A model generated the notes under the pieces. That model ran no database searches and was not told the DNA's origin. It worked only from the letters and a program-made list of their open reading frames with translations. Made by a program: the position numbers and the translations under genes. 34,203 bases of DNA from Chthoniobacterales bacterium (GTDB lineage Bacteria; Verrucomicrobiota; Verrucomicrobiia; Chthoniobacterales; UBA10450): contig JACDHZ010000008.1 in assembly GCA_013820755.1 (NCBI GenBank), positions 1 through 34,203 on the forward strand, written 5' to 3'. Below are positions 1 through 34,203 of this stretch, piece after piece (position 1 is the stretch's first letter; each line of letters begins with the position of its first letter).

Positions 1-3000
1 AGATAGATGACCGGCGTGATGTAAAGCGTGATAAGCTGGGAGAAGATCAGCCCGCCGACGATGACGAGGCCGAGCGGCCGCCGGGAAGCGCCATCAGCGC
101 CGTAGCCGAGAGCGAGCGGAACCGCGCCCATCAGTGCAGCCAGGGTCGTCATAATGATGGGACGGAAGCGCTCCACACTCGCTTCGTGGATGGCGCTGCG
201 CCGATCGTAGCCTTCGTCCAGCCGGTGCAAGGCGAAGTCGACAATCATAATGCCGTTCTTCTTTACGATGCCCATCAGCAGGAAGAGGCCGATGATCGAG
301 TAAAGCGAAAGCGTGGAGTTAAAGAGCCACAGGGTGAGCAACCCACCCACGACAGCGGGAAACAACGTCGAGAGCACCGTTAGCGGATGGATGTAGCTCT
401 CGTAGAGAATCCCGAGGATCACGTACATAACGAACAACGCCGCGAGAACAAGAAACGGGAGCGCCTGGAAGAGTTGCTGCAGGACCAGCCCTTCACCTTG
501 CAGCTCGCCCTTTACAGTCGGCGGCAGTGTCTCAGCCGCTGTCTTCTCGATGAACTTCGTTACGTCACCCAGTGCCACACCGGGCTTTGTATCGAAACCA
601 AATGTCACGCTCGTGAATTGATTCGTATGATTGACCGCCTGGAGGCCAAGTTTAGCGGACGATTTCGTTAGCGCTCTGACAGGTATTAGCGTGTCTTTCC
701 CGTCAGGACGCACATACAGCTGACGCAAGTCCTCTGGATTTGCGCGAGCCGCGTCGTCCACTTCGAGTATGACCTGATATTGGTCGTCAGCCTGTTTGAT
801 TAAATAGATGAAGTTCTGCGAATAGGCCGCCCGCAGCACGTTCTGGAGTTTCGTGGTTGAAACTCCATAGAGACTGGCGCGGTCACGATCGATATCGATG
901 TCAATGTTTGGTTGATTCCGAAAGAGGTTTGAACGCGGAGGCGCAACGAACCCCCCGTATTTGCTCAACTTGGCGCTGAGCGCGTCCGCAGCAGCGTAAA
1001 CTTCGTCCGGATTGATGCCACTGATGTCGTAGCTGTAGCGACCGAACGCGCTGCCTGTAGCGCCGATATTAATCTGCAATACGGGTTGCGGATTCAGGGT
1101 CGGAAATATCCCCGGAATCGCACCGAGCGACTTACGGAGGTCCATCGCCACTTTTTCGATAGGATCCCGCTGCTTCGCGTTCTTGAGGAAGATGACCGTG
1201 AATATCCCGGACGACCCGGCACGTCCGCTTCCAGCGACGGTGAAGTATTTATCGATCGCCGAGTCGCCTTGCAGAATCGGATCGAGCTTATCCTGCACCT
1301 CCTTCTGCTGCTGCGGCGAAGTGCCTTCTTGCATTACGAGCGCGCCGCGGATGACACCGCTATCGCCGGTCGGCAGTAATGTGAAAGGTAGCGAGCTGAA
1401 AAAGAACCACAGCCCGACAGCACAAAGCGCAACGATCGGTGCCGCCAGCCAGCCGTGATCCAGGAACCAGTCAAGCGTGCGGCTGTAGAAGCGCACAATC
1501 GGGACGAAAAACTTTTCAGTGAACCGCTCGGTGCGTGACTTCCGGTGGCCCGGCCCGCGCTCTTTCAGCAAACGCGCGCACATCAGCGGAGTAAGCGTTA
1601 AAGAGATAAGTCCCGACGCGAAAATCGCGACAATGATCGTCACGGCGAACTCCCGAAAGATTCGGCCCAGTAATCCAGGCATAAACACCAGCGGGATGAA
1701 GACAGCCGCCAGCGACAGCGTCATCGACAGAATCGTGAACGAAATTTCGCCTGCGCTGTTCAGCGTCGCCTTGTAAATGGATTCGCCAGCCTCAGCGCGC
1801 CGAACCACGTTCTCTAAAAACACGATCGCGTCGTCCACGAGGAACCCGATCGCGAGCGTGAGCGCCATCAGCGTCAAGTTGTTGATCGAGTAATTCAGCA
1901 CCCACATGGCGAGGAATGTGACGAGGAGTGCGAGCGGCAGCGCGACAACCGGTATGAGCGTGTCAGTCGCGCGGCCGAGGAAAACGAAGATCACGATGAT
2001 GACGAGCAGAAAGGCGATCAGCAGCGTCACCTGAACGTCTTCCACTGAATGAACGATGCTTTGCGCCCGATCGAACGTTGGGATGAGTTTGATCGAGCCG
2101 GGCAACTCGAGACGAAGCTGAGGCAGCAGATCGTTGATCAATTTCGCGACCTCAACCGCATTAGCGCCGGCCTGACGCGAGACCGCCATGACAATAACCG
2201 AAGCGGGAGGGTTGAAGCCTCGTGCAAAGAAGTGGCGCGAGAGGCGTTCGTCCTGCACCGCGTCGACAACATTCGCGACATCCCGCAGGTAGACCGGACT
2301 ATTATCCTCCCCGCGACCAACAATCATGTTCCGATACCCCTCGGCGTTCTCGACCTGCCCGTTTGGCCGGAGCACGAACGACGTATTCCTGCCATCAAAT
2401 TGCCCCGCGCCCTGATAGGAAGTCCCGGACCGGATCGCAGCGGAAAGTTCGTCGAACGAGATGTTCCGCGAAGCGAGCGCACCTGGGTCAACCTTCACGC
2501 GGATGGCGCTTTTCACGCCGAAGATCTGCACCTGCGAGACGCCCGGCAGGATGTTGATTCGCTGCTGCACCTGGGAGCTGGCGTATTTATAAAGGTCGCC
2601 GTCGGTTAATGTATCGCTCGTTAGGGCGACATACATGACCGGCTGATCGTTCGGGTTCGTCTTCTCGAAGCGCGGCGGCTGCGGCAGATCGTTCGGCAGC
2701 TGACCGCCCGCTCGTTGAATCGCCGCCTGCACATCTGTCGCTGCAGCATCGACGCTTTTCGAAAGCTCGAATTGAAGGGTGATGCTGGTCGCGCCTTGCG
2801 TGCTCGAGCTGGTGCTTAGGGTTAGTCCGGGGATCTGCGTGAACTGTTTCTCCAGCGGCGTGGCAACGGTGTTCGCCATCGTCTCCGGGTTCGCGCCCGG
2901 GTAGTTGACGCTCACTTGGATGACCGGATAATCGACCGCCGGGAGGTCGTTCACTGCCAGCTGTTTGAAGGTGAGGATACCGAAGACGATGATCGACGTC

Positions 3001-3182
3001 GTCAGCAGCATCGTCATCACGGGCCGTTGGATGAACGGCTTCGATAACCCGGAGGAAAATTGCACCAGCTTCGCTGCTGGCGTGTTCTTGTTATTTGTTA
3101 TACGCGCGCCGTGGACAAGCGGTCCGGTGGACCCGTCAGCGGCGGACGCGGGCTGGTTGCGCTCGATGTATTCGTTCGGCAT
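1..3182 (-). CDS. RND efflux permease, HAE-1/MdtB-C type (3' end cut by window edge)
   Basis: Inner-membrane proton-driven pump of the AcrB/MdtBC superfamily, expected to export drugs or other amphiphiles with the adaptor encoded just upstream. About 1060 codons are present with no internal stop in the stretches I translated; the last visible residues (LITLYITPVIY) are the usual final transmembrane helix, so only a few tens of residues should be missing. The start ATG at 3182-3180 lies 11 bases after the adaptor stop. After a hydrophilic N-terminal extension of about 40 residues comes FIQRPVMTMLL, the first helix, then the porter domain beginning VDYPVIQVSVNYPGA. The proton-relay Asp pair of helix 4 is visible as FLVDDAIVFLENVVR (Asp450-Asp451). 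The substrate cannot be told from sequence. It is the third gene of the regulator-adaptor-pump operon. Confidence 0.95.
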   Translation of the reverse strand, partial: MPNEYIERNQPASAADGSTGPLVHGARITNNKNTPAAKLVQFSSGLSKPFIQRPVMTMLLTTSIIVFGILTFKQLAVNDLPAVDYPVIQVSVNYPGANPETMANTVATPLEKQFTQIPGLTLSTSSSTQGATSITLQFELSKSVDAAATDVQAAIQRAGGQLPNDLPQPPRFEKTNPNDQPVMYVALTSDTLTDGDLYKYASSQVQQRINILPGVSQVQIFGVKSAIRVKVDPGALASRNISFDELSAAIRSGTSYQGAGQFDGRNTSFVLRPNGQVENAEGYRNMIVGRGEDNSPVYLRDVANVVDAVQDERLSRHFFARGFNPPASVIVMAVSRQAGANAVEVAKLINDLLPQLRLELPGSIKLIPTFDRAQSIVHSVEDVQVTLLIAFLLVIIVIFVFLGRATDTLIPVVALPLALLVTFLAMWVLNYSINNLTLMALTLAIGFLVDDAIVFLENVVRRAEAGESIYKATLNSAGEISFTILSMTLSLAAVFIPLVFMPGLLGRIFREFAVTIIVAIFASGLISLTLTPLMCARLLKERGPGHRKSRTERFTEKFFVPIVRFYSRTLDWFLDHGWLAAPIVALCAVGLWFFFSSLPFTLLPTGDSGVIRGALVMQEGTSPQQQKEVQDKLDPILQGDSAIDKYFTVAGSGRAGSSGIFTVIFLKNAKQRDPIEKVAMDLRKSLGAIPGIFPTLNPQPVLQINIGATGSAFGRYSYDISGINPDEVYAAADALSAKLSKYGGFVAPPRSNLFRNQPNIDIDIDRDRASLYGVSTTKLQNVLRAAYSQNFIYLIKQADDQYQVILEVDDAARANPEDLRQLYVRPDGKDTLIPVRALTKSSAKLGLQAVNHTNQFTSVTFGFDTKPGVALGDVTKFIEKTAAETLPPTVKGELQGEGLVLQQLFQALPFLVLAALFVMYVILGILYESYIHPLTVLSTLFPAVVGGLLTLWLFNSTLSLYSIIGLFLLMGIVKKNGIMIVDFALHRLDEGYDRRSAIHEASVERFRPIIMTTLAALMGAVPLALGYGADGASRRPLGLVIVGGLIFSQLITLYITPVIY

Positions 3183-3193
3183 CCCGCAGAAAA

Positions 3194-4375
3194 TCAGTTG
3201 ATCGCCTTCGTGTGCTGCGCACCAGGCGCGGCGCCGACTGGCGCAGCTTCCTTCGGATTCACTTTAGCTCCGGGGGCAAGCTGAAGCTGGCCGCTGACGA
3301 CAACAGTCTCGCCCGCGCGCACGCCTTCGTTGATCACTGTCAGATCGCCTTGCGACTGGCCCGCCTTCACCTGACGGAGGTCCAAGGTCGAATCGGGTTT
3401 GACGACGAAAACGTAGGGGCCGTTCTGACCCGTCTGGACTGCGCCGCCCGGCACGAGAATCGCCTCTTTCAACACATCAAGAATCAAGCGCACACGCACG
3501 AACTGAGCGGGCCAAAGCGCGTGGTCGGGATTGGGAGTAATCCCGCGCAGCTTGACGGTCCCCGAGCCGGGCTGAAGCGCGCTGTCGATGAAATAGAGGT
3601 CGCCTGATCGCGGCTCCACGCTATCTCCTTCCGCGTCAGTGAGCACCTTCAGGTTCGGGTTCTGGAGATAACGCCTAACGAGTGGAAGGTCCGGCTCCGC
3701 GACCGTGAAGTCAGTGTAGATCGGATCCAGGCCCTGGACGGTGACGAGCGGTGTGGCTCCTCCCGGGCCAACGACGTTGCCGACGTCGACATTCCGCAGA
3801 CCCGCGCGGCCGTCGATTGGCGCCTTGATGTTACAGAAGTCGAGATTCACCTGTGCCGCAGCGACGGCGGCTTCCGAGCGCATCGCGTTCGCCTGCGCAG
3901 TATCGAGTTCCTGCGTCGCAGTCACGTTCTTTTGTCGCAGCTCGTTTTGTCGTTTAAGATTTGTCTGCGCGAGGGCGAGATCAGCTTTCGCTGAAGCGAG
4001 AACAGCTTCGTACGGACGCGCGTCAATGCGGAAAAGCAGGTCGCCTTTCTTCACATCAGCGCCATCAGTAAATTCGCGCGAAATAATTTGCCCCGTTACC
4101 TGCGGCTTTACGTCGACCGTCTCGAACGCCGCCGTCGTGCCGATCTCCTCCAGATATAAGGGGACGTCCTTCTGAATCGCCTTCGCTGTTTCCACTAGCC
4201 GCGGTGGCGGCGTGGGCGTTTCCTTTTTCGCAGCAGAGAACCCCCGCAGCATCAGAAACAGCGCAAGGACCGCAATGCCGACGCCGACAATGTAGAGTCG
4301 TTTACGACTGGACCGGCGATCGAGGTGCTCAACACGCTCGCGCACGGGAACAGTCGCTTTGGCCGTCGTTGTCAT
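3194..4375 (-). CDS. RND efflux periplasmic adaptor (membrane fusion protein, MdtA-like)
   Basis: Adaptor that links the inner-membrane RND pump to an outer-membrane channel. 393 residues, normal for the MdtA/AcrA family. One N-terminal membrane segment (about residues 27-46) replaces the lipoprotein signal of AcrA. Then come the first half of the lipoyl domain (VDVKPQVTGQIISREF), a long alpha-hairpin (about 110-175, with AKADLALAQTNLKRQNEL), the second lipoyl half (CNIKAPIDGRAGLRNVDVGN) and beta-barrel/membrane-proximal domains ending VPGGAVQTGQNGPYVFVV. Its start codon overlaps the regulator stop by four bases (ATGA, 4372-4375), which indicates translational coupling, and the pump follows 11 bases later. 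No outer-membrane channel gene is visible in the window. The family assignment is secure; the exported compound is unknown. Confidence 0.95.
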   Translation of the reverse strand: MTTTAKATVPVRERVEHLDRRSSRKRLYIVGVGIAVLALFLMLRGFSAAKKETPTPPPRLVETAKAIQKDVPLYLEEIGTTAAFETVDVKPQVTGQIISREFTDGADVKKGDLLFRIDARPYEAVLASAKADLALAQTNLKRQNELRQKNVTATQELDTAQANAMRSEAAVAAAQVNLDFCNIKAPIDGRAGLRNVDVGNVVGPGGATPLVTVQGLDPIYTDFTVAEPDLPLVRRYLQNPNLKVLTDAEGDSVEPRSGDLYFIDSALQPGSGTVKLRGITPNPDHALWPAQFVRVRLILDVLKEAILVPGGAVQTGQNGPYVFVVKPDSTLDLRQVKAGQSQGDLTVINEGVRAGETVVVSGQLQLAPGAKVNPKEAAPVGAAPGAQHTKAIN

Positions 4376-4857
4376 GCCGTCCGGATTCGTCGTGATACGG
4401 ATCGCGAGCCGTTCTGGGCGCCCCCGGGTTCCGCTTCAGCTTTCTCGCGAATGTGCGTCAGCACACGCATGCAGGTCTCGAAGTCGTCGGGGGGCAGATC
4501 GCTAAGTAGTTCATCACGGAGGTCATGGGCTGCGCGGAAAATATTCTTCAGAACCGCTTTCGACCGCCGCTGTAAATGGACAATCTTGCACCGCCGATCG
4601 TTCGGCGATTCACGGCGCTTTACCCAGCCATCGTCCTCGAGCCGGTTCAGCAGACCGGCGAGCGTCGGCTCTTCAATACCCATGCGGTCCGCGATCTCGG
4701 TCTGTGTGAGTCTGTCGCCACCCTGGGAGAGATGGATCAACGTTCGCCACTTCCCCTGGCTCAAGCCAAGAGGACGGAGGCGTTGATCCAGCCTCGTTCT
4801 CCACGCGCGCGCGGTGCTGAAAAGGACGAGCCCGAACTCTTCTTTGGCGGTAGGCAT
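4372..4857 (-). CDS. MarR-family transcriptional regulator, SlyA-like
   Basis: Winged-helix dimeric DNA-binding regulator, first gene of the efflux operon and so most likely its local repressor. 161 residues. The core is SlyA-like: RAWRTRLDQRLRPLGLSQGKW (helix 1 and 2), TQTEIADRMGIEEPTLAGLLNRLEDDGWV (residues 51-79; recognition helix about 62-75) and the wing RRESPNDRRCKIVHL (81-95) with the family's conserved DRR. The C-terminal helix forms the dimer interface and is followed by a short Gly/Arg-rich tail. The start ATG is at 4857. A perfect 6-2-6 palindrome close to the published SlyA consensus lies 12 bases upstream, which fits autoregulation. Its stop overlaps the adaptor start by four bases. 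The ligand is unknown. Confidence 0.93.
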   Translation of the reverse strand: MPTAKEEFGLVLFSTARAWRTRLDQRLRPLGLSQGKWRTLIHLSQGGDRLTQTEIADRMGIEEPTLAGLLNRLEDDGWVKRRESPNDRRCKIVHLQRRSKAVLKNIFRAAHDLRDELLSDLPPDDFETCMRVLTHIREKAEAEPGGAQNGSRSVSRRIRTA

Positions 4858-4868
4858 GGACGAGATTC

Positions 4869-4882
4869 GTTAGCGTGCTAAC
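4869..4882. promoter_or_regulatory. Palindrome GTTAGCGTGCTAAC, probable SlyA/MarR operator
   Basis: Perfect inverted repeat, arms GTTAGC and GCTAAC with a 2-base spacer, 12 bases upstream of the regulator start codon. The inner twelve bases, TTAGCGTGCTAA, match the SlyA consensus TTAGCAAGCTAA except for the two central bases. The site would overlie the -10/+1 region of the promoter proposed next to it. The sequence match is direct observation; operator function is inferred. Confidence 0.6.
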
Positions 4883-4908
4883 TAATCGCACGTCAAATGC
4901 GATGTCAA
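4883..4908 (-). promoter_or_regulatory. Candidate promoter of the efflux operon (TTGACA -35) with a 12-base direct repeat
   Basis: On the minus strand a perfect TTGACA (plus-strand 4903-4908) is followed 17-18 bases later by weak -10 candidates (TTAGTT/TAGTTA) that run into the palindrome at 4869-4882. ATTTGAC occurs twice with a 12-base period (ATTTGACATCGC then ATTTGACGTGCG), so a second -35-like TTGACG sits one repeat nearer the gene. An ATCGCA/TGCGAT inverted repeat (4885-4903) overlaps this. The -35 is convincing; the exact -10 is not. Confidence 0.4.
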
Positions 4909-4933
4909 ATCGTGCACGATAGTGTCCCGGCAA

Positions 4934-6367
4934 TTATGAGTCCCCGCTGATCCGCAGCAGGGTGACCGACTTGTTGCGATAGTCTCGCAGACGTAACACG
5001 GGGTGCGCCTTCATTGGTTCCCATCGGTCGCTGCTTGTGGCTGCCGCTTCGTCGCGCGCCTGCACGAGGACCTCACGGGCTTCCGGGGGAAGGTCCAGTA
5101 CGCGAGGCACATAGATGATTGGATCGCGCACGTAAAACAAAGACGGCTGGTAATCAGGATCGATCGCATAAAGCGGCTGACCGGGGGTAAGCGCAGCGTT
5201 GATTTGCGCCGCGATATTGCGCACTTTTTGTCGCTTCTTCAAGAATGGCATCGCGGCAAAGGCGTACACCGCAATCGCTAGACAGACCGCTGCCGCCACG
5301 AACGCCGGGACTCGCAACTCCAAGGGTATGCGCGCCATCGGGCGGGGTCTTAGCCAGGCCGGCAAATCAAACGTCTCCGCGGTGATCAGCATCGCGACAA
5401 GCCAGGCTGCCGCGGCCAGCAATGGCATCGTGTAGCGCGGCAGCGCGCCGGGCACCAAGCTCACGGTGATAAACGAAAGGGCAATGCCCCACGCGAGCCC
5501 GCTCGCCATCCCGGCGTCGCGTTCCCCAGCGAAACGCGCGCTACTCATGAAGGCGAGCAGAATTGTCCATGGAAGGAAATAAGCGAGGCCCCGCGGGATG
5601 TTCATAAGCCAGCCCAGCAGGTTAAAATCTTCGCCAGATAATCTCCCGGAGAACTGCCGGCTCCAGGCGTGTGCCACGTTGCTCTCCTCGGCGAGCTGCA
5701 GACATGGAATGGCCCAGGCGGCGAAGATCGCGACCATGACAATGATGCCAAGCAGATGGGCAGTGTTGAAGAGGTCGCGCAGCTCGCCGGTTCGATAAAG
5801 AACTCCGATTACGACTGCATAGAAGAACACAACGTGAAGGGGCCCTTTCGCTAGCATTGCCAGGCCGAGAAATACCCACGGAAGAGTCCACGTCAGCCAC
5901 TGGGGTCGGCGCTCCCGCCAGAACGACAGCCAGTAAACGATCGCGATCCCGGTCAGCGACGCGTAAAGCGCCTCTATCTCTATGAGGCGCCCTTTCTCAA
6001 TAATCCCGAAGTTGGTTAACCAGATCAGTGCTGCTGCAAGCGAGCCGTTCGTTCCAAGTGCAGCGCTCCCGACGGCGATGAAGGCAAGCGCCACGCCAAG
6101 GACGCACAAAGCAGACGGTAAACGCGCCGCCCATTCGTTACGTTTGCCGAACACGCTGAAGGACGCGGCGACGAGCCAGTTCGCCAGCGGCGGCTTCGAA
6201 AAATACGGATCGCTGCCGACTTGCGGCACAATGTAGTTTCCCGTCTGTAACATCGCGACAGCCGGCAGAATGCGGCGGCCTTCCTCGCCCTTTATCTCGA
6301 GTGTCCCGAGACCGGGCAGGTAGATCGCCGCCCAGATCAACAGGATCACGATGAGCCTGCGCGCCAT
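4934..6367 (-). CDS. ArnT/PMT-like (GT39 superfamily) membrane glycosyltransferase
   Basis: Integral membrane glycosyltransferase that uses polyprenyl-phosphate sugars, related to ArnT and protein O-mannosyltransferases; probable targets are lipid A or other envelope glycans, but the acceptor is not deducible. 477 residues. After the first helix, the periplasmic loop carries the acidic pair in LEIKGEEGRR (Glu28-Glu29, where the family has Asp-Glu) and FSKPPLANWLV (57-67), the KPP motif typical of ArnT-like proteins. About ten to twelve hydrophobic helices follow, then a soluble C-terminal tail from about residue 375 (YAIDPDYQPSLFYVRD). It lies on the same strand as the efflux regulator 76 bases downstream, but that gap holds its own promoter, so it is probably a separate unit. 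It is divergent from nusA. Confidence 0.85.
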   Translation of the reverse strand: MARRLIVILLIWAAIYLPGLGTLEIKGEEGRRILPAVAMLQTGNYIVPQVGSDPYFSKPPLANWLVAASFSVFGKRNEWAARLPSALCVLGVALAFIAVGSAALGTNGSLAAALIWLTNFGIIEKGRLIEIEALYASLTGIAIVYWLSFWRERRPQWLTWTLPWVFLGLAMLAKGPLHVVFFYAVVIGVLYRTGELRDLFNTAHLLGIIVMVAIFAAWAIPCLQLAEESNVAHAWSRQFSGRLSGEDFNLLGWLMNIPRGLAYFLPWTILLAFMSSARFAGERDAGMASGLAWGIALSFITVSLVPGALPRYTMPLLAAAAWLVAMLITAETFDLPAWLRPRPMARIPLELRVPAFVAAAVCLAIAVYAFAAMPFLKKRQKVRNIAAQINAALTPGQPLYAIDPDYQPSLFYVRDPIIYVPRVLDLPPEAREVLVQARDEAAATSSDRWEPMKAHPVLRLRDYRNKSVTLLRISGDS

Positions 6368-6445
6368 CCAGGGACTTTCACGCAGCTGCCTTTATTGCAA
6401 AGCGGAAAGCGGGGTGGCAGCCAACTCCGTCGCGTCAGTCGTAGC

Positions 6446-6473
6446 TTGACTGCACGCCGTTACAAAGTAAGTT
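6446..6473 (+). promoter_or_regulatory. Candidate promoter for the nusA operon
   Basis: TTGACT (6446-6451), a 16-base spacer and TAAGTT (6468-6473). The -35 matches the sigma-70 consensus in five of six positions, the -10 in three. It lies in the divergent gap between the glycosyltransferase and nusA, and would give a leader of about 70 bases that contains the hairpin at 6499-6527. Inferred only from motif match and position. Confidence 0.35.
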
Positions 6474-6498
6474 GAACGCCTAGTCCGCGGTGGGATTG

Positions 6499-6527
6499 GA
6501 GTGGGAGCTGGAGTCCCACTCTTTTTT
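6499..6527 (+). terminator. Intrinsic-terminator-like hairpin in the nusA leader
   Basis: GAGTGGGA (6499-6506), a 7-base loop, TCCCACTC (6514-6521), then six T residues (6522-6527). An 8-bp GC-containing stem followed directly by a U-tract is the textbook form of a Rho-independent terminator. It ends 22 bases before the proposed nusA ATG. No plus-strand gene upstream needs terminating because the neighbour is divergent, so attenuation of nusA is the simplest reading. Confidence 0.65.
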
Positions 6528-6549
6528 CGTCTGCGGGCTCGATGCTTTT

Positions 6550-7800
6550 ATGAACGCCGAGTTTATCGCGATGCTGGATTATCTCGAGCGGGAGCGCGGT
6601 ATCAAGCGCGAGATCCTGCTCGAAGCGGTCTCGAGCGCCCTTCTCTCCGCGTCAAAGAAATCGGTGAGCATCTCGCGCGATCTGCGCATCGACATCAATT
6701 CGAAAACCGGTGAGATCCGCGCGCTCGCCAATCCGCTAATCGTAGAGACGGTGACGAACCCAGCCGACGAAATCTCCGTCAACAAAGCGCGCGCGATCAA
6801 GCCGGACGCTCAGATCGGCGAGGCCGTCGAAGTCGAAGTGACGCCGCGCAATTTCGGGCGCATTGCCGCTCAAACTGCGAAACAGGCGATGATGCAGCGC
6901 ATCCGGCAGGTCGAAAAGGAGATGATCTACGAGGAGTTCAAGGATCGTGCCGGCGAAATTGTGAGCGGCACGGTGCGCCGCTTCGATCGTTCAGATGTGA
7001 TCCTCGACCTAGGCAAATTCGAAGCCATCATGCCGCAGCGGGAGCGCGTAGTGGTTGAAGACTACAATGTCGGCGACCGGTTGCGTGCTTATGTCGTAGC
7101 TGTCGAAAACGGCATCCGCGGGCCCGAAATCATTATTTCGCGCAGCCATCCGAATTTTGTTCGCCGCCTGTTTGAGTTGGAAGTCAGCGAGATCAACGAT
7201 GGCACCGTCGAGATCCGCGGGATTGCTCGCGAAGCCGGCTATCGCACAAAAATTGCAGTTACGAGCGTAAACGAGAAAGTCGACCCAGTCGGCGCGTGCG
7301 TCGGCATGCGGGGATCACGAGTGAAGAACATCGTCCGCGAGTTGAACAACGAGAAGGTCGACATCATCCGCTGGAGCTCCGATCCAAAGGAATACGTGCT
7401 CGAGGCGCTCAAGCCGGCGAAGGTCAAAAACCTTGTGTTCGACACAGAAAGAAAAAGCGTTCAAATCTCGGTGGACGAAGACCAGCTCTCGCTGGCGATC
7501 GGGAAGAAAGGGCAGAACGCGCGGCTTACTTCTCGACTTACCGGCTGGGAGATTAACATAGATAAAGACACTTCCGCCACCACAGCAGTGGAGCAGAAGG
7601 TCGCGCAAGCGGCGCAAAGTCTCGCGAGTGCACTGCCCATTGACGACGAGCAGGCGATGACCCTCGTAAAATCCGGATTTACTAACCTCGAAGGACTACG
7701 GGATGCCGACGTTTCAGATTTCGTCGACATTCTCGGTGTGGACGAAGCGAAAGCGCAGGAAATCCACGCCGCTGTTCCTCGAGAAGCAATCGCACAATAA
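6550..7800 (+). CDS. nusA: Transcription termination/antitermination factor NusA
   Basis: RNA-polymerase-associated factor controlling pausing, termination and antitermination. From the ATG at 6550 it is 416 residues: N-terminal polymerase-binding domain (1-115, beginning MNAEFIAMLDYLERERGI), S1 domain (about 135-200, IVSGTVRRFDRSDVILDLG), KH1 and KH2 (about 205-345, with KVDPVGACVGMRGSRVKNI and LSLAIGKKGQNARL), and a short C-terminal helix-hairpin-helix-like segment (IDDEQAMTLVKSGFTNLEGL) rather than the full acidic repeats of enterobacteria. An in-frame GTG at 6490 would add 20 residues, but those codons are the terminator-like hairpin, so I reject it. First gene of the translation cluster; rimP, its usual upstream partner, is absent here. 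Confidence 0.96.
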   Translation: MNAEFIAMLDYLERERGIKREILLEAVSSALLSASKKSVSISRDLRIDINSKTGEIRALANPLIVETVTNPADEISVNKARAIKPDAQIGEAVEVEVTPRNFGRIAAQTAKQAMMQRIRQVEKEMIYEEFKDRAGEIVSGTVRRFDRSDVILDLGKFEAIMPQRERVVVEDYNVGDRLRAYVVAVENGIRGPEIIISRSHPNFVRRLFELEVSEINDGTVEIRGIAREAGYRTKIAVTSVNEKVDPVGACVGMRGSRVKNIVRELNNEKVDIIRWSSDPKEYVLEALKPAKVKNLVFDTERKSVQISVDEDQLSLAIGKKGQNARLTSRLTGWEINIDKDTSATTAVEQKVAQAAQSLASALPIDDEQAMTLVKSGFTNLEGLRDADVSDFVDILGVDEAKAQEIHAAVPREAIAQ

Positions 7801-7838
7801 CGTGGCTGCCCCCTGAGCCATGAATAAATTTCAAAAAC

Positions 7839-10178
7839 ATGCCCAGCCGAACCACGACGCCCAAGACCACAGGCCGCAAGTCTCCGTCGGCGCGAAAGAC
7901 ACCGGCGAAGTCTGCCGTCGCGGCTGAACCCTCGGCTTCGACGACTAAGGCTGCCAAGGGCATCCGGGCGGAGACTGTTGCTAAAACAGCGCGGCCAATG
8001 CCTGCCGCCACCACACCGGCCGCGAGATCCCGGGCTGCGACGCAAGCTGCGGCAGCGGCTGCGGCTACTCCGCCGCCGTCCGCAGCCCCACGACCGCCGG
8101 TGGAGAGCGTTTCCCTGATTGACGACAAGAAGCCGCGCCCAAAACGGGAAGGCGCTACACGCACGACAAAGTCGTTTCTGCCGCCAATCTCGCGAATCAT
8201 CGCCCCCCCTCCGACTCCAATAGCGCCGCCGAAACCGCCGGTGCCTGAACCCGAGGTCGTCGAAAAGAAGGCCCCGCCGCCAGTGCTCGACTTGATTTCT
8301 CCTGCCGCGCCAACTCCTGGAGTTATCACTCCCGCTACGCCGCCGGTCGTGGCTCCGGAAGTTGTAGCCGAAGCACCCGCGGCAGAAGCGGAAGGCAAGC
8401 CGCAAAAGATCATTCACATCAAGCCGCCGATCATTGTGAAGCAGCTCGCGAGCGAGCTCGGCCTAAAGCCGCACCAGCTGATCGCGGAGCTGATGAGCTT
8501 CAATATCTTCGCGAATATCAACCAGACTATCGAGCCCGATGTCGCGACGAAGATCTGTTCGAACCACGGCTTCGTGTTCGAGATGGAACGTCGTGAAAAG
8601 GGCGGCGGCGTTCACAAGACTGTAGAAGTGGTCGTCGCGCCGCCTCCGCCGGTCATCGAGAAGGAAGAGGAGCTAAAGACTCGCGGCCCGATCATCACTT
8701 TCATGGGACACGTCGATCACGGCAAGACGTCGTTGATGGATGCTATCCGCAAGACGCGCGTTGCAGCCGGCGAAGCGGGCGGCATTACACAGCACATCGG
8801 CGCCTACACGGTAGAGCATAAAGGAACCCGGATTACATTTTTGGATACGCCTGGCCACGCGGCGTTTACTGCGATGCGAGCGCGCGGCGCTCAAGTCACA
8901 GACATCGTCGTGCTTGTTGTCGCTGCCGACGACGGCCTGATGCCACAAACGATCGAGGCCATCAATCACGCAAAGGCCGCCGAGCACGTGAAGATCCTGG
9001 TCGCTCTCAACAAAATTGATCTTCCCGGCGCGAACATCGACAGGGTGAAGAAGCAGCTGCAAGAGCGAGAATTAAGCCCGGAGGATTGGGGCGGCGACAC
9101 GATCGTCTGCGAAGTCTCGGCCACAAAAGGCATCGGTATCGATCATTTGCTCGAAATGATGGCGTTACAGGCTGAAGTGCTCGAGTTAAAGGCTTCACCG
9201 ACTGCGGTTCCGCGCGGCACAGTGATTGAAGCGCAACTTGAAGCCGGTCGCGGGCCGACGGCGACGGTGATTGTGCAGATGGGGACTTTGAAACTCGGCG
9301 ACCCATTCATCTGCGGCGAATTCGGCGGTAAGGTGAAAGCGCTCGTCGATGATCGCGGGAAGCCGCTGAAGCAAGCCGGCCCGGCAACGCCGGTAAAGGT
9401 TGTTGGATTCACCGGGCTCCCTGAAGCCGGCGATGAATTCCTGGTGATGGATTCGGAACGCTCCGCGAAGACGTTGAGTGAAGAGCGGTTGCTTTCCCGG
9501 CGCACTGAAAAGCTCGCAGCACCACCGCGCGCAACGCTCGAATCGTTGCTCACAGCCGCTGACGGGAAGAAGCATCTGCGCATTATTTTGAAGTGCGACG
9601 CACAAGGCTCTCTCGAGGCGCTGAGCACCGCGTTGTATCAGATCGAGAGCAAGAAAGTGGATCTTGACATCATCCACTCCGGCGTCGGACCGATTTCGGA
9701 GAACGACATCTTGCTAGCGAGTGCATCGAATACGGTCGTCGTCGGCTTCAACATCAAAGTCGAAGCCAACGCTGTGAACGCTGCGAAACGCGAAGGCGTC
9801 CAAGTTAAACTCTATAGCATCATCTATGAGTTGATCGACCAGATCAAAGAATCGATGGCAGGTCTGCTCGACCCCGAACATCGCGAGACAGTGATCGGGC
9901 ATGCGGAGGTCAAGCAGGTCTTCAAGTTGAGCCGCGGCATCGTTGCTGGGTGTCTCGTTACGGATGGCAGGATTGGCCGCACATCACGCGCCCGCGTCTT
10001 ACGTCGCCGCCAGCCGGTTTACGATGGCGGACTCTCGACACTGCGGCGTTTTCAGGACGACGTGAAGGAGGTCCGTGTTGGCCTCGAGTGCGGTATCAAG
10101 CTCGGCGATTTCAACGAATACCAGGTAGGCGACATCATCGAATGCTACAACCTGGAGCAGGTCGCGCAGAAGCTCTGA
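7839..10178 (+). CDS. infB: Translation initiation factor IF-2
   Basis: GTPase that places initiator fMet-tRNA on the 30S subunit and promotes subunit joining. 779 residues. An N-terminal 185 residues of low-complexity Ala/Pro/Lys sequence precede the IF2_N module (about 190-245, IHIKPPIIVKQLASELGLK). The G domain has G1 GHVDHGKT (290-297), switch-I GGITQHIGAY (314-323), G3 DTPGH (336-340), G4 NKID (391-394) and a G5-like SATKG. Domains II to IV follow to the C-terminus (VGLECGIKLGDFNEYQVGDIIECY, the IF2-C barrel). The ATG at 7839 is 38 bases after nusA; the ATG at 7820 is out of frame. The ylxR gene often found between nusA and infB is absent. Confidence 0.97.
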   Translation: MPSRTTTPKTTGRKSPSARKTPAKSAVAAEPSASTTKAAKGIRAETVAKTARPMPAATTPAARSRAATQAAAAAAATPPPSAAPRPPVESVSLIDDKKPRPKREGATRTTKSFLPPISRIIAPPPTPIAPPKPPVPEPEVVEKKAPPPVLDLISPAAPTPGVITPATPPVVAPEVVAEAPAAEAEGKPQKIIHIKPPIIVKQLASELGLKPHQLIAELMSFNIFANINQTIEPDVATKICSNHGFVFEMERREKGGGVHKTVEVVVAPPPPVIEKEEELKTRGPIITFMGHVDHGKTSLMDAIRKTRVAAGEAGGITQHIGAYTVEHKGTRITFLDTPGHAAFTAMRARGAQVTDIVVLVVAADDGLMPQTIEAINHAKAAEHVKILVALNKIDLPGANIDRVKKQLQERELSPEDWGGDTIVCEVSATKGIGIDHLLEMMALQAEVLELKASPTAVPRGTVIEAQLEAGRGPTATVIVQMGTLKLGDPFICGEFGGKVKALVDDRGKPLKQAGPATPVKVVGFTGLPEAGDEFLVMDSERSAKTLSEERLLSRRTEKLAAPPRATLESLLTAADGKKHLRIILKCDAQGSLEALSTALYQIESKKVDLDIIHSGVGPISENDILLASASNTVVVGFNIKVEANAVNAAKREGVQVKLYSIIYELIDQIKESMAGLLDPEHRETVIGHAEVKQVFKLSRGIVAGCLVTDGRIGRTSRARVLRRRQPVYDGGLSTLRRFQDDVKEVRVGLECGIKLGDFNEYQVGDIIECYNLEQVAQKL

Positions 10179-10258
10179 CCGAGTTGGGACGCTAGGGCTG
10201 AGGGTTGGTGAACCTTCTCCCGCCTCTTCTATCCTCAAACGGCTCAACTTCCCAACCA

Positions 10259-10624
10259 ATGAAACATCGACTCCTCCGCGTGAACGAGCTCGTGAAGCGC
10301 GAACTCAGCATGATCATCACGCGCGACATGCGCTTCGAGAATGTACTCGTCACGGTGAATACGGTCGACGTCACGCCCGACCTGAAGAACGCGCACGTCT
10401 TCGTAAGCGTCCTTGGGAAAGGGAGCGCCCCCGCGGTAATCGCGCAGCTCGACGCGAACCGCACGGCGCTCCAGGCCGAGATGTCGAAGCACGTGATCCT
10501 GAAATACACGCCGCACCTGAATTTTCACCTCGATGAGTCGATCGAACGCGGAGCACGGGTTTTCAAAATCCTTCAGGAGATCGCTCCAGTCGGCGAAGAT
10601 GAGGATGTCGAAGAGCAACGCTAG
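10259..10624 (+). CDS. rbfA: 30S ribosome-binding factor RbfA
   Basis: Small KH-fold protein needed for late 30S maturation, acting near the 5' helix of 16S rRNA. From the ATG at 10259 it has 121 residues, the family's usual size, and begins MKHRLLRVNELVKRELS with typical continuation VTVNTVDVTPDLKNAHVFVSVLG and the C-terminal LDESIERGARVFKIL. An upstream in-frame GTG at 10205 would add 18 residues with no family resemblance. It follows infB by 80 bases and its 3' end overlaps the next gene by 26 bases, so translation is probably coupled. Confidence 0.93.
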   Translation: MKHRLLRVNELVKRELSMIITRDMRFENVLVTVNTVDVTPDLKNAHVFVSVLGKGSAPAVIAQLDANRTALQAEMSKHVILKYTPHLNFHLDESIERGARVFKILQEIAPVGEDEDVEEQR

Positions 10625-11609
10625 TGAATCTGCTGCGAACTCCACTTTTCCGGAGATCGCCTCGGCGCTTCGGGCTGCGCAGCGTATTGTAATCGTCAGC
10701 CACGTCCGCCCCGACGGAGATGCGTTTGGCAGCCAACTCGCGCTTGCGCTCTCACTACGTCAGCTTGGCAAGGATGTTGCCGTTTGGAACGAGGACGGTC
10801 TTCTCGACAAGTATAGCTTCATTCCTGGCGGAGAATTGCTGCACGTACCAACTGCAGACGCGGCCCCTTTTGATCTCGGAGTTGCTCTGGACACGGCAGG
10901 GCAAAACCGGCTTGGCCTCGCCGGAGAACTCGCTCGTGCGCCGAAGTGGATCAACATCGATCATCATCCTACTAATCCTCGCTACGGCGATCTGGTTTTC
11001 ATCGATCCCACCGCGCCAGCGACTGGCCAGATCCTGTTTGAGCTGATCTCGAGTGAAGATTTGCCGATGGACGCGAAGATTGCCGAGAACCTGTTCGTCG
11101 CGATCTCAACCGACACCGGTTCGTTCCAATACCCAAACACCACGGCGCGGACATTCGAGATTGGTGCGGAGCTGGTGAAATGCGGCGTCGACGTTGGACG
11201 GGTCAGCCAATTGCTGTACGAGAGCTATCCGCTCCGTCGCGCGGAACTCCTGCGAGAGTTGCTCGGGACAATGCGGATCGAAGCCAATGGGAACGTCGCT
11301 GCGTTCAGTCTCAGCCTTGCGGTCGTCGAACGCCTCCGCGTTAAAGCTGAAGACAACGAAGGGCTTATTGACCACCTCCGAGCGATTGAAGGTGTGGTCG
11401 TGGCAGTATTTTTCGAAGAGTTGATCGAAGGCAAAGTGCGCGTGAGCATGCGATCCAAGAGTGAAACAGCGGATGTTTCCGACATCTGCCAGCGATTCGG
11501 CGGCGGTGGTCATAAACTCGCTGCCGGCGCGCGTATACGTGGAAGCTTGGCGGAAGTAGAAGAGCGGGTACTGAAAGCAATTTCTGATGTCGTTAACTGC
11601 AACTCCTGA
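10599..11609 (+). CDS. nrnA: DHH/DHHA1 phosphoesterase, NrnA-like (nano-RNase / pAp phosphatase)
   Basis: DHH-superfamily phosphoesterase that degrades 2-5-nt RNAs and, in studied homologues, dephosphorylates 3'-phosphoadenosine 5'-phosphate. About 336 residues from the ATG at 10599 (a second ATG at 10605 is equally possible). Metal-binding motifs are intact: VSHVRPDGDAFGS (about 33-45), LGVALD (93-98), the signature NIDHHPTNPRYGD (about 119-131, DHH at 121-123) and the DHHA1 substrate-binding motif FGGGGHKLAAGA near the C-terminus. It starts inside rbfA and ends inside truB (23-base overlap), locking it into the operon. This placement between rbfA and truB is common in several phyla. The split between RNase and phosphatase activity cannot be judged from sequence. 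Confidence 0.93.
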   Translation: MRMSKSNASESAANSTFPEIASALRAAQRIVIVSHVRPDGDAFGSQLALALSLRQLGKDVAVWNEDGLLDKYSFIPGGELLHVPTADAAPFDLGVALDTAGQNRLGLAGELARAPKWINIDHHPTNPRYGDLVFIDPTAPATGQILFELISSEDLPMDAKIAENLFVAISTDTGSFQYPNTTARTFEIGAELVKCGVDVGRVSQLLYESYPLRRAELLRELLGTMRIEANGNVAAFSLSLAVVERLRVKAEDNEGLIDHLRAIEGVVVAVFFEELIEGKVRVSMRSKSETADVSDICQRFGGGGHKLAAGARIRGSLAEVEERVLKAISDVVNCNS

Positions 11610-12309
11610 CGGCGTTCTCCTGATCGACAAGGCCGCGGGTATGACATCCCATGATGTCGTAGCATTGGTCAGGCGACGGCTGCAGATAAAAAAAGTGGGT
11701 CACTGCGGCACGCTCGATCCGATTGCCACAGGTCTTTTACTGCTCACTCTCGGTCGCGGCACCAAGATCCAGGATCTCCTGATGAGCGAGGATAAAGAAT
11801 ACGTCGGCACGTTGACGCTCGGTGTGACAACCGACACTCAGGACCGCGCTGGGAAGATTCTGGAAGAGCAACCGGTTCCGCCGCTGACCGACGAGATGGT
11901 TCGCGCCGCATTCGAAAAATTTCGCGGCGACTTTTATCAGATGCCGCCAATGGTGTCGGCCATCAAACAGGGTGGAGTGCCATTGTACAAGCTGGCTCGC
12001 GCGGGGAAGGTGGTCGTGCGCGAGCCGCGTCTCGTTCATGTTTATCGCTACGGGATCGATCGCATCGCGCCGCCAGAGATCGACTTCCGGGTGTCGTGCA
12101 GCAAGGGATTCTACGTCCGGACGTATGTGCACGACATTGGGGAAGTGCTTAGTTGCGGTGCGCATTTGAAGAACCTCCGACGGACCCGTTCAGGTCGCTT
12201 TGTCGTCGACGGCGCCGTAACTGTCGATGAGCTGCAAAATTCGAATCCTGTCGATACTCTCGGCCGAATTTTGACGCTGCCGGAAGTTTCGCGGATGCGC
12301 GGCGCCTAA
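11587..12309 (+). CDS. truB: tRNA pseudouridine-55 synthase TruB
   Basis: Converts U55 of the tRNA T-loop to pseudouridine. 240 residues, on the short side because the C-terminal PUA domain is minimal or absent. The N-terminus reads GVLLIDKAAGMTSHDVV, followed by the catalytic motif VGHCGTLDPIATGLLLL with nucleophile Asp44. Later family blocks are QMPPMVSAIKQGGVPLYKLAR and CSKGFYVRTYVHDIGE. The start ATG lies 23 bases inside the end of nrnA, and ribF begins 12 bases after the stop. Confidence 0.96.
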   Translation: MSLTATPDGVLLIDKAAGMTSHDVVALVRRRLQIKKVGHCGTLDPIATGLLLLTLGRGTKIQDLLMSEDKEYVGTLTLGVTTDTQDRAGKILEEQPVPPLTDEMVRAAFEKFRGDFYQMPPMVSAIKQGGVPLYKLARAGKVVVREPRLVHVYRYGIDRIAPPEIDFRVSCSKGFYVRTYVHDIGEVLSCGAHLKNLRRTRSGRFVVDGAVTVDELQNSNPVDTLGRILTLPEVSRMRGA

Positions 12310-12321
12310 CGACTCCCGCCG

Positions 12322-13245
12322 ATGGAAATTCTGCGGTCCATCCCGGAGCTCAGGACCCTAAATGGCCCGCTTTTTACCGCCATCGGTGTGTTCGATGGCG
12401 TCCATCTCGGGCACCAGGCGGTCGTCTCAACCTCGGCTGAACACGCGCGTGAAGCAGGCGGAATGCCTGTGGTCGTCACTTTCGATCCGCATCCGGCTAA
12501 AGTTTTGAGACCGGAAAAAGCGCCGCACCTCCTGACTGCTACCAAACACAAGATCGCGCTTATTCGCGACTTAGGGGTGGAGCATCTGCTCGTGATTCGT
12601 TTCGACCGTGAGTTTGCAGAGACGACGCCGGAGGAGTTCGTATACCAGCTGGTGAGGCATTCAAATCCCCTGCGCGAGATCTGCGTCGGTCACGAATGGT
12701 CGTTCGGCAAGAATCGGGCCGGCAATCTCACCCTGCTGCAAAAGCTGGGAGCAGAGCATGGGTTCAGTGTTGTTGGGATAAAGCCGGTCGCGGTAAATCA
12801 CACCGTTGTCAGCAGCACCGCGATTCGCCGCGCAGTGGAGACCGGTGATTTAAAGAAAGCTGCTGAGATGTTGGGTCGCCAATACACGATCCTCGGCACA
12901 GTGAAACGCGGCGCGCAGCTCGGACGCGAGCTCGGCTTTCCGACAGCCAACATCAGCGCACATAGCGAACAGTTCCCGCCAAACGGCGTGTACGCGGCCG
13001 AAGCCAAACTGGATGGTGCGATCGTCCGCGGCCTGGTGAACCTCGGCTACCGGCCAACGGTGAATGGCGGCAGTTCCGAGCGGTTACTAGAGCTTCATCT
13101 GTTCGATTTCGACCGCAATATCTACGATCACGACGTGGAGGTCCGATTCACCCGCTATATTCGGCCGGAGCAGAAATATGCGAATCTCGGCGAGCTAGCA
13201 GCGCAGATTGCTCGCGATGTAGACGCCGCGCGACAACCGGCATAA
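12322..13245 (+). CDS. ribF: Bifunctional riboflavin kinase / FAD synthetase RibF
   Basis: Makes FMN from riboflavin and then FAD from FMN. 307 residues, the standard size of the two-domain bacterial enzyme. The N-terminal adenylyltransferase domain shows GVFDGVHLGH (22-31), TFDPHPAKVL and the SSTAIRRAVETGD motif. The C-terminal kinase domain begins around residue 185 with ILGTVKRGAQLGRELGFPTAN (the PTAN nucleotide-binding motif) and continues GVYAAEA, NLGYRPTVNGG and ELHLFDFDRNIYDHDVEV. Last gene of the nusA cluster. It converges on the anti-sigma gene with a 24-base gap in which I see no clear terminator. Confidence 0.96.
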   Translation: MEILRSIPELRTLNGPLFTAIGVFDGVHLGHQAVVSTSAEHAREAGGMPVVVTFDPHPAKVLRPEKAPHLLTATKHKIALIRDLGVEHLLVIRFDREFAETTPEEFVYQLVRHSNPLREICVGHEWSFGKNRAGNLTLLQKLGAEHGFSVVGIKPVAVNHTVVSSTAIRRAVETGDLKKAAEMLGRQYTILGTVKRGAQLGRELGFPTANISAHSEQFPPNGVYAAEAKLDGAIVRGLVNLGYRPTVNGGSSERLLELHLFDFDRNIYDHDVEVRFTRYIRPEQKYANLGELAAQIARDVDAARQPA

Positions 13246-13269
13246 CCCCAGAAAGCAGCCGGCGAACCG

Positions 13270-13611
13270 CTACAAGCGCAGTTCGCGCGCGTTTGACGCG
13301 GCGGCGTAGGCGCTGACGCCCATGACTGTGATTGCGCACAAGCCCGCAATCGCGCAGACAGTAGCAAGCGGCATCGCGACCAGGAATGTCGCCGCGTCTG
13401 CGAGGAATCGTCCGCCGCCTGAAACCAGATATGCGATAACACAGGCAACAAACGTGACGCCAAGCAGGACCGAGACACGCACGACTCGGGACTGGCGCCG
13501 ACCTGCAGGCAACTGCTGCACCACGCGCGCAGTGAAGCCTGCGTCGTCGATATACGGCGCCTCTTCACGCAACTGAGCGTCGAGCCAGTCTTCCTGGAGT
13601 TGTTCGTCCAT
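13270..13611 (-). CDS. Small membrane protein, putative anti-sigma factor for the adjacent ECF sigma
   Basis: No family recognised by motif. From the ATG at 13611 it is 113 residues: a soluble N-terminal part (1-41, MDEQLQEDWLDAQLREEAPYI, highly acidic) and two hydrophobic segments (about 42-63 and 74-101). That order, a short cytoplasmic acidic domain followed by membrane helices directly behind an ECF sigma gene, is what anti-sigma factors look like. The zinc-binding HxxxCxxC motif of the common anti-sigma domain is not present. The start is two bases after the sigma stop, with a GGAGAG ribosome-binding site inside the end of the sigma gene; an in-frame start at 13629 would overlap sigma and is less likely. 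The function is inferred from position only. Confidence 0.6.
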   Translation of the reverse strand: MDEQLQEDWLDAQLREEAPYIDDAGFTARVVQQLPAGRRQSRVVRVSVLLGVTFVACVIAYLVSGGGRFLADAATFLVAMPLATVCAIAGLCAITVMGVSAYAAASNARELRL

Positions 13612-13613
13612 CG

Positions 13614-14150
13614 TCACTTTTCTCTCCACGCGGCGAGCGTCTTCTTGAGCTTTTCGCGTCCGCGCAGCACATTGGTCTTAACAGTTCCCAGCGGAATGTC
13701 GAGCACGCGCGCGGCTTCGTCGTGCGACAAACCACTTTGGCAGCAAAGCAAGACCGCCGCGCGCTCGTGAATTGGAAGCAATTGCAATGCCTGCATGAGG
13801 TCCTGTCTTAATGCGGGGTCGGCTGTCTGCGGGTCCTGCTCGGCCTCGAGTTGCGTCTCATCGATCCCGACCAACTCTTTACGCCGTCGGGCATCCTCGC
13901 GGAAACAGTTGTACGCGATCCGGTAAAGCCACGTCGAAAACTTCGCCTCCCCGCGGAAGCTGCCGATATTCTTATAAGCGCGAAGGAAAGTCTCCTGCGC
14001 GAGATCGTCCGCGAGCGCCAGATCACTGCGCGCGAGCTGCCGGAGCAGGCCGCGCACAGCGGATTGATGGCGCCGCACGAGTTCCGCGAAGGCGTGGTGA
14101 TCATCTTCGAGAAGAACTCGCGCGACCAGATCTGCATCGGTCAGCGACAC
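13614..14150 (-). CDS. ECF-type RNA polymerase sigma factor
   Basis: Alternative sigma-70-family factor of the extracytoplasmic-function group, redirecting RNA polymerase to an unknown regulon. 178 residues. Sigma-2 covers about 15-92, with the polymerase-binding segment DDLAQETFLRAYKNI (48-62) and the -10-reading region FSTWLYRIAYNCFREDARRR. Sigma-4 covers about 118-172, with LSHDEAARVLDIPLGTVKTNVLRGREKLKK as the -35-binding helix-turn-helix. The start is a GTG at 14150; a strong GGAGG immediately abuts that codon, so the exact start is uncertain. It sits 9 bases after the DUF6249-like gene and 2 bases before the putative anti-sigma gene, so the three form one unit. Confidence 0.92.
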   Translation of the reverse strand: MSLTDADLVARVLLEDDHHAFAELVRRHQSAVRGLLRQLARSDLALADDLAQETFLRAYKNIGSFRGEAKFSTWLYRIAYNCFREDARRRKELVGIDETQLEAEQDPQTADPALRQDLMQALQLLPIHERAAVLLCCQSGLSHDEAARVLDIPLGTVKTNVLRGREKLKKTLAAWREK

Positions 14151-14159
14151 CTCCGCAGG

Positions 14160-14870
14160 CTAGGAGACACGCGGCGCATTGTCGGTACTTGGTTTCGGGC
14201 CTTCGAGTTTCCACACGAGCAGGTAACCGGCACCGATCAGGAATGGAATAATCCCAATTGCCCAGGCGCCGCCATCCCAGTCGTTCACCGCGCCGAAGAA
14301 TACCATCAGCCCCACGCCGATCATCATCAGCACCACCCCGCGGCGGACGTCGGAGCGCGCACGGGCCGGTGAGTGCGGCGTGGCGAAGAGTGCTTCAGGC
14401 ACCGGCTGCCCTTTCTCCACCATCAGGCGGACGGTACGGTGCAACGAACGCGCCTTCCAGTAGCTGAAGAACATGATGAGACCGACCACCAGCACCGGCG
14501 CACCGAACAACGTCGTGAAGATGATGCCCACGATTGGGATGGCCATCAGCGCGCCATCGCCGATGTCCCCATCGTGGATGCGAACGTGGCCCTTCTCGAG
14601 GTCCGGTTTCTCGTCATCGCCGAACGTGATGTTCACGCCGCGCTTGGCCTTCTTGTTGATGCGACTTTCGAGGTCGCCGGCGCTGGTGCTAGGTGGCACC
14701 GACGGAGGTGCTGGCGCTGCCGCTGGGGCAGCGGGCGCGACGGGAGACGCCAGAATTTGCATATCCGGATTCGCCGGAGAGACGTCAGGAGGCGTTGCGG
14801 CGGGATCCTGGGCAAAAAGCGTAACCGCGAGAGCCGCGGAACAGAGGCAGGAGAGGAGAGTAGTTTTCAT
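14160..14870 (-). CDS. Secreted/membrane DUF6249-like protein upstream of the ECF sigma factor
   Basis: Function unknown. From the ATG at 14870 it is 236 residues: signal peptide (1-20, MKTTLLSCLCSAALAVTLFA, probably cut before Gln21), an Ala/Pro-rich linker (25-62), a charged segment with KPDLEKGHVRIHDGDIGDG, a hydrophobic stretch (about 107-136), the cytoplasmic-looking block ARSLHRTVRLMVEKGQPVPEALF (140-162), then two further helices (about 177-194 and 201-220). The block with VEKGQPVPE and the paired helices is what I recall of DUF6249 proteins, often found beside ECF sigma/anti-sigma pairs. AAAGGA upstream of 14870 supports this start over the longer in-frame one at 14975. It may sense envelope state for the sigma factor; that is inference. 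Confidence 0.75.
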   Translation of the reverse strand: MKTTLLSCLCSAALAVTLFAQDPAATPPDVSPANPDMQILASPVAPAAPAAAPAPPSVPPSTSAGDLESRINKKAKRGVNITFGDDEKPDLEKGHVRIHDGDIGDGALMAIPIVGIIFTTLFGAPVLVVGLIMFFSYWKARSLHRTVRLMVEKGQPVPEALFATPHSPARARSDVRRGVVLMMIGVGLMVFFGAVNDWDGGAWAIGIIPFLIGAGYLLVWKLEGPKPSTDNAPRVS

Positions 14871-14950
14871 TATTGTCCTTTTGTAGTGAGATGCGGCGGG
14901 AGGGCATTTGGATTCAAGAATCTCACCCCTGCCGTCTGGGCAATTTAGCC

Positions 14951-14978
14951 TTGCGTGCACAGAGGCCGTGGACATTAT
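14951..14978 (+). promoter_or_regulatory. Candidate promoter for tRNA-Gly
   Basis: TTGCGT (14951-14956), a 16-base spacer and CATTAT (14973-14978), which would start transcription some 8-10 bases before the mature tRNA 5' end at 14996. The -35 is weak and the -10 matches four of six consensus positions. Position is the main support. Confidence 0.35.
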
Positions 14979-14995
14979 TTCTACCCGCTCAAGAT

Positions 14996-15068
14996 GCGGG
15001 TGTAGCTCAGTTGGTAGAGCACCTCCTTGCCAAGGAGGACGTCGCGAGTTCGAGTCTCGTCACCCGCT
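14996..15068 (+). tRNA. tRNA-Gly, anticodon GCC
   Basis: Full cloverleaf in 73 bases. The acceptor stem GCGGGTG (14996-15002) pairs with CACCCGC (15061-15067); the discriminator is T, as expected for bacterial tRNA-Gly. The D-arm contains AGCTCAGTTGGTAGAGC. The anticodon arm is CCTCC-TTGCCAA-GGAGG with anticodon GCC. The T-arm contains GTTCGAGTC. No CCA is encoded, so it must be added after transcription. The gene stands alone between the divergent DUF6249 gene and the convergent broken hydrolase; a small CTGTT/AACAG hairpin follows but without a T-tract. Confidence 0.97.
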
Positions 15069-15120
15069 GTTCCAAACAGAGTGTTCTCCAGCAGCGGCGT
15101 TTGGCAGCCGAACGCCGCGC

Positions 15121-15733
15121 TCAGCTCCCGATCCATTGTTTCGCCAGCGCCAGATCGGCGTCCACTAAGCCGTGACCGGCTTGTTGGATCGCAATTTGCA
15201 CCTCGCAGCCTGCGCCCTGCAGCAGACTGCGAGAGATCGAACATTCGAAAGCGGAATAATCGGGTCACTGTCCCCAGCCGAGAGCAACACGCGTTTACCT
15301 TCCAGCTCAGGCACAGATGGATTCGATAACGGCATCATGGCACGAAGCAGAATCGCCGACTTCAGCATCTCAGGCCTCAGCAAGATCATAGCGGCCGCGA
15401 TGTTGGCTCCATTCGAGTATCCAACAGCCGTAAGCTGCGAAACGTCGAACTTGTATTCCACTGCTGCCGCGAGGACGAAATCCGCTAGCTCGTTGGCTCG
15501 CCGCACCACGTCTTCTTCGTCGAAGACGCCTTCAGCAAAGCGCCGGAAGAATCGCGCCATTCCGTTCTCCAGGACTTTCCCGCGGGGCTTAGGATACCGG
15601 CGACAGAGTCAAGCTCGTGTCCGAGAGGGATCAAATTGGATTCGTCAGCGCCGGTCCCGTGGAGCAGCAACAAGGTGCGGGCCGATCCATTACGCGGTGG
15701 CACAAATTGGTGCACGAAGTCCAGGTTCGGCAT
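15121..15733 (-). pseudogene. Alpha/beta hydrolase (phospholipase/carboxylesterase type) broken by two single-base deletions
   Basis: Reads as a serine esterase of the YpfH/phospholipase-carboxylesterase family in three frames. Frame one from the ATG at 15733 gives MPNLDFVHQFVPP, the oxyanion-hole motif LLLLHGTGADESNL and ELDSVAGILSP. At about 15582-15588 one C appears to be missing; the next frame continues RGKVLENGMARFFRRF, the nucleophile elbow GYSNGA and the acid GDSDPIIPLSNVRSLA. At about 15226-15229 a second base is missing; the last frame gives LLQGAGCEVQIAIQQAGHGL with the catalytic His and ends QWIGS before a TGA at 15123-15121. Adding two bases makes exactly 205 codons. All triad residues survive, so the damage is recent or a sequencing artefact. 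Convergent with tRNA-Gly, divergent from prmA. Confidence 0.8.
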
Positions 15734-15782
15734 TGGGGGAGATGCTCGCCGGTGATGGCACGTTTCAGTTAACATCTTACTG

Positions 15783-16631
15783 ATGGGGAAAGCGGGGCCA
15801 AACTACATCTGGAGAAAAGCGGCGAACGCGCAGTGGTTGTCGGCGAATGAGACACCGCTGCACGAACAAACCGCTGGGTTATATGCGGTTATCGACCGCC
15901 CCGAACGACAGCGGGTTGTCGTTGAGGCCTTTTGCAAGACGCGGCGTGTGGCAGAGAGGCTGCAGCAGGTCTTCGGCGGTTCGAGTTCCCACCTCGCGCG
16001 CGACTGGAAAACGCGCGTATTCGTTGCCACGAAAACCAAGCCCCTCCGCATCGGCAGGCGGCTGACGGTCGTTTCGGAGGAGCGCGACATAGCCACCAAC
16101 CGGACGGCGGCGGTGTTGATAATCCCGGCAGGCGCTGCATTCGGCACTGGCGAGCACGCAACGACGGCGATGTCGCTCCGGATGCTCGAGCGAGTTACGC
16201 GCTCTTTAGTCCCGGGTTGGCGGATGCTCGACGCCGGAACCGGATCCGGCATTCTGGCGTTGGCAGGCCGCTGCTTCGGCGCCAGCGAAGTGGTGGCGAT
16301 CGACAACGACCGGCTCGCTATTTCCACTGCGAAGGAAAACGCACGGCGGAACGGCATCCGCCGCGTCCAATTCCGTATCGCGGACGTGACGAAGCCGCAA
16401 CCGAGCAGCTTCGATATCGTCACCGCGAATCTCTATTCCGAGTTGCTGATCCGGACGTTGCCCGCGTGGCTTCAAAACCTCCGGCCGCGTGCACGCCTGA
16501 TTCTTTCGGGAGTGATGCGCGCGCAGGAATCAGATGTCCTCCGGGGGCTGCGGAAAAACGGCTATGTCACACGGGAGACGCGCCGGCGCGGTAAGTGGAT
16601 CGCTCTCCTTTGCAGCCAAAAACGAGGTTGA
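15783..16631 (+). CDS. prmA: Ribosomal protein L11 methyltransferase (PrmA-like)
   Basis: SAM-dependent methyltransferase; the family trimethylates lysines and the N-terminus of ribosomal protein L11. 282 residues, family-typical. The substrate-recognition N-terminal domain (1-95) is poorly conserved. The linker and SAM fold show IIPAGAAFGTGEHATT (about 113-128), motif I LDAGTGSGILALAG (149-162), the acidic VVAIDNDRLAIS and the catalytic-loop equivalent VTANLYSELL, which replaces the usual IxANIL. It begins 50 bases from the start of the divergent hydrolase. Two hairpins follow the stop, the second with a T-run, so it may be its own transcript. L11 as substrate is by homology only. Confidence 0.88.
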   Translation: MGKAGPNYIWRKAANAQWLSANETPLHEQTAGLYAVIDRPERQRVVVEAFCKTRRVAERLQQVFGGSSSHLARDWKTRVFVATKTKPLRIGRRLTVVSEERDIATNRTAAVLIIPAGAAFGTGEHATTAMSLRMLERVTRSLVPGWRMLDAGTGSGILALAGRCFGASEVVAIDNDRLAISTAKENARRNGIRRVQFRIADVTKPQPSSFDIVTANLYSELLIRTLPAWLQNLRPRARLILSGVMRAQESDVLRGLRKNGYVTRETRRRGKWIALLCSQKRG

Positions 16632-16684
16632 CGGAGCAAACCTCGAAAGCAACGTTCCTCCGCCCTTGGGCGGGCTCGATTTTT
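16623..16684 (+). terminator. Two hairpins at the 3' end of prmA, second terminator-like
   Basis: First hairpin: CGAGGTT (16623-16629), 9-base loop, AACCTCG (16639-16645), spanning the prmA stop codon. Second hairpin: CCGCCC (16660-16665), TT, GGGCGG (16668-16673), followed after six bases by a run of five T (16680-16684). The second is a weak Rho-independent candidate because the T-run is displaced from the stem. Confidence 0.4.
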
Positions 16685-16729
16685 CCTGCATCGACGCGGT
16701 GGATCTGTTGAGCCGCCGGTAAAACTCTT

Positions 16730-17806
16730 ATGCAGGCCGAAGAACTCTCCTACGTCATCCTGACGCCCTACTCGATGCGCAAATCGCGCACAGGCGGCAT
16801 CATCTCACGGCTGATCTCGCGGACGGGGCTGGATCTCGTCAGCGCGCGGATGTTCGCACCGAGCCGGGAGCTTGTGCAGCGCTACGCAGACACCATCGTC
16901 ACCGAATCCGACCCAAGACATAAAGCGACGCAGGAATTGCTCCGGGATTACGTTCGCAGGAACTTCACCGGCACCGTGGATGGTCAGCGACCGCGCGTGA
17001 TGCTGCTGGTCTTTCGCGGGCCTGAGGCTGTGCGTAGAATTCTCGACACCGCGGGGCATATCGTTAACGAGCGCACCAGCGGCGAGACGATTCGCGACAC
17101 ATTCGGGGACTACATCACGATCAGCTCCCGGGAGGTCACGTACTTCGAGCCGGCCGTGCTCACGGCGATCAACGCCGATGAAGTCCGCGAAGATTTGCGG
17201 CTTTGGGCCGAGTTCTCCGAGATCGACGGCGGGATTCTCGACAAGGTCCTCAGCTATCCATCAGGTGCGAACGTCGAAAAGACGCTGGTCCTGATCAAGC
17301 CGGACAATTTCAAGTTCCCCAATGTGCGTCCGGGCGGCGTGATCGACGTGTTCTCACGCACGGGCCTTTCGATAATCGGGTTCAAAGTGCACCGGATGAG
17401 CGTGGCACAGGCCGAGGAGTTTTACGGCCCAGTGCTTTCAGTATTGGAAGACAAGCTTGGCGCTGAGAAAGGCAGGAGCGCGTGGGAAGATATCGTCGAA
17501 TTCATGTCCGGAGGACGACCGACCGCTACGTCGGGAGAGCAACGAAACGCGCCCGGCTCAGAGAAATGCATCGCGATCGTCTACCAAGGCGTCGACGCGG
17601 TACGGAAGATTCGGGAAGTGCTCGGCCCGACCGATCCAAGCAAGGCGCCCCCAGGTTCCATTCGGAAGGAGTTCGGCCAATCGATCATGGTCAACGCCGC
17701 GCACGCCTCCGATTCGGCGGAAAACGCGAAGCGCGAGATGGGGATCATTCGCGTGGACGAGAATAACTTCAAACCTTTGATTGAAAGCTTCTACCGGAGC
17801 CAATAG
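16730..17806 (+). CDS. ndk: Tandem nucleoside-diphosphate kinase, N-terminal domain degenerate
   Basis: NDK transfers the gamma-phosphate of NTPs to NDPs via a phosphohistidine. At 358 residues this is over twice the usual ~140. The C-terminal domain (about 182-345) has the family's KTLVLIKPD (nucleotide-binding Lys190), GFKVHRMS, FYGPV (Tyr232), VEFMSGG, VRKIREVLGPTDP (Arg292), IRKEFGQS (Arg312) and NAAHASDS with catalytic His325; the usual Gly after His is Ala, and about 20 extra residues precede VEFM. The N-terminal domain (about 5-140) has the same layout (LSYVILTPYS, VSARMFAPS, LVFRGPEAVRRI, IRDTFGDY) but KPD is TPY and NxxHGSD is replaced by TISSREVTYFE, so it should be inactive. Starts 98 bases after prmA. 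Confidence 0.85.
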   Translation: MQAEELSYVILTPYSMRKSRTGGIISRLISRTGLDLVSARMFAPSRELVQRYADTIVTESDPRHKATQELLRDYVRRNFTGTVDGQRPRVMLLVFRGPEAVRRILDTAGHIVNERTSGETIRDTFGDYITISSREVTYFEPAVLTAINADEVREDLRLWAEFSEIDGGILDKVLSYPSGANVEKTLVLIKPDNFKFPNVRPGGVIDVFSRTGLSIIGFKVHRMSVAQAEEFYGPVLSVLEDKLGAEKGRSAWEDIVEFMSGGRPTATSGEQRNAPGSEKCIAIVYQGVDAVRKIREVLGPTDPSKAPPGSIRKEFGQSIMVNAAHASDSAENAKREMGIIRVDENNFKPLIESFYRSQ

Positions 17807-17850
17807 TTTGCGCTCCCATTTTGAACACCCTCAACTCAAACCCCACAGCC

Positions 17851-19014
17851 ATGGAAATTTCCGAGCGCGCCGCACAGTTAACTCCGTCTCTTACGCTTTC
17901 AATCGACAGCAAGGCGAAGGCGATGAAAGCCGAAGGTTTAGACGTGTGCGGTTTCGGTGCGGGTGAGCCTGATTTCGACACGCCAGAGCACATTAAGGAT
18001 GCCGCCATCGCTGCGCTGCAGGGCGGCTTTACGAAGTATACACCGAGCGCCGGTCTGCCGGAACTGCGGCAGGCGATTGCGGACAAGCTGCAGGCTGACA
18101 ACGATCTCACCTACAAGCCCGGGCAGATTGTGGTGAGCAGCGGTGCGAAGCACTCGTGCTACAACGCGATTCTCGCGACCTGTCAGGACGGTGACGAAGT
18201 AGTAATCCCGTCGCCGTACTGGGTGAGTTATCCCGACATGGTTCGCCTTGCGGGTGCGGAGCCGGTTGTTGTCCAGACGACCGAGCGGAATGCCTGGAAA
18301 ATGCGCGCGGAAGACTTCGAAAAGGCCATGACACCGCGCACCAAGATGTTGATTCTGAACAGCCCGAACAACCCGAGCGGCGCCGTCTATACGCGCGACG
18401 AACTGGCGGCCATTATCGAGGTAGCCGCTGCGGAGGACATCTACATTCTTTCCGACGAGATCTATGAAAAGCTGGTCTACGACGGCGTGCAGCACACAAG
18501 CGTCGCGTCGATTTCGAAGGAAGCATACGATCTCACGATCACCGTCAACGGCTTCAGCAAAGCCTACGCAATGACCGGATGGCGGCTCGGTTACCTTGCT
18601 GCGCCGGAAGCGATCGCGAAGGCGGTTGATTCAATCCAAAGCCACAGCACGTCACATCCAGTCTCGTTTGCGCAGCGCGGTGCGATCGCCGCGTTGAAAG
18701 GCGACCAACAACCGCTCGCCGATATGCGCGATGAGTTCGCGATGCGCCGGAACTACATGTATGACCGGATCACAAAGATCCCGAACATCACGGCGGTTCG
18801 GCCGGACGGTGCTTTCTACGTTCTCGTCAACATCAGCCAACTTGGCCTGAGCTCGCAGAATTTCGCCGATCGTCTGCTCAGCAAGGCGAATGTGGCTGTG
18901 ATCCCTGGCGCCGCTTTCGGCGATGATCGAACTGTTCGTCTCAGCTACGCGACGAGCATCGACATCATAAAGAAGGGCATGGACCGGTTCCAGGACTTCT
19001 GCCGTACGCTCTAG
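17851..19014 (+). CDS. PLP-dependent aspartate aminotransferase (class I, subgroup Ib type)
   Basis: Fold-type I aminotransferase, probably interconverting aspartate and oxaloacetate with 2-oxoglutarate/glutamate. 387 residues from the ATG at 17851; an in-frame TTG at 17821 would add ten residues without family support. Motifs: FGAGEPDFDTPEHIK (substrate entry), KYTPSAGLPELRQAIA, SPYWVSYPDM (ring-stacking Tyr region), LNSPNNPSGAVY (cofactor Asn), ILSDEIYEKLVYDG (Asp and Tyr to PLP), NGFSKAYAMTGWRLGY with the Schiff-base Lys237 and phosphate-binding Arg, and a C-terminal VRLSYA carrying the carboxylate-binding Arg. The gap from ndk is 44 bases with no terminator, so co-transcription is possible. 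Prephenate or other dicarboxylic substrates cannot be excluded. Confidence 0.92.
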   Translation: MEISERAAQLTPSLTLSIDSKAKAMKAEGLDVCGFGAGEPDFDTPEHIKDAAIAALQGGFTKYTPSAGLPELRQAIADKLQADNDLTYKPGQIVVSSGAKHSCYNAILATCQDGDEVVIPSPYWVSYPDMVRLAGAEPVVVQTTERNAWKMRAEDFEKAMTPRTKMLILNSPNNPSGAVYTRDELAAIIEVAAAEDIYILSDEIYEKLVYDGVQHTSVASISKEAYDLTITVNGFSKAYAMTGWRLGYLAAPEAIAKAVDSIQSHSTSHPVSFAQRGAIAALKGDQQPLADMRDEFAMRRNYMYDRITKIPNITAVRPDGAFYVLVNISQLGLSSQNFADRLLSKANVAVIPGAAFGDDRTVRLSYATSIDIIKKGMDRFQDFCRTL

Positions 19015-19124
19015 CGCTCGGCCTACTAGACTGCGCGGCTGCGAATTGCCGCAGCGCACCGTCGGAGGTCGCCGATCATCGCGGCATTGCAAGCCGTCAC
19101 AGCGGCTGGAACAATGCTCGCTTA

Positions 19125-20702
19125 ATGCCTGCCGGCCACCTCGCGCTCCTCCTCCACGCACATCTGCCATTCGTTCGGCACCCGGAGCACGAGGAGTTTC
19201 TCGAAGAAGACTGGCTCTTCGAAGCGATCACCGAGACATACATTCCGCTCCTGAACGTGCTCCATCGGCTGGTGCGCGACGAGGTGCCGTTCAAGTTGAC
19301 GATGAGCATCACGCCGCCGTTGTGCGCGATGTTGCAGGACGAGCTGTTACAATCTCGGTATCTGCGGCATCTCGACCGCACGATCTCGTTAGCCGAGCGG
19401 GAATGCTATCGGACGCGCGGCGAACCCGAGGTGCAGGAGCTCGCCCGATTTTACCTGGACTTTCTGCGGAGCACGCGCCAGCAGTTCAAAAAAGAGTGGC
19501 AGCGGGATCTACTCGGGCGCTTCGGCCATTTCCGCGATGCAGGCGTCCTCGAGATTATCGCCTCCGCCGCGACGCACGGTCTACTGCCGCTGCTTGCGCA
19601 ATCGCCCGAGGCAGTGCGCGCACAGGTGTTGATCGGATGCGATGCTTATCGTGACACGTTCGGGACAGATCCGGCCGGGTTCTGGCTGCCCGAGTGCGCA
19701 TATGCACCGGGATTGGATCGCGTCCTGCAGGAAGCGAACGTTCGCTGGTTTGTTATCGATGCCCACGGGTTGATGTTTGGCAATCCGCCACCGCGACATG
19801 CGATCTATTCGCCCTGCTTTACGCCGGCCGGACCGGCCGTGTTCGCACGCGATGCAGAATCAAGTCGGCAGGTCTGGAGTGCGGAGTCCGGGTACCCAGG
19901 GGATCCTGCATACCGGGACTTCTATCGCGACATTGGCTTCGATCTCGCCGCTGATTACGTGTCTCCTGAATCGGCGATCCGCACGCCGAGATTCACGGGC
20001 TTGAAATATTATCGGATCACTGGGCGCGGTGAAGAAAAACAAACGTACAATCGCGCGTGGGCAGAGGCCGCAGCAAATGCACATGCCGAGCACTTCCTCG
20101 AATCGCGTCGCCGACAGCTGCAGAAGCTTGCTGGTCATGCCTTCAATCCCATCATCACGATTCCGTTCGACGCGGAGCTGTTTGGGCACTGGTGGTTTGA
20201 AGGCCCGCAGTTTCTGGAGTTGTTCGTCCGCAAAGCAGCAGCTCATTCCAACGAAATCGTGTTCAGCGCACCGAGCGAATACCTTGCGGCCAACCCGACG
20301 CAGGACGTCGTGGAACCATCGGCCTCCAGCTGGGGTGACAAAGGCTACTGGGGCGTCTGGCTCGACCCGAGTAATGCTTGGATTTACCCGCACCTCCACG
20401 AAGCAGGCCGCCGGATGACAGACATCGCACGCATGCACGCCTGCGGCACAACCCCCACCAACGATCGTATGCTCAAGCAACTCACCCGCGAGTTGCTCCT
20501 TGCTCAATCAAGCGACTGGGCATTTCTGATGCGTTCAGGAACCGCCACGTCGTACGCGACGAAGCGGACCACTGATCACATTGCACGCTTCAATACACTC
20601 TACGAACAACTTCAATCCGGCATAATCGACGAAGGCTTCCTTTCCGACTGCGAATCGCGCGACAATCTTTTCGCCGCCGTCAATTGGCGACGCTATTTGT
20701 AG
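19125..20702 (+). CDS. GH57 1,4-alpha-glucan branching enzyme
   Basis: Retaining family-57 glycoside hydrolase of the TK1436 branching-enzyme type, introducing alpha-1,6 branches into glycogen-like glucan in the cytoplasm. 525 residues, typical length. Conserved regions: HLALLLHAHLPFVRHPEH (region 1), TMSITPPLCAML, FWLPECAYAPGLDRVL with nucleophile Glu190, WFVIDAHGL, and TIPFDAELFGHWWFEGP with acid/base Asp349. The C-terminal helical part (KQLTRELLLAQSSDWAFLMRSGTATSYA) matches the DUF1957-type domain of branching enzymes, which separates it from GH57 amylases. The start ATG at 19125 has no strong ribosome-binding site. The preceding 110-base gap carries a GCTGCG/CGCAGC hairpin (19038-19055) without a T-tract. 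The secreted protein gene follows 13 bases on. Confidence 0.92.
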   Translation: MPAGHLALLLHAHLPFVRHPEHEEFLEEDWLFEAITETYIPLLNVLHRLVRDEVPFKLTMSITPPLCAMLQDELLQSRYLRHLDRTISLAERECYRTRGEPEVQELARFYLDFLRSTRQQFKKEWQRDLLGRFGHFRDAGVLEIIASAATHGLLPLLAQSPEAVRAQVLIGCDAYRDTFGTDPAGFWLPECAYAPGLDRVLQEANVRWFVIDAHGLMFGNPPPRHAIYSPCFTPAGPAVFARDAESSRQVWSAESGYPGDPAYRDFYRDIGFDLAADYVSPESAIRTPRFTGLKYYRITGRGEEKQTYNRAWAEAAANAHAEHFLESRRRQLQKLAGHAFNPIITIPFDAELFGHWWFEGPQFLELFVRKAAAHSNEIVFSAPSEYLAANPTQDVVEPSASSWGDKGYWGVWLDPSNAWIYPHLHEAGRRMTDIARMHACGTTPTNDRMLKQLTRELLLAQSSDWAFLMRSGTATSYATKRTTDHIARFNTLYEQLQSGIIDEGFLSDCESRDNLFAAVNWRRYL

Positions 20703-20715
20703 AGCTCCGGTTATT

Positions 20716-21954
20716 ATGAGACAAACCATTCAATCAGCAGTCGGATCAGCTTTGCTCGTTCTGGCGCTCAGCGCCGCCTTTTCGGCGCGTGCCCAGGAAG
20801 TTCCGGGGGCGCAGCCTTCCGCATCTGCGATGTCCCGGAAAGTTCGGATCAGCTTCCTGCCGCCGCCGTTGAAGGGCACAATCAGTCTCGGAATCTACGA
20901 TTCAAAAAGCGCGCTGGTACGCGTGCTTCATCGCGAGTCCGACGTGGATGAGTTCCAGATCGGCCACGATGCACTGAGCACTACGTGGGACGGTCGCGGC
21001 GATGATGGCCAGAACTTGCCAGCGGGGAATTACCACGCGCGTGGCTATGTCGTCGGCGACCTGCCTGTTGAAGGCGTAGGATTCCATTTCAACGACTGGG
21101 TGACTAACGAACGCCCCGAACGGATCGAGAAAATCTGCACCATTGCTGCGGAAAATGAGCGTTTGATCGTTTCGGCAAGAGTCGCGCATGCAACAATGAC
21201 GACTCTCACGTGCAGCCCAGCCGGCGATGTCGTCGACGCCGTCGAAGAACTATCACCTGTCGACTGTGAACAGGATTTTTCGGGCAAGCCGCGGACGGAT
21301 CCGATCGGATCTACGGAGGGGAAAGACAGAACCAGGTGGACCATAGAGCGATCGAGCGATGACGACGAGCGGACGGAAGTGAAGCAGTACTCTGCGGCGC
21401 ATGAGCTGCTTCGCAGCCTTAGAATTCCCGCGGGCGAGCCGCAGCCGCGAGCTATTGCAGCTTCGCAAGACGCCGAGCGCATTTTTCTCGTAGAGCAAAC
21501 CGCCGTAGAGCAGCGTCTGCGAAGCCTGTCATTACTCACCACTAACAGCGCAGGCGAGCAGTCGATCTCCGATTGGAAGGTCGATTTCGAGAAGAAGATC
21601 ACGGCGCATGGCGATTTCGGGATCCGCGAGGGGAAACCAGTAATGACGGGAGGAGAACGCCCGCCGGAGAAATCGGCGATCAAGCTCCAGCCGAACCCCC
21701 TGGAGAAAGACAAGCGTGCGACCGTCGAACTCGCAGCCGGGTACGACGACGGCGGAAGCTTCTTAAAAACAGCCGATGGATTGCCGCTTCAAACCATCAG
21801 CGACACGCGACATCTTGTTCGCGCGGTGATTGCGCCGCATGACGCAAAGTCGCTCGACGTGTTCCAGGATGACGGAACAGTGGTCGAGCAATTTCGCATT
21901 AGCAGTCTCGACGCGATGATGGCGTTCGATTGCGGCGATTTCGAATTGAAGTGA
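20716..21954 (+). CDS. Secreted protein with FlgD-Ig-like module, function unknown
   Basis: 412 residues. A Sec signal peptide is clear: MRQTIQSAVGSALLVLALSAAFSARA, with cleavage expected before Gln27. Residues about 40-125 resemble the FlgD-type Ig-like beta module: ISLGIYDSKSALVRVLHRES, then TTWDGRGDDGQNLPAGNYHARGY, the W-DG-D-G-LPAGxY signature. After that comes a less conserved region with repeated charged strands (IEKICTIAAENERLIVSARV, LSPVDCEQDFSGK) that may be a beta-propeller or lipase-chaperone-like scaffold; I cannot name it. It starts 13 bases after the branching enzyme, so it is probably co-transcribed, although one acts outside and the other inside the cytoplasm. Envelope structural or carbohydrate-related roles are only guesses. 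Confidence 0.7.
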   Translation: MRQTIQSAVGSALLVLALSAAFSARAQEVPGAQPSASAMSRKVRISFLPPPLKGTISLGIYDSKSALVRVLHRESDVDEFQIGHDALSTTWDGRGDDGQNLPAGNYHARGYVVGDLPVEGVGFHFNDWVTNERPERIEKICTIAAENERLIVSARVAHATMTTLTCSPAGDVVDAVEELSPVDCEQDFSGKPRTDPIGSTEGKDRTRWTIERSSDDDERTEVKQYSAAHELLRSLRIPAGEPQPRAIAASQDAERIFLVEQTAVEQRLRSLSLLTTNSAGEQSISDWKVDFEKKITAHGDFGIREGKPVMTGGERPPEKSAIKLQPNPLEKDKRATVELAAGYDDGGSFLKTADGLPLQTISDTRHLVRAVIAPHDAKSLDVFQDDGTVVEQFRISSLDAMMAFDCGDFELK

Positions 21955-21982
21955 AGCGCTGAATTGCGTGAGGATTCCCCCG

Positions 21983-22540
21983 ATGCCTCGCGATATCGTC
22001 TACTTCGATCTGGAGACGCAACGCACCGCCAACGACGCCGGCGGTTGGGACAGAAAGTGCAACATGCGGATGTCTATCGGGGTCATTTTCAGCACTGTGA
22101 CCGGGAGATATCAGGTCTTCAGCGAAGATCGGGTGAACGATCTGATCGACCGCCTCCGTCGGGCGGATCTTGTCGTCGGATTCAACGTGTTAAACTTCGA
22201 TTATCATGTGTTGATGGGCTACACGATCCTTGACCTCGTACACGAGCTGGCGACCGCTGATCTGATGATCGATATGGAGCAGCGACTTGGCCATCGACTC
22301 GGTCTCGACGCGGTCGCGAATGCGACACTCGGGATCCAAAAAACCGCTGCGGGACTCGATGCGATTCGCTGGTGGCGCGAAGGGCGTGTGCTGGAAATCG
22401 CTGAGTATTGCTGCTTCGACGTAAAGGTGACGAAGCTCGTGCACGAGCACGGGTGCAGACATAAGGAGCTCTATTTCCACGACCGTTTCGCGCAGCGTCA
22501 GCGGATCGATATCGATTGGTGTCACCTCGACGGGGTTTAA
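21983..22540 (+). CDS. RNase H-like DEDDy 3'-5' exonuclease-like protein
   Basis: Small stand-alone nuclease-fold protein of the YprB/DEDD group. 185 residues from the ATG at 21983, chosen because GAGGA lies 8 bases upstream; an in-frame GTG at 21968 is possible. The four acidic positions are visible: FDLETQ (Asp9, Glu11), VVGFNVLNFDYHVL (Asp73) and EYCCFDVKVT (Asp146, with Tyr142 four residues before it, the DEDDy pattern). The middle, GLDAVANATLG with GLDAIRWWREGR, matches the substrate-binding helices of this group. Such domains usually sit at the C-terminus of DEAD-box helicases, but here no helicase gene is adjacent. The role is probably DNA or RNA processing; the substrate is unknown. 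Confidence 0.8.
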   Translation: MPRDIVYFDLETQRTANDAGGWDRKCNMRMSIGVIFSTVTGRYQVFSEDRVNDLIDRLRRADLVVGFNVLNFDYHVLMGYTILDLVHELATADLMIDMEQRLGHRLGLDAVANATLGIQKTAAGLDAIRWWREGRVLEIAEYCCFDVKVTKLVHEHGCRHKELYFHDRFAQRQRIDIDWCHLDGV

Positions 22541-22627
22541 TCCACGCAGCGGATTGCGGTGCTGCGGGTTGGGCTGCAGACAAACCGCTCCTAGTCACCG
22601 CAATTGATCTCTGTTAGTTAGGCGACC

Positions 22628-23950
22628 ATGGCTGCCACGCCTGAGCTTCAACACACCGTCGGAAAAACAGCCAGCCTGAGTGGCATGTCGCTGCACACAG
22701 GGGAAAAAGTTACGCTGTGCGTACAGCCCGCGCCAGTGGACCACGGCATCAAGTTCAAGCGCAAGGACCTCCAGGACGAGCCGACAATCGACGCGAAAAT
22801 CGAGAACCTGAAGACCGTCGAGCGCGCGACAACGATCGGCGAAGGCTCAATGCGCGTGCACACTGTGGAGCACGTGCTCTCGGCCCTCTCCGCCATGGGC
22901 GTCGACAACGCGATCGTTGAGATGGACGCAAACGAGCCCCCTATCGGCGATGGAAGCGCCTCGCCGTACGTCGAGTTGATCAGTAAAGCCAGCGTCATTC
23001 CGCAAGAGAAGGCGCGGCAGATTTTCGACGTACGGGAGCCAATTTCCATCGAAACGAAAAGCGGCTCACTTCTCGTGGTGCTGCCGGACGACAAGTTCCG
23101 CATCTCCTGCACGCAAGTGGGACCCGAGGGACGCTTCTCTCAATTCTATTCGACCGAGGTTACCCCGGCTGTGTTCGAGCGGGAGCTCGCACCCGCGCGG
23201 ACGTTCGTCTTTTACGAAGATGTGCAGCCGCTGATGGAGAAGAATCTCATCAAAGGCGGAAGCCTCGAAAACGCGATCGTCGTGCGCGGTGACGCTGTGT
23301 TGAGCAAGGAGCCGCTACGGTTTCCGGACGAATTCGTTCGTCACAAGATACTCGATATCATTGGCGATCTTTCGCTGTTCGGTCATCGAATCCGCGGCCA
23401 TGTCGTCGCCGTCAAGCCGGGCCATCACTCAAACGCGGAGCTCGCGCGCGCATTGGTGCGCGAGCGTACAAAGACGATGCCGACGCTGCAGCCGCGCGCG
23501 TTTCCGCCCGGCGAAGGCGGTCTCGACATCCGTCAGGTAATGGACATCCTGCCGCATCGATACCCGTTTCTGATGGTCGATCGAATTGTTGGTTTTGAAG
23601 GCGACACGAAGATCTCTGGGGTAAAATCGGTAACGATCAACGAGCCGTACTTCGGCGGCCACTTTCCCGGTCATCCGGTTATGCCCGGCGTTCTGCAGGT
23701 CGAGGCGATGGCGCAGGTCGCAAGTATCCTGATGATGAAGATCACGAAGAGCGCCAGCCGCATCGGATACTTCATCAGCGCGGATGCCGTAAAATTCCGC
23801 AAGCCTGTGTTTCCAGGCGACACTCTGTTCATACACGCGGAGCTAACGAAAGCGCGCAGCAACCGGCTCGCGAAGGCGAAGTGCCATTGCAGTGTCAACG
23901 ACAGCGTGGTCTCGGAAGGCGAGCTAATGTTCACTTTCCTCGATAAATGA
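22628..23950 (+). CDS. lpxC/fabZ: Bifunctional LpxC deacetylase / FabZ dehydratase fusion
   Basis: The LpxC half removes the acetyl group from UDP-3-O-acyl-GlcNAc, the committed step of lipid A; the FabZ half dehydrates 3-hydroxyacyl-ACP in fatty-acid synthesis. 440 residues. LpxC (1-about 285): LSGMSLHTGEKVTLCVQPA, zinc ligand His82 in HTVEHVLSALSAMG, then HKILDIIGDLSLFG (His239, Asp243) and VKPGHHSNAELAR (His266). FabZ (about 298-440): IRQVMDILPHRYPFLMVDRI and YFGGHFPGHPVMPGVLQVEA with catalytic His345 and Glu359. This fusion is typical of Bacteroidota, Chlorobi and PVC bacteria. The stop overlaps the lpxA start by four bases. No lpxD is visible upstream in the window. Confidence 0.97.
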   Translation: MAATPELQHTVGKTASLSGMSLHTGEKVTLCVQPAPVDHGIKFKRKDLQDEPTIDAKIENLKTVERATTIGEGSMRVHTVEHVLSALSAMGVDNAIVEMDANEPPIGDGSASPYVELISKASVIPQEKARQIFDVREPISIETKSGSLLVVLPDDKFRISCTQVGPEGRFSQFYSTEVTPAVFERELAPARTFVFYEDVQPLMEKNLIKGGSLENAIVVRGDAVLSKEPLRFPDEFVRHKILDIIGDLSLFGHRIRGHVVAVKPGHHSNAELARALVRERTKTMPTLQPRAFPPGEGGLDIRQVMDILPHRYPFLMVDRIVGFEGDTKISGVKSVTINEPYFGGHFPGHPVMPGVLQVEAMAQVASILMMKITKSASRIGYFISADAVKFRKPVFPGDTLFIHAELTKARSNRLAKAKCHCSVNDSVVSEGELMFTFLDK

Positions 23951-24726
23951 GCGATGTGCAGATTCACCCGAGCGCGATCGTGGATGCGCGGGCGGAGCTT
24001 GGCGCCGGCACAATTGTCGGGCCTTATTGCATAATCGAAGGCGCGGTCGTGGTCGGGCGTCGATGCTGGCTGCAGCATCACGTCACCCTTTGCGGACCGA
24101 TGCGCGCCGGCGCGGGCAACAGATTTTATGCCTACTGCTCGATTGGCCAACAGACGCAGGACCTGAAATATCGCGGCGAACCGACATTCCTCGAGATTGG
24201 CAACGAGAATACCTTTCGCGAGTTCTGCACGGTGAATCGCAGCACTACCGCCGAGGGGAAAACGCGCATCGGCGATTGCGGTAATTTTCTCGCGTACAGT
24301 CACGTTGGCCATGACTGCAACGTCGGAGACAGCGTTGTGTTCTCGAACAACGGCACGCTTGCCGGTCATGTCCAGATCGGCGACCACGCGATCATGGGCG
24401 GATTGACCGCCGTGCATCAATTCTGCCGGCTCGGAAGGTTCGCAATCACCGGCGGATGCTCAAAAATCGTGCAAGACGTCCCGCCGTTCATGATAGCCGA
24501 CGGTAATCCCGCGGAAATCCGCGGGATCAACCTGGTGGGCCTCGAGCGAAATCGGTTCGCGGCGGAAAGCGTGAAGCTCATCAAAGAGGCATTTCGCCTC
24601 ATCTACCGCTCCAAGTACAACACGCGCCAGGCAGTCGAAGCAATTCGTCAGGAACTTCCAGCTACCGAAGAAATCACGCAGATTCTCGAGTTCATCGCGC
24701 ACAGCGAGCGCGGGATCATTCGCTGA
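23947..24726 (+). CDS. lpxA: UDP-N-acetylglucosamine acyltransferase LpxA
   Basis: First enzyme of lipid A synthesis, attaching a 3-hydroxyacyl chain from ACP to UDP-GlcNAc. 259 residues, the standard length. Hexapeptide repeats of the left-handed beta-helix run from about residue 5 to 180 (IHPSAIVDARAELGAGTIVG). The active-site block FLAYSHVGHDCNVGD holds the expected catalytic His122. Nearby are QDLKYRGEPTFLEIGN and GGLTAVHQFCRLGRFAITGG. The C-terminal helical domain contains PFMIADGNPAEIRGINLVGLERNRF, as in acyl-ACP-binding LpxA proteins. It overlaps lpxC-fabZ by ATGA (23947-23950), so the two are translated together. Confidence 0.97.
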   Translation: MSDVQIHPSAIVDARAELGAGTIVGPYCIIEGAVVVGRRCWLQHHVTLCGPMRAGAGNRFYAYCSIGQQTQDLKYRGEPTFLEIGNENTFREFCTVNRSTTAEGKTRIGDCGNFLAYSHVGHDCNVGDSVVFSNNGTLAGHVQIGDHAIMGGLTAVHQFCRLGRFAITGGCSKIVQDVPPFMIADGNPAEIRGINLVGLERNRFAAESVKLIKEAFRLIYRSKYNTRQAVEAIRQELPATEEITQILEFIAHSERGIIR

Positions 24727-25247
24727 TGATCTTGCGGACGCTTTCGCGGGTTGAAGCTGCGGCGGCAAACTCGCTTGCTGCTCGATTTTCCTTAGTAGTA
24801 CCGTGCCAGGCGCGTCGGTGACATGATGGCGCGCACAACACTTCCCGGTGGGCTGCAATGTACGCCCTGCCCCAAAAAAACCGTTCCTCTCCGTCTCGAC
24901 AGAATCTGTGATCATTCGTCCGGACGGCCGCAGCGCTGGGCGCATCGAGGCGGCAGACAAGCATTAATCCGGTTCGTTCACTTCCGCGATCGGGCGATAA
25001 GTCTGAAAGTGAGGGTTCTCACCGCACCGGAGATCTCGGTCGAGAAGCGCCCCAAGACTGCTATCTCGGCGTCTACTGATCGTTGTTGCGCGTGGCAATC
25101 GAACCACTGCCGGTTTATCCCCCGTGACAATGCTCCGCCACCTTGATCTTCAATGGCACACCTTTCATATGCGACGAAGCGCATCGAATTCGCAGTGACC
25201 GCCGTAGGCGCATCCGGCGATTCGCGCACTATCCACCCACTTCTTAT
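24727..25247. other. 521-base stretch without a supportable gene
   Basis: Between lpxA and the small broken gene. Several open frames exist on both strands, all under 110 codons and without recognisable families or good starts. One plus-strand piece ending at the TAA at 24965-24967 reads like coding sequence (KKPFLSVSTESVIIRPDG) but has a TGA about 45 codons upstream and no start; a run of seven A (24874-24880) lies inside it. This may be a decayed or mis-assembled gene. I see no repeat, tRNA or terminator. Confidence 0.4.
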
Positions 25248-25507
25248 TTAGTGAAAACTTTCCGGGAGAGGATCACGGATCGTGCGGTTGTATTCCTCCC
25301 GGCTGATCTCTTCGTGCTGCGAACACGCAAGAGCGACGAGGTGGTCGCCGGCGATGCCGCGTTGCTCGGCGCGGAACTTCGCCAGCTCCTCGGAGTTAGG
25401 ATTGCTGTTGTGAAAACGACAATCGTCGCTGCAGTCAGTGAATCCTCCGCGCAGATATCGTTGCTCAATCAGGTGAAGAACAGCAGTGCAACAAGGAGCC
25501 TGTTCAT
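25248..25507 (-). pseudogene. Small hypothetical protein, apparently frameshifted near its N-terminus
   Basis: ATG at 25507-25505 lies one base after the stop of the PhnP-like gene. It reads MNRLLVALLFFT, a good signal peptide or membrane start, then hits TGA. If one base is restored near 25472 (ACC-C-TG), the frame continues LIEQRYLRGGFTDCSDDC, RFHNSNPNSEELAKFRAEQR, GIAGDHLVALACSQHEEISR and EEYNRTIRDPLPESFH, ending at TAA 25250-25248: 86 residues in total. The continuation is open for over 75 codons and hydrophilic, with two closely spaced cysteines. I recognise no family. The alternative is that the downstream frame is a fortuitous open frame. Confidence 0.4.
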
Positions 25508-25508
25508 G

Positions 25509-26276
25509 CTAGAAATCGAGCTTTAGTCCGTCGTAAGCGATATGCGTGTTCAGCGGGAGAGCCGCTTCTGCAGATTGAGGCAGCTCGTGACAAACGTGAG
25601 TAAAAAAGGTCTGCGACGACCTGATTCGCGCTGCGACCTCGAGCGCCTCGCCAACACTGAGATGCGTCGGGTGCGGCTTCTCCCGAAGCGCATCAATCAC
25701 CAGCGTATCTACGTCGACAATCAGTTTTGTAATCTCGTCCGGCACCCCGCTGCAGTCGCTCAGGTAAGCGAGCAATTTGCGACCGTCACGCGTAAACAGA
25801 TACCCGTTCACCTTCGAATCGCCATGCGGGACCGGCAGCGGCGTTAAGGTCGTCTGTCCGAGAGCGAACGGCCCTTCGATGATGTGCGGCTCCGGTTTTA
25901 AGTATCCCGGGAACGGATTAAGTGCTTTGAACGCGAATTCATACACGCGCTCGAGGTCGCGCATCGTCTCGGCAGAGGCATAAACCGGCATGTAACCGCG
26001 AGCAGCGCCAAATCGCCGTAAGTCATCGAAACCCATGACATGATCGGTGTGCGAATGCGTGAAGACGACCGCATCGACATTGCGAATATTTTCGCGCAGG
26101 GCCTGTGTACGGAAATCAGTCCCCGTATCGACGACAAATGAGCACTCGGGTGTCTCGACATAGATGGACGAACGCAGCCGGTTGTCGCGTGGATCTGGCG
26201 AATGGCACACGTGGCAGTCGCACCCGATCATTGGCACGCCCTGCGAGGTGCCGGTCCCGAGGAAAGTGACTGTCAG
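25509..26276 (-). CDS. PhnP-like MBL-fold metallo-hydrolase (start codon unclear)
   Basis: Metallo-beta-lactamase-fold phosphodiesterase related to PhnP, which hydrolyses cyclic phosphates; the actual substrate here is unknown. The first ATG, at 26237, gives 242 residues but cuts the conserved opening strand. Reading back in frame gives LTVTFLGTGTSQGVPMIGCDC, exactly the family start, beginning at a CTG (26276-26274) with no ATG, GTG or TTG nearby. The zinc-site cysteines CDCHVC, the metal motif FTHSHTDHVMGFDDLR, VPHGDSKVNGYLF, LSDCSGVPDE, DALREKPHPTHLSV and FTHVCHE are all present. It runs divergently from recN. The small broken gene follows one base after its stop. Confidence 0.85.
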   Translation of the reverse strand: MTVTFLGTGTSQGVPMIGCDCHVCHSPDPRDNRLRSSIYVETPECSFVVDTGTDFRTQALRENIRNVDAVVFTHSHTDHVMGFDDLRRFGAARGYMPVYASAETMRDLERVYEFAFKALNPFPGYLKPEPHIIEGPFALGQTTLTPLPVPHGDSKVNGYLFTRDGRKLLAYLSDCSGVPDEITKLIVDVDTLVIDALREKPHPTHLSVGEALEVAARIRSSQTFFTHVCHELPQSAEAALPLNTHIAYDGLKLDF

Positions 26277-26368
26277 CCGGGCCGGCAGTTGAGACTTGAG
26301 GGTTGAGTGTGGAGTGTTCAGACGCTGGCCGCCACTCTCATCCCTTCGATAACGACTCTCAACCTTCC

Positions 26369-28036
26369 ATGCCTGCCACCCTCAGCCTCTTGCGGATCAA
26401 GAATCTGGCGCTTGTAGAGGATCTGCAGTGGCAACTGGAACCCGGCTTCACAGCGATAACCGGCGAAACCGGAGCGGGTAAATCAATCATCATCGGCGCT
26501 CTTCAGTTGCTGCTCGGCGAACGCGCGGACAAGTCACTCATCCGCACCGGTGCGGACGTATGCACGGTGGAAGCAATCTTCGACGGTGATGAGCTTTCGC
26601 GTCTCAATGCCGCACTCGAACAAGCAGGCATTGAAGCGTGTGACGGCGAGCTAATCGTGAAGCGGACACTCTCAGTTGCCGGGACCAATCGGCAGTTCAT
26701 CAACGGCTCGCCGGCAACATTGCTGGTCTTGAAAGGGCTAGGCGACGAGCTGGTTGATCTTCATGGACCTCACGATCATCAGTCGTTGCTGTCAGCGGAG
26801 CGTCAGCTCGCGCTACTCGATGCGTTCGCGCACGCCAGCGCTGCGCTCGCCGAATACCAAAGGCACTATCGCCAGCTTCAAGCGCTCACCACCGAATATG
26901 CCGCCCTCAGCACCGCTGAGTCCGCGCGCGAACAGGAGCGGGATCTCTTGCGGCATCAAGTGAATGAAATCAGCGCGGCGAAGCTGGATCCTCAGGAGGA
27001 AGAACAGATCCTGACTCGCTACAAACTGGCCAGCAACAGCAAACGCCTGATCGAACTGGCAGGCGCGGTTGTCGCTCGATTATCCGAAGCAGATGAGTCA
27101 ATTCTTTCCCAACTGGGGGAAACGCAGCGGTTGCTGCGCGAACTCGAGAAGGTGGACCCAGCCGCGGGCGAGTTCGCGACCAGCCACGCTGCTGCAGTTG
27201 TTGAGCTGTCAGAGATCGCGCGTTGCTTAGCCGACTACGTGGAGCGATTCGATCTCGACCCGCAACAGCTCGGCGCACTCGAACAGCGAGTCTCACTTCT
27301 CGAAACGCTAAAGCGGAAATACGGCCGTTCGATCATGGAGGTCCTTTCTTTCGGAGAACACGCAGCCGAACGAATGCAGAAGATTGAAGGCAGAGACGCG
27401 GAATTGGAACGCCTCACGTCTGAAATAGCGAGGACACGCACCGCGATGAACGACGCCGCCGCAGCACTGCGCAAGCGGCGGACGAAAGCCGCACCTAAAC
27501 TGGCCGAAAGCGTTCGCGGAAATCTGCGCGATCTAGGCTTCAAGCAGTCGGAGTTCCAGGCAAGCCTTTCGCCGACGGCAGAGCCGCGCCCCAGCGGGAC
27601 CGATGCGCTCGAACTGCTCTTCTCGCCGAATCCGGGCGAGCCGTTAAAGCCGTTGAGATCGATCGCTTCGAGCGGCGAAATTTCGCGCTTGATGCTCGCG
27701 ATCAAATCGTCCCTGGCAGCACAGGATGCCATTCCCCTGCTCGTTTTCGACGAGATCGACGCGAACGTCGGCGGGGAGATCGCGAATGCAGTCGGTGCGA
27801 AAATGCGAGGGCTCGCCGCCGATCACCAGGTGCTCTGCATCACTCACCTGCCGCAGGTCGCCGCGGCTGCTTCCAACCACTTCGTCGTTACAAAGGAAGT
27901 GACTGCGGGGCGCACACGGTCAGATCTTCGCGAGGTCACGAGCAAGGCGCGCCGGGAAGAGATTGCGCGCATGCTTGGCGGCCAAACGGAGTCGGCGCTC
28001 AAACACGCTGCTTCGCTCCTCCGCCGCGAGACATAA
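26369..28036 (+). CDS. recN: DNA repair protein RecN
   Basis: SMC-like ATPase recruited to double-strand breaks. From the ATG at 26369 it is 555 residues, family-typical; an in-frame upstream start at 26303 adds 22 unrelated residues. Domains: N-terminal half-ATPase LLRIKNLALVEDLQW with Walker A GETGAGKSI (32-40); VDLHGPHDHQSLL, a RecN hallmark; a coiled-coil arm from about residue 150 to 370 (AALSTAESAREQERDLLRHQ and ELERLTSEIARTRTAMNDAA); the C-terminal half with signature SSGEISRLMLAIKS, Walker B IPLLVFDEIDANVGGEIA and the His-switch CITHLPQVAA. No LexA-like box was recognised upstream, though the divergent gap is short and I could not scan it by computation. Confidence 0.96.
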   Translation: MPATLSLLRIKNLALVEDLQWQLEPGFTAITGETGAGKSIIIGALQLLLGERADKSLIRTGADVCTVEAIFDGDELSRLNAALEQAGIEACDGELIVKRTLSVAGTNRQFINGSPATLLVLKGLGDELVDLHGPHDHQSLLSAERQLALLDAFAHASAALAEYQRHYRQLQALTTEYAALSTAESAREQERDLLRHQVNEISAAKLDPQEEEQILTRYKLASNSKRLIELAGAVVARLSEADESILSQLGETQRLLRELEKVDPAAGEFATSHAAAVVELSEIARCLADYVERFDLDPQQLGALEQRVSLLETLKRKYGRSIMEVLSFGEHAAERMQKIEGRDAELERLTSEIARTRTAMNDAAAALRKRRTKAAPKLAESVRGNLRDLGFKQSEFQASLSPTAEPRPSGTDALELLFSPNPGEPLKPLRSIASSGEISRLMLAIKSSLAAQDAIPLLVFDEIDANVGGEIANAVGAKMRGLAADHQVLCITHLPQVAAAASNHFVVTKEVTAGRTRSDLREVTSKARREEIARMLGGQTESALKHAASLLRRET

Positions 28037-28159
28037 GCCCTGTGCCGGCTCGAGGCAGTGAGTTCCAGATCGCGGCAGGTTGCTCAGTATCGAGCTTTCA
28101 GGCGCAGAAGGAGTCGCGCGCGGCTGAGCACGGGCCCGAACGCTTCAACAGAGACCAGC

Positions 28160-28188
28160 TTGGCATGCGTGGCTCGGCATTCTATACA
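28160..28188 (+). promoter_or_regulatory. Candidate promoter before the SpmA-SpmB fusion gene
   Basis: TTGGCA (28160-28165), 17-base spacer and TATACA (28183-28188): five of six and four of six consensus matches with ideal spacing. Transcription would begin at about 28195, within one or two bases of the proposed GTG start (28194), implying a leaderless or nearly leaderless mRNA, or else a start further downstream. Confidence 0.35.
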
Positions 28189-28193
28189 CCGGC

Positions 28194-29543
28194 GTGCTGA
28201 ATTACATTTGGCTCGCGCTGATCCTGCTCGCGGTCACGATCGGCGGCTGGAACGACAGGCTGAAAGAGGTGTCTGACGGCGCGTTCGACGGCGCCAAAAC
28301 GGCAGTAACAATCGCGCTGGGCCTCATCGGCGTCATGGCGATGTGGCTCGGGGTCATGCGACTGGCTGAGAAGTCCGGTCTGGTCCAGAAAATCGCGCGA
28401 GGTTTGCGGCCAGTGATGCGGCGCTTGTTTCCCGACGTGCCCGCCGACCATCCCGCGATGGGCTCGATGTTGATGAACATGGCCGCGAACATGCTCGGCC
28501 TCGGAAATGCCGCGACACCGTTGGGGCTGCGAGCAATGCGCGATCTGGAGATGCTGAACCCTCGTCCAGGCGTGGCAACAAACGCGATGTGCACTTTCCT
28601 CGCGGTAAATACGAGCTCAGTGCAATTGATTCCGACGACTGCGATCGCGATCCTCGTCGCTGCGGGTTCAAGGAACCCGACCGCAATCGTCGGCACCGCA
28701 CTACTGGCAACGCTTTGCGCGGCAACGGTGGCGATTACATCGGTGAAGCTTTTTGAGAAGCTGCCGATTTTCCGCCCGGCGGATGCTGATGGACAGAGCG
28801 TTGCGTCTGCCGAGCCAGCGGTGAAAACCGTGAGCCCACCTACAAATCCCGCCGAGTCGCTCGTGGTGGAAGCTCCCGTGCCGCGAGCCCCGACGTGGTC
28901 GATGGCGCTGTTCGCGCTACTCGGCTTGTTCTTTGCCTTCCTGTTCGTGCGGATGGTCTGGCCGAACCTTCTTGGGTTGCCGCCGAAACCACACGCGTCG
29001 CCGAACGGGTTCGTGCGCAGCGTGAGTGCGCTTTCGATCCTCGCGATTCCCTTTTTATTGAGCTTCTTCCCGCTCTACGCAGCCGTACGCGGCATCCAGG
29101 TGTACAACGAGTTCGTCGAAGGCGCGAAGGAGGGGTTCAACACCATCCTGCGGATAATCCCGTTTCTGGTGACCATGCTGGTGGCGATCAATATGTTCAA
29201 AGGTGCGGGTGGCATTGACCTGCTCACTCGCGCACTGGCGCCGGTGCTCGCACCACTACATTTTCCGCCGGATTTGCTGCCGCTGGCGTTGATGCGCCCG
29301 CTCAGCGGCGGCGCGACTCTGGCGATCCTGACGGATGTGGTGCAGCGATTCGGTCCGGAGAACATCATCAGCCTCATGGCCGCGACGATTTATGGGAGTA
29401 CGGAGACGACGTTCTACGTGGCGGCAGTTTATTTCGGCAGTGTGGGAGTAAAGCAGACGCGCCACGCAATTCCAGCAGGGCTCCTCGCGGATTTTTGCGG
29501 TGTGATCGCATCCGTATTCATCTGTCGACTGGTGTTTGATTGA
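28194..29543 (+). CDS. SpmA-SpmB fusion, nucleoside-recognition (Gate) domain membrane protein
   Basis: Membrane protein with two Gate/nucleoside-recognition domains, equivalent to Bacillus SpmA and SpmB joined in one chain. 449 residues. The SpmA-like half (1-about 190) starts MLNYIWLALILLAVTIGGWN and includes MNMAANMLGLGNAATPLGLRAM and FLAVNTSSVQLIPTTAIAIL. A Pro/Ala-rich linker (about 195-225) leads to the SpmB-like half with VEGAKEGFNTILRIIPFLVTML, MRPLSGGATLAIL and STETTFYVAAVYFGSVGVKQ. In Bacillus these proteins affect spore-core dehydration; in non-sporulating bacteria the role is unknown, probably transport. GTG start at 28194. The preceding 157-base gap holds only the promoter candidate. 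Confidence 0.88.
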   Translation: MLNYIWLALILLAVTIGGWNDRLKEVSDGAFDGAKTAVTIALGLIGVMAMWLGVMRLAEKSGLVQKIARGLRPVMRRLFPDVPADHPAMGSMLMNMAANMLGLGNAATPLGLRAMRDLEMLNPRPGVATNAMCTFLAVNTSSVQLIPTTAIAILVAAGSRNPTAIVGTALLATLCAATVAITSVKLFEKLPIFRPADADGQSVASAEPAVKTVSPPTNPAESLVVEAPVPRAPTWSMALFALLGLFFAFLFVRMVWPNLLGLPPKPHASPNGFVRSVSALSILAIPFLLSFFPLYAAVRGIQVYNEFVEGAKEGFNTILRIIPFLVTMLVAINMFKGAGGIDLLTRALAPVLAPLHFPPDLLPLALMRPLSGGATLAILTDVVQRFGPENIISLMAATIYGSTETTFYVAAVYFGSVGVKQTRHAIPAGLLADFCGVIASVFICRLVFD

Positions 29544-29694
29544 TACACGGTCGCCGTGGCTGAGTGAAGGCGCGGGAGCGGACCACCTCCGGAGATCGGC
29601 GATAGGCTTGCTAATCCGCGACACAGCTTCTTGTTAGGCGGATGAAGTTTTCACTCGCCATCGGCGAGGTGCGTTTCCTATCGTCGGCGCGCAC

Positions 29695-30876
29695 ATGATT
29701 CAGCGGGACTATCTTATCATCGGAAGCGGTATCGGCGGAGCGAGCGTGTGCGAGAGCATTCGCAAATATGACAAGCGTGGCAGCGTCACACTAGTCGGTG
29801 CGGAACAGATGCCTCCCTACAACCGCTGGATGCTTTCGAAGGCTTTCCTTCGCGACAAGGTGCCCGTCATGAAGAAACTGGCGCACGTGGATGCCGGCTG
29901 GTACGATTCGAATAAGATCGAGACGCGCCTCGGCACGATGGTGACGCAGTTCAACATCGAGCGGCGCCTGGCTGTACTCGGAAACGGCGAGACGATCGAG
30001 TTCAACAAGGCTTGTCTGGCGATGGGGAGCAAGCCGGTGCGACCGCCGGTGGCCGGTGTGAGCCTCGGGAATGTAATCTACATGCGTACGGTGCGGGACG
30101 CACTGGCGCTGCGGGAAATGTCGAACCTGGAGAAGGCCATCGTCGTGGTCGGCGGTGGACTGCTGGCGTGCGAAGTAGCGTCAAGCCTGCGGCAGATGAA
30201 ATTCAAGGTGAGCATGATGCACCGGAACCAGTATCTGCTGAACCGTTATCTCGACCCGGAAACGGGAGCGTGGGTCACGGGATACTTCGCAAAGCACGGC
30301 GTGACGCTGTTGTTAGGCCAAAGCTTGAACGGCTTCGAAGGGAAGACGGTGCTGCGGAACATTCAGACGAAGAGCGGCGATCGCGTCGCGGCTGGTGTAG
30401 CAGTGGTAGCGTGTGGTGCGGAACCGAACCTCGATCTTGTGCGAAATACTCCACTTTCCGGTCCGCACGGATCTCCGGTAACTGAATACCTCGAGACGGA
30501 AGAAAAAGGGATCTACGCCGTGGGTGATCTGGCTTTCTATCCCGATCGGATTATGGGCGGCGTGCGGCGGCAAACCCACTGGGCGAATGCGCGCGACCAG
30601 GGACTGGTTGCTGGCGCGAATATTACGGGCAAGAAGCGGGTTCGGTACGAGCAAGTTCCTCATTTCTGGACCGAGATGTTCGATCTGCGACTTACTTTTG
30701 TAGGCGATTTCAGCATTCAGCCCACGCGCGTTGATCTTCGCGGCACCCATGCCAAGAAGAAGTTCGTCGCTCGCTATTACCAGGGAGAGAAACTGCGCGC
30801 ACTGCTCCTGTGTGAAGGCTCACCGAGGGAAGTCGAATCGGCGAAGACGGAACTGCGAACCGCCCCGGGCAAGTAA
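29695..30876 (+). CDS. NAD(P)/FAD-dependent oxidoreductase (ferredoxin/rubredoxin-reductase type)
   Basis: Two-dinucleotide-fold flavoprotein that passes electrons from NAD(P)H to an unidentified partner. 393 residues. FAD fold: YLIIGSGIGGASVCESIRK (about 6-24), PYNRWMLSKAFL (equivalent of the PYxRPxLSK motif) and CLAMGSKPVRPP. NAD(P) fold: AIVVVGGGLLACEVASSLRQ (about 146-165). The second FAD contact is GIYAVGDLAF. A C-terminal domain with HFWTEMFDLRLTFVGDF follows, as in ferredoxin and apoptosis-inducing-factor-like reductases. No redox-active CxxC is seen, so it is not a thioredoxin reductase. No ferredoxin or rubredoxin gene lies nearby. The 151-base upstream gap contains a CTCGCC-ATC-GGCGAG hairpin (29654-29668) about 27 bases before the ATG, of unknown role. 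Confidence 0.88.
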   Translation: MIQRDYLIIGSGIGGASVCESIRKYDKRGSVTLVGAEQMPPYNRWMLSKAFLRDKVPVMKKLAHVDAGWYDSNKIETRLGTMVTQFNIERRLAVLGNGETIEFNKACLAMGSKPVRPPVAGVSLGNVIYMRTVRDALALREMSNLEKAIVVVGGGLLACEVASSLRQMKFKVSMMHRNQYLLNRYLDPETGAWVTGYFAKHGVTLLLGQSLNGFEGKTVLRNIQTKSGDRVAAGVAVVACGAEPNLDLVRNTPLSGPHGSPVTEYLETEEKGIYAVGDLAFYPDRIMGGVRRQTHWANARDQGLVAGANITGKKRVRYEQVPHFWTEMFDLRLTFVGDFSIQPTRVDLRGTHAKKKFVARYYQGEKLRALLLCEGSPREVESAKTELRTAPGK

Positions 30877-30965
30877 GCCGCGAAACCCGCTGCGGCGTTC
30901 TGTTGAAAGAACTGAAACGCTCTTGCGGCGGGAGAGTTCGGGTGCTGAAGCGGTTTCGCCTCCGC

Positions 30966-31469
30966 TCATTCCAGCCAGCCCTCGGCAGGAAGCTCAAGCG
31001 CTTCATTGCTCGCATGAATCAGTTTCCAGTCCCAAGGCTTCCATGACTGCTTCCGCCATTGCAGCAGAAACGGCTCTTTCAGAGGATTGATCCGGTTCGC
31101 GATCAGAGTCACGACTTCGTTCTGCTCGCCGGCGACGGTGATGCGCGCCTGCCACTCGCAGTCACCCGAAACGGGCACGACGATCGGCTCGTGCGGTTCG
31201 AGGTGTAGATTGCGCGTATAACGAAGTGCGGCCCTCAGTCGTTCGAGGAGAAGCGTGCGGTCGTGTTGCCACTGATCCTGGTAGTTCACGTCTATGAACT
31301 CGCCGATCGCGTCGGCGTCCCTCCGTTCAATCGCATGAAGCAGATGCACACTGTGCAATTCCACCTGCTGCTCTGGCTTCCACAGGTGCAGAACGTAAAC
31401 ACCGGCCATGATCGCGACGAGTAATCCGGCGTAAAAACCGTTGCGGAAATTAGGGCGGATCACCGTCAT
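30966..31469 (-). CDS. Membrane-anchored NTF2-like protein, function unknown
   Basis: 167 residues. A single N-terminal hydrophobic segment (about 11-28, FYAGLLVAIMAGVYVLHLW) anchors a periplasmic domain. The domain starts HSVHLLHAIERRDADAIGEFIDVNYQDQW, the helical opening typical of SnoaL/NTF2-like folds, and continues with alternating strands (HEPIVVPVSGDCEWQARITVAG, FLLQWRKQSWKPWDWKLIHA). No catalytic residues can be assigned. It converges on the oxidoreductase (89-base gap, nothing noted) and is divergent from the receiver-domain gene. The family call rests on pattern only. Confidence 0.65.
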   Translation of the reverse strand: MTVIRPNFRNGFYAGLLVAIMAGVYVLHLWKPEQQVELHSVHLLHAIERRDADAIGEFIDVNYQDQWQHDRTLLLERLRAALRYTRNLHLEPHEPIVVPVSGDCEWQARITVAGEQNEVVTLIANRINPLKEPFLLQWRKQSWKPWDWKLIHASNEALELPAEGWLE

Positions 31470-31554
31470 TTGGTATTACGAAAGCACATGCGCGGCCGAA
31501 TTGGAGGTGTTGAAATTCGCTATATCCGCATTGACGCAAAGAACCGAAACGGGC

Positions 31555-31791
31555 ATGAAGCGTGCTTTCCGAGTAGCTGGATCTATGTTGACCATCGGTT
31601 CCTTCGCCATCGCCCTCTCTGCGGTACTCGCATGTGTCTGGCGGGCATGCGCGGACGACGGAATCAACCGTGAAACACAGCTAACAGATGCTGGATCACG
31701 AGGACCTGAAGTGGATCGCCAGTGCTTCGACCGAGCTGAACTCGATGTTGCAGCAGATTTCGCGGTACTCCGGCTTGGCGCGGCAGCATAA
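31555..31791 (+). CDS. Possible small secreted peptide overlapping the next gene
   Basis: ATG at 31555 opens a 78-codon frame starting MKRAFRVAGSMLTIGSFAIA and LSAVLACVWRACADDG, a credible signal peptide with cleavage near Ala-Asp. The downstream half overlaps the receiver-domain gene by about 100 bases in another frame, which makes full-length translation doubtful. It could also be the displaced membrane N-terminus of that gene, but the receiver frame carries a TAA just before its ATG. No family recognised. Confidence 0.25.
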   Translation: MKRAFRVAGSMLTIGSFAIALSAVLACVWRACADDGINRETQLTDAGSRGPEVDRQCFDRAELDVAADFAVLRLGAAA

Positions 31792-32488
31792 AGGTGAATA
31801 CAAATACGTCGAGATGCTTGGCGATCGCGTAGAGTTTGCTTCCAGAAAGTCGCAGGAGCTGTTCGTCCATGTTACGTCGAAAATCCTTGCCGAGACTGCT
31901 GGAGCCAGCAAAACAGCCAAACAGGCGCATCCGGCGTTCGCGGTGGTGCCGTATCCAACCGAACCAGGGCGCGAAGCGCTGAAAACCGTTCTTGGGCATT
32001 CAAAATCAAAGGCCGCTCCGCTGAAGAGCGTGAGAGCGGGGGCGCTCGCGCCGATTCCACCCGATATTCACATCCTAAACGCGCAGGGAAACCGTGAGCT
32101 GATCCTCGTTGTCGATGACGAGACCGAGATCTCGGAATTCGCCTCCGGCATACTGGCGGATGGAGGCTACAAGGTGGTGCTCGCTAAGGATGGCTTCGAA
32201 GCGCTTCGTATTTACCAGCAAATTGGCCCGCAAATTGGACTAGTCGTTCTCGATTTCTTCCTGCCCGTTATGGATGGCGATGCGGTGTTCGATGAACTAC
32301 GAACCCTCAATCCAAACGTCGACGTCGTGCTCAACAGCGGGTTGGCCGAGCAGAGCAAGAGTGGTGCAATGCTCGCGCAAGGACTTCGCGGATTTATCCC
32401 GAAGCCCTATACGCGCGAGAAGCTGCTCGAGCAGGTGCGCTCGATTCTCGCCGCTCCGTCGCCAGCAAGCGCACTAAAGTTGCGTTGA
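31688..32488 (+). CDS. Receiver-domain protein with histidine-less DHp-like N-terminus
   Basis: 266 residues. C-terminal receiver domain (about 137-255): LILVVDDETEISEF (acidic pair Asp143-Asp144), phosphoacceptor Asp189 in VVLDFFLPVMDG, Ser217 in LNSGLAEQS and Lys239 in FIPKPY, so it should be phosphorylatable. Residues about 5-66 look like a histidine-kinase dimerisation helix pair (WIASASTELNSMLQQISRYSGLA and VEMLGDRVEFASRKSQELF), but where kinases have His-Glu-Leu-Asn it has Thr15-Glu-Leu-Asn. No ATPase domain follows, only a disordered linker (70-125). This is the layout of a histidine-kinase hybrid that has lost its catalytic part. ATG at 31688, no clear ribosome-binding site. Partner kinase not in the window. 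Confidence 0.75.
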   Translation: MLDHEDLKWIASASTELNSMLQQISRYSGLARQHKGEYKYVEMLGDRVEFASRKSQELFVHVTSKILAETAGASKTAKQAHPAFAVVPYPTEPGREALKTVLGHSKSKAAPLKSVRAGALAPIPPDIHILNAQGNRELILVVDDETEISEFASGILADGGYKVVLAKDGFEALRIYQQIGPQIGLVVLDFFLPVMDGDAVFDELRTLNPNVDVVLNSGLAEQSKSGAMLAQGLRGFIPKPYTREKLLEQVRSILAAPSPASALKLR

Positions 32489-32573
32489 CGTACAGCGCAC
32501 CTCGAAATGCGCGCGCGTCAGCGGCGAAATCGGAATTGCGTCGGACGCGTACGAACGCAGTTTGTGCATCGTT

Positions 32574-34203
32574 ATGCGCGCTTCTTTCCGCCTCCCGTTT
32601 CTGTTTTCTGCTGTCACAGCTCTTCTTCTGCCGTGCGCCTCAGCGTCGGCGCTGCCGAACACGACGAGGTTGCTGCGGTTCCCTGCAATTAATGGCCCGC
32701 AGATCGTCTTCGCGTTCGCGGGCGAGCTTTACACGGTAGGCCGGGACGGCGGCGTAGCACGACGCCTAACCAGCGGTCCGGCTATAGCTCGTTTCCACGC
32801 TTCTCGACAGATGGCACGCAACTCGCCTTCACGTCGCAGTACGACGGCAACACCGAAGTCTATGTGATGCCTGCGGATGGCGGCGTCCCAAAACGTCTTA
32901 CCACAACTGCGACCCTCGGCCGCGACGATGTGTCGGATCGAATGGGCCCGAACAACATCGTCATGGCCTGGCAGAATACGAAGCCGCAGGTCGCGTTCCG
33001 CTCGCGGATGACTTCTTACAATTCTTTCAATGGCTCGCTCTACACCGTCGGCCTCGACGCGGAACTCCCACGCCAATTGCCGGTCCCGCGGCGGCGGATT
33101 TCTATCTTTCTCGCCGGACGACTCGAAGATGGCGTTCAACCGGATCTTCCGCGAGTTCCGCACGTGGAAACATTACCGTGGCGGCATGGCGGACGACATT
33201 TGGATATTCAATTTCGATACGGGCACGACTCAGAACCTCACGAATGATGCCGCGCAAGAGATCTGCCCAATGTGGGGCCCGGATGATCGCATCTATTTCA
33301 TTTCAGACCGGGACGGCCGGATGAATCTCTTCTCCACCGACCTCGCGGGGAAAGAGACGAAACAGCTCACGAAATTCACGGATTTTGACATCAAGTTCCC
33401 GTCGCTTGGCAAAGATGCGATTGTCTTTGAACAGGCCGGGTATATCTGGCGCTACGATCTCGGCAGCGGCCAGGCGACGGTGGTGCCGATCGATATCAGG
33501 GAAGATTTCGCCTCCGGTCGCGGTGCGTTGGTTGACGCATCGAAGAACATGCAGTCGGTGAATGCGGCACCCGATGGCGAACGCGTAATCGCAGTCGCGC
33601 GCGGCGATCTTTTCTCCGTTCCAGCTAAGGACGGGACGCCACGCAACCTATCTAGGAGTTCCAACGCTCATGAACGTGATGCCGTCTGGTCGCCTGACGG
33701 TAAGTGGATTGCGTACAACTCGGACGCTACCGGCGAGAACGAGCTGTATATCAGGCTGCAGGACGGAAAAGGCGATGCAGTGCAAGTAACCACCGGAGCT
33801 GATACCTACTTCTATAGAGCGATCTGGTCGCCGGACAGCAAGAAGTTGTTGTGGAGCGATCGCTTGCAAAGGCTCCGTTACGTTGACGTGGCCACTAAAG
33901 CAGTGACGCAGGTCGACCACGACAACTTCGGTGAAATGCAGTCGTATGACTGGTCTCCCGATAGCCAATGGATTACATGGTCACGACCGGAGGAGAACGG
34001 GATGCCTAAAGTCTACCTTTTCTCGACGATCGACAAGAAGCCGGCTGCTGTAACTGATGGCTGGTATGCCGCAGGTAATGCAACGTTTAGCGACGATGGC
34101 AAATATCTGATGATGAGTTCGGCTCGCGACTTCAAGCCAACTTTCGGCGCGCAAGAGTTCGCAAACATCTATCGCGATATGGAACGAGTTTATCTCGTGC
34201 CTC
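32574..34203 (+). pseudogene. Tricorn-like S41-family protease, frameshifted twice, 3' end cut by window edge
   Basis: Secreted beta-propeller protein of the tricorn/S41 peptidase family; the protease domain would lie beyond the right edge. Signal peptide from the ATG at 32574: MRASFRLPFLFSAVTALLLP, then CASASALPNTTRLLRFPAIN. The first repeats read GELYTVGRDGGVARRLTSG. At about 32781 one G is missing (GGTCCG-G-GCTAT expected); the next frame gives YSSFPRFSPDGTQLAFTSQY and YVMPADGGVPKRLTTTATLG. At about 33089 an extra base returns it to the original frame, which stays open to the window end with PD40-type repeats (FLSFSPDDSKMAF, DAVWSPDGKWIAYNSDATGE, RAIWSPDSKKLLWSD, YDWSPDSQWITWS). As read, translation stops at 32865-32867. 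The two opposite shifts restore the frame; they may be assembly errors. Confidence 0.75.

Follow-up and report, generated by a model that had tools for sequence, protein, structure and literature searches.

A tandem nucleoside diphosphate kinase of the Verrucomicrobiota whose N-terminal domain lacks the catalytic residues and is probably a covalent pseudo-subunit

The window analysed here is a stretch of 34,203 nucleotides from a Chthoniobacterales bacterium (assembly GCA_013820755.1, contig JACDHZ010000008.1). A gene within it encodes two nucleoside diphosphate kinase (NDK) domains in one chain, and lies between a methyltransferase gene and an aminotransferase gene on the same strand. The features of the locus are as follows.

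15783..16631, + strand: upstream neighbour, a PrmA-like L11 methyltransferase (Pfam PrmA, 164.4 bits)
16730..17806, + strand: tandem NDK gene, 358 aa plus stop (Pfam NDK, 123.1 bits)
16736..17227, + strand: N-terminal pseudo-NDK domain, residues 3-166, without catalytic Lys and His (Pfam, hhalign, model, residue counts)
17228..17269, + strand: linker, residues 167-180, the gap between the modelled domains
17270..17767, + strand: C-terminal NDK domain, residues 181-346, catalytic residues present (Pfam, 99.8 bits; residue counts)
17297..17299, + strand: codon of Lys190 of the KPD motif (164/164 proteins)
17702..17704, + strand: codon of His325, the expected phosphohistidine (163/164 proteins)
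17768..17803, + strand: C-terminal helix, residues 347-358 (model)
17851..19014, + strand: directly downstream, a class I/II aminotransferase of the aspartate type (Pfam Aminotran_1_2, 267.9 bits)

Against the Pfam NDK cut-off of 27 bits the whole protein scores 123.1 and the C-terminal half alone 99.8; residues 1-157 alone score 29.1, just over the cut-off, with a match that spans residues 7-128. In profile-profile comparison (hhalign, global mode) the N-domain profile matches single-domain NDKs with a probability of 98.6 (E 7e-15) and, at a probability of 98.8 (E 6.7e-16), the C domains to which the N domains are fused. Because of these scores and profile matches both halves are regarded as NDK relatives, well beyond chance, in agreement with the first-pass annotation, in which a silent kinase-like domain is joined to one that looks active. 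The fusion is not a frameshift artefact; among the matches listed, uninterrupted frames of ~350-450 aa are usual. Elsewhere in the window (22628-23950, + strand) a 440-aa frame resembles what, from its motifs, is presumably an LpxC-FabZ fusion.

Residues were counted in 164 distinct tandem proteins (130 clusters at 90% identity), i.e. 166 rows minus a second copy of the window's protein and minus L119, a chimeric frame running into the next gene that was also omitted from the structure alignment; the eroded protein L214 of genome G261 was handled separately. As had been claimed, the catalytic residues persist in the C domain: K190, Y232, R295, T301, R312 and N322 are each found in 164/164 proteins and H325 in 163/164. 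The single exception, L197 (G249), has NAAQSSDS, with Gln in place of the catalytic His and the adjacent motifs intact. In NDKs this set comprises the KPD Lys, the Tyr, the Arg and Thr phosphate contacts, the Asn and the catalytic His. By its score, catalytic residue set and fold the C domain is an NDK (PF00334). Its NAAHASDS sequence, earlier viewed as a departure from NxxHGSD, is ordinary in this phylum, where 32 of 35 single-domain NDKs with a pattern-detected motif (39 searched) have HASD, and HASD is thus ruled out as a mark of altered catalysis. Nor does the supposed insert of ~20 residues before VEFM stand as described, since a hand count against E. coli NDK puts 11 additional residues between FY and VEFM, with another 16 following VEFM.

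The N domain retains the NDK layout without the lysine and histidine. Where NDKs have the KPD lysine, 164/164 proteins carry T, N or S, and opposite the histidine 164/164 carry L, F, I, V or M, although an extra hairpin makes the alignment there (residues 127-144) uncertain. The domain is therefore a pseudo-NDK, i.e. above the Pfam cut-off yet with the catalytic Lys or His in 0/164. Eight other positions are invariant (K18, G22, R27, G97, G109, R122, E140 and P141, each 164/164), and R122 stands opposite C-domain R312 in the alignment. Since these invariants seem to exceed the needs of a mere scaffold, they suggest a further N-domain role in most lineages. Together with the R122-R312 alignment they also speak for the main rival to the interpretation reached below, in which the N domain would act as a regulator in most lineages, the old active-site side having become a putative effector site (K18, R20, R122, E140-P141) at which a nucleotide or other effector tunes the C domain. 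The remaining NDK phosphate-contact positions are unconserved in the N domain, which weighs against such a regulator.

An AlphaFold2 model built with 91 sequences (pLDDT 93.5, pTM 0.92) places a confidently predicted NDK fold in the N-terminal part of a two-domain NDK body, as the first-pass annotation would have it. In the model the first N-domain strand begins at residue 4, and an extra beta-hairpin (residues 127-140) ends at the invariant Glu-Pro, a feature in keeping with the putative effector site. The best PDB matches to the whole body are chains of NME7/FAP67: VIA-align superposes residues 1-346 of the model on 88-377 with Z 26.1 and an rmsd of 3.1 A over 278 aligned residues. Single NDKs superpose on the C domain only (~182-344, VIA-align Z about 18-19). 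The Foldseek matches to NME7/FAP67 are looser (first match E 2.8e-14, TM 0.60, rmsd 7.0; whole-chain NME7 matches TM 0.54-0.62, rmsd about 5-7 A), so that the likeness of the two arrangements stops short of identity. In cilia NME7 has a largely structural part, and the NME7-like body lends itself to the idea that the tandem is a histidine-phosphorylated signalling or scaffold protein, with other kinases supplying the NTPs. The intact catalytic set of the C domain speaks against this idea.

The distribution of the tandem bears on the same question. The genomes sampled are mostly drafts; a single-domain NDK was defined by a best E < 1e-30, and the tallies of NDK matches for the phylum (288 genomes) and the order (147) were made by eye. 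In the window's genome (92% complete) the tandem is the only NDK over the cut-off, a third match scoring 11.6 bits. Within its family an NDK match (E <= 0.001) occurs in 73 of 83 genomes, and a match of single-domain strength in none of the 83 (lowest E 3.1e-28). The tandem can thus be called the sole NDK in the window's family, a description that fails more widely because 14 of the 147 order genomes carry both kinds (31 have single-domain only, 92 tandem-type only and 10 none). Among the 288 Verrucomicrobiota genomes the N-domain profile matches 125, of which 124 are found by the N domain and one, G261, through the C half only, its N domain being eroded; single-domain NDKs are present in 89, and the two sets overlap in a single genome, G078. 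Tandems without a match of single-domain strength are found also in the single-contig genomes G042, G072, G152 and G265, which suggests that suitable organisms for testing exist. No NDK match at E<=1 was obtained in 56 of the 288 genomes, and NDK is perhaps dispensable for that reason, a point that would favour a signalling or scaffold role; the near-exclusive distribution of the tandem and single-domain NDKs is evidence to the contrary, and such a role appears quite improbable. The 20 of these 56 genomes that are listed are >90% complete and belong mostly to families f16 and f23.

Named relatives among the matches listed are Verrucomicrobiota, e.g. Chthoniobacterales, Candidatus Udaeobacter and Chthoniobacter, and the titles of 80 of the 493 loci of a contig scan all fit this phylum. 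Far from being an oddity, the tandem makes up an old family. No C domain of the tandem type was noticed that clearly lacked an N domain, the short frames that were checked lying at contig ends (G333, G377) or being divided over two frames (G358). Viral spread was considered and rejected, there being no relative among 11 pattern matches in viral contigs. The C domain is matched by 61 plasmid records, and the eight inspected comprise six ndk genes of single-domain size, one unannotated record and one from Microbacterium (L240), whose annotated ndk of 2199 bases is far beyond one NDK domain. In families f22, f42, f47 and f55, frames of ~300-400 aa (L272-L277, L279-L281) hold a lone, heavily expanded NDK-like domain with KPE/KPH close to the start, GATNP-like and GSIR-like motifs and an NGIHLSAGP-like end. 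In genomes outside both the tandem and the single-domain sets they are the best NDK match, and they are possibly a further divergent NDK; L276 scores 21.5 bits against Pfam NDK, under the cut-off.

The upstream PrmA-like gene is seldom kept beside the tandem; a gene of its cluster lies there in 3 of the 25 loci that were compared. A class I/II aminotransferase lies downstream on the same strand in 145 of the 149 distinct tandem loci with room for it (23 lacked room), at a median of 24 bases from the frame end to the aligned aminotransferase start, and in 5 of 6 eroded loci (1 lacked room); downstream of single-domain NDKs it was found in 0 of 33 loci (7 lacked room). The window's copy has as its best NCBIfam match aspartate aminotransferase, at 436.9 bits, under the cut-off of 550 for that family. 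Two kinds occur beside the tandem, 124 like this aspartate-type enzyme and 21 resembling PRK09257, a transaminase of aromatic amino acids (527.7 bits vs 377). That one kind can stand in for the other next to the same gene is a hint of a functional link, perhaps through aspartate for nucleotide synthesis.

An indication of what the N domain does comes from lineages that have pared it down. In family f69, which belongs to the window's order (6 sequences read), and in G261 (L214) it is shortened to ~115-125 residues, with GETIRDTYGDY and YFEP unrecognisable and the alphaA-alpha2 hairpin wholly or mostly missing. What both retain is beta1-alpha1-beta2, to which f69 adds beta3-alpha3. In f69 K18 is replaced by Arg, R20 by Trp and R27 by Gly, and R89, G97 and G109 are kept; in G261 K18 is likewise Arg and R20 is lost. 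R122 is gone from both. A single NDK match (E <= 0.001) was obtained from each of ten f69 genomes, the frames being 295-383 aa long (six were read), and G436 of this family has a single-domain NDK. Because f69 and G261 nest in separate parts of the tandem clade, the tree implies at least two origins of erosion, the pairing of L175 with L214 in that tree being less sure on account of long branches. A model of an f69 protein again gives a two-domain body (pTM 0.91), which superposes on NME7 6u42_5O over both domains (Z 23.3, rmsd 2.7, 244 aligned), and in it the eroded N domain is predicted to dock in the same place as the full one. It is the domain core, rather than the pocket, that outlasts erosion, and the lasting task of the N domain appears to be structural.

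Three further observations belong with this series. Intermediate N domains in family f5 (L263-L265, L270), in which the alphaA-alpha2 region is shortened and RDT(Y/F)G and YFEP are kept, look as if they were at an early stage of the f69 erosion. In the window's own family, L267 (G361) has an in-frame loss of ~residues 52-83 of the N domain that may be real or an assembly fault. Finally, 162 of 163 full tandems have Tyr at position 285 of the C domain, where Phe is found in the two eroded lineages as well as in L175, another protein with a degraded N domain; among 44 near-invariant C-domain positions Y285 is the only one that changes in both eroded lineages. A rough reckoning gives about 0.3 such positions by chance, so this co-variation is only a lead to a possible contact between the N and C domains and is not significant by itself.

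Erosion also weighs upon the regulatory reading, since f69 and G261 have lost R20, R122 and the Glu-Pro motif of the putative effector site (f69 also R27, with Arg for K18 in both), and the eroded f69 genomes show no other NDK match. Of the two roles that the first-pass annotation had offered for the silent domain, replacement of a subunit is accordingly favoured by the repeated loss of the N pocket with the core kept; regulation stays in contention as the main rival, and is somewhat unlikely.

A quickly built, midpoint-rooted tree of 125 domains places all N domains in one clade (SH-aLRT 100) and all C domains in another (95), the latter nearer to single-domain NDKs, a topology that fits best with one old fusion or duplication behind the tandem. 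Both domains are under purifying selection; dN/dS in 10 pairs is 0.05-0.23 for the N domain and 0.03-0.15 for the C domain, figures that are rough because dS is often above 0.9. Mean identity to the window's protein is 58.0% for the N domain and 68.6% for the C domain, the N value being the lower in 164 of 165 comparisons. Such lower identity, and erosion in two lineages, are what a neutral relic of duplication might display, but the low N-domain dN/dS, its invariant residues and the retention of the core even where the domain is eroded already make that explanation very improbable.

It thus seems probable that the tandem is the housekeeping NDK of its host, as the intact C-domain catalytic set and the near-exclusive distribution relative to single-domain NDKs suggest, and that its N domain is chiefly structural. 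Because two lineages have eroded this domain and kept its core, and the modelled eroded form docks alike, the dead domain most likely serves the active C domain as a pseudo-subunit joined to it covalently. On the basis of its intact site the C domain would run the ping-pong reaction via phospho-His325. The N domain, as a catalytically dead NDK with a mainly structural job, would pack on it as a covalently attached second subunit, i.e. as one half of an NDK pair with one active site. The chain might stay a monomer or assemble further into a pseudo-tetramer or pseudo-hexamer. The NDP kinase activity, the oligomer and the partner role of the N domain are thus predictions from sequence and models. 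A broader version joins this structural role to sensing: in a whole section of the phylum a self-contained one-chain pseudo-dimer would run the NTP pool without the tetramer or hexamer considered necessary, and in most lineages its N site would sense a ligand through the invariant basic and Glu-Pro residues, perhaps tying NTP supply to aspartate metabolism via the adjoining aminotransferase. This combination is unlikely. The pseudo-subunit interpretation suggests that a broken twin can serve an enzyme as a permanent structural partner. Many lineages lock one dead and one live NDK together covalently, two have trimmed the dead one to its core, and the eroded lineages amount to a natural experiment on what a second NDK subunit is for.

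Known NDKs provide several points of comparison. Normal NDKs had been described as hexamers in the first-pass annotation; excerpts of the review PMC7554756 instead give prokaryotic NDKs as hexamers or tetramers, with a few dimers, all built on one dimer, and state that every functional NDPK so far described is an oligomer that derives from a single type of dimer. The same review also numbers the interface residues of the M. tuberculosis enzyme. A different mode of assembly for the tandem chain is plausible. According to excerpts of a newer review, PMC13256974, the view that all are oligomers is under debate because of human mitochondrial NME6, which is reported to be active only with its partner RCC1L. 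The tandem C domain shares with single-domain bacterial NDKs (PF00334) the fold, the catalytic residues and, within the phylum, the HASD motif; it differs in its fusion to a dead NDK domain, in the 11 + 16 extra residues around VEFM, in usually adjoining an aminotransferase gene and in forming a separate clade. No account of a tandem NDK from bacteria was among the papers that searches of the open literature listed. Some Chlamydiota also have two NDK units, ndk1 and ndk2, in one probable operon, but these are separate proteins with kinase motifs conserved in both, according to excerpts of PMC13318545. Like the tandem, as proposed here, NME6 is an NDK outside the usual oligomer that is activated by another protein (PMC13256974, in part); unlike RCC1L, which is a separate partner, that of the tandem would be a dead NDK domain of the same chain.

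The closest likeness is to eukaryotic, ciliary NME7/FAP67, which also has two NDK domains per chain, one of them inactive, in a similar modelled relative placement. NME7 differs in having an N-terminal DM10 domain, which a Pfam scan did not find in the tandem. In NME7 the first NDK domain is competent and the inactive second is still needed for target binding, according to excerpts of PMC13256974, whereas in the tandem it is the first that lacks the Lys and His. A common origin was rejected on the basis of one alignment (8g2z), a profile match rather than a tree, in which both NME7 domains match the tandem C-domain profile, so that the NME7 duplication looks independent of that of the tandem. 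The tandem thus looks like an independent bacterial parallel to NME7, convergent in plan and with the positions of the active and inactive domains swapped.
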